From contig NZ_CP083646.1 of NCBI RefSeq assembly GCF_020099275.1, positions 1,364,001 to 1,428,000 on the forward strand: a stretch of 64,000 nt of DNA. The letters are read 5' to 3'. Source of the stretch: Corynebacterium falsenii. Lineage in GTDB: Bacteria > Actinomycetota > Actinomycetes > Mycobacteriales > Mycobacteriaceae. Within the stretch, counting starts at the first letter, position 1. Each line of letters begins with the position of its first letter. The translations under genes were made by a program, and so were the position numbers. The notes beneath the pieces are model-generated. The model saw only the letters and a list, made by a program, of their open reading frames with translations. It made no database searches and was not told the origin of the DNA. Below, one piece after another: positions 1 through 64,000 of this stretch.

Positions 1-279
1 CTCGGTGGTGTCGATCCACGTGATCTGATCGTTGTCGTGCAGACCTTGGACGACCTCATCGCCCGCGTTGAGCTTCTTGCCGTTGACCACGGTGCCCTGG
101 TCGGAGTTGACCAGAGCCACGGGCAAGTCGTTGACCTTGTTGAACGGATCCCAGAATGCCCACAGGTACAGCGCGGAGTAGAGCAGCGGCATCAAGACGA
201 TGGCAATGAGCGCCACCTTGGTGAGTTTGTGGCGCTTGAAGCTCCGAATCTCGGAGTTGAAGTGAAGCCCGGCGATCAT
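1..279 (-). CDS. YhgE/Pip-type membrane protein, N-terminal part (cut by window edge)
   Basis: Reading the minus strand from the ATG at 279 gives 93 codons with no stop before the window edge. The protein starts with a short basic cytoplasmic segment, then one hydrophobic helix (about residues 23-42, VALIAIVLMPLLYSALYLWA), then an extracytoplasmic stretch containing DPFNKVNDLPVALVNSDQG. This arrangement and the 'LPVALVNxDxG' motif are typical of the N-terminus of YhgE/Pip proteins, large membrane proteins related to ABC-2 permeases. The start codon overlaps the stop of the upstream ATPase gene (ATGA, 276-279), so the two are translationally coupled and probably form one transporter-like complex. 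The substrate is unknown. The C-terminal half lies outside the window. Confidence 0.85.
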   Translation of the reverse strand, partial: MIAGLHFNSEIRSFKRHKLTKVALIAIVLMPLLYSALYLWAFWDPFNKVNDLPVALVNSDQGTVVNGKKLNAGDEVVQGLHDNDQITWIDTTE

Positions 280-1001
280 GCGTAATCTCCTTCTGGTGCG
301 AGCCCTACGTGCTCCGGCACTGCGTGTCCGAGGTTGGTATCCAATTCAATGACTTCCACGGGTTCGATCATGTCCGTGATCGGGTTGACGGAATTGACGA
401 CCACGGGGATGTCGTTGCTGATGCGCTGCAGCATGTGCAGCAGCACTTCGCGGTCGCCCATTTCACGAACCTGCTCGAGGTCGTCCATGACGAGCATCTC
501 GATCGGTCCGCCGTGAGCCGGGTGCAGCGCCAGGCTGATACGCATGAGCTGCTTGTCGAGGTTGGTGAGCTGGCTGATGTAGACGTCCAGCGGGGGAAGG
601 TCGCGGTCGCCATAGACATAACCGCAGAACTCGCGGAGGTCGTCTTCGTCGGCCTTGCGGATTGGTGCGAACCAGACCTTCTGCCACGCCTTGTTTTCGG
701 TCAGGATGTCCTGCACCTTCACGGAGCGTTCCAGCAGATCAATCTGGTCGACGCCAGCAATGGCGACATGCTTTTGGATATGCGTATGTTTCGTCATTCC
801 GAGCACCTCTAGGTGCCCATCAGAGAGCTTCATACGCCCCGAAAGAACCAGCGCCAAGGCCGTTCGGCCCGACCCGCCGGCGCCGAGGAGATTGGTGAGA
901 CCCTGCGCGGGGATCTCGAAGTCCAGCGGTCCGAAGACCTTACCCTCGTCACCGGTGAGTGAGATCCCCTCCGCCTTCACGGCCACATGGTTATCCGCCA
1001 T
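276..1001 (-). CDS. ABC transporter-type ATP-binding protein paired with YhgE/Pip protein
   Basis: This 241-residue protein has an ABC ATPase fold: a P-loop at about residues 40-48 (GAGGSGRT), an acidic Walker B-like strand (EMLVMDDLEQV) and a final His/Asn-containing switch region. Two features are degenerate. The P-loop has Arg where the catalytic Lys normally sits, and the LSGGQ signature is replaced by a sequence around QLTNLDKQ. I recall such Arg-containing P-loops in the ATPase partners of actinobacterial YhgE proteins, so this may be a family trait. The ATG at 999-1001 has a GAGGAAG ribosome-binding site about 10 nt upstream. It would act at the inner face of the membrane with the downstream YhgE/Pip protein. 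Whether it hydrolyses ATP normally cannot be told from sequence. Confidence 0.8.
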   Translation of the reverse strand: MADNHVAVKAEGISLTGDEGKVFGPLDFEIPAQGLTNLLGAGGSGRTALALVLSGRMKLSDGHLEVLGMTKHTHIQKHVAIAGVDQIDLLERSVKVQDILTENKAWQKVWFAPIRKADEDDLREFCGYVYGDRDLPPLDVYISQLTNLDKQLMRISLALHPAHGGPIEMLVMDDLEQVREMGDREVLLHMLQRISNDIPVVVNSVNPITDMIEPVEVIELDTNLGHAVPEHVGLAPEGDYA

Positions 1002-1241
1002 CAGCGATCACATCTTCCTCACAGTAAAAACAACACCCGGCCCGGCTCGTCAGGACAGGTATGTATGTGGATATATCTTTTGTGCAATGTAGGCCAATTT
1101 ACGCCCCAAGCAACGAAAAGTGAAACCTCACTCAATACTTTATAGCCACGGCCCAGTTGCGTCCGCTCAACCCAGAATTACCCCCACGATCCGTCGGAAT
1201 AAGTGAGCAGTGCGAGCTGGTGGCGTCGACACTAAAAGGGA

Positions 1242-1271
1242 AAGCCCCGGCCCGAGGACGGGCCGAGGCTT
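1242..1271 (-). terminator. Rho-independent terminator of glnA
   Basis: A GC-rich inverted repeat (AAGCCTCGGCCC / GGGCCGGGGCTT on the minus strand, loop about 6 nt) is followed by TTCCCTTTTA. It lies 21 nt after the glnA stop codon. Confidence 0.8.
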
Positions 1272-1291
1272 CAACGATCGGGGGCGAGCTA

Positions 1292-2728
1292 CTAGCAGTC
1301 GAAGTAGAGCTCGAACTCCTGCGGGGTCGGGCGCAGGCGAACCGGAGCGATCTCGTAGTCGTACTTGTAGGCGATGTAGGTGTCGATGAGGTCATCGGTG
1401 AACACGCCGCCTTCGGTGAGGAACTCGTGATCCTCTTCCAGGGACTTCAGGGAAGCCTCAAGGGAGGTCGGGGCCTGCGGAATGTCCTTGGCCTCCTCCG
1501 GCGGGAGCTCGTAGAGGTCCTTGTCGACCGGAGCGTGCGGCTCGATGCGGTTCTTGATGCCGTCCAGGCCGGCCAGCATCATGGCAGCGAAGCCGAAGTA
1601 CGGGTTGCCGGACGGGTCCGGAGCGCGGAACTCGATGCGCTTCGCCTTCGGATTGGAGCCGGTGATCGGGATACGCACGGCAGCGGAACGGTTACGCTGC
1701 GAGTACACCAGGTTGATCGGAGCCTCGAAGCCCGGCACCAAGCGGTGGTAGGAGTTCAGGGTCGGGTTGGTGAAGGCCAACACGGAACCAGCGTGCTTGA
1801 GGATACCGCCGATGTAGTAACGGGCGGTGTCGGAGAGGCCAGCGTAGCCGGACTCATCGAAGAACAGCGGCTTGCCTTCCTTCCACAGGGACTGGTGAGC
1901 GTGCATGCCCGAACCGTTGTCGCCTGCCAGGGGCTTCGGCATGAAGGTGGCGGACTTGCCAGCGTTCCATGCGGTGTTCTTGATGATGTACTTGAAGGTC
2001 TGCAGGTCATCCGCAGCGTGCAGCAGGGTGTTGAACTTGTAGTTGATCTCCTGCTGACCACCGGTGCCGACCTCGTGGTGCGCGCGCTCCAGGTCGAAGC
2101 CGGCGTTGATGAGGTTGCGGGACATGTCGTCGCGCAGGTCCTGGTAGTGGTCGTACGGTGCGACGGGGAAGTAGCCGCCCTTCATGCGGGTCTTGTAGCC
2201 ACGGTTCTGGGTGCCGTCCGGGTTGAACTCGGAGCCACGGTTCCACCAGCCCTCAACGGAGTCAACCTCGTAGAAGGAGCGGTTGGTCTCTGCCTCGTAG
2301 CGAACGGAGTCGAAGAGGTAGAACTCTGCCTCTGCGCCGAAGTAGCAGGTGTCAGCCACGCCAGTGGAAGCCAGGTACTGCTCGGCCTTGCGGGCAACGT
2401 TGCGCGGGTCGCGAGAGAACGGCTCGCGGGTGAAGGGATCGTGGACAAAGAACTTGATGTTCAACGTCTTGGCCTTGCGGAACGGATCGATCTTCGCGGT
2501 GGCCAGATCCGGCAGCAGGTTCATGTCCGACTCTTCGATGGTGGTGAAACCGCGGACGGAAGAACCATCGAACGCCAGGCCCTCTTCAGCAACCTCCTCA
2601 TCGAACGCTTCGGCGGGGATGGTGAAGTGCTGCTCGATGCCGGGGACATCGGTGAAGCGCACATCGACGAACTCTACGTCATTATCCTTGATGTACTTGA
2701 CGACATCTTCTGCTGTCTTGAATGACAC
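1292..2728 (-). CDS. glnA: Glutamine synthetase, type I
   Basis: GlnA makes glutamine from glutamate, ammonium and ATP in the cytoplasm and is the main ammonium-assimilating enzyme. The 478-residue length fits the dodecameric GSI family. Visible hallmarks are the beta-grasp N-terminus with [10 protein letters not shown], the catalytic block containing [14 protein letters not shown], the NRSAAVRIP glutamate-binding segment, and [10 protein letters not shown], whose Tyr matches the adenylylation site of the beta subtype. The start is GTG at 2726-2728 with AAGGAACG upstream. The gene is monocistronic: a terminator follows at 1242-1271 and a 331-bp upstream region precedes it. Nitrogen control by AmtR and carbon control by GlxR are known for C. 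glutamicum glnA. I see a GlxR-like box here but no convincing AmtR box. Confidence 0.97.
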
Positions 2729-2880
2729 TGTCTAAATCCGTTCCTTGCAGTTGGAATCTTGCTGAGTAGCGGGGGGCACGGTGTTCCGGATGAACACTGT
2801 TCTCCTCTGCACACCACGAGATGATAGCCAGCAGTTGTTGCTCAACTGTCACCTCAATGTTTCGTGCTTATTAACTCTGT

Positions 2881-2896
2881 TGTGTCGCTTGTCACA
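2881..2896. promoter_or_regulatory. GlxR-like (Crp-family) operator upstream of glnA
   Basis: The sequence TGTGTCGCTTGTCACA matches the corynebacterial GlxR consensus TGTGA-N6-TCACA at 9 of 10 half-site positions. It lies about 150 bp upstream of the glnA start. Binding is inferred from sequence only. Confidence 0.55.
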
Positions 2897-3019
2897 AAGT
2901 AGTAATCGCGTAACAAAGGCGCCACACCACCAACCATACGCATATACGCGGACAACGCGCGCAGTTCAACGGGATTTTAACGCCGTGCAAGGCTACGCGG
3001 GGGTTGGATTGCGTGGCGA

Positions 3020-3047
3020 TTGTGCGCACCTAGCCAGGACAGATAAT
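3020..3047 (+). promoter_or_regulatory. Predicted promoter of the RDD gene
   Basis: TTGTGC (3020-3025) and GATAAT (3042-3047) are separated by 16 bp. The ATG at 3060 begins 13 nt after the -10 element and has no Shine-Dalgarno sequence, so the transcript would have a very short leader or none. Confidence 0.5.
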
Positions 3048-3059
3048 GTTTGAAGCATC

Positions 3060-3536
3060 ATGAGTGAAAAGCGCACGTGGCTCGAAGGCCCCCTGGTTCC
3101 AGGTGAAAACGAAGACCCCACCAAGCTCAGTTCCTACCCCGGTGAAAACCTCGGTCTGCCCCGCGAAGGCAAGGGCTCCCTGGCCGGGCTGTTCCCCCGC
3201 ATGGCAGCACTGCTGATCGACTGGTCGATCTGCTACGCGATGGCGGCCATCATCACCCCCAACACCAACTGGTTCGGTGACAACGCCACCGCCTCCATGA
3301 TCTTCTTCATCATCTGGCGCGTGGTCACGGTCTGGCTGTTCGCCCAGTCTCCCGGACACGCCATCATGGGCATCGGTGTGGCCCGCATCGACGACCCCTC
3401 CCAGCGAGTGGGGCTGTGGCGCTCGGTGGTCCGCGTGATCTTTACGATCTTCCTTCTGCCGCCGGTCATCCAGGACACCGACGGCCGTGGCATGCACGAC
3501 CGCGCCACGGGTACCGCGGTGATCCGCACCCGCTAG
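3060..3536 (+). CDS. RDD family integral membrane protein
   Basis: The 158-residue protein begins with a 45-residue soluble, Pro/Gly-rich N-terminus and then has an RDD domain: FPRMAALLIDWSICYAM holds the Arg-Asp pair, followed by a second helix and the GHAIMGIGVARID turn. The last helix ends in a QDTDGRGMHDRATGTAV motif, where the second conserved Asp lies. RDD proteins are small multi-spanning membrane proteins of mostly unknown role. Some have been proposed as ion antiporters, which I do not claim here. It is transcribed divergently from glnA and ends at a bidirectional terminator. The ATG at 3060 is chosen because no earlier in-frame start fits the promoter. Confidence 0.85.
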   Translation: MSEKRTWLEGPLVPGENEDPTKLSSYPGENLGLPREGKGSLAGLFPRMAALLIDWSICYAMAAIITPNTNWFGDNATASMIFFIIWRVVTVWLFAQSPGHAIMGIGVARIDDPSQRVGLWRSVVRVIFTIFLLPPVIQDTDGRGMHDRATGTAVIRTR

Positions 3537-3607
3537 CGGCAGGGCACTAGCAGCAGGGCACTAGCGTTCGGGGCATCGCTTCACCCCACACAACAAAGGC
3601 TGGCCCC

Positions 3608-3672
3608 ATAACAAAGGCTCGCTTCCGCACCTTCACGATCGCAATCGTGGAGGGGGAAGCGAGCCTTCGTTA
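3608..3672. terminator. Bidirectional hairpin terminator between RDD gene and DUF4191 gene
   Basis: ATAACAAAGGCTCGCTTCC (3608-3626) pairs with its near-complement at 3655-3672. The inner loop also forms a CACGAT/ATCGTG stem. The long hairpin lies between two converging genes and is rich in A and T at both feet, which suits termination in both directions. Confidence 0.75.
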
Positions 3673-3714
3673 TAGAGGTTATAGAGCAAGAAGCGCTAGC
3701 GCGTTGGGTAAGTT

Positions 3715-4488
3715 TTAGCGCTTCTTGCTGCGCTCCGCAGCGCGGCGTGCACGGCGGTTCATACCGGACATCTGGCCGCCCTTGGGCATATAACCCTTCG
3801 GAATAGCATTCTGCGGGGAGTTCAACCGAGAGATGGACTCCACGCGACTGTTCAGCGCGTCCACCTCGTCCTTCTTAATGTTGCGAGGCATCCGCATAAG
3901 GTGGCTCTGCAGCTTCTTAATCGGAACCTGGCCCTCGCCGTCGCCGACCATGACGTCATAGATCGGGGTCTTGCCAAGGATGCGGGCGAGCTTCTTGCGC
4001 TCCTGTGCAATCATCGGCTTCACGCGACGCTCCGACCCCTCACCAACGAGGATCACACCCGGGGTACCGACCACGCGGTGCACGGCATCCATGTGGGTGT
4101 TGCTGGCCACGCCCGGCTCGGTGATCCACTTCATGCCCACGCCGTTTTTCATGTTCTGCAGCGCCCACGCTGCAGCACCGGCCTCCCCTTCGATCTGGTC
4201 GTACACGCCCTGCTGCAAGCGGCGGCTGAAGACCCACATTGCCGCGGCCGCGCCGATGAAGATGCCGAGGATCAGGTTCAGCCACCAATAACCCCACACG
4301 GTGCTGAGCAGCAGCAACAGTACTACGGGCACGAGGAATGCCAGCAGCATGTACGGGATCAGCTTCTTATCCCGCCCCTTCTGCAGCTTAAAGGCCTGCC
4401 ACAGCTGGGAACGAGTCTGCTTGCGTCGTTCCCGCTTGGCGGCCTTCTCAGCCTTCTTGTTTTCCTTTTCGCGGATGTCTTTCGCCAT
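3715..4488 (-). CDS. DUF4191 domain-containing membrane protein
   Basis: The 257-residue protein starts at ATG 4486-4488 (MAKDIREKENKKAEKAAK). The open frame continues further upstream but crosses a terminator, and the homologous N-terminus is the lysine-rich segment. After this basic coiled stretch come two adjacent membrane helices (about residues 45-95, rich in Leu, Val and Trp), then a cytoplasmic domain with GVGMKWITEPGV and GTPGVILVGEG. The C-terminus is very basic. This matches DUF4191, a family found next to lipA in Actinobacteria. The function is unknown. The lipA terminator at 4534-4571 lies between the genes, so it probably has its own promoter or depends on read-through. Confidence 0.85.
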   Translation of the reverse strand: MAKDIREKENKKAEKAAKRERRKQTRSQLWQAFKLQKGRDKKLIPYMLLAFLVPVVLLLLLSTVWGYWWLNLILGIFIGAAAAMWVFSRRLQQGVYDQIEGEAGAAAWALQNMKNGVGMKWITEPGVASNTHMDAVHRVVGTPGVILVGEGSERRVKPMIAQERKKLARILGKTPIYDVMVGDGEGQVPIKKLQSHLMRMPRNIKKDEVDALNSRVESISRLNSPQNAIPKGYMPKGGQMSGMNRRARRAAERSKKR

Positions 4489-4533
4489 AATCACCACAAT
4501 AGGCGATGACACAACAGCGCTAAAAAAGAAGCA

Positions 4534-4571
4534 GCCGCGTTTCCCCACATTCTTCACAGGGGAAACGCGGC
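4534..4571 (-). terminator. Rho-independent terminator of lipA
   Basis: On the minus strand GCCGCGTTTCCCC pairs with GGGGAAACGCGGC (12-nt loop) and is followed by TGCTTCTTTTTTAG. It sits 88 nt after the lipA stop. Confidence 0.85.
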
Positions 4572-4658
4572 GCTCCATCGCTTGCGGCCGGTTCGTGCGG
4601 GCTGGTGGCGTCAAAAAGGAAAAGAGAAAACGCAACAACCAGAACCGGCGAGGTGCAG

Positions 4659-5708
4659 CTACACGCGGGCGGACGACACCGGCGTGTCTTCCGAAGCACC
4701 GTAGCGCTTGAGCAGGCTCGAAGCCTCCTGCGCCGTCGTGGAATCCAGCGTGTCCTTGAGGTGGCTCAAGTTCTCCGGGATCTCTTCGCCGCGGGCGATC
4801 TTGGCCTGGGCGAATAGGCGACCTGCGCGGTAAGACGAACGCACCAACGGCCCGGACATGACGGCCTTAATGCCCAGCTCGTAGGCCGCATCGGAGTGCT
4901 GCATGAACTCCTCCGGCTTGACCCAGCGTTCGATCGGGTGGTGCATCTGGCTGGGCCGCAGGTACTGCGTGATGGTCAGGATATCCGTGCCGGCATCGGC
5001 TAGGTCACGGATGGCATCCCGAACCTCTTCCGGCTTCTCGCCCATGCCCAAGATGAGGTTGGACTTCGTCACCAAGCCATAATCATGAGCCGCCTGGATG
5101 ACCTCGAGGGAGCGGTCGTAGCGGAAGGCGGGGCGGATGCGCTTGAAGATGCGCGGCACCGTCTCGAGGTTGTGCGCGAACACCTCAGGCTTCGCATCGA
5201 AGACCTCGCGCAGCAGGTCCGGCTTGTTGGAGAAGTCAGGGGTCAGGTTCTCCACGCCCGTGTTCGGGTTGAGCTCGTGGATCTTGCGCACCACCTCGGC
5301 GTACAGCCACGCGCCCTCGTCATCGAGGTCGTCGCGGGTCACGCCGGTAATCGTGGCGTAGCGCAGCCCCATCTCGCGGATGCTCTCGGCCACGCGACGC
5401 GGCTCGTCGCGGTCGAGGGGGGAGGGGCGGCCGGACTTGATCTGGCAGAAGTCACATCGGCGCGAGCAGGTATCGCCGCCGATGAGGAACGTAGCCTCGC
5501 GGTCCTCCCAGCACTCGTTGATGTTGGGGCAGCCGGCTTCTTGGCACACGGTGTGCAGACCCGCTCCCGCGACCCGTTTTTTCATATCCCGGTATTCGGG
5601 GCCAACCTTGGCGTTGGCGCGAATCCATTTCGGCTTCGCTTCGATCGGGGTCTGGGAATTCTTTGCCTCAATGCGCAGCATACGGCGCCCATCTGCGGTC
5701 ACACTCAT
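4659..5708 (-). CDS. lipA: Lipoyl synthase (radical SAM)
   Basis: LipA inserts two sulfur atoms into protein-bound octanoyl groups, completing lipoylation of E2 and GcvH domains. The 349-residue protein shows the N-terminal cluster Cys set [12 protein letters not shown] and the radical-[11 protein letters not shown] motif (CxxxCxxC), then the [11 protein letters not shown] and NHNLETV-like segments (here [10 protein letters not shown]) that define the family. The C-terminal RSSYRAG motif supplies the conserved Arg-Ser-Ser ligand region. I place the start at ATG 5706-5708 (MSVTADGRR), matching family N-termini. A GTG 9 nt upstream is possible. The gene follows lipB on the same strand (90-bp gap) and acts on octanoyl domains made by LipB. 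The E2 target gene lies just upstream of lipB. Confidence 0.96.
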
Positions 5709-5798
5709 GCGCACCACCCTACGCTTAAACCGTGGGGCTGTGCGAATACCAGTGTGCGAATACCTCTCTGCGCTGGCCTGTCCGCTGAGCGAGAACGG

Positions 5799-6515
5799 CT
5801 ACTGGGTGCCGGTATCGGAGCCGGTGTCGACCGGGAGGTCCCCGTTGAGGGCATCAATGAGGTTTGCCCGCAGGGGTTCTAGCGCATCGTCGACGCCAAC
5901 ATCCCGCCCAAGCTCCTGGGAAATACTGGTCACACCGGCGTCCGACAGCCCACATGGGACGATGTGGTCGTAGTACTCCATGGTGTTGTCGCAGTTCAAG
6001 GCCACCCCGTGCATCGTGACGCCGCGGGTGACGCGAATGCCGATGGCCGCGATCTTGCGCGCGGGTTGGAGCTGCCCGTCGACGATGCCGGCGGGCAGCC
6101 ACACGCCGCTGCGGCCCTCGACGCGCCCGACGCTGTCGAGGCCGAAACCTCGGCACGTCTCGATGAGAGCTTGCTCGAGCCGACGGACGTAGTCGACGAC
6201 ATCGACGGGATCCGCTAGCTGGATGAGGGGATAAGCCACGAGCTGACCGGGACCGTGCCAGGTGATGCGACCGCCGCGGTCGACGTCCACGACGGGCAGC
6301 CCGTTGGTGGGGCGGTCGGAGTCCTCAGTGCGCTTGCCCGCGGTGTATGTGGGCGGATGTTGGAGTAGGAGGATACGGTCGCGGATCTCCCCGTTGGCGC
6401 GCTGGGCGGCGAGTTCGGCCTGTCGCTTCCACGTTTCTTCGTAGTCCACGAGTCCGAGCTCCTCGACGTCAATGTCTTCAGAGCTGCGGCGGATACTTCC
6501 ATGCTGAAAACCCAT
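5799..6515 (-). CDS. lipB: Octanoyl-[ACP]:protein N-octanoyltransferase
   Basis: LipB transfers octanoate from acyl carrier protein to the lipoyl-domain lysine. The protein has 238 residues from the ATG at 6513-6515. An upstream in-frame start is less likely because the family N-terminus aligns near here. Hallmarks are TYTAGKRT, the substrate loop [31 protein letters not shown] with the catalytic Lys, and [13 protein letters not shown] with the catalytic Cys. The last 15 residues are rich in Asp, Gly and Thr and probably disordered. It stands between the E2 gene (upstream, with its own terminator at 6615-6652) and lipA (downstream), so the whole lipoylation pathway and its main substrate sit together. 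Confidence 0.96.
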
Positions 6516-6614
6516 GGGCGTAATGCTACTCCCCGTGTGCAGGCGCGGTGGCACTTCCCGGGGGATTGGCGGGGACGTGCTGGAAGCTCGTGCTGGAAAC
6601 TATGGCAATGGCGA

Positions 6615-6652
6615 AGCCCCGGCGCCTCCGCGAGTGCGGGGGCGCCGGGGCT
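6615..6652 (-). terminator. Terminator of the E2 acyltransferase gene
   Basis: AGCCCCGGCGCC and GGCGCCGGGGCT form a perfect 12-bp stem with a 14-nt loop, 40 nt downstream of the E2 stop. There is no long T-run, so it may work as a strong hairpin. Confidence 0.65.
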
Positions 6653-6692
6653 CAATGCTCACCGGCTGTGTGCCGGTTGCTTACCGGGGCCG

Positions 6693-8996
6693 TTAGGACA
6701 GCTCGAGATCCTCGGTGAAGTCGATGTTCTCGAGGCGATCCCGGACGGTGGACATGAACCGGCCGGCATCTGCGCCGTCGATGACCTGGTGATCGTAGGT
6801 GATCGGCAGGTACACCATGTCGCGGATGCCGATGGCCTCGCCGTTGTCCTCGGACAGAACAACTGGGCGCTTCACGATGGCACCGGTGCCGATCATGGCT
6901 GCCTGCGGCGGAACCAAGATGCAGGTGTCCGTCAGGGCGCCCTCGGAGCCGATGTTGGAGATCGTGAAGGTACCACCGCTCAGATCGTGCGGCTTGAGCT
7001 TCTTGTTGCGGACGCGGTCAGCGATGTCCACGATGGCCTTGGCCAGCTCCACGAGGCTCATATCCTGTGCATCGTGGATGACCGGGCTGAGCAGGCCGTC
7101 CTTGGTGTCCACAGCGATGCCCAGGTTGACCTTGCCGTGGTAGGTCATTTCCTTGGTGCCAGCGTCGTAGGAGGCGTTGACATTCGGGTGGGTGACCAGT
7201 GCTTCCACGATGGCCTTGGCGAAGAACGGCAGGTAGGTGAGGTTCACGCCGTGCTTGTCGGCGAACGCCTTCTTGTTCTCCTTGCGCAGCTCGGAGACGC
7301 GAGTCATGTCGACCTCGTGCACCTGGGTGAGCTGAGCAGCGGAGTGCAGGGACTCCAGGGTGGTCTTCGCGGTGATCTCGCGGATGCGGTTGACACGCTT
7401 CGTGGTGCCACGCAGGCCCTGCTTGTCGGGATCAACCTTGAAGCTGGAGGCGCGGGGACCGGCCACAGCGGCAGCCTTGGCGGCCGGGCTGTTGTCGGTA
7501 GCAGCCTTCGCGGAGGAGCCGCCCTGCTGGCCACCCTCGGCGGCTGCGAGAACGTCCTGCTTGCGGATGCGGCCGCCGACTCCGGTGCCCTCGATGGTGG
7601 AGAGGTCAACGTTGTGCTTGTCGGCCAGCTTGCGCACCAGCGGGGTGACGTACGGCAGGTTGCCCTCGGAGGGCTCGGAGGAGCTTCCGTGGCCAGGCTC
7701 GGTCTTGCCGGACTTGTCCTCGACCTCGCTGGGCTTCTCGGAGGAGGTGACTTCCTTGGCTGCCTCGGAGCTGTCGTCCTTCTCAGCCTTTTCAGCCTTC
7801 TTGTCTTCCTTTTCGTCCTCGTCAGAGGACTTCTTTTCGTCCTTCTCTTCGGACTTGTCGGCGTCCTTGTCCTCGTCGGCAGAATCGTCGGAGTCGTCAG
7901 AATCATCAGCGTCGTCGGAGCCGGAGGCTGCGTCGGCGTCGCCGATGCGGGCGATGACCGCGCCGACGTCCACGGTGTCGTCTTCCTCAGCGAGGATTTC
8001 GACCAGGGTGCCTGCCACGGGGGAGGGGATCTCGGTGTCAACCTTGTCGGTGGAGACCTCGAGGAGCGGTTCGTCGACCTCGACCTCGTCGCCGACCTTC
8101 TTCAGCCACTGGGTGATGGTGCCCTCGGTGACGGACTCGCCGAGCTCCGGCATGGTGACGTCCTCAGCCTCGCCCTTGGAGGAAGAGCCGGACTTCTTCT
8201 CGGACTTCTCGGACTTGTCAGACTTCTCGTCCTCGTCAGAGGACTTCTTTTCGTCCTTCTCTTCGGACTTGTCGGCGTCCTTGTCCTCGTCGGCAGAATC
8301 GTCGGAGTCGTCAGAATCATCAGCGTCGTCGGAGCCGGAGGCTGCGTCGGCGTCGCCGATGCGGGCGATGACCTCGCCGACGTCCACGGTGTCGTCTTCC
8401 TCAGCGAGGATTTCGACCAGGGTGCCTGCCACGGGGGAGGGGATCTCGGTGTCAACCTTGTCGGTGGAGACCTCGAGGAGCGGTTCGTCGACCTCGACCT
8501 CGTCGCCGACCTTCTTCAGCCACTGGGTGATGGTGCCCTCGGTGACGGACTCGCCGAGCTCCGGCATGGTGACGTCCTCAGCCTCGCCCTTGGAGGAAGA
8601 GCCGGACTTCTTCTCGGACTTGTCGGACTTTTCAGCCTTGTCAGACTTCTCGTCCTCGTCAGCGTCCTTCTCGTCATCCTTGTCTGCAGCGTCATCCGAC
8701 TCGTCGGAATCATCCGCATCGTCCTTGCTGGACGAATCGTCGCCGGAAGGCTCTTCGCCCTCTTCGCCGATCTCTGCGATTACGGCACCGACGTCCACGG
8801 TCTCGTCTTCCTCAACCAGGATCTTCAGCAGCACGCCAGCCGCCGGGGACGGGATTTCGGTATCGACCTTATCGGTGGAGACCTCAAGCAATGGCTCATC
8901 GACGGCAACCTCGTCGCCGACCTTCTTCAGCCACTGAGTGACGGTGCCCTCAGTTACGGACTCGCCCAGTTCGGGCATTTCGACGGAGTACGCCAT
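6693..8996 (-). CDS. sucB: Dihydrolipoamide acyltransferase (E2) with three lipoyl domains
   Basis: The 767-residue E2 subunit carries acyl groups for the pyruvate (and, in corynebacteria, the shared pyruvate/2-oxoglutarate) dehydrogenase complex. Corynebacterial orthologues are named sucB or aceF. Domains in order: lipoyl 1 (about 3-77, Lys43 in STDKVDTE), lipoyl 2 (about 141-215, Lys180), lipoyl 3 (about 279-353, Lys318), peripheral subunit-binding domain (about 447-486, [16 protein letters not shown]), and catalytic domain (about 530-767) with [13 protein letters not shown] near 735 giving the His/Asp pair. The linkers are extremely rich in Asp, Ser, Glu and Lys. The start is ATG 8994-8996. 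Lipoyl domains 2 and 3 with their linkers are almost identical DNA repeats. The lipB and lipA genes that activate this protein follow downstream. Confidence 0.95.
7813..8621. repeat. Tandem 414-bp intragenic duplication (lipoyl domain plus linker)
   Basis: Positions 7813-8207 and 8227-8621 are identical over 395 nt except for one base (G at 7960 versus T at 8374, Ala versus Glu on the coding strand). The period is 414 nt, or 138 codons, and keeps the frame. Lipoyl domain 1 is related but clearly diverged. Confidence 0.95.
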
Positions 8997-9247
8997 GGTG
9001 TCGAAGCTCCTCAAGCTATACGGAAATCAACTTTTGATTGTTTGGTAGAAATACTACATAAGTCTACGCCCCATGCGTGGCCTACCAGGAAGCTACCTCT
9101 GGGCAATGTGCCGCGTCCGGAGACGCGTCTCAGCATTCTCGGGGTTTATTCCGCTAACCGGGGATAACGAACGTCCTGGCTAGCAACAGTGCAGCTTCCA
9201 TAAAGGGGGTACGCATCGCCGACGATGGTCGTTTAGGATGGGGAGCC

Positions 9248-9685
9248 GTGTTTAACCTATTTGGCCGTCGACAGTCCTCCGGAGTCCGCCCACCCAGGGC
9301 GCCCGGGGACACGATTCGTGCCAAGGATCTGCATTACCTGCAGCGATGGGTCTCCGGCAGGACTGGTGTTGAGGGTTTTGTCGAGCCCGAGACCATTGTC
9401 AACGAGATGTCAGTCGTCCTCGTCGACGGCACGGGCGAGTGGACCCGCAGGAAGATCGGCGGGCCGAAGGGGATTGACGTGGTCGCCCAGCAGGTTGGAG
9501 TACCACTCTATTTTGCCGAAGAAACCGGTTACCCCCAAAGAATGCGCGACCGGATGGAGCGCGATCGCATCATCAAAAAACGCCTGGAACAACGCGAAAG
9601 GCGCGCCCGTTTTGAACAACGGCAGCGCGCCCAGCAGGAGGGCCAGGAAGGCTCGAACGAGCACAACCCGGACGGGACTCACTAG
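9248..9685 (+). CDS. Conserved actinobacterial protein of unknown function
   Basis: The 145-residue protein begins at a GTG (9248-9250) with GGATGGGGA just upstream. The N-terminus is basic and soluble. The middle (about 25-95) is a compact domain with LHYLQRWVSGRTGVEGFVEP, VVLVDGTGEWTRRKIGG and AQQVGVPLYFAEETGYPQRM. The last 50 residues form a highly charged Arg/Glu/Gln helix. Corynebacterial homologues lie at the same place next to the E2 gene and are sometimes labelled 'oxidoreductase', but I see no cofactor motif that supports that. It diverges from sucB and converges with pepA, the two stop codons overlapping by 4 nt (9682-9685). I do not assign a function. Confidence 0.75.
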   Translation: MFNLFGRRQSSGVRPPRAPGDTIRAKDLHYLQRWVSGRTGVEGFVEPETIVNEMSVVLVDGTGEWTRRKIGGPKGIDVVAQQVGVPLYFAEETGYPQRMRDRMERDRIIKKRLEQRERRARFEQRQRAQQEGQEGSNEHNPDGTH

Positions 9686-11298
9686 CCCCTTTCCGTCCCA
9701 GTGTTCGTAGCGTTACCTGCGGCGACGTCTACCAGCGCCGCCAGGATCGTGCGCACCGGCACGCCCGTGCCACGCTTCGGGGTGTAGCCGTGCGCCGAAC
9801 CGGTGTTGTACGCCGGTCCAGCAACGTCGATGTGCACCCACTCCACACCCTCGGCCACGAAGTTGGAGAGGTAGTGGCCGGCTACAGACATTCCACCCCA
9901 GCGCGTGGTGGAGATGTTGCGCAGATCGGCAACGTCAGACTTCAACGCCTCGCCCAGCTCAGCCGGCAGCGGCATGGGCCAGCCCTTCTCGCCCACCTCC
10001 TGGGAAAGCATGGACACGCGGTCGCGGAAGTCGATCGACCCCATGATTCCCGGTGTGCGCAGGCCCAGCGCTACCATTTGCGCACCTGTGAGGGTAGCGG
10101 TCTCGATGAGGTAATCGGGGCCATCCTCACATGCCCGCACGATGGCATCGGCGAGGACAAGGCGGCCTTCGGCGTCGGTGTTCAAGACCTCGGTGGTTAG
10201 GCCGCCGTAGTGGCGAAGGATGTCACCGGGGCGGGTGGCGGCGCTGCCCGGCATGTTCTCGGCGAGCGGCACCGTGGCGGTCACGCGCACGTTGAGCTGC
10301 AGCTTCGCGGCCGCGATGATGGATGCGACCACGGCTGCAGACCCACCCATGTCGGAGATCATGTCCCACATGTTTGCGCCCGGCTTCAAGGAAATGCCGC
10401 CGGTATCGAACGTGATGCCCTTACCCACGAGCGCCACGAATGGAGTGGATTCGCCCGCGTCGGCGGGAGTGTAGCTGACGCGCACGAGCCGCGGCGGACG
10501 CGCCGAGCCCTTACCCACGCCGATGATGCCGCCGAAGCCCAGCTCCTCGAGCTGCTTGTCGTCGAGGATCTCAACGTCCAGGCCGGCCGCGGTGGCTTCG
10601 GTGCGGATGAACTCCGCGTAGCTTTCGGGGTAAAGCACGTTCGCGGGCGTGTTCACCAGGTCGCGGGCCATCGCCACGGAACCGGCGACGATCTCGGCCT
10701 TCTTCGCCGCATCGTCCTCGGCGTTCTGCGCGAGCACGGTCACTTTGTCCACGCCCGGCGTGGCGGCCTTGGCGCCGGAGTAACGGTAGGCACCCAGCGC
10801 GTGCCCAACGAGCGCCGCCTCTGTACCCAGAATTCCCAGGGTGCTGGCCACGTGGGCGCCTCGCTTGTCGCCCTCCTCGGTCGTGGGGGCCTTGACCTTT
10901 CTCGACGCCACACCGGCGGCCTGGCGCACAGTCTCCTCTGTGATCTCTTCAGATGAGCCCAGGCCAACGGCGAGAATGCGGTCAGCTTCGATACCGGACC
11001 CAGCCAGGACATCACCGGGGATGACCGTGACTTCGTCCTCGGCACCGGTTGCGCCCACGGCCGTGAGGACCTTCCACATTTCGACCTGGTACTGCTTGTC
11101 CAGAGCCTGTCCGGGACCACCAGCGATCTCAATTCCGGTGTCTCCCGTGAACGCGGGAATCACGAGGTAGTCGATGTGCTCGGAGATGGCGGAGACATCT
11201 GCGGCCGTTGCTAATTCCGGAAGGTGGCCGCGAACCATTTCTACGGCACCCTTCACAGTCCCGGAATTGGTGGTGGAATCGTGGACAGAATCAGTCAT
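9682..11298 (-). CDS. pepA: Leucyl aminopeptidase (M17)
   Basis: PepA is a cytoplasmic, hexameric, two-metal aminopeptidase that releases N-terminal residues from peptides. The 538-residue protein has a variable N-terminal domain (about 1-190) and the catalytic domain with VGKGITFDTGGISLKPG (metal-binding Lys and Asp), DMGGSAAV, and NTDAEGRLVLADA (metal-binding Asp and Glu plus catalytic Arg). The ATG at 11296-11298 has a very good AAGGAGTTATT ribosome-binding site. It converges with the gene at 9248 and diverges from ilvE. The internal segment shortly after residue 125, with many Glu and Lys (TTEEGDKRGA), is normal for the family's variable region. Confidence 0.95.
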   Translation of the reverse strand: MTDSVHDSTTNSGTVKGAVEMVRGHLPELATAADVSAISEHIDYLVIPAFTGDTGIEIAGGPGQALDKQYQVEMWKVLTAVGATGAEDEVTVIPGDVLAGSGIEADRILAVGLGSSEEITEETVRQAAGVASRKVKAPTTEEGDKRGAHVASTLGILGTEAALVGHALGAYRYSGAKAATPGVDKVTVLAQNAEDDAAKKAEIVAGSVAMARDLVNTPANVLYPESYAEFIRTEATAAGLDVEILDDKQLEELGFGGIIGVGKGSARPPRLVRVSYTPADAGESTPFVALVGKGITFDTGGISLKPGANMWDMISDMGGSAAVVASIIAAAKLQLNVRVTATVPLAENMPGSAATRPGDILRHYGGLTTEVLNTDAEGRLVLADAIVRACEDGPDYLIETATLTGAQMVALGLRTPGIMGSIDFRDRVSMLSQEVGEKGWPMPLPAELGEALKSDVADLRNISTTRWGGMSVAGHYLSNFVAEGVEWVHIDVAGPAYNTGSAHGYTPKRGTGVPVRTILAALVDVAAGNATNTGTERG

Positions 11299-11522
11299 TA
11301 ATAACTCCTTGCTTATCTATACATATCCATACTGGGCGGTGCGGGGGCCGCGCCCGATCACGGACAGTCGTAAAACGCTGCCCGGTCGGGGGCTCGTGTG
11401 AGCAACTTTTACGTTAAACCCTACCGATTCTGTGCCGGTTGCCGCCGAAACGGGGAATAAGACGGGACAAAGGAGGATGGAATCCAGGGTGAGGTCCTGT
11501 GCGTGCACAATCTGGGAGTAGC

Positions 11523-12653
11523 ATGAATCACATGACTTCTTCTGCTGCACAATCAACGTTCACTGTGACCCGCTCGGAGAATCCCGCATCCGACGAGCAG
11601 ATCGCACAGATTCTCGAGAACCCCGGATTCGGTCGTTACTACACCGACCACATGGTGGCCATTGACTGGACCGAGGACGAAGGCTGGCACAACGCCCGGG
11701 TGGAGCCCTACCAGCCGATCTCCCTGGATCCGGCGACTAGCGTGCTGCACTACGGCCAGGCCATCTTCGAAGGTCTGAAGGCCTACCGCCAGCCGGATGG
11801 TTCCATCGCCACGTTCCGCCCGGATCAAAACGCCAAGCGTTTCCAGAACTCTGCAGACCGTCTGGCCATGCCGGAGCTGCCGGAGGAACTCTTCCTGGAA
11901 TCGCTGCGCCAGATCGTCACCATCGATGAGCGCTGGGTGCCGGAAGCAGGCGGCGAGGAAGCTCTTTACCTGCGCCCCTTCATGATCTCCCGCGAGGTTG
12001 GCCTGGGCGTGCACCCCAGCAACGCCTACACCTTCTACGTCATCGCCTCCCCGGCAGGTGCCTACTTCAGTGGCGGCGTGAACCCCGTGAGCGTGTGGCT
12101 GTGCACCGAGTATGTGCGCGCCGCCCCTGGTGGTACCGGTGCCGCGAAGTTCGCTGGTAACTACGCGGCATCGCTTGTGGCGCAGCAGTACGCCTCCGAG
12201 CAGGGCTGCGACCAAGTGGTGTGGCTCGATGCCACCGAGCTGAAGTTCGTGGAAGAAATGGGCGGCATGAACCTGTTCTTCGTCTACGGCACCGGCGAGA
12301 ACGCCGAGATCGTGACCCCCGAGCTGTCCGGCTCGCTATTGCCCGGCGTGACCCGCTCCTCGCTGCTGCAGCTCGCCGAGGACCAGGGCTACAGCGTGGA
12401 CGAACGCCTCATCTCCACGGAGGAATGGCGCAAGACCGCAGCCAGTGGGGAGCTGAGCGAAGTATTTGCCTGTGGCACCGCCGCCGTGGTCACCCCCGTG
12501 GGAACCGTCAAGAGCAAGGAAGGCGAGTTCTCCATCAACGAGGGCAAGTCAGGTGAGATCACCATGAAGCTCCGCGAGATCCTCACCGGCATCCAGCGCG
12601 GTGTGGAAGAGGACAAGCACGGCTGGCTCTACACACTGGTCGAGGCCGAGTAA
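11523..12653 (+). CDS. ilvE: Branched-chain amino acid aminotransferase
   Basis: IlvE is the PLP enzyme that performs the last step of Val, Leu and Ile synthesis and the first step of their breakdown. The 376-residue length and motifs fit fold-type IV group [16 protein letters not shown] near the N-terminus, [16 protein letters not shown], the PLP-Lys in [31 protein letters not shown], and [13 protein letters not shown]. Two ATGs compete. The one at 11523 has GGGAG only 4 nt before it. The one at 11532 is 13 nt from the same element. I chose the first. The gene runs into the convergent cobT, overlapping by 25 nt. Confidence 0.95.
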
Positions 12654-13627
12654 ACCTCCACCGCGTGCTGCACCATCGGCAGCGCCAACACGGCACCGAG
12701 CCCCTGGCCGGTGCCGATTTTCATGTCCAGAACGGGCGTCAACCCCAGCGCACGCAGCGCCGGCAGGTGCGCAGGCTCGTCACCCACGCTGGCGGCCAAC
12801 CACCATGCATTGGCCCCAGGAGCCAGCATCTGCGCGCACAACGCCGCTGCGGTTATTCCCACACCGTCGAATATCACTGGGGTGCGCCGCACTGCGGCCT
12901 GGGCCAATAGACCAGCGGCCACCACGAGGTTCGCCGAACCGACCCGGCGCAGCACGCGCTCAGCCACCGCGCGGTCATCCCGCACGCGGTACATGGCGTC
13001 GCGGATAGCCGCGCATTTCGCCTTCCACGCTTCGTCGCCGATCCCGGATCCCCGGCCGATGATCTTCACCGGCTCAATGCCGCACACGCTGCCGATCATG
13101 GCAGCGGCAACAGTGGTCAGCCCCCGGCCCAGGTCCCCCAGCAAAATGACGTCCGTGCCGGAATCGGCTTCCTGATCGGCCCTCTGCTGCCCAGTCTTGA
13201 GCAGTTCAGCGTAGATGTCAGCGCTCATGGCGTCTTCCCGATCGATGGCGCCGAGAGTTTGATCCGTGGTGGCGTCGATAAGAGAAAGTTTGCTACCAAC
13301 GCGGCGGCACGCATCAACGATTGGGGCATCGCCCTGCCGGATGCTGGCGGACACAGCAGAGGTGTAGTCCTGCGGCAGCGCGGAGATCTCCGGGACCGCC
13401 GAGGCGATCGGGTTGTCGCCGGAGATGATGAGCAATCGGGCGGACTCGAGCGGCCGGGGAGCGGGCTCACCTTGACATGCCGCGATCCATGCTCCGATGT
13501 CCTCCAACCGACCTAAGCTCTGTGGCGGGGTCCCCAGAGAAGCGGGCAGTGCCGCCCGCAATTCACGCGCTCGCGACCGAGCAGCATCATCCGGGGGAAC
13601 GATCGGAGGAAAAGTCGGGTTGGTCAC
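12629..13627 (-). CDS. cobT: Nicotinate-nucleotide:dimethylbenzimidazole phosphoribosyltransferase-like
   Basis: CobT makes alpha-ribazole phosphate for the lower ligand of cobalamin. The 332-residue protein shows the family N-terminus [36 protein letters not shown] (the 'GEMGIGNTTAA' equivalent), a GRGSGI turn, [16 protein letters not shown], and a C-terminal [17 protein letters not shown]. Canonical enzymes have a DHG motif, here SGDNPIA, and a catalytic Glu in LGEGTGA, here apparently Gln in TGQGLGA, so the active site is not standard. The start is GTG 13625-13627, only 3 nt after the DUF3043 stop, which implies coupling. No cobU or cobS lies nearby. The fold assignment is firm, the activity less so. 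Confidence 0.85.
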
Positions 13628-13630
13628 GAA

Positions 13631-14386
13631 CTAGACCTTATCACCGACATTCTTCTGCGGCGCTGGCGTGCGCAGGCGGCGGATCATCGTGGCGCGGGTG
13701 AAGGCGTAGAAGCCCAGCCCGAACTTGCCATAGGTGTTGTCGGGGAAGCGCTCGTTGACCTCGCGGTTAATGCGACGGCCCAGCACGATGCCCTCGACAA
13801 CCATGATGAGGAAGATGGCCATGACTACGAGGCTGGCCAGGTTCGCCAGGTTCGGGTTCGACATGCCGAAGATCATCACCACGATCACGGCCAACGTCAT
13901 GGGCAGGAAGAGGTTCATGAGGTAGCGGTGCGCGTCCACCCAATCGCGGACGAAACGCTTCTCGCGGCCCTTGTCGCGGTCCATGAGGTAGGCTTCCTCG
14001 CCGGCCATCATGCGCTCGTTGACCTTGCGGCGCTCGCGGGCCTTCTCGTCGCGCTCGCGTTGCTTCATGGCCTTGTACTCGGCCTTCGACATCGAGGCCT
14101 TCAGCTCCTTGCGGCGCTTGCGGGCCTGGCCGGGGGTCGTCGGGGCATCGTAGGCGGTGCGGCGCACGCCGTGTTGGCGCTCGACCTCGTTGCGCTTCGG
14201 GGTGGGGCGACCCTTCTTTGGGGTGAAGGCCTTCGACGCGTGATCGGAATCCGCATGATGCGACGCGTCGTTCTCGTTCGTCACCTGGGTAGCGTCGACA
14301 GTGCGGTCGTCGGCGTAGTGCTCGGCGGCTGCATTGCTGGTGCTGGCGCTCTGGTCGCCTTCGGTCGAGTCCTTTTTCCACGGCAT
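13631..14386 (-). CDS. DUF3043 domain-containing membrane protein
   Basis: The 251-residue protein starts at ATG 14384-14386 (MPWKKDS) with AAAAGGCG upstream. The first 70 residues are polar and probably disordered. The central part is a highly charged segment (KKGRPTPKRNEVE, then GQARKRRKELKASMSKAEYKAMKQRERDEKARERRK split by short breaks) that looks helical. Two membrane helices follow (about 165-185 and 190-212), then a basic tail with FGLGFYAFTRATMIRRLR. This is the DUF3043 architecture of Actinobacteria, usually located near cobT and the A-type Fe-S carrier gene. The function is unknown. Stop and cobT start are 3 nt apart, so both are in one transcription unit. Confidence 0.85.
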   Translation of the reverse strand: MPWKKDSTEGDQSASTSNAAAEHYADDRTVDATQVTNENDASHHADSDHASKAFTPKKGRPTPKRNEVERQHGVRRTAYDAPTTPGQARKRRKELKASMSKAEYKAMKQRERDEKARERRKVNERMMAGEEAYLMDRDKGREKRFVRDWVDAHRYLMNLFLPMTLAVIVVMIFGMSNPNLANLASLVVMAIFLIMVVEGIVLGRRINREVNERFPDNTYGKFGLGFYAFTRATMIRRLRTPAPQKNVGDKV

Positions 14387-14617
14387 TTTCACGCCTTTTA
14401 GGCTAGAGCAGCGATGTGCGCAGGGCAAAACTACACTCCGACGCCGCCAGCCGGCCCCGCGCCGGATTCCCGCGATCGGGAATAGACCGAGGTGGTGTGG
14501 CGTTGAAGGCGAACACAGAGTAGTTTGTGAACAGAGTATTTTGTGAGTAAGGCCATAGATCCTGACCCACAGACGTCGATACGGATGTCTACGCGTACAT
14601 CCTTATAAGGAGGAAAC

Positions 14618-14962
14618 ATGACTGCCCCAGAAAAGGTCACGGGCGTTGAGTTGACGGACGCTGCCGCCGCTAAGGCCAGCGCTTTGCTGGCGCAGGAAGG
14701 CCGGGACGACTTGGCTCTGCGTATTGCTGTGCAGCCGGGTGGTTGCGCTGGTCTGCGCTACCAGCTGTACTTCGACGACCGCAGCCTCGACGGCGACCTC
14801 GTCGACGAGTACGAGGGCGTGAAGCTCGTGGTTGACCGGATGTCTTCCCCCTACCTGATGGGTGCGAAGATCGACTTTGCCGACACGATCGAGTCTCAAG
14901 GTTTCACCATCGATAACCCGAACGCGACGGGTTCCTGCGCCTGCGGCGATTCCTTCTCCTGA
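14618..14962 (+). CDS. erpA: A-type iron-sulfur cluster carrier (HesB/IscA/ErpA family)
   Basis: The 114-residue protein belongs to the HesB/IscA family that carries or inserts Fe-S clusters into apo-proteins. The three ligand cysteines are visible: one in QPGGCAGLRYQLYF and two in the C-terminal CAC of SCACGDSFS. The length and the VDRMSSPYLMGAKIDF segment fit. The ribosome-binding site AAGGAGGAA lies 5 nt before the ATG. The gene is alone between the divergent DUF3043 unit and a bidirectional terminator. Likely clients encoded nearby include LipA and the Rieske protein, which is inference only. The symbol erpA is the usual actinobacterial name. Confidence 0.92.
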   Translation: MTAPEKVTGVELTDAAAAKASALLAQEGRDDLALRIAVQPGGCAGLRYQLYFDDRSLDGDLVDEYEGVKLVVDRMSSPYLMGAKIDFADTIESQGFTIDNPNATGSCACGDSFS

Positions 14963-15042
14963 TCGATCTCCCGATCTTGCTCGCAGCATGGGCTCAGCCC
15001 CGCGTATGAGTTCATGATCGAGCCTGCGGTCTGAGGATCGTG

Positions 15043-15093
15043 CACAAAGGGCCGCTGGCCTCCACGAGTGTGGAGACCAGCGGCCCTTTTGTG
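15043..15093. terminator. Bidirectional terminator between erpA and ltsA
   Basis: CACAAAGGGCCGCTGG (15043-15058) pairs with CCAGCGGCCCTTTTGTG (15077-15093), with a further CTCCAC/GTGGAG pairing inside. It ends with T-tracts in both directions between converging genes. Confidence 0.8.
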
Positions 15094-15159
15094 GTGTGCC
15101 CGACGTGCCGGAGGCGCGTATCGGTGTCGCATGGCGTGGCCAGTGGCGCCAGCGATCAG

Positions 15160-17097
15160 CTACAGCTCAACGGGGTATTCGCGCTGATCGATCTTCGGGT
15201 CGATGCGCTCCTCGACGAAAATGCCGTGCCAAATCATGAACGCGATGATCGTCCACAACCGGCGGGAGTGATCCGGGCCGGACCCGGTGTTCATGGCCAC
15301 GCGGTGCTCTTCGAGCATCTTCAGCACCTCGGCCTTGTTGTAGATGCCGTCGGTATCCGAATCCTCGATGTTCTGCTTCGCCCAATCGTAGAGCTCCGGC
15401 CCAGCGAGCCAGTGGCGCATCGGCACAGGGAAGCCCAGCTTCTTGCGGTGCAGCACATGTGGGGGAACGATGCGCTCCATCGCCTTGCGCAGGGCGTACT
15501 TCGTGGTGCCGTGGGAAATTTTCAGATCGTGGGGGAGAGTCTCGGCCACGTCGAAGACCACCTTGTCCAAGAACGGAACGCGTAGCTCCAGGGAGTTGGC
15601 CATATTGATCTTGTCGGCCTTGACGAGAATGTCACCGCGCATCCATGTGAACAGGTCAAGGTGCTGCATCCGGGCCACCGGATCCATGTCCTTGGACTTG
15701 GCGTAGATGGGGGCGGTCACCTCGCGGTGATCCCACTCTGGACGCACGGTGCGCAGCACCCGTTCCAACTGCTGGTAGTTGAAGGATCGCGCGTTACCGT
15801 AGTAGCGATCCTCCATCGGCGTGGTGCCGCGCTGCAGCAGGGACTTGCCGCGCACGCCATCGGGCATGGCGTTGCCCACGGTGGCGAGGACCTTGCGCAG
15901 GGGAGAGGGGATCTTCTCGAACGGCGCTAGGCTCAGTGGCTCCTTGTAGATGGTGTAGCCGCCGAACAGTTCATCTGCGCCCTCGCCGGAGAGCACAACC
16001 TTGACGTGCTTGCGGGCCTCTGCGGCCACGAAGTGCAGGGGAACCAGGGAGGGATCTGCGACTGGGTCGTCGAGATACCAGATGATCTGCGGGATTGCGG
16101 CAGCGTATTCCTCAGGGCTCACGACCTTGACGATGTGTTCCGCGCCGATGGCTGCGGCCGATTCGGCGGCCACATCCACCTCGGAGTAGCCCTCGCGCTC
16201 GAAGCCCGTGGTGAAGGTGAGCAGGTTGGGGTTGTGGCGCTTGGCCAAGGCGGCGATAGCAGTGGAGTCGATGCCGCCGGAAAGGAACGAACCCACGGTC
16301 ACATCAGCGCGCATGTGCTTGGCAACCGAGTCCTCCAGGGCTTCGGCGATGCGCTGGAACACGGCCTCTTCGCCGCCAGCGGGAACCTTCTTGACGGGGA
16401 AGCGGGGCTCAAACCACCGCGACTCTTCGATCTGGGATCCGGGGCGCACGAAGCCGTAGCTACCGGACTCGAGGCGGCGGATGGACTTGTGCAAGCTCTC
16501 CGGTTCCGGCACGTACTGCAAGTCGGTGTAGTGCTCGATGGCGCGAATATCCAGCGAGGTGTCCAGGCCAATAGCATCGGCCATGGACAGGATGCACTTC
16601 TTCTCCGAAGCGAACACGGTGCCAGCCTCGGTCGTGGCGATGTACATCGGCTTAATGCCGAACTGATCGCGAGCGATGAACAGCTGCTTGTCCTGAGAAT
16701 CCCACACTGCAAAGCCGAACATTCCGCGCAGGTGGTTGACCACGTCCGCGCCCCAGTGGTGGTAGCCCACCACGATGGTTTCGCCGTCGCCTTCAGTATT
16801 AAAAGTATAACCTGCATCCTGAAGCTCCTGGCGAAGCTCCACGTAGTTGTAGATCTCGCCGTTGAACGTCAGAGCATAGCGGTTCTCCTGCCCCTCGGGT
16901 CCCCACTGCAGCGGCTGGTGTGAGTGGGCGATGTCAATGATCGACAGGCGGTTGAAGCCGAAGACAACATCGTCATCGTGCCAAGTACCGCTATCGTCCG
17001 GCCCTCGGTGATGCATGCAGGGAAGAGCATCCTCCACTGCGCTGACATAACGCTCCGCGGCACCATCTGCCGCGATGAATCCAAGCAATCCACACAT
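15160..17097 (-). CDS. ltsA: Asparagine synthetase-like amidotransferase LtsA (mDAP amidation)
   Basis: The 645-residue protein starts at ATG 17095-17097 so that Cys2 becomes the N-terminal nucleophile of a class II glutamine amidotransferase domain (MCGLLGFIA, HHRGPDDSG, NGEIYNY). The C-terminal synthetase domain (about 210-620) holds the ATP-pyrophosphatase motif FLSGGIDST and GEGADELFGGY. Databases often call it asnB. In Corynebacterium and Mycobacterium the orthologue LtsA/AsnB amidates meso-diaminopimelate in peptidoglycan precursors, and loss makes C. glutamicum lysozyme-sensitive. The position next to ctaC is the same as for C. glutamicum ltsA, which favours that role. It is divergent from pqo, with a 117-bp shared promoter region, and ends at the terminator at 15043-15093. 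Confidence 0.9.
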   Translation of the reverse strand: MCGLLGFIAADGAAERYVSAVEDALPCMHHRGPDDSGTWHDDDVVFGFNRLSIIDIAHSHQPLQWGPEGQENRYALTFNGEIYNYVELRQELQDAGYTFNTEGDGETIVVGYHHWGADVVNHLRGMFGFAVWDSQDKQLFIARDQFGIKPMYIATTEAGTVFASEKKCILSMADAIGLDTSLDIRAIEHYTDLQYVPEPESLHKSIRRLESGSYGFVRPGSQIEESRWFEPRFPVKKVPAGGEEAVFQRIAEALEDSVAKHMRADVTVGSFLSGGIDSTAIAALAKRHNPNLLTFTTGFEREGYSEVDVAAESAAAIGAEHIVKVVSPEEYAAAIPQIIWYLDDPVADPSLVPLHFVAAEARKHVKVVLSGEGADELFGGYTIYKEPLSLAPFEKIPSPLRKVLATVGNAMPDGVRGKSLLQRGTTPMEDRYYGNARSFNYQQLERVLRTVRPEWDHREVTAPIYAKSKDMDPVARMQHLDLFTWMRGDILVKADKINMANSLELRVPFLDKVVFDVAETLPHDLKISHGTTKYALRKAMERIVPPHVLHRKKLGFPVPMRHWLAGPELYDWAKQNIEDSDTDGIYNKAEVLKMLEEHRVAMNTGSGPDHSRRLWTIIAFMIWHGIFVEERIDPKIDQREYPVEL

Positions 17098-17214
17098 GCG
17101 TGAAGACTTTACGCGCGCCATGCCCCCTCGGGCTAGCTCACTCGCCGGAAGCGGCCCATCCACCCGCGGGAAACGCACCGGCAGCGCCACCAATTCCAGC
17201 GTAGCCTGTGAGGT

Positions 17215-18975
17215 ATGGCTAAAACTTTTGCAGATCAACTAGTACAGACATTGGAAAAGCAGGGCGTCAAGCGCATCTTCGGACTCGTGGGTGACAGCTT
17301 GAACCCCATCGTGGACGCAGTGCGTCGATCGAACATCGAGTGGATCCACGTGCGCAACGAGGAAGCCGCGGCCTTCGCCGCCGGCGCCGAGTCCCTCGTC
17401 ACCGACTCCCTCGCCGTGTGCGCAGGCTCCTGTGGGCCGGGTAACACCCACCTCCTCCAGGGCCTCTACGATTCCCACCGCAACGGCGCGAAGGTTCTCG
17501 CGCTGGCGTCGCACATCCCCAGCATCCAGATTGGCTCGCAGTTCTTCCAGGAAACCCACCCAGAAAAGATCTTCCAGGAGTGCTCGTCCTACTGCGAGAT
17601 GGTCAACTCCCCGTCCCAGGGTGCACGTCTGATTCACAACGCCATCCAGTCGACCGTGGGCGGCAACGGCGTATCCGTTCTCGTGATCCCCGGTGACATC
17701 TCCTCCCAGGAAGCCGCCGACGAGCGCTTCATCGATGGCGGATACGTCTCCGGCCGTCCCGTCATGTTCCCGGATGCCCGTCAGGCAGCCGAGCTCGCCA
17801 ACGCCATCAACGAGGCCAAGACCGTCACCTTGTTCTGTGGCGTGGGCGCAAAGGATGCCCGCGAACAAGTCCTCAAGCTTGCCGAGAAGATTAAGTCTCC
17901 GGTCGGGCACGCCTTCGGCGGCAAGATGTTCATTCAGTACGACAATCCTTTCGATGTCGGAATGTCTGGACTCCTCGGCTACGGCGCGTGCCGCGATGCG
18001 ATGTACGACGCCGACCTGCTGATCCTGCTGGGAACCGACTTCCCGTACAACGACTTCCTGCCGGACAACAACGTTGCCCAGGTGGACATCGAACCCATGC
18101 ACATCGGCCGACGCACCACCGTGCACCACCCAGTTGTCGGCGACGTGGCAGCGGTCATCGAGTCGATCCTCCCGCACGTCGAGGAGAAGACCGATCGGTC
18201 GTTCCTTGACAAGCAGCTACGCAACCACGAGCGCGCCATGAAGGGTGTCGTGGACGTCTACTCCGAGAACGTCGAGAAGATGAAGCCCATCCACCCCGAG
18301 TATGTCGCGGACATCATCGATGGTTTGGCCGACGACGACGCCATCTTCACCGTGGACACGGGCATGTGCAACGTCTGGGGAGCGCGCTACATCACGCCGA
18401 ACGGCAAGCGCCAGGAAATCGGTTCCTTCCGCCACGGCACCATGGCCAACGCCCTGCCGCACGCCATCGGCGCGCAGGCGGCTGCTCCCGACCGCCAAGT
18501 GATCAGCTTCTGCGGCGATGGCGGACTGGGCATGCTCATGGGAGAGCTGCTCACGGTCAAGCTCCACAACCTGCCGATCAAGGCTGTGGTCTTTAATAAC
18601 TCCTCGTTGGGCATGGTCAAGCTCGAGATGCTCGTCGAAGGCCTCCAGGAGTTCCAAACCGATCACGACGAGGTGAACTACGCCAAGATCGCGGAGGCCG
18701 TGGGAATCACCGCGATCCGTATCGAAAACCCGGAGGATGTCGAGGACGGCATCCGCAGGGCTCTGGCTACGCCTGGTCCGGTGCTCGTCGACGTTGTGAC
18801 CGACCCGAATGCCCTGAGCCTTCCCCCGAATATCACCTGGGAAATGATGATGGGCTTCTCCAAGGCCGCCACCAAGACGGTGTTCTCCGGTGGCGTGGGT
18901 CGCATGCTCAACCTGGCGAAGTCCAACCTTCGCAATTTGGGCGCAGCCGGCACCATCGAAACGAACAAGATCTAG
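17215..18975 (+). CDS. pqo: Pyruvate:quinone oxidoreductase (ThDP/FAD pyruvate oxidase)
   Basis: This 586-residue enzyme converts pyruvate to acetate and CO2 and passes electrons to the membrane quinone. Domain order follows PoxB/Pqo: N-terminal PYR domain with the catalytic Glu in RNEEAAAFAAGA, central FAD-binding domain (about 190-340), and PP domain with the ThDP/Mg motif FCGDGGLGMLMGE...FNNSSLGM. The last 20 or so residues are the expected membrane-attachment region. AGSCGPGNTHLLQGL is typical of the subfamily. The ATG at 17215 directly follows GTGAGGT, too close for a normal ribosome-binding site, so a short leader is possible. The gene sits between ltsA and ctaC. In C. glutamicum, as I recall, pqo is elsewhere. 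Confidence 0.92.
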   Translation: MAKTFADQLVQTLEKQGVKRIFGLVGDSLNPIVDAVRRSNIEWIHVRNEEAAAFAAGAESLVTDSLAVCAGSCGPGNTHLLQGLYDSHRNGAKVLALASHIPSIQIGSQFFQETHPEKIFQECSSYCEMVNSPSQGARLIHNAIQSTVGGNGVSVLVIPGDISSQEAADERFIDGGYVSGRPVMFPDARQAAELANAINEAKTVTLFCGVGAKDAREQVLKLAEKIKSPVGHAFGGKMFIQYDNPFDVGMSGLLGYGACRDAMYDADLLILLGTDFPYNDFLPDNNVAQVDIEPMHIGRRTTVHHPVVGDVAAVIESILPHVEEKTDRSFLDKQLRNHERAMKGVVDVYSENVEKMKPIHPEYVADIIDGLADDDAIFTVDTGMCNVWGARYITPNGKRQEIGSFRHGTMANALPHAIGAQAAAPDRQVISFCGDGGLGMLMGELLTVKLHNLPIKAVVFNNSSLGMVKLEMLVEGLQEFQTDHDEVNYAKIAEAVGITAIRIENPEDVEDGIRRALATPGPVLVDVVTDPNALSLPPNITWEMMMGFSKAATKTVFSGGVGRMLNLAKSNLRNLGAAGTIETNKI

Positions 18976-19008
18976 AGATGTGAAGCACACTGGGGGAGGG
19001 GCGGGACT

Positions 19009-19048
19009 GGTGGCGTCGAAAAACCAAAGGTCGAAGACCGGCGCCACC
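19009..19048 (+). terminator. Inverted repeat after pqo, possible terminator
   Basis: GGTGGCG (19009-19015) and CGCCACC (19042-19048) enclose a second small stem, GGTC-gaa-GACC (19029-19039). It lies 33 nt after the pqo stop, but no T-run follows, so the terminator function is uncertain. Confidence 0.4.
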
Positions 19049-19258
19049 TAACCCGTGTGGGGGCAACGGGGAGGGGCACCACACCCGAAAAGGGAAATTC
19101 CAGCGGTGTGATGGTGGCAGGAAGCTGCCAATGGTCTAGAGTTCTAGTGTGAAGTGGTTTAGAGCCAGAGGCTATGAACGCACTGCAGGTTCACAGCTCT
19201 CTTTAAGAACCTCAAGGCGCTAGACCAAATGACGTGTGAACGAGGAAGGCAAACTCGC

Positions 19259-20368
19259 GTGAAACAGCGAAATAATCACGGTTTGACTCGCCGTATTGGC
19301 CTCGCAGGTCTTCTGGGCCTCAGTGGTCTCGTGCTGACCGGTTGTAACGTTGCCCCGCCGGATAACGGCTTCTTCCACGCCCTGCGTATGGGCTGGCCGA
19401 CGGGCATCACCCCGGAAAGTAAAGAAATGGGCAACCTGTGGGTGTGGGTCTGGGTGACCGCCTGGATCGTCGGCATCGTCATGTGGGGCCTGCTGTTCCT
19501 GAACATGGGCCGCAACAGCGCAAAGCGCCAGGCAAAGAAGGGCAACACTGAGGAATTCCCGCGTCAGACCGGCTACAACGTGCCGCTGGAGCTGGTTCTC
19601 ACCACGCTGCCCGTGCTGATCATCATGGGTCTGTTCTTCTTCAACGTGCAGGCTCAGGACAGCGCTACTGCTCTGGACAAGGATCCCAAGGTTCGCGTTG
19701 ATGCGACCGGCTTCCAGTGGAACTGGAAGTTCGGCTACGGCATGATCAGCAGCGACGTCCTCGGCCAGAACTACGACGGAACTGACCAGGCAGCTCAGAA
19801 GCAGGCCGAAGATTCCAAGTACCCCAAGGAGGGCGTGGACTCCCACGGCCACGAGATCGTTGGTCCCGTCCACGGTCGCTCGGAAGATGACTACTCTTAC
19901 CTGAACTTCGACAAGATCGAGACCGTTGGCACCACCGAGGAGATCCCGGTTCTGGTTCTGCCGACCAACACCGCGATCGAGTTCAACCTCGCATCTGCGG
20001 ACGTTGTTCACTCCTTCTGGATCCCCGAGTTCCTGTTCAAGCGCGACGTGTTCCCGCACCCCGACCAGAACAAGTCCGAGCGTCGCTTCCAGATCGAGCA
20101 GATCAACCAGGAAGGCGCATTCGTGGGCCGCTGTGCTGAGATGTGCGGTACCTACCACTCCATGATGAACTTCGAGCTGCGTGCTGTGAGCCCGGAGAAG
20201 TTCAAGGAGTACATCCAGTTCCGCGAGGCTAACCCCCAGGCTCCGAACTCTGATGCTCTCAAGAAGATCGGCGAGGCCCCCTACGCGGTGACCACGCACC
20301 CGTTCAAGACGGACCGCACCGGTACCCGCTCCTTCAACGACAACTACAAGGATCCAAACGCCGCCTAG
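19259..20368 (+). CDS. ctaC: Cytochrome c oxidase subunit II (aa3), lipoprotein
   Basis: CtaC carries the binuclear CuA centre of the aa3 oxidase within the bc1-aa3 supercomplex. The start is GTG 19259-19261, with GAGGAAGG 10 nt upstream. A more distal ATG at 19229 is less likely. The 369-residue precursor has a signal peptide with lipobox LTGC (Cys29 would be lipidated), two membrane helices (about 60-80 and 100-122), and a periplasmic cupredoxin domain with QWNWKFGYG, ADVVHSFWIPE and CAEMCGTYHSMM, which supply the CuA Cys, His, Glu and Met ligands. A long acidic insertion (residues about 150-200) is typical of Corynebacterium. ctaF follows 24 nt downstream. ctaD is not in the window. Confidence 0.96.
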   Translation: MKQRNNHGLTRRIGLAGLLGLSGLVLTGCNVAPPDNGFFHALRMGWPTGITPESKEMGNLWVWVWVTAWIVGIVMWGLLFLNMGRNSAKRQAKKGNTEEFPRQTGYNVPLELVLTTLPVLIIMGLFFFNVQAQDSATALDKDPKVRVDATGFQWNWKFGYGMISSDVLGQNYDGTDQAAQKQAEDSKYPKEGVDSHGHEIVGPVHGRSEDDYSYLNFDKIETVGTTEEIPVLVLPTNTAIEFNLASADVVHSFWIPEFLFKRDVFPHPDQNKSERRFQIEQINQEGAFVGRCAEMCGTYHSMMNFELRAVSPEKFKEYIQFREANPQAPNSDALKKIGEAPYAVTTHPFKTDRTGTRSFNDNYKDPNAA

Positions 20369-20392
20369 GGTAGGCAGAAAGAGAAGACTCCA

Positions 20393-20824
20393 ATGACTTC
20401 TGGCGCAAAACTCTTCTACGCAGTTGGCACCTTCCTCGCGTCGGCCACGGTGCTGTACATCTTGGCGACGATCTACCTGAAGGACTCCGCCAACCTCATC
20501 GGACTCGAGTGGGCCGGTGCCACCGGCCTGGTCATGTCCACCCTGTTGGCCTTCATGCTGGCGGGCTACCTGCACCTAACCGACAACAAGACTGACATCA
20601 GCCCGGCCGACTGGGAAGAGGCCGAGATCGAAGACGGAGCTGGCGTGCTCGGCTTCTTCTCCGCAAGCTCCATCTGGCCGTTCGTGATGACCGTCGCCAT
20701 CGTGCTCTTGGGCGCCGGCATCGCGTGGTGGCACTACTGGCTAATCGTCATGGGCGCGGTGATCCTGATCTGGGCCGCAACCATGCTGAACCTGCAGTAC
20801 GGCGCTCCGCCGGAGAAGCACTAG
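20393..20824 (+). CDS. ctaF: Cytochrome c oxidase subunit IV, actinobacterial type
   Basis: The 143-residue protein has four predicted membrane helices arranged as two hairpins: LFYAVGTFLASATVLYILAT, LVMSTLLAFMLAGYLHL, then a polar acidic loop (NKTDISPADWEEAEIEDGAG), and WPFVMTVAIVLLGAGIAW with a final WLIVMGAVILIWAATML. This is the actinobacterial CtaF of the aa3 oxidase, which has no close match in proteobacterial oxidases. AGAAAGAGAAG serves as ribosome-binding site. It is co-transcribed with ctaC and ends at a strong terminator (20869-20904). Confidence 0.95.
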   Translation: MTSGAKLFYAVGTFLASATVLYILATIYLKDSANLIGLEWAGATGLVMSTLLAFMLAGYLHLTDNKTDISPADWEEAEIEDGAGVLGFFSASSIWPFVMTVAIVLLGAGIAWWHYWLIVMGAVILIWAATMLNLQYGAPPEKH

Positions 20825-20868
20825 TTATCGAAGCTCTAATTACCAGAGCTCCGGCTTAAGCCCACGAG

Positions 20869-20904
20869 AAAGCCGCCCTCCTATCACACGGGGAGGGCGG
20901 CTTT
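20869..20904. terminator. Bidirectional terminator between ctaF and trpD
   Basis: AAAGCCGCCCTCC (20869-20881) pairs with GGAGGGCGGCTTT (20892-20904). A smaller AGCTCT/AGAGCT hairpin precedes it at 20832-20850. Confidence 0.85.
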
Positions 20905-20944
20905 CGCCATGCCTTAGTTGTCCAGAGTGATCTGGGACTTGATG

Positions 20945-22021
20945 TCACTCACCCAGAATGGCGCTCAGCTGTGCGCCGGCTGCACCAGATTCCAGAGCTT
21001 CCCGAGCGACTTGCACATTGCGCCGCAAGCTTTCATGGAAGCCTTGTTCCTCCCATCCATGGTATGCGGTGAGCGCTCCGGCGGCGTTAATCAGCACAGC
21101 ATCCTTGATGGCCCCGTCGATCTCATTCGCCATGAGCTTGCGGGCAACATCTGCGTTGTAAGCCGCATCGCCACCTGCCAGCGATCCCTCAGGGTGGAAG
21201 TCGAGGCCGACGCTGCGTGGGTTGATGATCTCTTCGCCAGTCACGCCTTCGGAATTGACGGTGACAACCTCCGTGGGAGTGCATACCGAAATCTCATCCA
21301 TGCCGTCCATGCCACGAACAACGAGCACCCGACTTCCCTGGTGAGCGAAGGCGCCACCCATGATCGGCATGAACTCCTTGAATGCACATCCAATGAGTCC
21401 GTATTTCGGAGATGCGGGGTTAGTCATGGGGCCGAGGAGGTTAAAGAGCGTGGGCACCCCGAGTTCGGAGCGGACAGGCCCAGCGAAGCGCATTGCCGGG
21501 TGATAGGTCTTGGCGTACATGAACGCAAACTTGGATGCCTCTAGATCCTTCACGACGTCCTCAGGCGACCGCTCGATGTCGAGCCCGAGCGCTTCGAGCA
21601 TGTCGGCACCGCCGCACCTGGATGATGCTGCTCGATTGCCGTGCTTGACTACCGGAATTCCCGTAGCGGCGACGACGAAAGAAGCCATCGTCGAGATATT
21701 GACCGTATGGTGGCCATCGCCCCCTGTACCAACGATGTCTACACAATTGTTATTGTCCAGGACTACGTTCGTGGCAAAGCTTCGCATGGTCGAGGCAGCG
21801 GCGGCGAGCTCGGCTGCCGTGATTCCACGTACTCGCAGGCCGAATGCGAAGGCCGCGATTTGTGCATCCGTAGCGCGGGCGTCCATGATCTCCTGCATGG
21901 CCCACTGGACCTGGCTCTCGCTGAGCTCTTCACCGCGGCCAAGACGGCCGAGAACTCCCGGCCAGGTGAAATAGGACTCCGGTAGTTGAGATGAGCGCAG
22001 GGATTGGGCAGTAGGGGACAT
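20945..22021 (-). CDS. trpD: Anthranilate phosphoribosyltransferase
   Basis: TrpD joins anthranilate to phosphoribosyl pyrophosphate in tryptophan synthesis. The 358-residue protein carries the PRPP loop VGTGGDGHHTVNISTMA, KHGNRAASSRCGGADMLEALG, the anthranilate tunnel residues in YAKTYHPAMRFAGPVRSELG, and FNLLGPMTNPA. It is a stand-alone gene, as in Mycobacterium, where trpD also lies next to ctaE. No other trp gene is nearby. The ATG at 22019-22021 is preceded by CGGAAGGAAGAACTGC, a clear ribosome-binding site. Its orientation against ctaF and ctaE splits the oxidase genes into two units. Confidence 0.95.
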   Translation of the reverse strand: MSPTAQSLRSSQLPESYFTWPGVLGRLGRGEELSESQVQWAMQEIMDARATDAQIAAFAFGLRVRGITAAELAAAASTMRSFATNVVLDNNNCVDIVGTGGDGHHTVNISTMASFVVAATGIPVVKHGNRAASSRCGGADMLEALGLDIERSPEDVVKDLEASKFAFMYAKTYHPAMRFAGPVRSELGVPTLFNLLGPMTNPASPKYGLIGCAFKEFMPIMGGAFAHQGSRVLVVRGMDGMDEISVCTPTEVVTVNSEGVTGEEIINPRSVGLDFHPEGSLAGGDAAYNADVARKLMANEIDGAIKDAVLINAAGALTAYHGWEEQGFHESLRRNVQVAREALESGAAGAQLSAILGE

Positions 22022-22385
22022 GCAGTTCTTCCTTCCGGTGTTGTTCTTGGCTGATGTGGGCTGTGAGATCTCATCGGCGAGAAACTCAATGCGCTTTTAA
22101 GGTTAGTCGCAGGAGCCGGAGCCTCGACGCTGAGAGCGGCTAACACGAATCTGGGATGTCGATCACCCCCGGAGCGGGGCAGATTGCACAGGGGGCTTGA
22201 CTAATGATGCAGTTGACCTCGTGATTTTTCGGCCGTCGTTTGGAAGGGGCAAAAAGTTCCCGTTAGCCCCTATCGGGGGAGACTGCCAGGTTGTTCCAAT
22301 GTTTTACCTGCGATTTTCCAGCTGCTTAAAAGAAAGAGTGCGTGGTGAATCGACTCTGAGCACAGGAACGGCCATACTTATAGGC
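22022..22385. other. Intergenic region between divergent trpD and ctaE
   Basis: The 364-bp stretch has no convincing gene. An open frame runs from 22197 into ctaE, but its first 63 codons lack homology to CtaE. It must contain a minus-strand trpD promoter and the ctaE promoter, whose -10 is probably at 22373. No riboswitch or attenuator fold was recognised. Confidence 0.6.
22373..22378 (+). promoter_or_regulatory. Predicted -10 element of ctaE
   Basis: CATACT ends 7 nt before the GTG start of ctaE, which would put transcription start at or next to the start codon. No clear -35 hexamer is seen. Confidence 0.4.
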
Positions 22386-22997
22386 GTGACGAGCGCAGTT
22401 GAAAACCCAGGTATGGCAGCACCACAACGTGTTGCGACACTGAACCGACCCAACATGGTCAGTGTCGGCACGATTGTGTTCCTGTCTCAGGAATTGATGT
22501 TCTTTGCTGGTCTGTTCGCGATGTACTTCGTGTCCAAGGCCAACTCCGGAGGAAATTGGCCTTCGGAGCCCACTGAGCTGAATGTGCCCTACGCGGCAGT
22601 GGTCACCGTTATTCTGGTGAGCTCTTCATTCACGGCTCAGATGGGCGTGTTTGCGGCGGAAAGGGGTGATGTCTTCGGTCTCCGCAAGTGGTACGCCATC
22701 TCAGCATTGCTGGGCTTCATCTTCCTGCTCGGTCAGGGAAATGAGTACCGCAACCTTGTTTCAGAGGGCACCACGATCGCTTCCTCCGTTTACGGATCGG
22801 TCTTCTACATCACAACCGGATTCCACGGCGCCCACGTCCTTGCTGGCGTGATCGCCTTCCTGGTTGTCCTGCTGAGGACTGTGAAGTCGAAGTTCACGCC
22901 CGCCCAGGCAACCGCAGCCGTCGTGGTGTCTTACTACTGGCACTTCGTCGACGTGGTCTGGATTGGCCTCTTCATCACGATTTACTTCATCCAGTAG
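22386..22997 (+). CDS. ctaE: Cytochrome c oxidase subunit III (aa3)
   Basis: CtaE is the third core subunit of the aa3 oxidase. The 203-residue protein starts at GTG 22386-22388 ([10 protein letters not shown]), the position where corynebacterial homologues begin. It has five membrane helices, with [17 protein letters not shown] near the N-terminus, [20 protein letters not shown], and the final [19 protein letters not shown] typical of subunit III. No ribosome-binding site precedes the GTG and the -10 element lies just upstream, so the mRNA is probably leaderless. The qcrCAB genes follow after 72 bp, and the two units are likely co-transcribed, forming the bc1-aa3 supercomplex. Confidence 0.95.
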
Positions 22998-23069
22998 GCC
23001 GTACAGGCCGATCCCCTGAGTCGGCCTACAGCCCATCGCACTTCCACAGACGAAATAAAAGGGAACAAG

Positions 23070-23969
23070 ATGGATACCAACTCCACTAAAGCAGACGCTA
23101 GCCAGGTGACTAGCGGCGAAAAGGTCAGTGTCGCCAAGGCACGCCGTCGCCGCAAGTTGCGCAAGACGCTGGCCGGCGCACTGGCGCTAGTCTTCGCCCT
23201 GACCGGCGCGGGCTTCATCGCCAACGCGCTTACCCCGGATCCGCAGAATGCAGTAGCCGAGCAGGATACTTCGGCACTCATCACCGAGGGTAAGCAGATC
23301 TACGACGTTGCTTGCATCACCTGCCACGGCTCCAACCTGCAGGGTGTCAAGGACCGCGGTCCTTCTCTGATCGGTGTCGGTGAGGGCGCCGTGTACTTCC
23401 AGGTTCACTCCGGTCGTATGCCCCTGGTGCGAAACGAGTCTCAGGCTCACCGTAAGCCCCCGCGCTACAACGAGCAGCAGACCCTGGCTCTCGCCGCTTA
23501 CGTCAACGCCAACGGTGGTGGCCCCGGTCTGGTTCGCGACAGCAACGGCCAGTTGGCAATGGAATCGCTTCGCGGTGCCAACTACAAGGACGGAAAGATC
23601 AACCCTGCGGACGTTGCCCGTGGTTCTGATCTCTTCCGACTGAACTGCGCATCCTGCCACAACTTCACTGGTCGTGGCGGCGCGCTGTCGAGTGGTAAGT
23701 ACGCACCGGTACTGGATCCTGCTAACGAGCAGGAGATCTACCAGGCCATGCTGACCGGTCCTGAGAACATGCCTCGCTTCTCTGACCGCCAGCTGACGGC
23801 TGATGAAAAGAAGGACATTATTGCTTTCATCAAGTCCTCCAAGGAGACCCCGTCCCAGGGTGGTTGGTCCCTCGGCGGCATCGGTCCGGTGACTGAGGGC
23901 ATGATGATGTGGTTCGTAGGAATCGTGATCATGATCGCCTTCGCTATGTGGATTGGATCCCGTTCATGA
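23070..23969 (+). CDS. qcrC: Cytochrome bc1 complex dihaem cytochrome c subunit
   Basis: QcrC transfers electrons from the Rieske centre directly to CtaC, replacing soluble cytochrome c in Actinobacteria. The 299-residue protein has a basic N-terminus, a membrane anchor (about 33-54), two cytochrome c domains with haem motifs CITCH (82-86) and CASCH (193-197), Met ligand candidates downstream of each, and a C-terminal membrane helix (about 273-294). AAAAGGGAACAAG precedes the ATG. Its stop overlaps the qcrA start (ATGA). Confidence 0.97.
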
Positions 23970-25171
23970 GTGACAAGAAGCGTGATTACAGCAAAGAAGA
24001 GCTCTCAAAGATGAGCAACGACGAGCTCGCTCGCCTCGGCACCGAGCTCGACGGGGTGACGGTTGCGTACCGCAAGGAACGTTTCCCGGTAGCTAATGAC
24101 CCGGCTGAAAAGCGGGCAAGCCGCCACGTCGGCATCTGGCTCGTGCTCGCCGTGGTGTTCGCAGTTGCCTTCATCGGCATCTACCTCTTCTACCCGTGGC
24201 AGTACAAGCACCTGGGCCAGGAAGGCCTGTGGACTTACTCCCTGTACACCCCGTTGCTGGGTGTTACCGCAGGCCTCGGTATCGTCAGCCTCGGCATCGG
24301 CATCATCGTTTACACGAAGAGCTTCATTCCCGAAGAGATCTCCGTGCAGACTCGTCACGATGGTCCGTCCGACGAAGTTGACCGCCGCACCCTCGTGGCC
24401 CTCCTCAACGACTCGTGGAAGACCTCGACCCTTGGGCGTCGCCCCATGCTGAAGGGCCTCGCTGGTACCGGCGCCGTCCTGGCTGGTCTCGTTATTGCTC
24501 TCCCGCTGGGTGGCATCATCAAGAACCCCTGGAAGGCCAAGGCCATGGGCATTCAGGGCGACGGCACCCTGTGGACCACCGGTTGGACCTTGGTTTCTGA
24601 GGGCCAGAAGGTGTACCTCGGTCGCGACACTGGCGCCATCGCTGAGATGGAGAACGGCCACTACAACACCGAGGGCGTTTCTCGCCTGACCCGTGTTCGT
24701 CCCGAGGACCTGGATGCCGGCGCAATGGAAACCGTCTTCCCCCTGCCGGAGGAGATGGTCAACGATGGCGAGCTGTACTCTCCGAAGCGCAACGTTTACG
24801 AAGAGCACATGCACTCCATCCACGGTTCCCGTAACGCTGTCATGCTGATTCGTCTCCGCGAGGCTGACGCACGCAAGGCAGTTCCCCGTCAGGGTCAAGA
24901 GACCTTCCACTACGGCGAATACTTCGCCTACTCGAAGATCTGTACTCACATTGGTTGCCCGACCTCCCTGTACGAGCAGCAGACCAACCGTATTCTGTGC
25001 CCGTGCCACCAGTCGCAGTTCGATGTGATGCAGTACTGCAAGCCCATCTTCGGCCCCGCTGCTCGTGCTCTTCCGCAGCTTCCGATCTCCGTAGACGAAG
25101 ATGGATACCTATTCGCCGATGGTGACTTCATCGAGCCTGTCGGCCCGGCATTCTGGGAGCGTCGTTCATGA
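23966..25171 (+). CDS. qcrA: Cytochrome bc1 complex Rieske iron-sulfur subunit
   Basis: The 401-residue Rieske protein starts at ATG 23966, overlapping the qcrC stop. It has a cytoplasmic N-terminus, three membrane helices (about 55-76, 92-115, 165-185) as in other actinobacterial QcrA proteins, and a C-terminal Rieske domain. Cluster ligands are Cys326 and His328 in CTHIGC and Cys345 and His348 in CPCHQSQFD. Cys331 and Cys347 would form the conserved disulfide. The third helix is preceded by a twin-Arg pair ([11 protein letters not shown]), consistent with Tat-dependent insertion of the folded domain. It works between menaquinol and QcrC. Confidence 0.97.
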
Positions 25172-26805
25172 GTAATAAGACACAGAGCCGCATGGCACAT
25201 GCGGCCAACAACATCGACGAGCGGTACACCGCTTCTGGTCTGATCCGACCGCAGATCAACAAGGTATTCCCGACCCACTGGTCCTTCATGCTCGGTGAGA
25301 TCGCGCTGTATTCCTTCGTGATCCTCATTCTGTCCGGTGTGTATCTCACCCTCTTCTTCGACCCCTCCATGTCGAAGGTGATCTACGACGGCGCTTACGC
25401 CCCGCTGAACGGCGTGGAGATGTCCGCCGCATACAAGACGGCACTGAACCTCTCCTTTGAGGTTCGTGGCGGCCTGTTCATCCGCCAGGTGCACCACTGG
25501 GCTGCACTGCTGTTTGCAGTGTCGATCATGGTTCACATGTTCCGCATCTTCTTCACCGGTGCGTTCCGCAAGCCGCGTGAGGCTAACTGGGTGATCGGTA
25601 GCGTGCTGCTGCTGCTGTCCGTGGCTGAGGGCTTCATGGGCTACTCCCTGCCTGACGACCTGCTGTCTGGCGTTGGTCTGCGAATCATGTCCGCGATCAT
25701 CATCGGCCTGCCGATCATCGGTACGTGGCTGCACTGGATCATGTTCGCTGGCGATTTCCCCGGCGATATCATCATCCCGCGTCTGTACATCGCACACGTC
25801 CTCATTATCCCCGGCATCCTGCTTGCTCTTATCGCGGCCCACCTCGCTCTGGTCTGGTACCAGAAGCACACCCAGTTCCCTGGACCGGGTCGCACCGAGA
25901 ACAACGTCGTGGGTGTTCGAATCCTGCCGATCTTTGGCGTGAAGGCCGCTTCCTTCGGTCTCATCACCTTCGGTGTCATCGCCTTCATGGCAGGCGCATT
26001 CCAGATCAACGCAATCTGGAACCTGGGACCCTACAACCCGTCTCAGGTCTCTGCAGGTTCTCAGCCTGATATCTACATGCTGTGGACTGACGGTGCTGCT
26101 CGTGTCATGCCGGCTTGGGAGCTGTACTTCGGTAACCACACCATCCCCGCAGTGTTCTGGGTAGCCTTGCTGCTCGGCCTGCTGGTGGTCCTATTGTTCA
26201 CCTACCCCTGGATTGAGCAGAAGCTGACCGGCGACCAAGCTCACCACAATCTGCTGCAGCGTCCGCGCGACGTTCCAGTGCGTACCGCTGTGGGCGTCAT
26301 GGCTATCGTGTTCTACGTCCTTTTGACGATCTCCGGTGGTAACGACCTCATCGCCTACCACTTCACGATCTCGCTGAACGCCATGACCTGGTTCGGTCGT
26401 ATCGGCCTGGTCCTCGGCCCGCCGATTGCGTACTTCATTACCTACCACCTGTGCGTTGCCCTGCAGCGTAACGACCGTGAGGTTCTGGAACACGGCATTG
26501 AGACCGGCACCATCCGTCAGCTGCCCTCCGGCGAGTTTATCGAGGTGCACCAGCCGCTGGGACCGGTCGACGAGCACGGCCACCCGATTCCGCTGGAGTA
26601 CCAGGGTGCAGAGGTGCCGAAGACGATGAACGCTCTGGGTGCCGCCGGACAGCCCGGTCGCGGTTCCTTCTTCCGTCCCGATCCCGAGGACATCGCGGAG
26701 AAGGTCGAGCGCATCGAGCACCGCAACCATGTTGAGCAGAAGGAGATGTACGAGCGTCTCACCGAGTTCAACCGCAAGAAGGATCAAGAAGAGCTCGATA
26801 AGTAG
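25168..26805 (+). CDS. qcrB: Cytochrome bc1 complex cytochrome b subunit
   Basis: QcrB holds two b haems and the menaquinol sites. The 545-residue protein begins at ATG 25168, overlapping the qcrA stop. The N-terminal half has the four-helix haem bundle with [19 protein letters not shown] (His pair), [15 protein letters not shown] and [22 protein letters not shown] (second His pair). The C-terminal half includes further helices and a long charged cytoplasmic tail (from about 440), characteristic of Actinobacteria. The hinge region carries IPAVFW and [14 protein letters not shown] perfect 21-bp terminator stem follows the stop. Confidence 0.97.
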
Positions 26806-26816
26806 CTCTCTGCTCC

Positions 26817-26863
26817 GACATGAAGAATCCCGCCAGGTTCATCCTGGCGGGATTCTTCATGTC
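26817..26863. terminator. Strong terminator after qcrB
   Basis: GACATGAAGAATCCCGCCAGG and its exact complement (26843-26863) form a 21-bp stem with a 5-nt loop. It is bidirectional between qcrB and the converging exonuclease gene. Confidence 0.85.
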
Positions 26864-26981
26864 TATAGATGATTCTGCTTAGGGACTGCAGTTTGGCATC
26901 GCGTCGGACGCAGAAGGGTCCCTAGATTGAGCAGAAGGTGGCCGTGGCCGGACATTACGCTGGACATTACACAGACGGTGT

Positions 26982-27602
26982 CTACATCTCGCTGAGCCTC
27001 TGGAGTACTTCCAGAGTGGCGGTCGCATCACTTTCCGCCCGGTGCAGCGGGCGGTGCGGTGTATCTAGATACGCAGCGACATTGGCGAGTCTGTATCGAC
27101 CCACAGCCTGTCTGGGGATCATGACGCGGGACAAGGCCGCGGTACACAGTAAACGGGGGATATAGGGCGGGAGAGTCTCGGAGTGCGGTTCACCCGCTTG
27201 GAATTCGTCTCCGTGGGGCTCGTACTCAGCCCTGAGGAATTCCCTGTGAAGAAAAGTCAGATCGAAAGCCACGTTATGGCCGATGAGTGGGGGAGGAGTA
27301 GCTGCATCCCCATCCGTAAGGAAGTCGTGCAGTTCGACGGCGACGTCCCGAAATGCGGGGCTGCCCGCAACATGACCGTCTGAGAGCCCGGTGAGATCCG
27401 TGATCTCGTCCGGGATAGATATTTCTGGATTGATGAGAGTATGAAACGATTGGTCCACAAGGCCCTGGCTAACAGAAAGCGCAGCGATCTCGATAATCCT
27501 GTCCTGCGCTGGGTCTAATCCAGTAGTCTCAACATCCACCACCATGCAGCGTCGTAGAGCCTGCGTGGGGTCCAAACGATCTCCTGAAGTCACGTCTAAC
27601 AC
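26982..27602 (-). CDS. DnaQ-like 3'-5' exonuclease
   Basis: The protein (206 residues from GTG 27600-27602) is a DEDDh exonuclease: ExoI motif VVDVETTGLDP, ExoII around IGHNVAFDLTFLHREF, and ExoIII HRAESDATATLEVL with the catalytic His and Asp. It resembles the stand-alone epsilon-like exonucleases found in Actinobacteria beside the respiratory and NlpC/P60 genes. The start is uncertain: TTG at 27659 would add 19 residues but overlaps a GlxR-like box, and ATG at 27545 would leave the ExoI strand at the very N-terminus. GGAAG precedes the chosen GTG. The substrate (DNA or RNA) cannot be told from sequence. Confidence 0.85.
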   Translation of the reverse strand: MLDVTSGDRLDPTQALRRCMVVDVETTGLDPAQDRIIEIAALSVSQGLVDQSFHTLINPEISIPDEITDLTGLSDGHVAGSPAFRDVAVELHDFLTDGDAATPPPLIGHNVAFDLTFLHREFLRAEYEPHGDEFQAGEPHSETLPPYIPRLLCTAALSRVMIPRQAVGRYRLANVAAYLDTPHRPLHRAESDATATLEVLQRLSEM

Positions 27603-27651
27603 CCTACTTCCGCTGCATTTCGGAGCGGTAACGGACCGATAACGCCAAGTT

Positions 27652-27667
27652 TGTGACAAACCTCACA
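27652..27667. promoter_or_regulatory. GlxR-type operator upstream of NlpC/P60 gene
   Basis: TGTGACAAACCTCACA has both perfect half-sites of TGTGA-N6-TCACA. It lies 50 bp upstream of the exonuclease start and about 340 bp upstream of the NlpC/P60 start. Confidence 0.65.
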
Positions 27668-27936
27668 CGCGCCTCTCTGCTGTGGCGATCGCTCGGTGGA
27701 TTCTCCGACCATAGCCCTTCAGGGTGCCGCTTATGTGCTGGTCAAACGCTTGAGCGGCTGCCTTTTTCGGGACGTGTGGGTTTTCTCGCAAAACGGCCAC
27801 GACTTGATAACGAAACGATATCGAAGCCCAATCATCAACTTTTTCGGCGTTTGGCTAGACACGAGTTGCAACAATTTCGTAATCTTTTTGAGACCTTAGC
27901 GGTGAACGAAACAAAACAAACGCTTTGGCACCGCAC

Positions 27937-27978
27937 CGCGGTAGTGGCGATAACTACCGGCGAGGGAGAAATTCTCCC
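27937..27978 (+). promoter_or_regulatory. Two hairpins in the NlpC/P60 leader
   Basis: CGGTAGT/ACTACCG (27939-27959, 7-nt loop) is followed at once by GGGAGAA/TTCTCCC (27964-27978). Both would lie in the 5' leader if transcription starts near 27892. The function is unknown, and I could not match them to a known riboswitch. Confidence 0.4.
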
Positions 27979-28009
27979 AGACAACGGATCGAAAGGTAAG
28001 ACAGGCTCT

Positions 28010-28624
28010 ATGGGCAAGCACAACGTGAAGAAGAACAACACCCCGCGCAACGCTGCAGTGATCGCTGCCGTGGGTGTGGGCGCCGCACTGGTGAACCCCG
28101 CTGTTGCAAGCGCTACTCCGGTTACGCACGAGCAGACCGGAATCACCGTCGACGTGCCGAACGAAGTTCTGCCTCACGTCAAGTCCTACTTCAACCAGGC
28201 TGGCATCGTCGAGCAGGCCACCGCTGCCGTCAACCAGGGCCTCGACGCCGCTGGTGCTCCGGCTGCCGCTCCGATCACCTCCATCGGCCAGGCCATCGCT
28301 GACACCGCAAAGAGCAAGATCGGTAGCCCCTACGCATGGGGTGCCGCTGGCCCCAACGCCTTCGACTGCTCCGGCCTGACCTCCTGGGCTTACTCCCAGA
28401 ACGGCAAGTCCATCCCCCGCACCTCCTCCGCACAAGCTAACTCCGGCACCCCGGTTTCCCTGGATGCTCTGCAGCCCGGCGACATCATCTCCTACTACGG
28501 TGGCGCTTCCCACGTTGCCATCTACATCGGCAACGGCCAGGTCGTTCAGGCCCTCAACGAGTCCTCCCCGGTTCGCGTTGACGACCTGCACATGATGCCG
28601 ATCTACAACGCAGTTCGCTTCTAA
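28010..28624 (+). CDS. Secreted NlpC/P60 peptidoglycan endopeptidase
   Basis: The 204-residue protein starts at ATG 28010 (MGKHNVKK), giving a normal signal peptide: basic N-terminus, AAVIAAVGVGAALVNPAVA, cleavage after ASA near residue 36. A short linker region follows, then the NlpC/P60 domain (about 95-204) with the catalytic Cys in FDCSGLTSWAY, the His in SHVAIYIGNG and a polar third residue downstream. Such enzymes cut the D-Glu/mDAP bond in peptide stems. This one is a minimal enzyme with no added binding domain. A close paralogue lies directly downstream, as in C. glutamicum. Earlier in-frame starts were rejected because they hide the signal peptide. Confidence 0.9.
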   Translation: MGKHNVKKNNTPRNAAVIAAVGVGAALVNPAVASATPVTHEQTGITVDVPNEVLPHVKSYFNQAGIVEQATAAVNQGLDAAGAPAAAPITSIGQAIADTAKSKIGSPYAWGAAGPNAFDCSGLTSWAYSQNGKSIPRTSSAQANSGTPVSLDALQPGDIISYYGGASHVAIYIGNGQVVQALNESSPVRVDDLHMMPIYNAVRF

Positions 28625-28699
28625 GTCGCATCGAGCGAACGCCAATCGGCGCTAGCGCTGTAGTTGCTTCTCCTGCCTGTCTAGGCAACGCAACGCACC

Positions 28700-28732
28700 G
28701 GGCGGAGGGAACTACACCCTCCGCCCATTTTT
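28700..28732 (+). terminator. Terminator after the first NlpC/P60 gene
   Basis: GGGCGGAGGG (28700-28709) pairs with CCCTCCGCCC (28717-28726) and is followed by ATTTTTG, a classical intrinsic terminator on the plus strand. Confidence 0.85.
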
Positions 28733-28789
28733 GTGGCAGAATAATCCCGTCCCAAGACGCTTCGTGATCACATAAGAAAGTACTCACCA

Positions 28790-29932
28790 GTGAACGTGTC
28801 CTTCTCTCCCTCCCGTCACTTTTCGGGAGCCAAGGTTGTTAGCGCGACTTTCCTGGCAGTAGCCATGGGTGTCTCCGCACCTATCGCTTCCGCACAGCCG
28901 GCACAACCGGCTCAGCCAGGCAAGAATCTTGACTCTGATGTCGACACGCTGATCCAAGCGCCTATCCCCACCGATGTGGATGGCTTGCTCAACCACCTCG
29001 GCAAGATCTCTCAGCTGGCATCCAAGACCTCCGACGAGGTCGAGCAGACCAAGATCAACATCGGTGACTACCAGAACCGACTGGATGCAGCCAACAAGGC
29101 CCTGGCCGATGCCAATGCGCAGGCTCAGGATGTCATGGGCCGCATGGAAGGCACCCGTGGCGAGGTGACCAACGTGTCCCGCGCGATGTACCGCGGAGCG
29201 AACGTGGATCCGGTCTCCGCCATCATCGGCGCCGAAGGCCCCCAGGCCGCCATGGAGCGCAGCTCCTACCTGAACTCCATCGCATCGCAAACCACCAACA
29301 CCCTCACCGAGCTGGATTCCGAGATCGCCGCTGCAGCCAAGGCGAAGAGCGATGCTGCCCGCGCCAAGGCCACCGCCGATTTCCAGCTGCGCACCCTCAA
29401 CGAGCAGAAGACCAAGCTCGACGATCGTTCCGCCCAGCTCGATGAGCTCAAGGGCCAGGTCATGAAGGTCGTCGATGGCCTCAGCCCGGCAGACCGCCAG
29501 CGCTGGGTCGATCGCAACGGCCCAATCAACGTGGACGTCAACGAGTTTCTCGGAAAGCTGCGCCAGTCCACCGCCGGCACTCCTGCAGGCAACTACAGCG
29601 GTGCTGTCGCTGCTGCGATGTCCAAGCTCGGAGCTCCGTACTCCTGGGGCGCTACCGGACCGGATGCTTTCGACTGCTCCGGCCTCATGCTCTGGTCGTA
29701 CCAGCAGATCGGCAAGTCCATTCCGCGCACCTCGAGCGCACAGATCGCTGGCGGCACCCCCGTCTCCAAGTCCGAGCTTCAGCCCGGCGATATCGTTGGC
29801 TTCTACCCGGGTGTGACCCACGTCGGCATGTACATCGGCGATGGCAAGATCGTCCACGCGTCCGACTACGGCATCCCCGTCCAGGTCGTGTCCCTCGACT
29901 CCATGCCGTTCGCCGGCGCCGCTCGCTACTAG
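28790..29932 (+). CDS. Secreted coiled-coil NlpC/P60 endopeptidase (RipA/RipC-like)
   Basis: The 380-residue protein starts at GTG 28790. A signal peptide ends near SAPIASA (about 36). Residues about 70-235 form two long heptad-rich helices (VEQTKINIGDYQNRLDAANK, then SDAARAKATADFQLRTLNEQ) of the kind that in RipC/FtsX-controlled hydrolases hold the catalytic domain inactive. The C-terminal NlpC/P60 domain (about 265-380) has FDCSGLMLWSY (Cys) and THVGMYIGDG (His). It probably cleaves septal peptidoglycan during daughter-cell separation. A terminator separates it from the minimal paralogue upstream, so it has its own promoter. Whether FtsEX or another partner controls it is unknown. Confidence 0.9.
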   Translation: MNVSFSPSRHFSGAKVVSATFLAVAMGVSAPIASAQPAQPAQPGKNLDSDVDTLIQAPIPTDVDGLLNHLGKISQLASKTSDEVEQTKINIGDYQNRLDAANKALADANAQAQDVMGRMEGTRGEVTNVSRAMYRGANVDPVSAIIGAEGPQAAMERSSYLNSIASQTTNTLTELDSEIAAAAKAKSDAARAKATADFQLRTLNEQKTKLDDRSAQLDELKGQVMKVVDGLSPADRQRWVDRNGPINVDVNEFLGKLRQSTAGTPAGNYSGAVAAAMSKLGAPYSWGATGPDAFDCSGLMLWSYQQIGKSIPRTSSAQIAGGTPVSKSELQPGDIVGFYPGVTHVGMYIGDGKIVHASDYGIPVQVVSLDSMPFAGAARY

Positions 29933-30090
29933 GGTCTGCTACTGGCCTGCTATTAGGGTTTTCTACTAGGTTCGCCCCGAGGCCCTCTCCGGGCACAGCT
30001 CTGTGAGAGGGGAGGAGACTGAAGGCGCACAAGCGCAGTGCCCCAGGCCAAACCCCGCGGGTGTCTCACTAGCCGCTAAACTCTGTAGCC

Positions 30091-31296
30091 ATGCACGCAC
30101 GTCGCCCCGGAAGCCCCGCAGAGACTCACTCCGCAGAGACTCAGCGGAAGGCGCATCCCGAATCCCACCCAAAGGTCCTCGTCGTCACCAACGACTATCC
30201 GCCGACCTTGGGTGGGATTCAGACGTATGTGCGCGATTACCTTGCCACCTTAGACCCTAAGCAGGTCGTGGTCTTCGCCTCCACTCAGGACCGCGAGGCC
30301 GCCGAGGCATGGGACGCGACTACCCCTTATCGCGTCACGCGCTGGCCCCGCTCTGTCATGCTGCCCACTCCCGCCACGGCTCGGCGCATGCAGCAGCTCA
30401 TCCGCGAGCACGATCTCCACACCGTGTGGTTCGCCGCCGCCGCCCCGCTGGCGCTCATGGCCAGCGCGGCTCGCCAGGCAGGTGCCAGCCGGGTGGTGGC
30501 CTCCACTCACGGCCATGAGGTCGGCTGGTCAATGTTTCCCGGCTCTCGCCAGGTGCTGCGCCGCATCGGCGAATCCGTCGACTGCCTCACCTACGTCTCG
30601 ACCTACGCGCGCAACCGTCTCGCGGGCGCCTTCGGTCCCACCGTCGCCTGGGAAGCCATGCCCGGCGGCGTGGACACCGATTTTTTCCACCCCAGCTCCG
30701 CCTCCGTGCAGATTCGGAAGCGGCATGGCCTCGCTGACAAGTTCGTCATCGTCGCCGTCTCGCGCATCGTGCCGCGCAAGGGACAGGACACCCTTGTTGC
30801 GGCCCTTCCGGAGATCCGCACGCACATCCCAAACGCGCACGTGCTCATGGTAGGCCCCGGCGCCTACGGCGAGAAGGTCCAGCGTCTGGCGCAGAAACTG
30901 GGCGTGAGCGACCACGTGACCTTCACTGGCGCCGTGGACTACGAGGAGCTGCCGGCCTACTATTCCGCCGGTGACATCTTCGCGCTTCCTGTGCGCACCC
31001 GTTTCGGCGGATTGTCCGTGGAAGGCCTAGGGATCGTGTATTTGGAGGCGCAGGCTTGTGGCGTCGCGACGATAGCAGGAAGCGGCGGCGGAGCCCCCGA
31101 AACGGTGGTGGACGGCACCACGGGGCTGGTCGTCTCGTCGAAGTCCGAGCTCGTCGATGCTGTTGTCTCTCTTTATCTCGACGCCGAAACCCGCGATGGC
31201 CTGGCCCGTGCAGGCTTGGAAAGGGTGCGCGAGCAGTGGACATGGGCCGTGCTGGGGAAGCGTGCGCGGAGGATCTTGAGCGGTGCAGTAGGGTAG
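30091..31296 (+). CDS. pimB: Phosphatidylinositol monomannoside mannosyltransferase
   Basis: PimB adds the second mannose to phosphatidylinositol mannoside from GDP-mannose, leading to PIMs, LM and LAM in the envelope. The 401-residue GT4 enzyme has the N-terminal Rossmann domain (VLVVTNDYPPTLGGIQTYV), the THGHEVGW and PGGVDTDFFHP linker region, and the donor-binding domain with VSRIVPRKGQD and the EX7E motif in EGLGIVYLEA. The place between NlpC/P60 genes and glk matches C. glutamicum pimB. The first 27 residues are polar and variable. A TAAACT hexamer ends 8 nt before the ATG, so the transcript is probably leaderless. The glk start is 25 nt downstream. Confidence 0.9.
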   Translation: MHARRPGSPAETHSAETQRKAHPESHPKVLVVTNDYPPTLGGIQTYVRDYLATLDPKQVVVFASTQDREAAEAWDATTPYRVTRWPRSVMLPTPATARRMQQLIREHDLHTVWFAAAAPLALMASAARQAGASRVVASTHGHEVGWSMFPGSRQVLRRIGESVDCLTYVSTYARNRLAGAFGPTVAWEAMPGGVDTDFFHPSSASVQIRKRHGLADKFVIVAVSRIVPRKGQDTLVAALPEIRTHIPNAHVLMVGPGAYGEKVQRLAQKLGVSDHVTFTGAVDYEELPAYYSAGDIFALPVRTRFGGLSVEGLGIVYLEAQACGVATIAGSGGGAPETVVDGTTGLVVSSKSELVDAVVSLYLDAETRDGLARAGLERVREQWTWAVLGKRARRILSGAVG

Positions 31297-31321
31297 AGGG
31301 GTTACAAGAAAGGCGGTCAGA

Positions 31322-32281
31322 GTGGACAACAAGCTCACCGTTGGTATCGATATCGGAGGTACCAACCTGCGGGCAGCGGTCGTGGATGCAGACGGGCACG
31401 TGCTAGACGTGGAGAAGCTACCGACTCCGTCGAACGCGCGTGCGCTGGAGACGGCGCTGGAGCGTGCCGTTCGGGCCCTCTGCGACCGCAACCCCGGCGT
31501 TGTGGGCGTGGGTCTGGCCGCCGCCGCGTTCATCGACGAGAATCAGCAGTTCGTGCGCTTTGCCCCGCACCTGCCGTGGCGCAACTCGCCGATCACGTCT
31601 CGGCTGAGCTCGAAGTTCGGCCTGCCGGTGGTGCTGGAGCACGATGCGAACTCTGCCGCATGGGGGGAATACCTCAGCGGTGCCGCACAGGACGCGGGCA
31701 CGTGGGTGCTGTTTGCCCTGGGCACGGGGATCGGTGCGGCGCTCATGATCGATGGCGAGATCTACCGCGGTGCCTATGGCACTGCGCCCGAGTTTGGCCA
31801 CCTTACTGTCATGCCCGGCGGGCGCGCCTGTCCCTGCGGCAAGCGGGGTTGCCTAGAGCGCTACTGCTCCGGCTCCGCGCTCGCGCTGACGGCGCAAGAC
31901 CTCATCGCGACGGGCCAGCACCCTGAGTCGCCCCTGGCAAGGGAGTACGCCGCGCACCCGGAGGAGATTAGCGGTCGAGCCGTGGTGCGCCTGGCTCGTC
32001 AAGGCGATGAGCTTGCCCAGAGTGTCATCGCTGAGGTGGGGCGGTGGCTGGGACACGCCCTGGCTCTGGTCCAAGATGTCATGGACCCCGAACTCATCGT
32101 CATCGGTGGCGGCCTGAGTTCCGATGCGGATTTGTTCCTCGATTCGGCTGTGGCATCGCTTCACGATAACGTAGTTGGTGCAGGTCATCGGCCAGTTGCC
32201 CGTGTGGCGACGGCTCAATTGGGCGGAGACGCCGGTATGATCGGCGTGGCGCTACTCGCGCGGAAGAAATTCATTGGCTAG
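31322..32281 (+). CDS. glk: ROK-family glucokinase
   Basis: The 319-residue protein phosphorylates glucose using ATP (some actinobacterial members also use polyphosphate). The ROK hallmarks are the phosphate-binding GIDIGGTNLRAAVVD, the catalytic Asp in LEHDANSAAWGEY, LGTGIGAALMIDG, EFGHLTV and the zinc motif CPCGKRGCLE. It starts at GTG 31322, with AAAGGCGG upstream, and lies 25 nt after pimB, the order known from C. glutamicum (pimB-glk-plsC). Glucokinase here would complement the PTS or work on glucose from maltose and trehalose. Confidence 0.92.
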   Translation: MDNKLTVGIDIGGTNLRAAVVDADGHVLDVEKLPTPSNARALETALERAVRALCDRNPGVVGVGLAAAAFIDENQQFVRFAPHLPWRNSPITSRLSSKFGLPVVLEHDANSAAWGEYLSGAAQDAGTWVLFALGTGIGAALMIDGEIYRGAYGTAPEFGHLTVMPGGRACPCGKRGCLERYCSGSALALTAQDLIATGQHPESPLAREYAAHPEEISGRAVVRLARQGDELAQSVIAEVGRWLGHALALVQDVMDPELIVIGGGLSSDADLFLDSAVASLHDNVVGAGHRPVARVATAQLGGDAGMIGVALLARKKFIG

Positions 32282-32290
32282 GGGATAACT

Positions 32291-33019
32291 ATGCAAAACC
32301 GTACCTACTGGTGGCTGAAGAACGTGTTCATCGGCCCTTTCCTGCGCGTGTATAACCGTCCCTTCACTCGAGGTCTGGACAAGATCCCAGAGGAAGGCGC
32401 GGTGATCCTCGCCTCCAACCACCTCGCCGTGATGGACTCTTTCTACCTGCCGCTGGTGGCCAAGCGGCAGTTGACGTTCCTGGCAAAAAAGGAATACTTC
32501 ACCACCCCGGGCCTTGTTGGCGGGATCCAGAAGTGGTTTTTCTCCTCCGTGGGGCAGGTGCCGATCGACCGGGCGGACAAAAGCTCCCAGGACGCGGCGA
32601 TGCAGACCGCATTGCGCGTGCTGGAAAAGGGCGACCCGCTGGGAATGTACCCGGAGGGTACCCGGTCGCCCGATGGTCGCCTCTACAAGGGCAAGACCGG
32701 GCTGGCGCGCATCGCGCTGGAATCCAACGTGGATGTCTACCCCGTCGCCATGATCAACACCAACAAGGTCAATCCGATCGGCAGTTGGATTCCGCGACCG
32801 TACCGTTGTGGCGTGTACGTGGGAGATCCCATCAGCCCGGATGACTTCCGCGATGCCGGCGACGAGTACGCCCAGGCTCGCGCAATGACCAACGCGATCA
32901 TGGAATCTCTGGCGGAATTGTCCGGCCAGGAGTACGTTCCGGACTTTTATGCCGCGGATGTGAAGAAATCGTTGGAACAAGGCCACGGTTACCCGCCCGG
33001 CTCGGAGCCGAGGCACTAG
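32291..33019 (+). CDS. plsC: 1-acylglycerol-3-phosphate acyltransferase family protein
   Basis: PlsC-type enzymes acylate lysophosphatidate to phosphatidate at the membrane. The 242-residue protein shows the HX4D motif (NHLAVMDSF), the substrate-binding FFSSVGQVPIDR and YPEGTRSPDG blocks, and VDVYPVAMINT. There is no clear membrane-spanning helix beyond the N-terminal amphipathic part. It begins 9 nt after glk and is likely in the same operon. The exact acceptor (lysophosphatidate, or another lysolipid linked to PIM synthesis) is inferred only. Confidence 0.88.
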   Translation: MQNRTYWWLKNVFIGPFLRVYNRPFTRGLDKIPEEGAVILASNHLAVMDSFYLPLVAKRQLTFLAKKEYFTTPGLVGGIQKWFFSSVGQVPIDRADKSSQDAAMQTALRVLEKGDPLGMYPEGTRSPDGRLYKGKTGLARIALESNVDVYPVAMINTNKVNPIGSWIPRPYRCGVYVGDPISPDDFRDAGDEYAQARAMTNAIMESLAELSGQEYVPDFYAADVKKSLEQGHGYPPGSEPRH

Positions 33020-33163
33020 GCCTGACCAGTAGCCCAGCACACATCTGTCGAACACCCAGCGCCGCCCCGACGCAGAAACACCGCAGCTGTGGATGCGCCG
33101 TGATCAACACCAAGCTTCCTGCACCCCAGGACTGACCAACAGGACGAAGCCGACACCCTACCC

Positions 33164-34264
33164 ATGAAAACTACAGAGAGATCTCTGACCCCCGAATTGG
33201 CCGTGGCCCCCCGTCGCCGGGTGGAGTGGGCCGATAGCGCCAAAGGAATGTCGATTATCGGCGTGTGCCTCATGCACGTGGTAACCGCCATTCCCGGGGG
33301 AACCGAGACCTCGCTGGGACTGCTGTCCAGCATCCTCGATCCCCTGCGGATGCCATTGTTTTTCTTGGTATCCGGCCTGTTCTCCCACCGGATCCTGGAG
33401 CGAACCCTCGGGGATCTCTGGTATCGCCGCCTGTGGTTCCTGCTGGTGCCCTACCTGGTGTTCACCCCAATCCAGGCCGCTCTGCGGCTGCAATTGGATG
33501 ACAAGCTATCGCTGGAAAACGTCATCAGGGCAATTCTCTTCGGCGACCCAGGCTTGTGGTTCCTCTACTGCCTCATGCTGTACAACGTGGCTGCGTGGTT
33601 CCTCCGCAAACAACCCGCCTGGGTGGCCATCGCCCTATCGACTGTTCCCATGTTCATTGCATCTGTAGGTGGCCTCATGCAGGAGCAGAGCTTCCGGCAG
33701 GCCTTGACGTGGGCTCCGGTGTTCTTCATCGGTCTGCACTGCAGGAAGTTCTTCTTCGCCCTGGCGGACAACGCGTTCCGCCCAGCACCGATTATCATCT
33801 CAGCAGCTTTGTTCATCGCATCGGAATACGCACACCGCGTTGCCTACCGGACTGTCTTCTCCGAGTGGGACGACACCGTGGCAGCCGTCACGGTCGGTAC
33901 CGGCCTCGTGCGGGCCCTGGCAGCCATTCCCTTCGGAATAGTTGTCGCCACGTGGCTGAGCAACACTCCGCTCATCGGAACGGTGGTGGAATTTCTCGGC
34001 CGAATCACGCTGCCGATCTACGTCTCACACCAAGCCTTCCTGTTCTTCCTCCTGCCCGAAATTCCCGCGCTCATTAATTCCGACCCCGAGCTCTTCGGAT
34101 TCCTTGACACCCCCATTGGCGCCACGTGGTACGGATTGGCGGTGTGCTTCCTCGCCGGCGCGATCTTCTATACCGTGGGTAAAATTCCGGTCCTACGCTG
34201 GGTGTTGTACCCGCCGTCCTTGCGGCGTCGAGAGACAAGAACGCACGAAAGAAAGACGGTCTAG
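33164..34264 (+). CDS. Acyltransferase-3 family membrane protein
   Basis: The 366-residue protein has about ten membrane helices and the acyltransferase-3 N-terminus: RVEWADSAKGMSIIGVCLMHV, where the Arg-x10-His-type catalytic signature lies, then PLRMPLFFLVSGLFSHR with the family's FFxxSG motif. LWFLYCLMLYN and LPIYVSHQAFLFF are also typical. Such proteins O-acetylate or acylate sugars and lipids at the outer face of the membrane. The substrate is unknown. The C-terminus is basic (SLRRRETRTHERK). It lies 144 bp after plsC and 8 bp before the RNase gene, so it is probably co-transcribed with the latter. Confidence 0.85.
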   Translation: MKTTERSLTPELAVAPRRRVEWADSAKGMSIIGVCLMHVVTAIPGGTETSLGLLSSILDPLRMPLFFLVSGLFSHRILERTLGDLWYRRLWFLLVPYLVFTPIQAALRLQLDDKLSLENVIRAILFGDPGLWFLYCLMLYNVAAWFLRKQPAWVAIALSTVPMFIASVGGLMQEQSFRQALTWAPVFFIGLHCRKFFFALADNAFRPAPIIISAALFIASEYAHRVAYRTVFSEWDDTVAAVTVGTGLVRALAAIPFGIVVATWLSNTPLIGTVVEFLGRITLPIYVSHQAFLFFLLPEIPALINSDPELFGFLDTPIGATWYGLAVCFLAGAIFYTVGKIPVLRWVLYPPSLRRRETRTHERKTV

Positions 34265-34272
34265 CCACACCC

Positions 34273-34791
34273 ATGCGCTACTTCTACGACACAGAATTTA
34301 TCGAAGACGGCACCACAATCGACCTCGTGAGCATCGGGATCGTGGCCGAAGACGGCCGCGAATTCTACGCCGTGTCCACGGAATTCGACGACAGCCGGGC
34401 CGGAGCGTGGGTCCGCAAGAACGTGTTGCCACAGTTGCCGCCGCGCTCATCCAAGGTATGGATGAACCGAGCACAGCTGCGCGACAAGCTCTACGCCTTC
34501 CTGTTGCCGGGACACCAGCCGGGGCAGCGGCTGCACCCGAGTGATCGTCCCGAACTATGGGCCTGGGTTGGTGCCTACGACCACGTAGCGCTGGCGCAAC
34601 TGTGGGGCGACATGACCAAGCTTCCACAAGAACTGCCGCGATTCACCCACGAACTCAAGCAACTATGGGAGCTGGCCGGGCGGCCACGGCTGCCCGAAGC
34701 GCCGTCCAATGCGCACGACGCCTTGGCAGATGCGCGGTTCAATGCCGTGAAATATCGGCTCAGTGCCGCTGCCTTGCGGTCCTTAAGGTAA
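34273..34791 (+). CDS. 3'-5' exoribonuclease of the Rv2179c type (RNase AS)
   Basis: The 172-residue protein has the DEDDh layout of RNase AS: Asp6 and Glu8 in FYDTEFIEDG, a central Asp in WVGAYDHVALAQLWG, and NAHDALADARFNAVKY with the catalytic His and last Asp. Mycobacterial Rv2179c degrades polyadenylated RNA and lies next to the class II DAHP synthase gene, exactly as here. It starts 8 nt after the acyltransferase stop. The gene is followed 31 nt later by aroG, which has its own leaderless promoter overlapping this gene's 3' flank. Confidence 0.88.
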   Translation: MRYFYDTEFIEDGTTIDLVSIGIVAEDGREFYAVSTEFDDSRAGAWVRKNVLPQLPPRSSKVWMNRAQLRDKLYAFLLPGHQPGQRLHPSDRPELWAWVGAYDHVALAQLWGDMTKLPQELPRFTHELKQLWELAGRPRLPEAPSNAHDALADARFNAVKYRLSAAALRSLR

Positions 34792-34798
34792 AGAGTGA

Positions 34799-36211
<1,413 letters not shown>

Positions 36212-36236
36212 CACCGTAAGCATATAAGCACAACAA

Positions 36237-36279
36237 AAGGCCACACCCCAGGTCATCCAAGCCCCTGGGATGTGGCCTT
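36237..36279. terminator. Bidirectional terminator between aroG and pknL
   Basis: AAGGCCACACCCCAGG (36237-36252) pairs with CCTGGGATGTGGCCTT (36264-36279), one mismatch, loop 11 nt. It lies between converging genes. Confidence 0.8.
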
Positions 36280-36306
36280 CGTGTGTGTCATCTCACGGTG
36301 CGTCAG

Positions 36307-38610
36307 CTAGATCGTGCTGATCTCGATGGTGTCGCCTTCCTCGGCTGTGGACCCTGGGCTCGGGGACTGCCGGTACACCCTGCCGTTCGGGTCGCCGTTG
36401 AGTTTCACATCAAAGCCCTGCTCCTGTAGCTGGCGCTTCGCCGATTCACCCGTCTTGCCCAGCACGAACGGCACTTTCTGCGCGTTGGATACGCGAAGCG
36501 TCACTCTCGTGTCGCCGTTCGGATCGAGCCTCGAGTCCTTCGACGGGCTCTGCTGTGCCACGTCTCCGGCGTCAACGCTGCTATCCGCGACCGGCTCGCC
36601 CTCCACCGGGATTAGGCTCTTGTCGCGGAGGATCCGGATGGCGTCGTCGAGGCTCTTGCCCTCAACGTCGGGAACCTTGATCGCGTTGGACACCACGAGG
36701 GTGACCTCGGACTTGCCGGGAACCTTCGTCCCGGATGCTGGCTCGGTGCGGATGGCACCGCCGCCATCCTCGTCGCTGCTGAACTCTTCGACGACCTTGA
36801 CCTCAAGGCCCACTTTCTCCAAGGCTCGCACGGCACTGGATTTATCCTTGCCTCTCACGTCCGGCACATCGACTGGCTTGGGTCCCTTGCTCACGTGCAC
36901 TTCCACCGCGGAATCGACGGGTACTTCAGTGCCGCCCGAAGGAGATACCGAGGCGATATGACCCGCAGCGACGTCGTCGGAGTACACCTCGCTGGATTCT
37001 CGGAGCCGAAGGGTGCGTTCCTGGAGTTTCCGGGTGTAGCTAGTTACCGACTCGGCCACACCAATCGGCGGCACGGTCGGCTTGCCGAGTGATACGAGCA
37101 CCGCTACCCGGCTTCCTCGCGTTGCTCGATCACCAAAAGGGGGATCGGTGCCCATCACCGATTGCGCGGCTGCGATGTTGTCGTAGCGTTCCTCCAGCGT
37201 GCTGGTGAAGCCCGCATCTTCCACTGTTGCCTGGGCTGTGGTGGTATCCATCCCGACGACATCAGGGATCGTTCCGTACCGGCCACTACTGAACCACCAG
37301 GCGCCCACAACGACAGCCGCCACAAGTAGGACGATCGTGGCAGACCACACGATGGTTTTCACGGGGGAGCGGTTCGTCAGCGGGGCGCGGGCCGGAACGG
37401 ATCGGCTGGGCGCTGGCCGCTGCTGCGCGCCGTTGCTCGGGCTGCTCGGGCCGCTCGGGCCGTTCGGGTTGTGGTTGTGTGGATGAGCGGGGTTGGTTGG
37501 CTGCGCATGCAGCGGAGGAAGTGGTGCCGCCGCGGTGCCGGACGCGGGCGGGGGAGTGACCTCGTTGCGCGGCGGGGGCGTATAGGGCGAATACCCAGCC
37601 GGATCGTAGTTCTGCAGGGCCGTCTGGGAGGTGGCGGGCCCCTCCTGCGGGGGAACGTCCACCACGCGGGTTGCCATGGACTCGTGATCCCACGACTTAC
37701 GCTCGCCGAAGTCGGTGCCCTCAAGGGCCCGGTGCACAGCGCTATCGTGCGGCGCTGGGACATTAAAGGCGGGGATGTCCAGCTCATCGACGACTCGACC
37801 GACTTCATCGAGGAATTCCTCGCCGTCGGCAAAGCGAAGCTCCGGATCGGAGTGGCACGCGCGGAGCACAAGGTCATCGATTTCGACCGGAACGCCGTCA
37901 ATGTAGCTGGATGGCGGCGGAACGTCGCGGTGCAGGCGAGCCACGGCGGTGTCCGTGGGGTTGTCCTCACGGAAGGGAACCGCGCCAGTGAGTAGCTCGA
38001 ACAGCAGGATGCCTGCGGAGTACACGTCGCTGGCCTGGGTGAGCTGCTCGCCGCGAACCTGCTCGGGGGACAGGTAACCAACGGTGCCGATGACCTGGCC
38101 CGTGGTCTGATCACCCACCGCGTTGGTGGCGCGGACCAGTCCGAAGTCCGCCAGCTTTACCCGGTGGCGATCGCTGATGAGAACATTATCGGGCTTGATA
38201 TCCCGGTGGATCATGCCCACGGAGTGGGCCACGGACAACGCCGTGAGCACCGGCTGCATCACCGCCATCGCCGCGTGTGGAGGCATCGGGCCGCGTTCCT
38301 TGAGAAGCTCGCGCAGCGAGCCACCCTCTACGAGCTCCATCACTAAGAACACGTAGTCCCGATCCACGCCCTGGTCGAAGACGTTCACGAGGGAGGGGTG
38401 GTTCAAGCGGGCCACCGCGCGGGCCTCGCGCTCAAAGCGAGTGCGGAAGGCAGGCTCCGTAGCCAGTGCGGGATCCATGACCTTGACGGCCACTTCCCGG
38501 TCCAAACGGGTATCCACCGCAATGTAGACGGTGGACATGCCACCCTTGGCGATCTGCGCGCCAATGCGGTAGCGACCTTCCAGAAGGTCCCCCGGATACA
38601 ACTGGCTCAC
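36307..38610 (-). CDS. pknL: Membrane Ser/Thr protein kinase with five PASTA domains
   Basis: The 767-residue protein has an N-terminal Hanks-type kinase domain (about 13-275: P-loop GAQIAKGGMST, Lys43, HRD at 135-137, DFG at 155-157, activation loop around TTGQVIGTVGY), a Pro/His/Asn-rich juxtamembrane linker (about 335-415), one membrane helix (about 418-440) and five PASTA repeats (446 to the end, each opening with a V/I-P-x-V type motif, for example VDVPDVRGK and IKVPDVEGK). PASTA domains bind peptidoglycan fragments or lipid II. The location next to aroG and the Rv2175c-like gene identifies PknL. Start GTG 38608-38610 has an AAAGGAGA ribosome-binding site. It is divergent from its likely substrate gene. 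Confidence 0.93.
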   Translation of the reverse strand: MSQLYPGDLLEGRYRIGAQIAKGGMSTVYIAVDTRLDREVAVKVMDPALATEPAFRTRFEREARAVARLNHPSLVNVFDQGVDRDYVFLVMELVEGGSLRELLKERGPMPPHAAMAVMQPVLTALSVAHSVGMIHRDIKPDNVLISDRHRVKLADFGLVRATNAVGDQTTGQVIGTVGYLSPEQVRGEQLTQASDVYSAGILLFELLTGAVPFREDNPTDTAVARLHRDVPPPSSYIDGVPVEIDDLVLRACHSDPELRFADGEEFLDEVGRVVDELDIPAFNVPAPHDSAVHRALEGTDFGERKSWDHESMATRVVDVPPQEGPATSQTALQNYDPAGYSPYTPPPRNEVTPPPASGTAAAPLPPLHAQPTNPAHPHNHNPNGPSGPSSPSNGAQQRPAPSRSVPARAPLTNRSPVKTIVWSATIVLLVAAVVVGAWWFSSGRYGTIPDVVGMDTTTAQATVEDAGFTSTLEERYDNIAAAQSVMGTDPPFGDRATRGSRVAVLVSLGKPTVPPIGVAESVTSYTRKLQERTLRLRESSEVYSDDVAAGHIASVSPSGGTEVPVDSAVEVHVSKGPKPVDVPDVRGKDKSSAVRALEKVGLEVKVVEEFSSDEDGGGAIRTEPASGTKVPGKSEVTLVVSNAIKVPDVEGKSLDDAIRILRDKSLIPVEGEPVADSSVDAGDVAQQSPSKDSRLDPNGDTRVTLRVSNAQKVPFVLGKTGESAKRQLQEQGFDVKLNGDPNGRVYRQSPSPGSTAEEGDTIEISTI

Positions 38611-38778
38611 AATTCTCCTTTGCCGATCTCACTGGTCTCGCTAGCTGATATGAAAATCTCGATTACTCGATTATACGGCCCTCAGAGACACCCACCGAAC
38701 GGCAACCGCGCCGCAGCCGCACACAGATCGTGAGTCGACGCGTAAGTCGCATGAGTACAGTCAAGTACACTAACCTCC

Positions 38779-39153
38779 GTGAGTACAACGCTTGAAAAAG
38801 AAACCAATGGAGTTCCCGCCGGCGAGCCCGTGATCACTGTCCCGGATGCGGCGGAACGCATGAACGTGGTCGTCACCAAGGTCATGGACATGCTGCGCAG
38901 CAAGCGAGTCCTAGCCGTAGAGGTCAACGGAGTCCGCCACATTCCCGAGCGATTCTTCAACCCCTCCGGCGAGCTCAACAAGTTCGTGCCCGGCGTGATC
39001 GCCCTGCTCAGCGACGGCGGTTACGAAAACCGGGAGATCCTGGAGTACCTGTTCACCGCCGATGATTCTCTGCCAGGTCGTCCGGTAGACGCCCTGCATG
39101 GTCACCTGGCTCGCGAGGTGATGCGCCGGGCGCAGGCGATGGCGATTCTATAA
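38779..39153 (+). CDS. Rv2175c-like winged-helix DNA-binding protein
   Basis: The 124-residue protein has a polar N-terminal tail with several Thr/Ser (MSTTLEKETNG), a helix-turn-helix core (VPDAAERMNVVVTKVMDMLR, split over two helices), a wing around AVEVNGVRHIPERFF and a C-terminal helical domain (SDGGYENREILEYLF). Mycobacterial Rv2175c binds DNA and is phosphorylated by PknL on an N-terminal Thr. Gene order here is the same, and the N-terminal Thr residues could be targets. GTG 38779 follows a TACACT hexamer by 7 nt, so the mRNA is probably leaderless. Its 3' end overlaps mptA by 101 nt on the opposite strand. Confidence 0.88.
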   Translation: MSTTLEKETNGVPAGEPVITVPDAAERMNVVVTKVMDMLRSKRVLAVEVNGVRHIPERFFNPSGELNKFVPGVIALLSDGGYENREILEYLFTADDSLPGRPVDALHGHLAREVMRRAQAMAIL

Positions 39154-40642
39154 ACTCGCCGCTGGCCGAGCAACGCAGGTACCACGTGTCCGTCTTGGCC
39201 GGTGGCAGCCCGGGCCGGTAGCCCAGGGTGACCATGACGACCCATCCGATGGCCACGGCGAGGCCAATGACCCACCAGAGTTCGTAGAGGCGGTTGTTGC
39301 CGCCGCCATCGAACATCATGCACATCCACATCGACAGCACCGCAGTGACATAGATGACGCGCCGATCCTTGGCCCACAGCGCAATGAGCGCCAGGGGAGC
39401 CGTGTAGTACCACGGCAGGGTCACGGAGTTGAGCACGCACGTGACCAGGTAGGCAATGGTCATGCCCTTGAGCGCGGTGATCTCGTCCTTGCGGTAGATC
39501 AGCCACACTGGCACCATCGCGATCACCATGGCGATGGCGGTGGCGGGGCGCACCACGGCGAGAATCGCGTTGAACGTGATGTCGTCGTTAAACCTGGACA
39601 GCACCGGCGCCAACGTCGATGCGATAAACGACGGCAGTGCCAGGGGGTTGATCACCTTTGTGTTGCCGGTGACCTCGGCCACCCAGCCCCATGTTTGCGA
39701 CGTCACCACGGTCAGCCCCGCCAAGCTCGCGAGCATCGCCACCACGGACACCACGCCGGTCCAGAGCAAGGTGAAAAACCGGTTGCCGCCGAAGCGCGAG
39801 ACCATCATCCATACCATGAAGGGCAACGCGATGAATGCCGTGGCCTTGATGGCCACGCCCACGCCAATGAGTGCTGCTCCCGCAAAGCCCCACGCAGGGC
39901 GGTATTTCACCGTCAGGACAATCGCCACCAGCACGCACGCCATCATGATGTTCTCGTTGTGCATGCCGCCGATGAGGTGAATGATGCTCAGCGGATTAAA
40001 CACCCCGAGCCATAGCGCCACGGCGGGCCGGGCGCCAAAATGGCGGGCGAGCTGCACTACGGCCCACGCCATGATCCCCACGGAAATCAGCGACAGTGCC
40101 TTGTAGGCCAACACGCCCGCGGTGATGTTGTCTCCCGTGATGGACGTGATGGCATCGCCGATGCCGAGGTGCAGCGGTCCATACGGGGTCGTGGTGTTGC
40201 GCCAATCCGGGCTGACCTCGTACAACAGTGGGCCCGGGTTAGAGGCCGCGCCGTCGTGGTACGGGTTGAAGCCGTCCCTCGTCAACGTGCCCTGCATGAG
40301 GTACGAGTACACGTCCCGCGACATCAGTGGTCCCGCGAACACGAGCGGACCAATCCACGCCGCCACGGCGGACGGCCGCAGGTGCTCCCCGAAGCGAAGA
40401 ATCCGGCCGCCGACGATAATCCAGCTCACCAGCAGACCAGCCACGCCCACCCACATCACCGTGAGCAGCATGCCCGCGGCGTGGCCGAAGGTCAGGGAGG
40501 TCAGGCCCAAACCCTGCATGATGCCGCCACGCGCGCGGATCGCGCCCACCGCGTGCGAGCACAGCATGATGATGATGCTTCCGACCAGCCCAATGATGAT
40601 GCCCGACCGGTAGGTCGCACCGCGCAGCTTGTTGGAGATCAC
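39053..40642 (-). CDS. mptA: Alpha-(1->6) mannopyranosyltransferase (polyprenyl-phosphomannose-dependent)
   Basis: MptA extends the alpha-1,6 mannan core of lipomannan using polyprenyl-phosphate mannose outside the membrane. The 529-residue protein has about 12-13 membrane helices and the GT-C-type loop MSRDVYSYLMQGTLTRDG with the catalytic acidic residue, then NPYHDGAASNPGPLL. GTG 40640-40642 overlaps the crtI stop (GTGA), which fixes the start. Open frame further upstream is antisense-like noise over crtI. The C-terminal 40 residues are soluble, Pro/Arg-rich and lie opposite the 3' end of the Rv2175c-like gene. Gene position next to idsA and metF matches C. glutamicum mptA. Confidence 0.9.
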   Translation of the reverse strand: MISNKLRGATYRSGIIIGLVGSIIIMLCSHAVGAIRARGGIMQGLGLTSLTFGHAAGMLLTVMWVGVAGLLVSWIIVGGRILRFGEHLRPSAVAAWIGPLVFAGPLMSRDVYSYLMQGTLTRDGFNPYHDGAASNPGPLLYEVSPDWRNTTTPYGPLHLGIGDAITSITGDNITAGVLAYKALSLISVGIMAWAVVQLARHFGARPAVALWLGVFNPLSIIHLIGGMHNENIMMACVLVAIVLTVKYRPAWGFAGAALIGVGVAIKATAFIALPFMVWMMVSRFGGNRFFTLLWTGVVSVVAMLASLAGLTVVTSQTWGWVAEVTGNTKVINPLALPSFIASTLAPVLSRFNDDITFNAILAVVRPATAIAMVIAMVPVWLIYRKDEITALKGMTIAYLVTCVLNSVTLPWYYTAPLALIALWAKDRRVIYVTAVLSMWMCMMFDGGGNNRLYELWWVIGLAVAIGWVVMVTLGYRPGLPPAKTDTWYLRCSASGEFIESPSPAPGASPREPGDHAGRLPDDLAENHRR

Positions 40643-42279
40643 CGCACGCCACCGCCGGTGATTCGCCGCGCGGCCAGCGCGCCCGAGAGGATGACGGTCG
40701 GCACGCCCACGCCCGGGGTGGTGGAGGAACCGGCCAAGATGAGGTTGTCGATGCCGAAGGCCTCCGCGTTGCGCGGGCGGAACGGCCCCGTCTGCGTGAA
40801 CGTATGCGCCAGTGCGAACGGCGTACCCGCGCCGAAGCCTTGCGCCCGCCACGTCAGCGGCGTGTCTACCCGGGCGATCGACATGTCGGAGATCCCCGTA
40901 AAGCCACGCTGTTCCAGCACACCCAGCATGTCCTCCACGTAGTGGTCCTGAATCGCCGCCCAATCGATCTCTGCAGTCTGCAGGTTCGGGGCGGGGGCCA
41001 GCACACTGATGGGTTCGTACTCGCCCACTCGGCGGGTCGGTGCGCTCATAGCAGGGCGGGTGATGAGCATCGACGGGTCGGACATCAGCGACGAGCCGGT
41101 GATTTCCTTGAAGGTCTCGTCCCATGCCTCGCCGAAACTGATGGTGTGGTGGCGCTGTGACGACCACGCTGCCGCTTGTGTCGTCGAGACCAAACCATGG
41201 ACAACCACCGCGGACGGCGACCAGCGCAGGGGAGCGAAACGCCGCCACAACCTACGCGCGGCGGAGTGCGAGACGAGCTGGCTCGACCGGCCCGATTCCG
41301 CCAGCATCTGCCCCACGACGGGCAGATCCGGGGTGGCGATCACCGCGTCGGCGAGGACCTGCTCACCATCGGCCGTGATCACTCCGGTGATCCGATTATC
41401 GGCGAAGGTTGCGCTGCTCACAGGCGTGTTTGTCCTGATATCGACGCCCGCAGCCTGCGCAGCCGACGCCATGAATTCGGGTACCTCGCCCATGCTGTGC
41501 CGGGGGTAGAACACGCCCATCGTCGTGTCCATGTGGGAAATGACCGAATACACCGCCAAGGCCTTCTTCGGCGCCGCGCCGGCGTAGAGGGCTTGGAAGG
41601 TGAAGAGGCGCTCGAGTTCGGCGTCGCCGATATGGCGATGAGCGATCCGGCCCATCCGGCCGAAAGCACCGAGGGAGGCGAGCATGCCCAGATCGGTGGC
41701 CGAGGCCGGAGTGGCGAACAGATCGGCTACGCCATCGAAGTCCGCTGCAAGGAAGTTTTCAAAGCTGGCCTGGAAGACTTCCTGGGCCCAGCTGCGGTGG
41801 GCGAGGTAGCCGTCGATGAGCGGTTGAGCCGGGGTGTTCTTGGTCCCGGCGAAGCGGCGGATTTCCTCGCACATGGTGCTGCTGTCGTTGAACACCTCGG
41901 CGTAGCGGCCGCTGGCGAACTCTGCGCGGTAGGCGGGGCGCAGGCGATTGACCTGGAAGCCCTTGGGGTCGATGCCCACGGCGGAGACGGCCGACTCGAT
42001 GAGCCCCGGCATCGTGAGAACCGTGGCGCCGGTATCTGCCTCGAATGTGCCAGCGGGGCTGGTGAGTGTTTCGGTGCGGCAGCGGCCACCGACCTGGTCG
42101 CTGGCCTCGAGGACCGTCACCTCGCGCCCAGAGGCGCGGAGACGCAACGCAGCGGACAACCCGGCGAGGCCCGCGCCGATGATGACGACGCGGTCGGTGG
42201 GGCCGGCGAGGCGTTCGCGCACCGTGGGGCGCGTCATCGGAACCAGCGGGCGGGGGAGATTGAGGTGGTGGCGTGGCAT
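40639..42279 (-). CDS. crtI: CrtI-type phytoene desaturase family FAD oxidoreductase
   Basis: The 546-residue flavoprotein has the N-terminal FAD-binding motif VVIIGAGLAGLSAALRL with VLEASDQVGGRCRT, a long substrate domain, and the CrtI C-terminal signature LILAGSSTTPGVGVPTVILS. Enzymes of this type desaturate phytoene or related polyprenes in carotenoid synthesis. It lies in a tight operon: its ATG overlaps the idsA stop (TAATG) and its stop overlaps the mptA GTG. No phytoene synthase (crtB) is in the window. As I recall, C. glutamicum has no crtI at this position. An alternative start 14 codons further in (MTRPTV) is possible. The substrate is unproven. Confidence 0.85.
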   Translation of the reverse strand: MPRHHLNLPRPLVPMTRPTVRERLAGPTDRVVIIGAGLAGLSAALRLRASGREVTVLEASDQVGGRCRTETLTSPAGTFEADTGATVLTMPGLIESAVSAVGIDPKGFQVNRLRPAYRAEFASGRYAEVFNDSSTMCEEIRRFAGTKNTPAQPLIDGYLAHRSWAQEVFQASFENFLAADFDGVADLFATPASATDLGMLASLGAFGRMGRIAHRHIGDAELERLFTFQALYAGAAPKKALAVYSVISHMDTTMGVFYPRHSMGEVPEFMASAAQAAGVDIRTNTPVSSATFADNRITGVITADGEQVLADAVIATPDLPVVGQMLAESGRSSQLVSHSAARRLWRRFAPLRWSPSAVVVHGLVSTTQAAAWSSQRHHTISFGEAWDETFKEITGSSLMSDPSMLITRPAMSAPTRRVGEYEPISVLAPAPNLQTAEIDWAAIQDHYVEDMLGVLEQRGFTGISDMSIARVDTPLTWRAQGFGAGTPFALAHTFTQTGPFRPRNAEAFGIDNLILAGSSTTPGVGVPTVILSGALAARRITGGGVR

Positions 42280-43373
42280 TAAAAGCTCCGGTGGGTTAGC
42301 TTCTCGGCGAGTGCAGCGAGTTCGTTGGTGATATCTGGGTCGAAGTCCGCCGAGTGGATAGCGTCGATCGCCCGCGTGGAGTGCTTGGCGATGAGGTTTT
42401 CCACGCGCTGATCGGCGCCGGTGTCCACGATGATGCTCTTGAGCTCGTCCACGTTGGCATTCGGGTCACCCAGGCCTGCGCGGAGCCGGGTGGCGGCTGC
42501 GGAGTCGTTGGTGCTGAGCGCGTAGTTGATCAATGTGGTGCGCTTGCCGGAACGCAGATCGTCGCCGGCTGGCTTGCCCGTGACTGCCGGGTCGCCGAAC
42601 ACTCCCAGTTGGTCGTCGCGGAGCTGGAAAGCCACGCCGATATCGTGGCCGATGCCTCGGAGCAGGTCGATGGTCTGTCGATCGGCGCCGACCAGGGCCG
42701 CGCCGATGTGCAAGGGTCGCGCGACCGTGTACGAGGCCGTCTTGTACGTGATGACCGACATGGAATCGGCCACATCCTCGCTGCCGTTGGCCTCCACGGC
42801 GACATCGAGGATCTGTCCGGCGATGACTTCGGTGCGCATGGCGCGCCATGCCGGGCGGGTGCGCTCCAGGGCGGAGGCGGGCAGGCCGGCGCCGTTGAAC
42901 ATGTCGTCCGCCCAGGAAAACGCGAGGTCGCCGCAGAGGATGGCTTGCGATACGCCGTAGTGTTCGGCGGAACCGTGCCAGGAATTCTCCCGGTGCTCGG
43001 CCTCGAACGACCGGTGCGCGGTGGGGTGGCCGCGCCGGGTGTCGGAGGCGTCAATGATGTCATCGTGTATGAGGGCGCAGGCCTGGATGAACTCTAAGGC
43101 GCTGATAGCGGTGAGCAGGGAGCTGGCGGCGGGGAGTTCCGCGTCTGGGTTTGTGTGGCTGAGCCCGGCTCGCACGCCGGCCCAGGCGAAGGTGGGGCGC
43201 ACCCGCTTACCCCCGTTGAGGATGAACCCTCGCAGGATGTCAATGGCCGTGTCGACTGCCGGGTTGATGTGCCCGAATTCCTCAGCTGAGCTGGTGAGGT
43301 AGTCATCGAGTCGCGCGTTCACCGCGTCCGGGACGTCGCGAAGGGAGGAGTTCATGTGCCAGGGCGCATTCAT
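42279..43373 (-). CDS. idsA: Geranylgeranyl/polyprenyl diphosphate synthase
   Basis: The 364-residue trans-prenyltransferase elongates isoprenoid diphosphates with IPP. It has the first Asp-rich motif LIHDDIIDASDTRRG, the GGKRVRP block, KTASYT, and the second Asp-rich motif FQLRDDQLGVFGD. The two residues upstream of the first motif that control chain length do not let me decide between GGPP and longer products. The ATG at 43371-43373 has no ribosome-binding site, and a TACAAT hexamer on the minus strand at 43382-43387 places transcription start next to it. ATG 43355 is an alternative. The product could feed both crtI (downstream) and polyprenyl phosphate carriers used by mptA. Confidence 0.92.
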   Translation of the reverse strand: MNAPWHMNSSLRDVPDAVNARLDDYLTSSAEEFGHINPAVDTAIDILRGFILNGGKRVRPTFAWAGVRAGLSHTNPDAELPAASSLLTAISALEFIQACALIHDDIIDASDTRRGHPTAHRSFEAEHRENSWHGSAEHYGVSQAILCGDLAFSWADDMFNGAGLPASALERTRPAWRAMRTEVIAGQILDVAVEANGSEDVADSMSVITYKTASYTVARPLHIGAALVGADRQTIDLLRGIGHDIGVAFQLRDDQLGVFGDPAVTGKPAGDDLRSGKRTTLINYALSTNDSAAATRLRAGLGDPNANVDELKSIIVDTGADQRVENLIAKHSTRAIDAIHSADFDPDITNELAALAEKLTHRSF

Positions 43374-43464
43374 AGTGGTTCATTGTAGTTGGCTGCCGGG
43401 TCCTTTCGTGAACTGCTCGGCGGGCTGGAATGTGTCAGCGTGGGGGTGATTTCGGCGATCCGGG

Positions 43465-43492
43465 TTGAAATGAACAGCTCTGTCTATATGAT
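43465..43492 (+). promoter_or_regulatory. Predicted promoter of metF (near-leaderless)
   Basis: TTGAAA (43465-43470), 16-bp spacer, TATGAT (43487-43492). The ATG at 43501 begins 8 nt after the -10 element. There is no ribosome-binding site. Confidence 0.65.
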
Positions 43493-43500
43493 CAACACCC

Positions 43501-44469
43501 ATGACTGGCATGAATAGGCAGATCGCTGTTTCGCAGACCCTGGCGCTGAACACCCCGGGTCGCGTGCCCTTTTCTGTGGAATTCATGCCGCCGCGTGACG
43601 ATGCCGCTGAGGAGCGACTGTGGAATGCGGCCGAGGCCTTCCATGACCTTGGCGTGAGTTTTGCCTCGGTGACGTACGGAGCCGGTGGTGGCACCCGGGA
43701 GCGCACCCTGCGCGTTGCCGAGCGCCTGGCCACCAAGCCGTTGACCGCATTGGTGCACATGACGTTGGTGAATCACACCACCGAGGAGCTGCAGGACATG
43801 CTCCGCGGTTATGCCGAACGCGGCCTCACCAACCTGCTGGCGCTGCGTGGCGACCCGCCGGGTGACCCGAACGCGCCGTGGGTGAAGACTGAGGGCGGCC
43901 TGGAGTATGCCAAGGAACTTATTGAGCTGGTGCGCGAGATGCCGGAGTGTGAGAACTTCGATATCGGCATCGCCAGCTTCCCTGAAGGCCACTACCGTGC
44001 CCCAGACTTAGATGCCGATACCGCCTTCACCCTAGAAAAGCTGCGCGCCGGGGCGCAGTATTCGATTACGCAGATGTTCTTCGATATTGATCACTACCTG
44101 CGCCTGCGCGATCGCTTGGCCCGCGCGGATCGCGAGCATGGCTCGAAGCCGATCATTCCGGGGCTCATGCCCATCACCTCGCTTCGCAGTGTGCGTCGTC
44201 AGATGGAGTTGGCTGGGGCTAGCTTGCCATCCGATCTTGAGCGTCGACTCCTAGATGCCGCCAACGGTGACGAGGTGAAGAACAAGGATGCCATCCGCGA
44301 GGTCGGCATCGAGGTCACTACCGAGATGGCCGAGCGTCTCATCGCGGAGGGTGCTCCCGACCTGCACTTCATGACCATGAATAACGTACGCGCCACCCAG
44401 GAGGTGCTCCACAACCTCGGCATGGCCCCGGCGTGGGGACCGGACCTGGGCCACGACATGGTTCGCTAG
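43501..44469 (+). CDS. metF: 5,10-methylenetetrahydrofolate reductase
   Basis: MetF makes 5-methyl-THF for methionine synthesis. The 322-residue TIM-barrel flavoprotein has the catalytic Glu in PFSVEFMPPRD, SVTYGAGGGTRERT, LTNLLALRGDPPGD (FAD and folate binding), IGIASFPEGHY, and QYSITQMFFD. It is divergent from idsA, and its promoter appears nearly leaderless. It overlaps the convergent GNAT gene by 4 nt at the stop codons. McbR represses metF in C. glutamicum, but I see only a half-site here. Confidence 0.95.
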   Translation: MTGMNRQIAVSQTLALNTPGRVPFSVEFMPPRDDAAEERLWNAAEAFHDLGVSFASVTYGAGGGTRERTLRVAERLATKPLTALVHMTLVNHTTEELQDMLRGYAERGLTNLLALRGDPPGDPNAPWVKTEGGLEYAKELIELVREMPECENFDIGIASFPEGHYRAPDLDADTAFTLEKLRAGAQYSITQMFFDIDHYLRLRDRLARADREHGSKPIIPGLMPITSLRSVRRQMELAGASLPSDLERRLLDAANGDEVKNKDAIREVGIEVTTEMAERLIAEGAPDLHFMTMNNVRATQEVLHNLGMAPAWGPDLGHDMVR

Positions 44470-45077
44470 CGCACGGGTCGCGACAGGATTCCGAAGGGGC
44501 GTGGGTCGGCGGGGAACTGAAAATTGCGCAACACGTCCGTGAACCCGAGCCTGCGGTAAAGCCGCCAGGCCGCGTTGCTCTCACCGGGCACTTCCGGCGT
44601 GGACAGCATCACGGTGCTTTGGGGGATACGGGGCAGAAGGCTTTCGAACAGGGCCCGCCCGATTCCCTGGCCCTGCATGTTGGGCTGAACGTGGATTTCG
44701 GACAGCTCCGCGTAGTCAGTCAGGGTGTGCGAGATCTCCAATTGCGTCATTTCGGTCTCGGCGAGTCCGCGGGCTACTTGCCGGTACCACCACGTTTCCG
44801 GGGTGCCACGGAAGGTGAAGGCGATGCCCACGCAGCGCTGCCGGCTGTCGCTGGGGTCCGGTGGCGCTGCCGTGGAGTGGAGCATGGCCATGGCACAGGT
44901 GAAGTCGGGGTAGGAAGAATTATGGAGCCACAGTGAGGCGCGCTGGGCGCGCGTGCTGCTTGGGTAATCCATCGCCCGCAGGTGCACGTCGACGAGCTCG
45001 TCCAGGCGGCGGACAAAGTCCCGATTAGTCGCTGGGACGGTATCCACCGTGAACGCTGTGGTCTGCTCGATGCTCAT
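44466..45077 (-). CDS. GNAT family N-acetyltransferase
   Basis: The 203-residue protein has a C-terminal GNAT core: beta-strand YAELSEIHVQPNMQGQGIG, which contains the acetyl-CoA pyrophosphate loop (Q/R-x-x-G-x-G/A type), and the final NAAWRLYRRLGFTDVLRNFQF. The N-terminal half (about 1-90) contains a segment with two Trp (TPETWWYRQVARG) that probably shapes the acceptor site. The acceptor substrate is unknown. Start ATG 45075-45077. It converges with metF, stop codons overlapping by 4 nt. Confidence 0.85.
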   Translation of the reverse strand: MSIEQTTAFTVDTVPATNRDFVRRLDELVDVHLRAMDYPSSTRAQRASLWLHNSSYPDFTCAMAMLHSTAAPPDPSDSRQRCVGIAFTFRGTPETWWYRQVARGLAETEMTQLEISHTLTDYAELSEIHVQPNMQGQGIGRALFESLLPRIPQSTVMLSTPEVPGESNAAWRLYRRLGFTDVLRNFQFPADPRPFGILSRPVR

Positions 45078-45234
45078 AGGGATTATCGTGCCACGTCATG
45101 AGTGCTGATGGTGGCGATACGGGGAAACTGAATCGACATTAAATAGAACACATGACCTAATTGGGGGAGAGACCTGCGAGGGAATGTCTCAGTCGTTCGT
45201 ATCGTTGTGGATAACACAAGGAAAGGAGAGCGTC

Positions 45235-45621
45235 ATGGCAGCTCGAAAGCTATCTGCCGAGGCGTATATCGCGAACGCGGAGCAGCAGCTGGCGTATGCC
45301 GCCGCGGAAACACGGGGGCCGGAATCGCTGATCTACTCCTACCGTGCCGCGCTGCGCGCAGCCGGCGCCCTGATTGAGTGGGGGATGCGAGACCGGAAGC
45401 GGAGGCCTACTGGAAGTGCGTGGGCTAAGTTGCGCAAAGTGCAACCGGAGTTCTCGGAGTGGGCAGACGTATTCGAAGCTCACGCCCGGCTTGCCAGCCG
45501 AGCGGGTATGGGATTGGAGTCAGAGATATCGGAAGTGGTCGTGAGGGCGCTGTACACGGATGCCGTCAACTTCCTCAGTGAAGTGAGGGGAACGGTTTAT
45601 TCGCTACCAGACGTTGCCTAG
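45235..45621 (+). CDS. HEPN domain-containing protein (SAV_6107 type)
   Basis: The 128-residue protein starts at ATG 45235 (MAARKLSAEAY), 8-15 nt after AAGGAAAGGAG, a strong ribosome-binding site. It is all-helical: two long N-terminal helices (SAEAYIANAEQQLAYAAAET, then LIYSYRAALRAAGALIEWG), a basic turn (RDRKRRPTG), and two more helices. This matches the SAV_6107 family of HEPN domains in Actinobacteria. The RX4-6H ribonuclease motif of toxin-type HEPN proteins is not obvious, and no nucleotidyltransferase (MNT) partner lies beside it. The constant position upstream of DUF3040 and mraZ suggests a housekeeping role, which is inference. An upstream ATG at 45184 is less likely. Confidence 0.82.
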   Translation: MAARKLSAEAYIANAEQQLAYAAAETRGPESLIYSYRAALRAAGALIEWGMRDRKRRPTGSAWAKLRKVQPEFSEWADVFEAHARLASRAGMGLESEISEVVVRALYTDAVNFLSEVRGTVYSLPDVA

Positions 45622-45826
45622 CTGCGGTAGACTTGGATTAGTGCAATTGCTTACATAGACGCACCCTTCCTGTGGAGGGGGAACGTCCGGCGCTGAACTC
45701 ATGCGGAGTTCCTATTCTGTAGTCCAGCTGAGAAATTGGCTGTCGTGGAACTTTTCACGTGGGCTACGCGTTGTAGTAAGGACAACAACGTTTCCAACGA
45801 CTATCGGTCAACCCCTGGAGGTCACA

Positions 45827-46216
45827 GTGGCCCTTTCGGAGCAAGAACAAAAGATGCTCGCGGAGATCGAGCAGGCTCTGATCGCTGAGGATCCCCGCTT
45901 CGCCAAGCGAGCATCCAAGGCTGAATCAGGTGGCGTCTCATTCAACATCCGTTCTGTGGCGCTGATCATGCTGGGGCTCGTTGGCCTGATTGGCGGCATT
46001 GCTCTCGCGCAAACGTCCCTCTGGTTCGTTGTTCTGAGCGTATTCGGCTTCATTGTGATGTTCGTTGGCGGACTCATGGCCTTCAGGGGCGGAGCCGGTG
46101 GTGCTGTGCAGCGCAACGCAGGCAAGAACAAGAAGAAGTCCCCGAAGTCCTCGCCACGGCAAGGTGGGATTGGCGACAAGATGGAAGACAGCTTCCGTCG
46201 CCGCTTTGAGCGCTAA
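45827..46216 (+). CDS. DUF3040 family membrane protein
   Basis: The 129-residue protein starts at GTG 45827 (VALSEQEQKML) with GGAGG 7 nt upstream. The N-terminus ALSEQEQKMLAEIEQALIAE plus DPRFAKR is the hallmark of DUF3040. Two membrane helices follow (about 45-63 and 67-86), then a Gly- and Lys-rich tail ending RRRFER. The function is unknown. DUF3040 genes commonly sit just before mraZ in Actinobacteria. The gene ends at a strong terminator (46239-46262), so the dcw cluster begins with its own promoter. Confidence 0.88.
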   Translation: MALSEQEQKMLAEIEQALIAEDPRFAKRASKAESGGVSFNIRSVALIMLGLVGLIGGIALAQTSLWFVVLSVFGFIVMFVGGLMAFRGGAGGAVQRNAGKNKKKSPKSSPRQGGIGDKMEDSFRRRFER

Positions 46217-46238
46217 CCCCCCAAAAAAACTCAACACG

Positions 46239-46262
46239 AAACGCCCCCTCGGGGGCGTTTTT
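46239..46262 (+). terminator. Terminator after the DUF3040 gene
   Basis: AAACGCCCCC and GGGGGCGTTTTTT form a short GC stem (2-nt loop as drawn) with a T6 run, 22 nt after the stop. Confidence 0.9.
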
Positions 46263-46448
46263 TGTGTCTGTAGGGCTTTTCTTGGCTCTGCTGGAACCTG
46301 CATGAGCGTCGGCGTAGGCATAATAGATCACCTTTTGCCCCACTTTCCCCCACAAGGAAGTCTGGATGCATTAGTGCTGGTAGCTGGGCTAAGAGAACAA
46401 GAAAATTGGCGAAAATATTCCCAACTTTGCCGTGTGTGGTGGTGTTCG

Positions 46449-46483
46449 TGGGGGAGAGTGGGGTAAAGTGGGGCGTGCTGGAG
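46449..46483 (+). promoter_or_regulatory. MraZ-box-like array of TGGGG repeats
   Basis: TGGGG occurs at 46449, 46459 and 46469, exactly 10 bp apart, followed by TGGAG at 46479. MraZ in E. coli binds TGGGN repeats with 5-bp spacers upstream of its own gene. The same geometry here, 120-155 bp upstream of mraZ, suggests autoregulation of the dcw cluster. Confidence 0.75.
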
Positions 46484-46602
46484 GGGTAGAGCGCCTGCAG
46501 CGACGACAAACTTCATAGGGAATGCGGCATAAGCAGCGAAGATGCCGCGCGCTAGATAGGTCTCACTAGGCAAGGCACCACACACGAGGAAAGGGGCCGA
46601 AC

Positions 46603-47034
46603 ATGTTCTTCGGCACCTTCACTCCGAAGCTGGACGACAAGGGTCGCTTGACCCTGCCCGCCAAGTTCCGGGACGACCTGGCCGATGGCCTCATGGTCGT
46701 GAAGGGACAAGACCACAGCTTGGCTGTCTATCCCCGGGATGAATTCCTCGTCCGGGCGCGTAAGGCAACGGCCACCTCTCGGTCGAACCCCAAGGCGCGT
46801 GCGTTTCTGCGCAACCTCGCTGCCAGTGCCGATGAGCAGGAGCTCGACTCGCAAGGTCGCGTGTCCCTGTCCGCCAACCACCGCACCTACGCGGGGTTGA
46901 ACAAGGAATGCGTGGTCATCGGCAACGTGGACTTCATTGAGATCTGGGATGCCCAGGCCTGGGAGGCTTACAGCGCCAAGCACGAGGAAGACTTCTCGGA
47001 GGCCGACGACGAAGCCTTCGCAGAGTTCCTCTAG
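46603..47034 (+). CDS. mraZ: Transcriptional regulator MraZ
   Basis: MraZ is an AbrB-like DNA-binding protein that forms rings and controls the division and cell-wall cluster. The 143-residue protein carries two SpoVT/AbrB-type repeats: [23 protein letters not shown] and, in the second half, [18 protein letters not shown]. Each has the DxxGR motif that contacts TGGGN sites. The acidic C-terminus ([15 protein letters not shown]) is typical of Corynebacterium. AAAGGGGC serves as ribosome-binding site. It is the first gene of the dcw cluster, and a 288-bp structured gap separates it from rsmH. Confidence 0.95.
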
Positions 47035-47096
47035 CAGCTCCGCTGCTCGACTCCAACGGCTCGGCCCTAACGAAAGAGAACAACTTAATAGAGATC

Positions 47097-47202
47097 AGAG
47101 AGTGTGCGCAGGCCCTTACCTGCGTGGACGACGTGGTGACTTGATGTACTTCCCCAATATCAAGCCCGCACCCACGCAGGTGAGGCCCTGTCCGCACTCT
47201 CT
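47097..47202 (+). ncRNA. Long RNA hairpin in the rsmH leader (candidate mraW-motif RNA)
   Basis: Positions 47097-47127 and 47172-47202 are reverse complements at 26 of 31 positions. Two of the five deviations are G-U pairs on the plus-strand RNA, so 28 of 31 can pair. Inside, CTTGAT (47140-47145) and ATCAAG (47159-47164) form a second stem. The structure lies between mraZ and rsmH (mraW). A conserved 'mraW' RNA motif is known from actinobacterial leaders of mraW operons. I could not test whether this one fits its consensus. Confidence 0.6.
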
Positions 47203-47322
47203 TTGCTTTTCTCCACAGCGCAAGGGGCCAAGCGCCCCATGGTGGCGTCGAGAAAAGAAAGACCGCAAAAGAGAACAACAGTGCGCAGGCACTCACGACA
47301 CCATCCGAGAAAGGAGGCACAC

Positions 47323-48366
47323 ATGGAACAGCAGAAGGAGCAGCACAAGGAGCACGGACACACTCCCGTCATGCGCGACCGCATGGTCGAGTTGATTGGG
47401 CGTGGCATGAACGGTGCTGCGCCCGTCATCGTTGATGGCACACTCGGCGCAGGCGGTCACAGTGAAGCGTTCCTGGAGGCCTTCCCGGATGCGATCGTCG
47501 TGGGTCTGGACCGCGACCCCAACGCACTGGCTGAAGCGCAGGAGCGCCTGGCCCGATTCGGCGATCGATTCTGCAGCTACCGCACTCGCTTCGATGGCAT
47601 TACCGACGCGCTCGAGGATCTCATCGCCAACGGCGACGTACCCGAGAGCGTGCGGGAGACCGGGATTTCGGGCTTCCTCTTCGACCTGGGTGTCTCCTCC
47701 ATGCAGCTGGATCAGCCCGAGCGTGGGTTTGCCTACAGCGTCGATGCGTCGCTCGACATGCGAATGGATCCCAGCACGTCGCTGACCGCAGCAGAAATTC
47801 TCAACACGTACAGCCACGGCGATATCGCCCGGGTACTCAAGACCTACGGTGATGAGCGCTTCGCGGGCAAGATCGCCTCGGCCGTAGTACGTGAGCGGGA
47901 GAAAGAGCCGTTCACCACGTCCGCCCGGCTCGTGGAGCTGCTGTACGCCACCATCCCGGCGGCCGCCCGGCGCACCGGCGGTCACCCCGCCAAGCGCACC
48001 TTCCAGGCCCTGCGCGTGGAGGTGAACGCTGAGCTGGAGAGCCTTTCGCAGCTCATCCCCGAGGCGACCCGCTGGCTCGGGATCGGGGGAGTGGGAGTGT
48101 TCATGTCCTACCAGTCCCTCGAAGACAAGATCGTCAAGCAAGCGCTCACGAAGCTGTGCACGTCGAGCACCCCGCCCGGGCTGCCCATGGACCTGCCGGG
48201 CACCGAAGCGGAGTTCGAGATGATCACCCGCGGCAGCGAAAAAGCCACGCCGGAGGAGATCGAATCCAATCCGCGGGCCGCACCAGTCCGCGTGCGGGCA
48301 GCCCAACGAGTAAGCGCACGAGAGCAAACCACATTCCCACTACACCGTTCAAAGGATCGAGCATGA
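47323..48366 (+). CDS. rsmH: 16S rRNA (cytosine1402-N4)-methyltransferase
   Basis: RsmH (MraW) methylates C1402 in the ribosomal decoding site. The 347-residue protein starts at ATG 47323 behind AAAGGAGGCAC. Motifs: [13 protein letters not shown], the SAM site [15 protein letters not shown] and [31 protein letters not shown], and the C-terminal [25 protein letters not shown] with the catalytic Ser/Tyr region. The first ten residues are a Gln/Lys/Glu tail. An open frame extends 40 codons upstream but without homology. Its stop overlaps the ftsL start (ATGA). Confidence 0.95.
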
Positions 48367-49313
48367 CCGCCACCACAGGTTCCCTCCACGACCTGCGCGC
48401 CACCGCGACCGGACGCGCCTCGCGAGGCGCTGCAGGCAGCGTAGGCACGGCAGTAACGGCAGGCACAGTTCGTGGTGCTTCACGGCCGAATACCGTTCGA
48501 CGTAGCCCCCGCGGTACCTCCCGCGCGGGCGCGGGTGCCGGCGCGACTGTGGCATCGACCGCCGTGATTCCGCAGCGCACCGCCCCCGGCCGTGCGAAGC
48601 CCCTTCACCCGGCAGCGCCGCTGCCCGCTCAGCGCAAGCAGAAGACGCGCCGCCTGGGGTCGCAGCAGCAGGTCTCTATCCGCGGGCGCCGGATCATCGC
48701 CAAGGAAGGCGACCGCCGCCTCACTCGGCTCGTGGTCATTGGCATCGCGGCACTCGTTGTGGGAATCACCTGCGTGATGTACTTCTCGGGCCTGTCCACC
48801 CAGCAGAGCTTCGAGATCGCAGCGGCGAAGAACAAGAGCTCCACCCTGGCTAACGAGCTCGCCACGTTGGAGAAGGATGTCGCCAACGCGCAGTCATCCG
48901 GCCACATTACGGCCGAGGCCACCCGACTGGGTATGGTCAAGCCCGGCCAAGCGGGAGTTCTTGTGGACAACAGTGGCGCGGTCACGGAGGCCCGTCCGGC
49001 CGACTCGTCCAAGGACGCGCCGGTGGTGGATGTCAACGGTGATGTTCGTCGCCGGGGCGCCACGAGTGACCCGAACCGTACTAACCACGTGGAGGGCCTG
49101 GCTCCAAACGAGGCCGTGGCCGCTGGCAACATTGCCCCCAACGCGGTTGCCCCCAACCCCGCCGCACCCGGCCAGCCCGCTCCGGCAGCGCCGCCTGCCG
49201 CCTCGAACCCTGGCGCACCGGCAGCGCCCGCCGCACCTGCAGCTCCTGCTGCCCAGCCCGGAGCTTTGCCGTATAGTGACCGACTCGCTCCCACCGCGCC
49301 TCCTGCGCCTTAA
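48363..49313 (+). CDS. ftsL: FtsL-like cell division membrane protein
   Basis: The 316-residue protein starts at ATG 48363, overlapping the rsmH stop. It has a long, basic, Ala/Arg/Thr-rich cytoplasmic region (1-115), a single membrane helix (about 122-143, [21 protein letters not shown]), a short periplasmic coiled-coil (about 146-185, with [20 protein letters not shown]), and a disordered Pro/Ala-rich tail (about 225-316). Position, topology and the short coiled coil fit FtsL, which joins FtsQ and FtsB-type proteins to activate FtsW and FtsI. Sequence identity between FtsL proteins is low, so the call rests on context. Actinobacterial FtsL proteins are often this long. Confidence 0.85.
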
Positions 49314-49331
49314 GCCACAACTTTGCAACAC

Positions 49332-49370
49332 GCCGGGGACAATCCCCGGCCCCTTGTGTTTTTCAAGGGG
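49332..49370 (+). promoter_or_regulatory. Tandem hairpins between ftsL and ftsI (terminator/attenuator-like)
   Basis: GCCGGGG-acaat-CCCCGGC (49332-49350) is followed directly by CCCCTTG-tgttttt-CAAGGGG (49350-49370). Hairpin 1 has a U-rich stretch within the loop of hairpin 2. They share one base and could be alternative or stacked structures. Confidence 0.55.
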
Positions 49371-49401
49371 AGAATGAACCGAATGGAAAAGGAGGGCAGC
49401 G

Positions 49402-51255
49402 TTGGCCAAACCACGCTCGGTAGACGGTAATTCCTGGATGATCCTGGATACCTCGTCTGGCCGATTCAACAAGCGCGTCCGCCTCATTCTCCTCGTTATC
49501 TTTATCCTGGTCATTGCCCTCGTCTTGCGATTGGTTTGGGTGCAGTTCGTCGCCAGCTCGGCGCTGTCGGAACAGGCTCAGCAGCAACGAACCGCGGTGA
49601 TCGTGGAACCCGCCAAGCGCGGCACCATCACCGACCGCAACGGCAATGATCTTGCCTACACCATGGATGCCCGGTCGCTGTCCGTGCACCCCAACAAGCT
49701 GCGCGAATTCATGCAGCAGCGCCACGATCTCTACCCGGATACCGTTCCCGAACCTGACAAGCGGATCGATGAGATCGTCGACAAGCTTCCGGAGATGATC
49801 CGCGGCGAAGGTGTCGATATTAAGAAGGAAGATCTGCGCAAGAAGCTCGAATCCAACGAGCCCTACGTAGTTCTCGTTCGCAACGTGGATCCCGATGTGG
49901 CGCAGAAGGTTGCCGAAGAGTTCCCGGAAATCACTTCCGAGCGCCAAGACCTGCGCCAATACCCGAACGGTGCCGTGGGCGAGAACATGATCGGCAAGAT
50001 CAACACGGATAACCAGGGCCAGTTCGGCCTTGAGCTCTCCCAGGACTCTCGCCTTCAAGGCATCAACGGTTCTCGCACCGTGGACGTGGCCGGCGATGGT
50101 TACCTCATCCCCGGTTCCACCCGCGACCAGCATCCTGCGGTCAACGGCGAGAACTACAAGCTGACCATCGACGTAGACGCGCAGGCCTATATCCAGCAGG
50201 TGCTGCAGCAGACCAAGGACAAGACCAAGGCCAAGTCCGCGAACGCCGTGGTGCTCGATGCCCACACGGGCAAGATCATCGCGATGGGCTCAAGCGACAC
50301 GATCAACCCCAATGGTGACATCGAAAAGCAGCTCAAGGCCGGCAAGGTCTTCGGCGATCGCAATACCACCGATGTGTTCGAGCCGGGTTCGGTCGCCAAG
50401 ATCATGACTGCCTCCGCCGCGATCCAGGAGGGCAAGACCACCCCGGACGAGGTCCTCCAGGTCCCGGGCAGCATCAACATGGCCGGTGTCACCGTCAAGG
50501 ACGCCTGGAATCACGGCGTGGTTCCGTACACGACCACGGGTATCTTCGGTAAGTCCTCCAACGTCGGCACCCTCATGTTGGCTCAGCGGGTTGGCGAGGA
50601 GAAGATGTACGACTACTTCCGCACGTTCGGCATCGGCCAGCAGCCCGGCTCCGCCCTGCCGTACGAAACGGCCGGCTACCTGCCCGAACTATCTCAGTGG
50701 TCGGGCGGTACCTTCGCCAACCTCCCGATCGGCCAGGGCATGTCCACGAGCCTGCTGCAGATGACGAGCATCTACCAGACCCTCGCCAACGATGGTGTGC
50801 GCATCGAACCGCGCCTCATCGATAGCATCACCACCCCGGACGGCCAGACGATCACCCCGGATGCGCCGAAGGAAACCCGCGTGGTGTCTCCCAAGACGGC
50901 CCGCACGGTCGTCGACATGTTCCGCGCCGTCACCCAGTCGGACCCCAGCGGCGTGCAGCAGGGAACCGGCGCCGCCGCGGGCATCGAGGGTTATCAGATC
51001 TCCGGCAAGACTGGTACCGCTCAGCAAACCGATCCGAAGACCGGCGCGTACTCCAACTCGAATTACTGGATCACGTTCGCGGGCATCGCCCCGGCTGATA
51101 ACCCGCGCTTCGTGGTGGGCATAATGTTGGATAATCCCCAAAGCGGTGGGTCGGCCGCCCCGACGTTCCACGAGATCGCGTCGTGGCTGCTCGACCACTA
51201 CAACGTGCCGCTGTCCGGCGACCCCGGGCCCAAGTTGATGCTGGAGGCGAACTAG
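49402..51255 (+). CDS. ftsI: Septal peptidoglycan transpeptidase (class B PBP)
   Basis: FtsI crosslinks septal peptidoglycan with FtsW. The 617-residue protein starts at TTG 49402 behind AAGGAGGG. It has a cytoplasmic N-terminus, one membrane anchor (about 27-50), a pedestal domain with RGTITDRNGNDLAYT, and the transpeptidase domain with Ser330 in SVAK, SSN at 385-387 and KTG at 536-538. GVVPYTTTGIFGKSSN and SYWITFAGIAP-like (here NYWITFAGIAP) segments are typical. No PASTA domain is present, as expected for corynebacterial FtsI. The murE start lies 2 nt after the stop. Confidence 0.96.
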   Translation: MAKPRSVDGNSWMILDTSSGRFNKRVRLILLVIFILVIALVLRLVWVQFVASSALSEQAQQQRTAVIVEPAKRGTITDRNGNDLAYTMDARSLSVHPNKLREFMQQRHDLYPDTVPEPDKRIDEIVDKLPEMIRGEGVDIKKEDLRKKLESNEPYVVLVRNVDPDVAQKVAEEFPEITSERQDLRQYPNGAVGENMIGKINTDNQGQFGLELSQDSRLQGINGSRTVDVAGDGYLIPGSTRDQHPAVNGENYKLTIDVDAQAYIQQVLQQTKDKTKAKSANAVVLDAHTGKIIAMGSSDTINPNGDIEKQLKAGKVFGDRNTTDVFEPGSVAKIMTASAAIQEGKTTPDEVLQVPGSINMAGVTVKDAWNHGVVPYTTTGIFGKSSNVGTLMLAQRVGEEKMYDYFRTFGIGQQPGSALPYETAGYLPELSQWSGGTFANLPIGQGMSTSLLQMTSIYQTLANDGVRIEPRLIDSITTPDGQTITPDAPKETRVVSPKTARTVVDMFRAVTQSDPSGVQQGTGAAAGIEGYQISGKTGTAQQTDPKTGAYSNSNYWITFAGIAPADNPRFVVGIMLDNPQSGGSAAPTFHEIASWLLDHYNVPLSGDPGPKLMLEAN

Positions 51256-51257
51256 AT

Positions 51258-52826
51258 ATGACAACGTTGCACACCATTGCCGAGATCACCGGAGGCCACC
51301 TCGTCGGATCCGGTGACGTTGAGGTTACCTCCGCCGCGATCGGTTCGTCGGATGTTCAGCCGGGTGGCCTGTTCTGCGCCGTCCCCGGAACCAAGGCACA
51401 CGGTGCTACCTTTGCCGCATCGTCCGATGCTGTTGCCGTTCTCACCGATGCTGCTGGTGCGGATATCCTTTCGTCCGACGCCGCTACGGCCGACCTGCCC
51501 GTTGTGATTGTTGGCGACGTGCGGGAATGGATGGGTCCAGTGGCGGCGGAGATCTATGGGCACCCGTCGGCGTCCTTGACGATCGTCGGTATCACCGGTA
51601 CGTCCGGAAAGACCACCACGAGCTACCTGGCTGAAGCAGCCCTGATGGCAACGGGTGCGTCAGTCGGCATTATTGGAACGACGGGCACGCGCATCAATGG
51701 CCAGCCCATCCCCACGAAGCTGACCACGCCGGAGGCCCCGACGATGCAGGCGTTGCTCGCGCGCATGGTGGACGAGGGCGTGACCCACGTGGTCATGGAG
51801 GTATCCAGCCATGCTCTCGAGCTCGGCCGGGTGAAGGGGATTCGGTTCGACGTCGCCGCGTTTACCAACCTCTCCCAGGATCACCTGGACTTCCATCCCA
51901 CGATGGAGGATTACTTCCAGGCCAAGGCCAAGTTGTTCCGAGGCGTGCCGCACGCTGTGGTGTGCGTTGACGATGACTGGGGCGAGCGCATGCTGGCCAT
52001 CGCCGAGGATGATGCCAATGCCGGCGCCGATAATACGATTGCGATTGGCCGTGACTGGGCAGTGGAGTCCGCCGATGTGCGGCCTTCCGGGCGGCAGGAC
52101 ATTCACGCTCGGATGGGGGATAAACGACTGGACTATTCGATCTCCATGGCCGGTGAGTTCAACCAGACGAACAGTCTCGTTGCGCTGGCGTGCGTTGCTG
52201 AGCTTGGTTGTGATGTTGAGACGGCGGCGCGAGGGCTGGCGGATGTGCACGTCCCTGGGCGCATGCAGCTTGTCGACGAGGGCCAAGACTTCTTGGTGAT
52301 GGTGGACTACGCGCACAAGCCTGGTGCGGTTGCCGCTATGCTACGCAGCTTGCACGAGTACAACCGTATCGGGATCGTCCTCGGCGCCGGTGGCAACCGC
52401 GATCATGACAAGCGACCGATCATGGGGCGTTGGGCAGGTGAACTCGCCGATGCGGTGTTCATCACCGATGATAATCCGCGCGACGAGGATCCATCTGAGA
52501 TCCGCTCTGAGGTGTACGCCGGAGCGGTGGAGGCTGGGACGGATGCACTTGTGGAGAATATCGCCGGGCGCGCTGAGGCGATCGATGCCGCGGTGCGCTG
52601 GGCATGCACTGGTGATGCTGTGGTGATCGCGGGCAAAGGCCACGAGACTGGTCAGATCGTCGGTGACGTGGTGCACGATTTCGATGATGTCCAAGTGGTG
52701 AAGCAGGCCCTGAAGCGGCGGATGAACGATATGTCGCCTGAGGTCGGGCGCGATAATCCCGAGAACCGTGACAGCGGCGACAGCGGCGACAGTGGCGACA
52801 GTGGCGACAATGTGGAAGAAAAGTAA
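51258..52826 (+). CDS. murE: UDP-MurNAc-L-Ala-D-Glu:meso-DAP ligase
   Basis: MurE adds meso-diaminopimelate to the peptidoglycan precursor. The 522-residue protein starts at ATG 51258, with GGAGG 10 nt upstream. Domains: N-terminal UDP-binding (1-108), central ATPase with the P-loop ITGTSGKTTT (about 112-121) and the carbamylated Lys region, and C-terminal ligase domain with DDNPRDEDP, the Asp-Asn-Pro-Arg motif that selects meso-DAP over lysine. The last 25 residues carry a (DSG)n repeat coded by a 9-bp tandem repeat. The stop overlaps the murF start (TAATG). Confidence 0.95.
   Translation: MTTLHTIAEITGGHLVGSGDVEVTSAAIGSSDVQPGGLFCAVPGTKAHGATFAASSDAVAVLTDAAGADILSSDAATADLPVVIVGDVREWMGPVAAEIYGHPSASLTIVGITGTSGKTTTSYLAEAALMATGASVGIIGTTGTRINGQPIPTKLTTPEAPTMQALLARMVDEGVTHVVMEVSSHALELGRVKGIRFDVAAFTNLSQDHLDFHPTMEDYFQAKAKLFRGVPHAVVCVDDDWGERMLAIAEDDANAGADNTIAIGRDWAVESADVRPSGRQDIHARMGDKRLDYSISMAGEFNQTNSLVALACVAELGCDVETAARGLADVHVPGRMQLVDEGQDFLVMVDYAHKPGAVAAMLRSLHEYNRIGIVLGAGGNRDHDKRPIMGRWAGELADAVFITDDNPRDEDPSEIRSEVYAGAVEAGTDALVENIAGRAEAIDAAVRWACTGDAVVIAGKGHETGQIVGDVVHDFDDVQVVKQALKRRMNDMSPEVGRDNPENRDSGDSGDSGDSGDNVEEK
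52770..52805 (+). repeat. 9-bp tandem repeat in the 3' end of murE
   Basis: Four copies of GACAGYGGC encode Asp-Ser-Gly repeats near the MurE C-terminus. Changes in copy number would keep the frame. Confidence 0.85.
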
Positions 52827-54343
52827 TGCTTGAGTTAACAGTAGGAAAGATCGCAGATATCACCGGCGGGCAATGCGTTGACGTTGATCCCGACCAGGTG
52901 GTGACGGGGCCCGTCGAGTTTGATTCGCGCAAGGTCGCCACTGGCAGCATCTTCATGGCGCTGCCGGGTGCGAACGTCGACGGTCACGACTTCGTGGACA
53001 AGGCGCTGGAGCAGGGTGCTGCGCTGCTGCTGGTGGGTCACGATGTGCGCCGTCCGGCTATCGTTGCGCAGCCCGTGGAAGTTTCGGAGGAGTCCTCCAA
53101 TGCGACCGCCTTCGAGCACGACGTGGACGGCCAGGGAGCCGCTGTGTTGGCCGCCGTGGATAAGCTCGCGCGTTACAACACCGATGAGCTGGCGGCTCGC
53201 GGTCTCACCGTCGTGGGTGTCACGGGATCGGCAGGCAAGACGTCAACGAAGGACCTCATCGGGGCCGTGTTGCGGGCCGACGGCGAGACCGTGGCCCCTC
53301 CCGGAAGCTTCAACAACGAGATCGGCTTGCCCTACACAGCGCTGCGCGCGGGGGAGACCACGAAGTACCTCGTCTCTGAGATGTCCGCCCGTGGAGTGGG
53401 GCACATCCGCCACCTCACGGAGGTCACTCCGCCGAAGATTGGTGTTGTCCTCAACGTGGGAAGCGCTCACCTCGGAGAATTCGGCTCGCGCGAGGCCATT
53501 GCCCAGGCCAAGGGAGAGCTCGTGGAAGCTCTGCCCGCCACAGGCGTTGCGGTTCTGAACGCCGATGACGATCAGGTATCCGCGATGGATGAGCGCACGC
53601 AGGCCCGCGTGGTGTACTTCTCTACGAACGGGGAGACTGGGTGCGCACGCGGGGATAAGGCCGACTACTACGCGACCGACATTGCTCTCGATGCCCTGGC
53701 CCGCGCGACGTTCACCCTGCATCATCCGCACGGCGAACCCGTGGAGGTCTCCCTGCAGGTCTTCGGCGAACACCAGGTATCCAATGCCCTGGCTGCCGCC
53801 GCGGTGGGCATGGAAGCCGGATTGTCTGCCGAGACCGTGGCAGATGCCCTCGGTACGCACCGCGCTACCAGCGCAAACCGGATGGATGTTCGCCAGCGCC
53901 GAGACGGCGTGACCATCATCAACGATTCCTACAACGCCAACCCGGAATCGATGCGCGCGGGCTTGCAGGCCTTGGCCTATACGTCCAAGAGCGGTAATAG
54001 CGGCGAGACCGGTGAGAGTGGCCGCAGTTGGGCAGTGCTCGGCCAGATGGGTGAGCTGGGTGACAACGCCTACGACGAACACGCCGAACTCGGCACCTAC
54101 CTGGGCGAACTGGGAATCACGGCTGCCGTGGTGGTGGGCAATGGTGTCAACCAGCAGGCGTTGACAGCCGCCGCCAAGAAGGCCGGTGTGGACGCCCGTC
54201 AGGTGGAGGACATCGATTCCGCAGTGAATTACGTTGACCTCAACCTGCGCGAGGGAGACGTGGTGTTGGTGAAGGCTTCCCAATCCGAGGGCCTCTGGGC
54301 CGTGGCCGAGGGCCTGTTGTTCGGGGAAAGCGAAGGAGCGTAA
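52826..54343 (+). CDS. murF: UDP-MurNAc-tripeptide:D-Ala-D-Ala ligase
   Basis: MurF adds D-Ala-D-Ala to complete the UDP-MurNAc-pentapeptide. The 505-residue protein has the N-terminal substrate domain ([17 protein letters not shown]), ATPase P-loop [14 protein letters not shown] (about 132-145), [15 protein letters not shown], and [11 protein letters not shown] in the C-terminal domain, all family markers. The stretch [15 protein letters not shown] (about 385-400) is a low-complexity insertion with the same Ser/Gly flavour as the MurE tail. The ATG shares one base with the murE stop. Confidence 0.95.
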
Positions 54344-54350
54344 AACAGCT

Positions 54351-55460
54351 ATGTTGCAGATTTTCATTTCAGGTGCAGTCGCGTTCCTCGTCGCTGTGTT
54401 CCTCACCCCGTACCTCATCCGCAAGTTCTCCGCTGAGGGCTTGGGGCAGGAGATCCGCGAGGAAGGCCCGAAGTCTCATTTCAAGAAGCGCGGCACGCCC
54501 ACGATGGGTGGTATCGCCATCCTCGCGGGCATCGTGGTGGGCTACCTCGTGGCGGTGGTCATCGGCCTAGCCACCACGGGTGCCGGCCCGGGCGTATCCG
54601 GGTGGCTCGTCCTCGGACTCACCCTGGCCTTGGGTGGTTTGGGCTTCGCCGACGACTACATCAAGCTCGTCAAGGGCCGGAACCTGGGGCTCAACGCTAA
54701 GGCGAAGCTCGTGGGACAGCTCGTGACCGCGGTGGTCTTCGGGCTGCTGATCCTCCAGTTCCGCAACGCTAACGGCCTCACCCCGGGGTCCACGCACCTG
54801 TCGTTCCTGCGCGACCTTCCCACCTTTGACATTGCCATCGGTGGTGCGGTGATCGGAACGATCCTGTTCCTCGTCTTCATCTACCTCGTGATCTCCGCGT
54901 GGTCAAATGCCGTGAACCTGACCGACGGCCTGGATGGCCTAGCCGGCGGCGTGACCGCCATCGTCATGGCCACCTACGTTCTCATCACCTTCTGGCAGTT
55001 CCGCAACTCCTGCGCGAACGGCGCTGCAGTGGGGTGCTACGCGGTGCGTGATCCGCTGGATCTGGCCATGCTCGCCTCCGCCGGTCTGGGCGCCTGCCTG
55101 GGCTTCCTGTGGTGGAATGCCGCACCGGCCAAGATCTTCATGGGAGATACCGGATCACTCGCACTGGGCGGCCTCGTCGCCGGCCTGTCCATCACCTCGC
55201 AGACCGAGCTCCTCATGGTCATCGTGGGCCTGGTGTTCGTGGCCGAGGCCGCGTCCGTGGTCATTCAGGTCGTGTCCTTCAAGCTAACGGGCAAGCGGGT
55301 GTTCCGCATGGCCCCCATCCACCACCACTTCGAAAACGGAGGGTGGGCGGAAACCACTGTGGTGATCCGGTTCTGGCTCATCGCAGTGCTCGCAGCCCTC
55401 ACCGGATTCGGCATCTTCTACGGCCAGTGGCTCACCGTCGCTGACCTTCAAGCCCAATAA
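54351..55460 (+). CDS. mraY: Phospho-MurNAc-pentapeptide transferase
   Basis: MraY joins the pentapeptide to undecaprenyl (decaprenyl) phosphate, making lipid I. The 369-residue membrane protein has ten helices with the catalytic cytoplasmic loops: [29 protein letters not shown] (Asp pair), [24 protein letters not shown] and [10 protein letters not shown]. It begins 7 nt after murF. Confidence 0.96.
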
Positions 55461-55487
55461 AAACTTCTTCAGGAGACAGCAAAAGTC

Positions 55488-56939
55488 ATGTTAAGCCCAA
55501 ACGAAGCCGTAGACATCATGCGAACGCAGTCCGTGCTCGTCGCCGGGCTGGGCGTGGCTGGCCGCGGCGTGATGGCGATGCTGGATGCTCTCAATGCCCG
55601 CAACGTCGTCGTCGTCGACGATCATGCTCCTGACGCAGACGTGACGGTCGCCGAGGCCATTGCGCGTCTCGACGGTCTCGACGGGACTGACACCCGTCCC
55701 GCGGTCGTGATCACCTCTCCCGGTTGGAGCTCACGATCCGAGCTGCTCGTCGCAGCCGCAGACAAGGGCATCCCCGTCATCGGCGATATCGAAGCCGCGT
55801 GGCTCGCCGACCAGGCGGGGGCATTCGGCGCGCCGCGCCAGTGGCTCGCCGTGACGGGAACCAACGGCAAGACCACCACGACCGCCATGCTGACCGCCAT
55901 GATGGTGGCAGACGGCCGGGCTGCTCAGTCGGTGGGCAATATCGGCACTTCGCCCGGTGTTGCTCTGTCGGCGGAACACCGCGGCGAGCCGCGCGCGGAT
56001 GTGCTCGTCGCCGAGGTTTCGAGCTTCCAACTGCACTGGGCGCCGACCTTCACCCCGGATGTCGGCTGCGTGCTCAACCTCGCCGAGGATCACCTTGACT
56101 GGCACGGTAGCTTCCGCGCCTACGTCGAAGACAAGGCAAAGGTCTTGACTGCGCGCTATCCAGTGCTGGCGCTCGACGATCCCACCGTCATGAACCTTCC
56201 TGCTGCCCGTAGCGCTCTGAGCTCGAATTGCTGGGCATACACCACGGGCGAACCCGTGGCCTCTGAGATCGATCACGTTGTGGGCGTTCGAGACGGCATG
56301 CTGACCTACAACTCCACCCCACTCGCCAGCGCGGAGGGCATCAGCCCGCCCGGCCCCGCCGGTGTCGCCGACGCCGCCGCCAGCGCCGCGATGGCCACCG
56401 CCGCTGGCGCGCGCCCGGAGTCTATCGCCGCGGCGTTGTCGACCTTTACCGTCCAGGCTCACCGCGGCCAGGTGGTGTCCCACGCAGGTGGGGCCGAGTG
56501 GATCGACAACTCGAAGGCCACCAACCCGCACGCCGCTGCGGCTGCACTTCGTGGTCAGTCGAACGTGGTGTGGGTAGCTGGCGGGCAGCTCAAGGGAGCG
56601 AGCGTGGCGGACCTTGTTTCCGAAATCAAGGACGGCCTCAAGGCTGTCGTTGTGCTCGGTGTGGATCGGGCAATCGTCGCGGACGAGGTCCGGCGCCATG
56701 CTCCGGAGGTTCCCGTGGAGGTTGTCTCTGATACTGATCCGGTGAGCGCCATGCGTGCGGTTGTGGCCCGGGCTGCCCGGTACGCCGCCGACGGTGACAG
56801 GGTGATTTTGGCGCCCGCGGCGGCGTCGCTCGATATGTACACCGGGATGTCCCAACGCGGTGATCTGTTTGCCGAGTTCGCCAACGCATTACCCAATGCA
56901 CAGCCCACTACACAGCCCACCGCCGAAGGGGGAGAGTAG
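55488..56939 (+). CDS. murD: UDP-MurNAc-L-Ala:D-Glu ligase
   Basis: MurD adds D-glutamate. The 483-residue protein shows the N-terminal Rossmann-like [17 protein letters not shown], the ATP loop [15 protein letters not shown] (about 122-136), [21 protein letters not shown] and [17 protein letters not shown]. The last 20 residues are Gln/Pro/Thr repeats and probably disordered. The start is ATG 55488, 27 nt after mraY, with AGGAGAC upstream. ftsW follows after 2 nt. Confidence 0.95.
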
Positions 56940-56941
56940 CC

Positions 56942-58417
56942 ATGTCCATGTTGAGGGATAAGATCCGCGCCTATCTGGGCCGGCCACAGACGAACTACTA
57001 CATGCTGTTGTTGGTCTCGTTCGTCCTCGTGGCGTTTGGCCTCGTGATGGTGCAATCGTCGTCGATGGTGGTCTCCTACGCCCAGGATTCCTCAGCCTTC
57101 GCCGAATTTCTCAAGCAGGCGGCCATTGTATTCGTCGGCCTGATTGGCATGTGGTTTGCGATGCGGCTGCGCCCCACCACCATCCAAATGCTTGCCCCCT
57201 GGATGCTGGCCATCGCGTTTGTGCTGCTCATCGCAGTGCTGTTCATCGGTGTCGGTGGGGAAGAGGTCGGCTCCAACTCCTGGATCCGCCTCGGCCCCGT
57301 GGGCGTGCAACCCTCCGAAGCCGCGAAGCTGGCGCTGGCCGTGTGGGGTGCCACGGTGGTGTCCAAGGCGATGCGGCAAACCCACCGCTTCAATTCCGTG
57401 CTAGGTCCGTTCCTCACGGTGAGCGCCGCGATCCTCGCTCTCGTGCTGTTGCAAAAGGACTTGGGCATGATGCTTACGGTGGGCATCGTGGTGGTCGCGA
57501 TCATGTTCTTCTCTGGGGTGAACTCGCGTGCCCTGCTTGCCGCCCTCGCGGTTATCGCAGTGACGGGCATTGCCTCGATCGTGGCGCAGAGCTTCCGTTC
57601 GGCTCGTATCTCCACCTGGCTGAGCACCCTGAGGCTGAACTTTCCCGATTCCACCACGCAGGGTTCGGCGTACCAGTCCTACCAGGGCATCCTGTCACTC
57701 TCCGATGGCGGGCTCACCGGCGCTGGGTTGGGCCAATCCCGCGCGAAGTGGTTCTACTTGCCCGAGGCAAAGAACGACTTCATCTTCGCCGTGATCGGCG
57801 AGGAGCTCGGCATCCTCGGCACCATCGGTGTGGTCGTGCTGTTCGCGCTGTTGGGCTGGTTCGGCATCCGCACGGCCATGGCACAGGTCGATCCGTTCTT
57901 GCGCTTGCTTGCCGCCACCCTCACCGTGGGTATCGTGGCGCAGGCGTTCTATAACATGGGCTACGTGGTGGGATTCTTCCCCATGACCGGCGTGCAGTTG
58001 CCGCTGATCTCTGCTGGCGGCTCCTCGGCGATCATCACCCTGGTGTCGCTGGGGTTGCTGTGTAACTGCGCCCGGCACGAGCCCGCGGCGATCAGCTCGA
58101 TGCAGCACGAGGGGCGCTGCCGCTTCGACCGCATCTTCATGCTGCCGGAGCCGCAGCCGTACGTTCCCGGCATTCAGCGCCGTGTAGAGCGCCGCACGAC
58201 AACCGAGCACTACGGTGAGCCCGTCACGCGCCAGCAGCGTTCCGCTGGCCGCAGCGGCCAGGATGTGCGCCGCGAGCGCGACCGCGTGGAGCAGTCGATG
58301 CAGCGCGTTGGTGGTGCCCCACGGCGGGGCTACGATGGGGCGCGGAGACAAACGCTTCCCCCGAGCGGGAGCGTCAAGCGTAGGGTCAACCCCTCAAACA
58401 GGTCAAGGAGGCGCTAG
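56942..58417 (+). CDS. ftsW: Septal SEDS peptidoglycan glycosyltransferase
   Basis: FtsW polymerises glycan strands at the septum with FtsI. The 491-residue protein has ten membrane helices, with [21 protein letters not shown], the catalytic Asp segment, [29 protein letters not shown] (given in parts: [20 protein letters not shown]) and [13 protein letters not shown]. The C-terminal 110 residues (from about 380) form a basic, Arg-rich cytoplasmic tail ([11 protein letters not shown], then RRERDRVEQ). In mycobacteria the FtsW tail binds FtsZ and FtsI. The stop overlaps the murG GTG by one base. Confidence 0.95.
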
Positions 58418-59502
58418 TGGTTTCGGTAGTGGTTGCAGGTGGCGGTACGGCGGGGCACATCGAGCCCGCAATGGCGGTAGCCGAGGCGGTCCGCAACGCC
58501 GACCCGTCTGCCCGGATTACCGCACTCGGTTCTCCAAAGGGCCTGGAATCCACCCTGGTTCCCGCCCGTGGCTTCGACCTGAGCATGATCCCGCCCGTCC
58601 CGGTGCCCCGCAAGCTCAACAAGGACGCACTGACGCTGCCATTCCGCCTGGCACGCGCTCTGTGGATCACCCGCCGGGAGCTCAAGCGTGTGAAGGCCGA
58701 CGTACTCATTGGCTTCGGCGGGTACGTCTCGGCCCCGGCTTACCTGGCCGCGAAGTCCTTGGGTATTCCCTTTTTCGTCCATGAGGCCAACGCCCGCGCG
58801 GGTGTGGCCAACAAGCTCGGCGTGGCGCTGGGCGGTCGTGGCCTGGCGGCGGTCAAGGGCTCCGGCCTGCGCTCGTCTGTGGTTGGCATTCCTGTCAAGG
58901 AGGCCGTGCTCACCGTCGATCGTGCCGCCCGCCGCGCCGAGGCTCGGGAGTTCTTCGGCCTCGACGCAGACGCGCCCGTGTTGCTCGTCACTGGCGGCTC
59001 GCAGGGAGCTCGTTCTATTAACGACGCCGTTACGGGCGCAGCAGCCGACCTGGCGGCGAACGGGATCGGCGTGCTCCATGCGTATGGGAAGAAAAACGAG
59101 GTGGTGGCTCCTGATAGTGACCCCGCCTACGTGGCCGTGCCGTACATCGACCGGATGGATCTGGCGTATTCCGCGGCGGACGTTATTGTGTGCCGCTCGG
59201 GAGCGATGACCGTTGCGGAGGTGTCGGCGGTGGGTTTGCCGGCCGTGTATGTACCGCTGCCGCACGGTAACGGTGAGCAGGCGCTCAACGCTCTGCCCAT
59301 CGTAGAGGCCGGGGGTGGGGTGATCGTCCCGGATGCAGAGCTCACGCCGGAGCGTTTGGCCGCGGAGGTCGTGCCGATGTTCAACGATGAGCAGCGCCTA
59401 GCCGCGGCATCCGAGGCTGCTCGGGAAGCCGGCCACCGCGATGCAGCGGGTAAAATCGCAGACATGCTTCTGAAGGCCGCGCACGGGCAGCGGACAGAGT
59501 AG
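58417..59502 (+). CDS. murG: UDP-GlcNAc:lipid I N-acetylglucosaminyltransferase
   Basis: MurG makes lipid II at the inner membrane face. The 361-residue GT28 enzyme starts at GTG 58417, with AAGGAGG upstream inside ftsW. Motifs: [17 protein letters not shown] (the first G-loop, usually GGTGGHIFP), [27 protein letters not shown] (usually HEQN), [12 protein letters not shown] and [14 protein letters not shown]. The HEAN and HGNGEQ variants are seen in actinobacterial MurG. It is followed after 28 nt by murC. Confidence 0.95.
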
Positions 59503-59530
59503 ACAAGGTCAGAGAAGGGTAGGAATTCGA

Positions 59531-61006
59531 ATGGTTGACCCACACGAGGTATCCGGTTCGCAGAACCAGGGCGGCACCACCCCCGACCAGGCTGACCTCA
59601 GCCGGGTTCACATGGTGGGCATCGGCGGAGCTGGCATGTCCGGCATCGCCCGTATTCTTCTGGCTCGCGGCTACCGCGTCACCGGGTCGGATATGAAGGA
59701 TTCCCGCAGCATCCTCGCGCTGCGCAGCGCCGGCGCGACCGTCGAGATCGGTCACGCGGCCGAGAATCTTCGCCTTGGGGGAGAGCTGCCGACCGTCGTG
59801 GTGACGTCTTTTGCCGCGATTCCCCAGGACAACCCCGAGCTCGTCGCGGCCCGCGAGGCCGGAATCCCCGTGCTGCGCCGCTCGGACGTACTAGCCCTGC
59901 TCATGGAGGATAACCGCGCGTTCCTACTGGCGGGCACGCACGGCAAGACTTCCACCACGTCCATGGCCGTGGCCGCGCTGCAGGCCGCGGGCGAAGATCC
60001 TTCCTTCGCCATCGGTGGCCAGCTCAACCGGGCCGGCACCAATGCCCACCAGGGCACCGGGGACATCTTCGTGGCCGAAGCCGACGAATCCGATGGTTCT
60101 TTCCTGGCCTACTCGCCGGAAGTGGCCGTGGTGACCAACATCGAGCCGGATCACCTGGACTACTTCGGGTCGGAAGAGGCCTACCGGGAAGTGTTCGAGC
60201 GCTTCGCCGAGCGCATCCAGCCCGGGGGGTATCTTGTGCTGTGCCTGGACGATAAGGGTGCCGCCGAGCTCGCCGAGAAGCTGGTCGCCCGGGAAAACAC
60301 CTTCTCGGTCCTCGGCTATGGCACGCGTAGTGGCGTCGACGCTCATCCGACCGTGCCGGTGGGTGCGGTGATCGAATCGTCGACCGTGACCAGCTATGGG
60401 ACCTCCTCGGACGTGGTGGTCAGCGATGAGCACTACACGCTCAAGGTCGGTATCCCGGGTTCGCACATGGTCCTCAACGCCCTAGCGGCGCTGCTGGGTG
60501 GTCACCTGCTTGGTGCCGATACGGCGAAGTTGGTGGAAGGCATCGGCGGGTTCGATGGCGTGCGCAGGCGCTTCGAGTACCACGGCACTGCCGGTGGTGT
60601 GGAGGTCTACGACGATTACGCTCACCACCCGACCGAAGTGACGGCAGTGCTGACCGCGGCGCGGGAGCGCATCTCTGCGAAGGGCGCGGGCAGGGTCATC
60701 GTGGCCTTCCAGCCGCACCTGTATTCACGGACGATCACGTTCTCCGATGAGTTCGCGCAGGCACTGTCTCTGGCAGATTCGGTGGTGCTGCTCGATATCT
60801 TCGGAGCTCGTGAAAACCCCGTGGAGGGTGTGGATTCGCGGATTATCGGCCGAAAGATCACGTCTGATTGGCACTACGTGGAGGACTTTTCTGCGGTCCC
60901 GGCGGCAGTGGCGGAGATCGCCCAGCCCGGTGACATGGTGCTCACCGTGGGCGCCGGAACTGTGACAATGCTGGCCGACGAGATCCTGCGGGAGTTGGAC
61001 AGCTAG
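59531..61006 (+). CDS. murC: UDP-MurNAc:L-Ala ligase
   Basis: MurC adds the first residue (L-Ala) to UDP-MurNAc. The 491-residue protein has a 20-residue polar N-terminal extension, then [17 protein letters not shown] (UDP binding), [17 protein letters not shown] (P-loop, about 135-150), [22 protein letters not shown] and [26 protein letters not shown] serves as ribosome-binding site. The stop overlaps the ftsQ GTG (TAGTG). Confidence 0.96.
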
Positions 61007-61662
61007 TGAAAAAGGTCGTGGCTATTGGCGTGGCGCTGATCGCCATCGCTGCTGCGGTGGTGTTTTTCTTCCCCGTCATCACTGTGAACAAGGTGGAGGT
61101 GCAAGGGGCCACGAACGCGGACGTGGCCGCCATCGAGGACGCGGCGGGTATTACGGCGGGGGAGAACATGCTGCGCATTGACGCGGCCGCAGCCGCCCAG
61201 CGGGTGGCGAAAGTGCCGTGGGTGGAAAAAGTCACCGTGGCGCGCAATTGGCCCCGCACGGTGAATATCACCGTGACTGAACACGACGCTGTGGGATACA
61301 TCAAGGATGGTTCCACTCCCTTGGCGGTGGATGCTCATGGAAATATTTTCCTCTCCGGTATCCAGCCGCCCGGTGCGGTGGAATTCGCCCGGGTGAAGCC
61401 GGACGACGAGCAGGCCATTAGGGCGGCGGCGGGCGCCGTGGCCTCGCTGGTGCCGGAGCTGCGCCAACAGTTGGAACAGGTCGATGTGCCCAATGCCGAG
61501 GCTGTAACGCTGAAGTTCAAGGACAACAAGACTGTGTTCTGGGGTTCGGCAGATCGGGAGAAGGAAAAGGCCGAAGCAACGCGGATCGTCCTAGGCAGGG
61601 AAGGCCAAGAGGGTACGACGTGGAATGTGTCTAATCCAGCTATGCCGAGCGTGCGGGGCTAG
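61006..61662 (+). CDS. ftsQ: Cell division protein FtsQ (POTRA domain)
   Basis: FtsQ links early and late division proteins. The 218-residue protein starts at GTG 61006, sharing a base with the murC stop. It is short: almost no cytoplasmic tail, one membrane helix (about 3-24), a POTRA domain (about 27-95: VNKVEVQGATNADV, ENMLRIDAAAAAQRV, PWVEKVTVARNWPRTVNITV), and the beta-domain to the C-terminus. ftsA is absent after it, as usual in Actinobacteria, and a 173-bp gap with promoter potential leads to ftsZ. Confidence 0.93.
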   Translation: MKKVVAIGVALIAIAAAVVFFFPVITVNKVEVQGATNADVAAIEDAAGITAGENMLRIDAAAAAQRVAKVPWVEKVTVARNWPRTVNITVTEHDAVGYIKDGSTPLAVDAHGNIFLSGIQPPGAVEFARVKPDDEQAIRAAAGAVASLVPELRQQLEQVDVPNAEAVTLKFKDNKTVFWGSADREKEKAEATRIVLGREGQEGTTWNVSNPAMPSVRG

Positions 61663-61835
61663 CAGCAGTTCTGCAGTGCGCGTTAATCACCACAGAATAA
61701 GCCTAAAGTAGAGCTTTAGATATACGACACGCCACGAAAAATGTGCGCGTGAAATCACCGCCTACCAAGGAAGATGGAAAACACGAAAACGGACTCCATC
61801 GAATACGTGTGTTCAAGGAAGGCGGAGTAACACTC

Positions 61836-63101
61836 ATGACAACTCCAGGACCCAAACTCGCCGAAATCAAGGTAGTAGGCGTGGGTGGCGGCGGCGTCAA
61901 TGCCGTCAATCGAATGATCGACGCCAAGCTGCAGGGCGTTGAATTCATCGCTATCAACACCGATGCTCAGGCGCTGCTGCTGACTGACGCGGACGTCAAG
62001 CTGGAAATCGGCCGCGACGAAACGCGCGGTCTTGGTGCAGGCGCAAACCCCGAGGTCGGCCGCACCTCCGCCGAGGACCACAAGGACCAGATCGAGGAGA
62101 TCCTCGCAGGTGCCGACATGGTCTTCGTCACCGCTGGTGAAGGTGGCGGCACCGGCACCGGCGCTGCCCCCGTGGTGGCCAACATCGCCAAGAAGCAGCA
62201 CGCACTCACCGTGGGCGTGGTGACCCGCCCCTTCAGCTTCGAGGGCAAGCGCCGCGCCAAGCAGGCCATGGAGGGCATCGAAGAGCTGCGCGAAGTGTGC
62301 GACACGCTCATCGTGATCCCCAACGACTCTCTGCTGCGCATGTCCGATGAAGACATGTCCATGGTGGAAGCGTTCCGTAAGGCCGATGAGGTGCTGCTCA
62401 ACGGTGTTGAGGGCATCACCAAGCTCATCACCACCCCGGGCCTGATCAACGTGGACTTCGCCGACGTCCGCTCCGTTATGAGCGACGCAGGTTCCGCCCT
62501 CATGGGCATTGGTACCTCCCGCGGCGAGAAACGGGCAGTGAAGGCCACCGAGGCTGCCATCAACTCCCCGCTGCTCGAGTCCACCATGCGCGGCGCCAAG
62601 GGCGTGCTGCTCTCCTTCGCCGGTGGTTCCGACCTGGGCCTCATGGAGGTTTCCGAGGCCGCCGAGCTCGTCGAGGAGCAGGCTGACGAGGATGCCAACA
62701 TCATCTTCGGCACCATCGTTGACGACCAGCTGGGCGATGAGGTGCGCGTGACCGTCATCGCCACCGGCTTCGACGATTCTCCCTCAGCCGAGTCCGCTGC
62801 TCAGCGAGGCTCCGTGAAGCAGGAATCCGCCAGCGCCCAGGGCGGTGCCCACGCTGCCGCCCAGGGTGGCGCCCACAGCGCTGCCGAGTCCGCTTCCGCT
62901 AGGACCTCCACCAGCATCTTCGACGGCGAGAAGGCCCCCGAGTCCGAGACCCGCCGCGAGCCCGTCAGCAGCTTCGCCAAGCGCAACCCGTCTCGCCCGG
63001 AGCCCACCCCGGCACCGGCTTCCGACCGCGGCCTGTTCACTCAGCATGAGCCGGAACCGGTCGACGACGAAGACGACCTGGATCTCCCGGACTTCCGCTA
63101 A
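61836..63101 (+). CDS. ftsZ: Cell division GTPase FtsZ
   Basis: FtsZ forms the division ring. The 421-residue tubulin homologue starts at ATG 61836 behind AAGGAAGGCGGAG. An earlier frame-open GTG gives a tail not found in homologues. Motifs: [23 protein letters not shown], the GTP loop GGGTGTG at 103-109, and [11 protein letters not shown] with the T7 loop. After the core (to about 315) comes an Ala/Gln/Gly-rich linker ([20 protein letters not shown], repeated) and the conserved acidic C-terminal peptide DDLDLPDFR that docks FtsW, SepF and others. A CTAAAG/CTTTAG palindrome (61703-61719) and a TATA-like stretch lie in the upstream gap. Confidence 0.97.
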
Positions 63102-63877
63102 TGACTCGCAGTGACGACCCCACGGTTGGCAAGGCCCGCCGGGTGCGCAAGGTCTTCACCGACCGCAACGGCGGAGCATCCGCTGAGCCCTTCGGCACGT
63201 TCAACCTTGGGGATCACGTGGGCGATGACCTAGTCGCCGTCGCCGCCAACCGCGAGCGACTGAGCTCGTTGTTGGGTGTGGACCTGGTGTTTATGGAGCA
63301 GATCCATTCGCCCAACGTCACCGAAGTCACCGCCGCGACGGTCGCCGGCAACGCAGGTGAAGCAGGCACCGACAGTGCGAACGGCACCGGTATAACCGTC
63401 GAGACCACCGACGCCCTCATCACCACCGTGCCCCGCGTGGGTCTAGTGGTGCTCACCGCCGATTGCGTGCCCCTGTTGCTCTCCGACGAGGATGCCGGCG
63501 TGATCGCCGCCGTCCACGCCGGACGGATGGGTGCCCGCAATGGCATCGTCCGCCGCACCGTGGATCGCATGGAGCAGCTGGGAGCGATCCCCGCGAACAT
63601 CCACGTGCTCATGGGGGCCGCCGCCAGCGGTGCCAACTACGAGGTTCCGGACGCCATGGCAGCCGATGTGGAGTCCAAGCTGCCTGGCTCCAAGACCCGC
63701 ACCTCGAAGGGGACCACCGGCCTAGACATCCGTGCCGGGCTCACCCGCCAACTGCTCAGCATGGGCGTACGCAGCATCGACGCGGACCCGCGCTGCACCA
63801 TCGAGTCGCCCAACTTCTTTTCCTACCGCCGGGAAGGAAAGACGGGTCGCCAGGCCGGCGTAGTCTGGATGGAGTGA
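63101..63877 (+). CDS. pgeF: YfiH/YlmD-family purine nucleosidase/'polyphenol oxidase' (PgeF)
   Basis: The 258-residue protein belongs to the YfiH/YlmD (DUF152) family, a Cu/Zn protein class variously linked to polyphenol oxidation, purine nucleoside phosphorolysis and correction of wrong residues in peptidoglycan (PgeF). Metal-site blocks are visible: MEQIHSPNV (His), LTADCVPLLL (Cys) and AAVHAGRMGARNG (His). It is located between ftsZ and yggS, as in many Gram-positive bacteria, which favours an envelope role. The ATG overlaps the ftsZ stop (TAATG), and the stop overlaps the next GTG (GTGA). Confidence 0.88.
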   Translation: MTRSDDPTVGKARRVRKVFTDRNGGASAEPFGTFNLGDHVGDDLVAVAANRERLSSLLGVDLVFMEQIHSPNVTEVTAATVAGNAGEAGTDSANGTGITVETTDALITTVPRVGLVVLTADCVPLLLSDEDAGVIAAVHAGRMGARNGIVRRTVDRMEQLGAIPANIHVLMGAAASGANYEVPDAMAADVESKLPGSKTRTSKGTTGLDIRAGLTRQLLSMGVRSIDADPRCTIESPNFFSYRREGKTGRQAGVVWME

Positions 63878-64000
63878 CTGGAATGACTGGAGCACCTAGC
63901 GGTAACCGTTCCGATGAACTCGCTGCCAACCTGCGTGCTGTCCGCCAGCGGATTGCGGACGCCGGAGGGGCCGACCTGCTACCCATCACCAAGTTCCACC
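63874..64000 (+). CDS. yggS: YggS-family PLP homeostasis protein, N-terminal part (cut by window edge)
   Basis: From the GTG at 63874 (overlapping the pgeF stop) 42 codons are open to the window edge. The sequence SDELAANLRAVRQRIADAG followed by DLLPITKFH matches the N-terminus of YggS/PLPBP proteins. The Lys in ITKFH is the position of the PLP-binding residue. An ATG three codons later (63883) is the alternative start. It is usually followed by sepF in Actinobacteria, outside this window. Confidence 0.85.
   Translation, partial: MTGMTGAPSGNRSDELAANLRAVRQRIADAGGADLLPITKFH

Follow-up and report, generated by a model that had tools for sequence, protein, structure and literature searches.

The mraZ-rsmH gap and its RNA element

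In the window, that is, the whole 64-kb stretch of DNA analyzed here, mraZ ends at 47034 and is followed on the same strand by an ORF (47203-48366) that we take to be rsmH (mraW). The most likely start codon of rsmH, picked by Shine-Dalgarno and alignment, is the ATG at 47323, which leaves a gap of 288 nt between the two genes. The features of the locus are as follows.

46603-47034, plus strand: mraZ (143 aa), the 5' neighbor of the element; ORF, with PF02381 (MraZ) matching here in the same genome
47093-47212, plus strand: mraW RNA, Rfam RF01746 (model positions 1-107); 50.3 bits, gathering cut-off 50, E 2.8e-9 in a 1.5-kb search
47097-47127, plus strand: outer stem, 5' arm; inverted-repeat search, RNA fold and compensatory changes in relatives
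47140-47147, plus strand: apical stem, 5' arm CUUGAUGU; RNA fold and apical-stem alignment
47149-47155, plus strand: apical-loop heptamer CUUCCCC, within the 9-nt loop 47148-47156; gap counts across loci
47157-47164, plus strand: apical stem, 3' arm AUAUCAAG; RNA fold and apical-stem alignment
47172-47202, plus strand: outer stem, 3' arm; inverted-repeat search, RNA fold and compensatory changes
47310-47317, plus strand: Shine-Dalgarno sequence of rsmH, AAAGGAGG; sequence and start-site choice
47323-48366, plus strand: rsmH (mraW), 16S rRNA methyltransferase, the first gene 3' of the element; ORF 47203-48366

The inverted repeat described in the earlier note (47097-47202) is real, with 31-nt arms that are 84% complementary and 44 nt between them, and it is the only one of at least 12 nt reported in 46900-47500. 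Rather than filling the mraZ-rsmH gap, as had been stated, it occupies 106 of the 288 nt. The guess that it represents the mraW motif was correct: cmscan places RF01746, of the Rfam type Cis-reg, at 47093-47212 on the plus strand, by a narrow margin over the gathering score, and this is the only gathering-level Rfam match in the window. Given the model score, the position directly 5' of rsmH (47093-47212 compared to 47323) and the compensatory changes described below, membership in the mraW family is confirmed, a separate RNA class is excluded, and the identity of the element is practically certain. The element shares with RF01746 the sequence and structure model, the ACUUCCCC loop, the long hairpin with a covarying stem and the location upstream of rsmH; unlike the model, the window copy is divergent, just above the threshold. 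Thus, this is a further member of a known family, and the wider points made below (the near-universal loop, tandem copies and MraZ independence) concern the family, not the window alone.

Several additional features surround the element. Three GTGGGG repeats with an exact 10-bp spacing, which we take to resemble MraZ boxes, lie 5' of mraZ (46448-46473), and a search limited to promoters of the sigma-70-like type found none in 46300-47500. A short hairpin without a U-tract, GGGGC-CAAGC-GCCCC, is located between the mraW RNA and rsmH (47224-47238). The sequence at 47073-47084 is copied at 47268-47279 (AAAGAGAACAAC), 3' of the mraW RNA, and that at 47104-47113 is copied at 47281-47290 (GTGCGCAGGC), where the later copy might act as a competitor of the 5' arm. 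The direct repeat that flanks the element (12 nt shared in the window) was considered as the basis of a switch and rejected: over 141 loci, the longest shared flanking stretch averages 6.41 nt, compared to 6.29 in shuffles, so that the direct repeat looks peculiar to the genome of the window.

Hairpin structure, covariation and strand

The plus-strand RNA of 47093-47212 folds with a predicted energy of -66.0 kcal/mol (z -8.91) and the opposite strand with -60.9 kcal/mol (z -6.60); in each case, none of 200 dinucleotide shuffles was as good. Of the five deviations between the arms, two had been described as G-U pairs of the plus strand; such pairs are indeed present, at three positions rather than two (arm positions 9, 12 and 21), and the remaining deviations are C.C at positions 11 and 17. 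Likewise, the inner stem that had been noted exists, with 8 bp (CUUGAUGU/AUAUCAAG) instead of six, and closes the 9-nt loop ACUUCCCCA.

Covariation in related species, which remained to be sought when the repeat was first described, is readily apparent: in the genus alignment (A1; 69 of 71 sequences kept after dropping identical ones), RNAalifold detects compensatory changes at 21 of the 31 pairs. The apical stem was analyzed in two sets of 36 and 75 distinct windows (A2 and A3), all cut around CTTCCCC, so that the constancy of the loop in these sets is by construction. In the first set (28 sequences of the genus and 8 of the same family), 97.9% of the apical-stem cells are paired; in the second, which consists of 75 further order and class sequences and has the pairing register shifted by one, 85.3% are paired and all 8 pairs show double changes. 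Tallied by sequence and not as independent events, double changes number 27 in the first set, compared to 8.2 in shuffles, and 79 cells in the second, compared to 16.0. Pair types in the apical stem among the 36 sequences are no more numerous than in shuffles (9 compared to 9.1).

The plus-strand bias, from which the earlier note argued for selection on the RNA, holds in the genus of the window, where 64 of 74 loci fold better on the plus strand, but is absent outside it: the plus-strand fold is the better one in 13 of 29 Mycobacterium-like loci, 24 of 41 in the rest of the order and 30 of 84 in the class, as well as in 325 of 684 control windows. This strand argument is therefore valid only locally. 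By a rough pattern, one pair of opposed outer-stem letters is A.C in 58 of 71 genus loci (L001-L101); its most common form is C.A for the order and T.A for the class. For the Mycobacterium-like loci the pattern gave mostly C.T, probably a misreading.

A nearly invariant loop across the class

The genus of the window is apparently Corynebacterium, and the genera denoted g2 and g93 are apparently Mycobacterium and Streptomyces, respectively; for g2, a pattern derived from its loci hit 15 stretches in records named as Mycobacterium. At E 0.001, the genomes with an RF01746 match number 197 of 201 in the genus, 224 of 298 in the order and 131 of 197 in the class, of which 171, 145 and 54, respectively, score over the cut-off. 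By genus, the matches cover 68 of 76 in the order and 73 of 91 in the class. The searches were run with stricter filters, in which weak matches are lost. C. glutamicum, included as a named control, matches as well. For the four genus genomes without a match, the rsmH locus was obtained in three, and in all three the heptamer is present in the gap, flanked by matching arms, and the outer stem differs; the fourth genome is 53% complete and yielded no rsmH.

Of 234 loci, 228 had a readable mraZ-rsmH gap. CTTCCCC is present in the gap of all 201 loci chosen by the Rfam match (71 of 71 in the genus, 29 of 29 Mycobacterium-like, 41 of 41 in the order and 60 of 60 in the class), a count that is circular as evidence for the heptamer. 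Of the readable gaps without an Rfam match, 26 of 27 contain the heptamer, including 3 of 3 in the genus. In the order and class, it is found in 23 of 24 such gaps, compared to 1.0 expected from composition; these loci come from 31 picked genomes (13 of the 74 unmatched in the order and 18 of the 66 in the class), 29 of which yielded rsmH. The sole unmatched gap without the heptamer (L255) retains mraZ and rsmH, is 32 nt long and has no element. Because the CUUCCCC loop is kept in nearly all of the relatives covered here, a very conserved reader is probable. Pairing of the loop with rRNA was tried and rejected: the 16S, 23S and 5S rRNAs of E. coli lack GGGGAAG; one GGGGAGG is present in 16S and one GGGAAG in 23S rRNA. 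The presence of the heptamer in unmatched gaps is new for the mraW family, as are the following points described below: the tandem hairpins, the MraZ-independent retention of the element, its loop loss in the Streptomyces-like genus, and the lack of a constant spacing from rsmH or a conserved terminator.

Linkage to rsmH with and without MraZ

The mraZ gene lies upstream in 228 of 234 loci, and the MraZ family (PF02381) matches 174 of 197 class genomes. Within family f33, 15 genomes of the Streptomyces-like genus g93 were searched; 14 of them have no MraZ, and the other has a weak match whose frame looks unrelated. MraZ is also absent from the followed genomes of six more genera of this family. 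These six genera keep the heptamer beside rsmH in 12 of 12 loci (13 MraZ-less f33 genomes were entered, one of them without rsmH, and the apex of L315 was judged by position only), as do the MraZ-positive loci of the family (17 of 17, from 17 genomes). Thus, the element can persist with rsmH in the absence of MraZ.

In g93, mraZ is near rsmH in none of the 31 loci read, three of which were covered by the whole-genome MraZ search. CUUCCCC is kept at the apex in 10 of these loci and absent from it in 21; among the latter, one has the heptamer at a second site only and 20 have none within the searched span of 330 nt from the aligned rsmH start (L290 is perhaps mis-windowed). The heptamer is therefore dispensable in this genus. 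In L253, L263, L266 and L275-L302, all Streptomyces-like, the element is visibly decaying, from altered loops to the loss of most of the hairpin. Furthermore, one genome from another family (G262) has neither MraZ nor the heptamer within 450 nt of rsmH. The rule that these cases suggest, namely, that the loop is lost wherever MraZ is lost, fails in the six MraZ-less genera.

Tandem hairpins and copy number

Under a strict score that requires an uninterrupted stem, 174 of 227 gaps contain one apical hairpin, 6 contain two in tandem (L241, L246, L257, L258, L259 and L269) and one (L260) contains three; the remaining 46 show none, partly because their stems are short, interrupted or mismatched. 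Further copies are visible on looser stems in L245, L248 and L272. A model of the apical hairpin, too weak for judgement outside the genus, was run on 31 genomes. It finds one strong site in the genome of the window (E 7e-6) and one in 16 of 18 genus relatives (E 1.2e-6 or better), and no second site below E 0.02 in any of these 19 genomes among the 150 candidates scored per genome, a number that weak sites may escape. Weak best matches that are not tied to the mraW site were obtained in G010 (E 8e-4) and G016 (E 0.14), and weak second matches in G010, G011 and G013.

Some mraW lineages resemble, in their likely working, multi-hairpin protein operators such as the CsrA/RsmA sites, in which one short loop motif is carried on several hairpins. 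The motif of the latter is GGA, unlike the CUUCCCC of mraW, which does not belong to this group.

Published transcripts

The open-license literature on the mraW motif, in the excerpts consulted here, consists of surveys and transcriptome papers in which we found no function or functional test, and a 2017 paper terms the function unknown (PMC5640933). According to these excerpts, the C. glutamicum motif spans 2,267,021-2,266,916 and the 5' end of rsmH maps to 2,266,932, that is, nucleotide 90 of 106 (PMC3890552), which by the model geometry would fall in the 3' arm; the C. glutamicum motif has also been assigned to a leader transcript (PMC4046766), and the C. diphtheriae motif is located 5' of the mapped start (PMC5784534). 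The published 5' ends are termed transcription starts, so that an internal promoter may apply. In M. tuberculosis, sRNA candidate 1359 originates in the rsmH leader and was seen on Northern blots as bands of 60 and 30 nt (PMC3526491); this RNA presumably overlaps the M. tuberculosis hairpin. For M. tuberculosis and BCG, mraW is also named among the small RNAs that have been annotated (PMC8600241), whereas RNA-seq of C. pseudotuberculosis gave 1 and 0 mraW reads (PMC3917459), which counts against abundance. The RNase III cut of C. glutamicum mraZ (cited in PMC8247434, in excerpt) is, by the title of the cited work, in the coding region, not in the mraW stem.

A possible parallel, by description rather than by sequence, is UpsM of R. 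sphaeroides, an organism that we take to belong to another bacterial phylum. The excerpted description of UpsM is that of a small RNA from the 5' leader of the dcw cluster (PMC5089854).

Competing explanations

One candidate partner of the loop is the rsmH Shine-Dalgarno sequence, with which the loop could form a kissing interaction and thereby repress rsmH translation. This is a serious rival inside the genus, even if unlikely on the whole. GGGGG is present in 51 of 74 rsmH sites of the genus and, in a 20-kb subset (with one of 20 rsmH sites, L142, missing and L144 and L154 visibly mis-assigned), at 12 of 19 rsmH sites compared to 5 of 177 sites of nine other dcw genes (Fisher p 5e-11, ignoring kinship among the genomes); the start codons were picked by anti-Shine-Dalgarno energy, which favors G-rich sites equally in all genes. 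Near-perfect complements (score of at least 16) are found at rsmH in 18% of 71 genus loci and 34% of 29 Mycobacterium-like loci, compared to 1% of 178 and 2% of 63 matching controls, respectively. However, only 5% of the 19 rsmH sites in the 20-kb subset reach a score of 16; at a score of 14, controls with a strong Shine-Dalgarno reach 24% in the genus (n=46) and 80% in the Mycobacterium-like set (n=10); there is no rsmH enrichment elsewhere (7% of 40 order and 9% of 89 class loci, compared to 9% of 79 controls); and the rsmH site of the window itself, AAAGGAGG, is an ordinary one that forms 5 pairs with the loop, one of them G-U. A constant loop facing a changing partner is contrary to the prediction from base pairing. 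Because the complementarity varies by clade and the loop does not, Shine-Dalgarno pairing is kept as a rival that has its best case within the genus. GGGTCGAG directly precedes the rsmH ATG in several loci of the order and class (L104, L113, L133, L212, L218, L233 and L256). Analogous pairing with the mraZ Shine-Dalgarno, or binding of the MraZ protein, as an obligate partnership would account for the almost constant upstream mraZ, for the loop erosion in g93 and for G262, and complementarity of the mraZ site (score of at least 16) is found at 49% in the order (37 loci) and 37% in the class (70 loci), compared to 9% in controls (79 sites) and 16% in strong control sites (38). The intact loops of the six MraZ-less genera contradict it, and just 3% of the mraZ sites in the 29 Mycobacterium-like loci reach this score, making an obligate partnership very improbable.

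A structured, conserved element in leader position ahead of wall genes also invites interpretation as a metabolite riboswitch for a wall precursor. The columns of a 2010 survey table are read here in the sense that we presume them to have. The mraW entry in that table, 'y y ?' (PMC2864571, in excerpt), is compatible with a riboswitch, but the search over loci for a conserved expression platform, based on distances, terminator-like hairpins and U-tracts, found none: the rsmH start lies anywhere between 59 and 416 nt from the loop; terminator-like hairpins are present in 7 of 74 genus gaps and in 0 of 29, 0 of 41 and 0 of 83 elsewhere; and the stem is followed by 1.92 T in 10 nt on average, compared to 1.75 expected, with at least 6 T in 1 of 66 genus loci (dropping loci with rsmH less than 90 nt away left 66 of 74, 13 of 29, 31 of 41 and 74 of 84). 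The rarity of such hairpins and the lack of U-tract enrichment led us to reject an intrinsic terminator or attenuator. Tandem copies, moreover, carry different stems. The lack of a conserved terminator and of a fixed distance to rsmH, along with the retention of the loop without MraZ, argues against a classical riboswitch, which we consider rather improbable, as well as against an obligate MraZ partner. The terminator-like hairpins (CTGCGTGA...CGCGCAG, then T) lie between the mraW RNA and rsmH in L010, L011, L012, L015, L024, L070 and L082. The rpfB-ksgA-ispE RNA switch of M. tuberculosis is alike in being a leader RNA in a position to regulate wall-related genes jointly with a 16S rRNA methyltransferase; it terminates transcription, and its authors, in the excerpted text, note no widespread conservation (PMC6009663), whereas mraW has no conserved terminator and is present across the class. 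Release of the hairpin as a trans-acting small RNA that targets G-rich ribosome binding sites is consistent with the 60- and 30-nt M. tuberculosis transcripts and with the small-RNA annotations mentioned above, but the element stays in cis to rsmH even where mraZ is gone, and no second strong copy was found in the genome of the window and its 18 genus relatives, so we hold this route to be quite improbable. Finally, a palindrome acting at the DNA level, as a protein operator on double-stranded DNA, would fit the about equal folding of both strands outside the genus; it is barely credible given the compensatory changes, which include G-U forms and surround a constant, unpaired loop (at one apical pair, G-C 39 and G-U 30, a count that leans toward G-U because the structure was predicted with G-U allowed) and the transcripts reported for the mraW region in the excerpts of PMC3890552 and PMC5784534.

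A putative docking site in the rsmH leader

The explanation that we tentatively prefer, at somewhat less than even confidence, is a cis-acting leader with a loop that docks a putative trans factor and a stem that is processed. It builds on the identity and structure of the element, the near-invariance of the loop, the linkage to rsmH and the tandem copies in some lineages; co-transcription, processing and the docking factor would be added to these observations. Under this scenario, the element would be a cis element heading rsmH and the wall-synthesis genes, in which a rigid stem displays the single-stranded heptamer CUUCCCC, where a trans-acting factor, most likely an RNA-binding protein, would presumably dock. 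An activity of the RNase III type would probably cut the long double-stranded stem, splitting the mraZ mRNA from the rsmH mRNA and freeing a stable hairpin, which, with cuts in both arms, would be about 60-70 nt long. The published 5' ends and Northern bands described above would fit such a cut. Binding to the loop may then alter the survival or translation of the rsmH-operon mRNA. The leading candidate for the docking factor would be RsmH itself, in an autoregulatory role, followed by a KH-domain protein. A bolder version, which appears unlikely though far from negligible, is that of a nearly class-universal CUUCCCC-loop operator, in one to three copies, through which RsmH or a dedicated RNA-binding protein would control its own mRNA, coupling ribosome maturation to peptidoglycan synthesis.

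The present analysis narrows the mraW problem to the questions of what reads CUUCCCC and whether this reader is RsmH. If a trans factor reads the loop, corynebacteria, mycobacteria and their relatives would share an RNA control point of the wall and division operon, possibly one that is tied to ribosome maturation.
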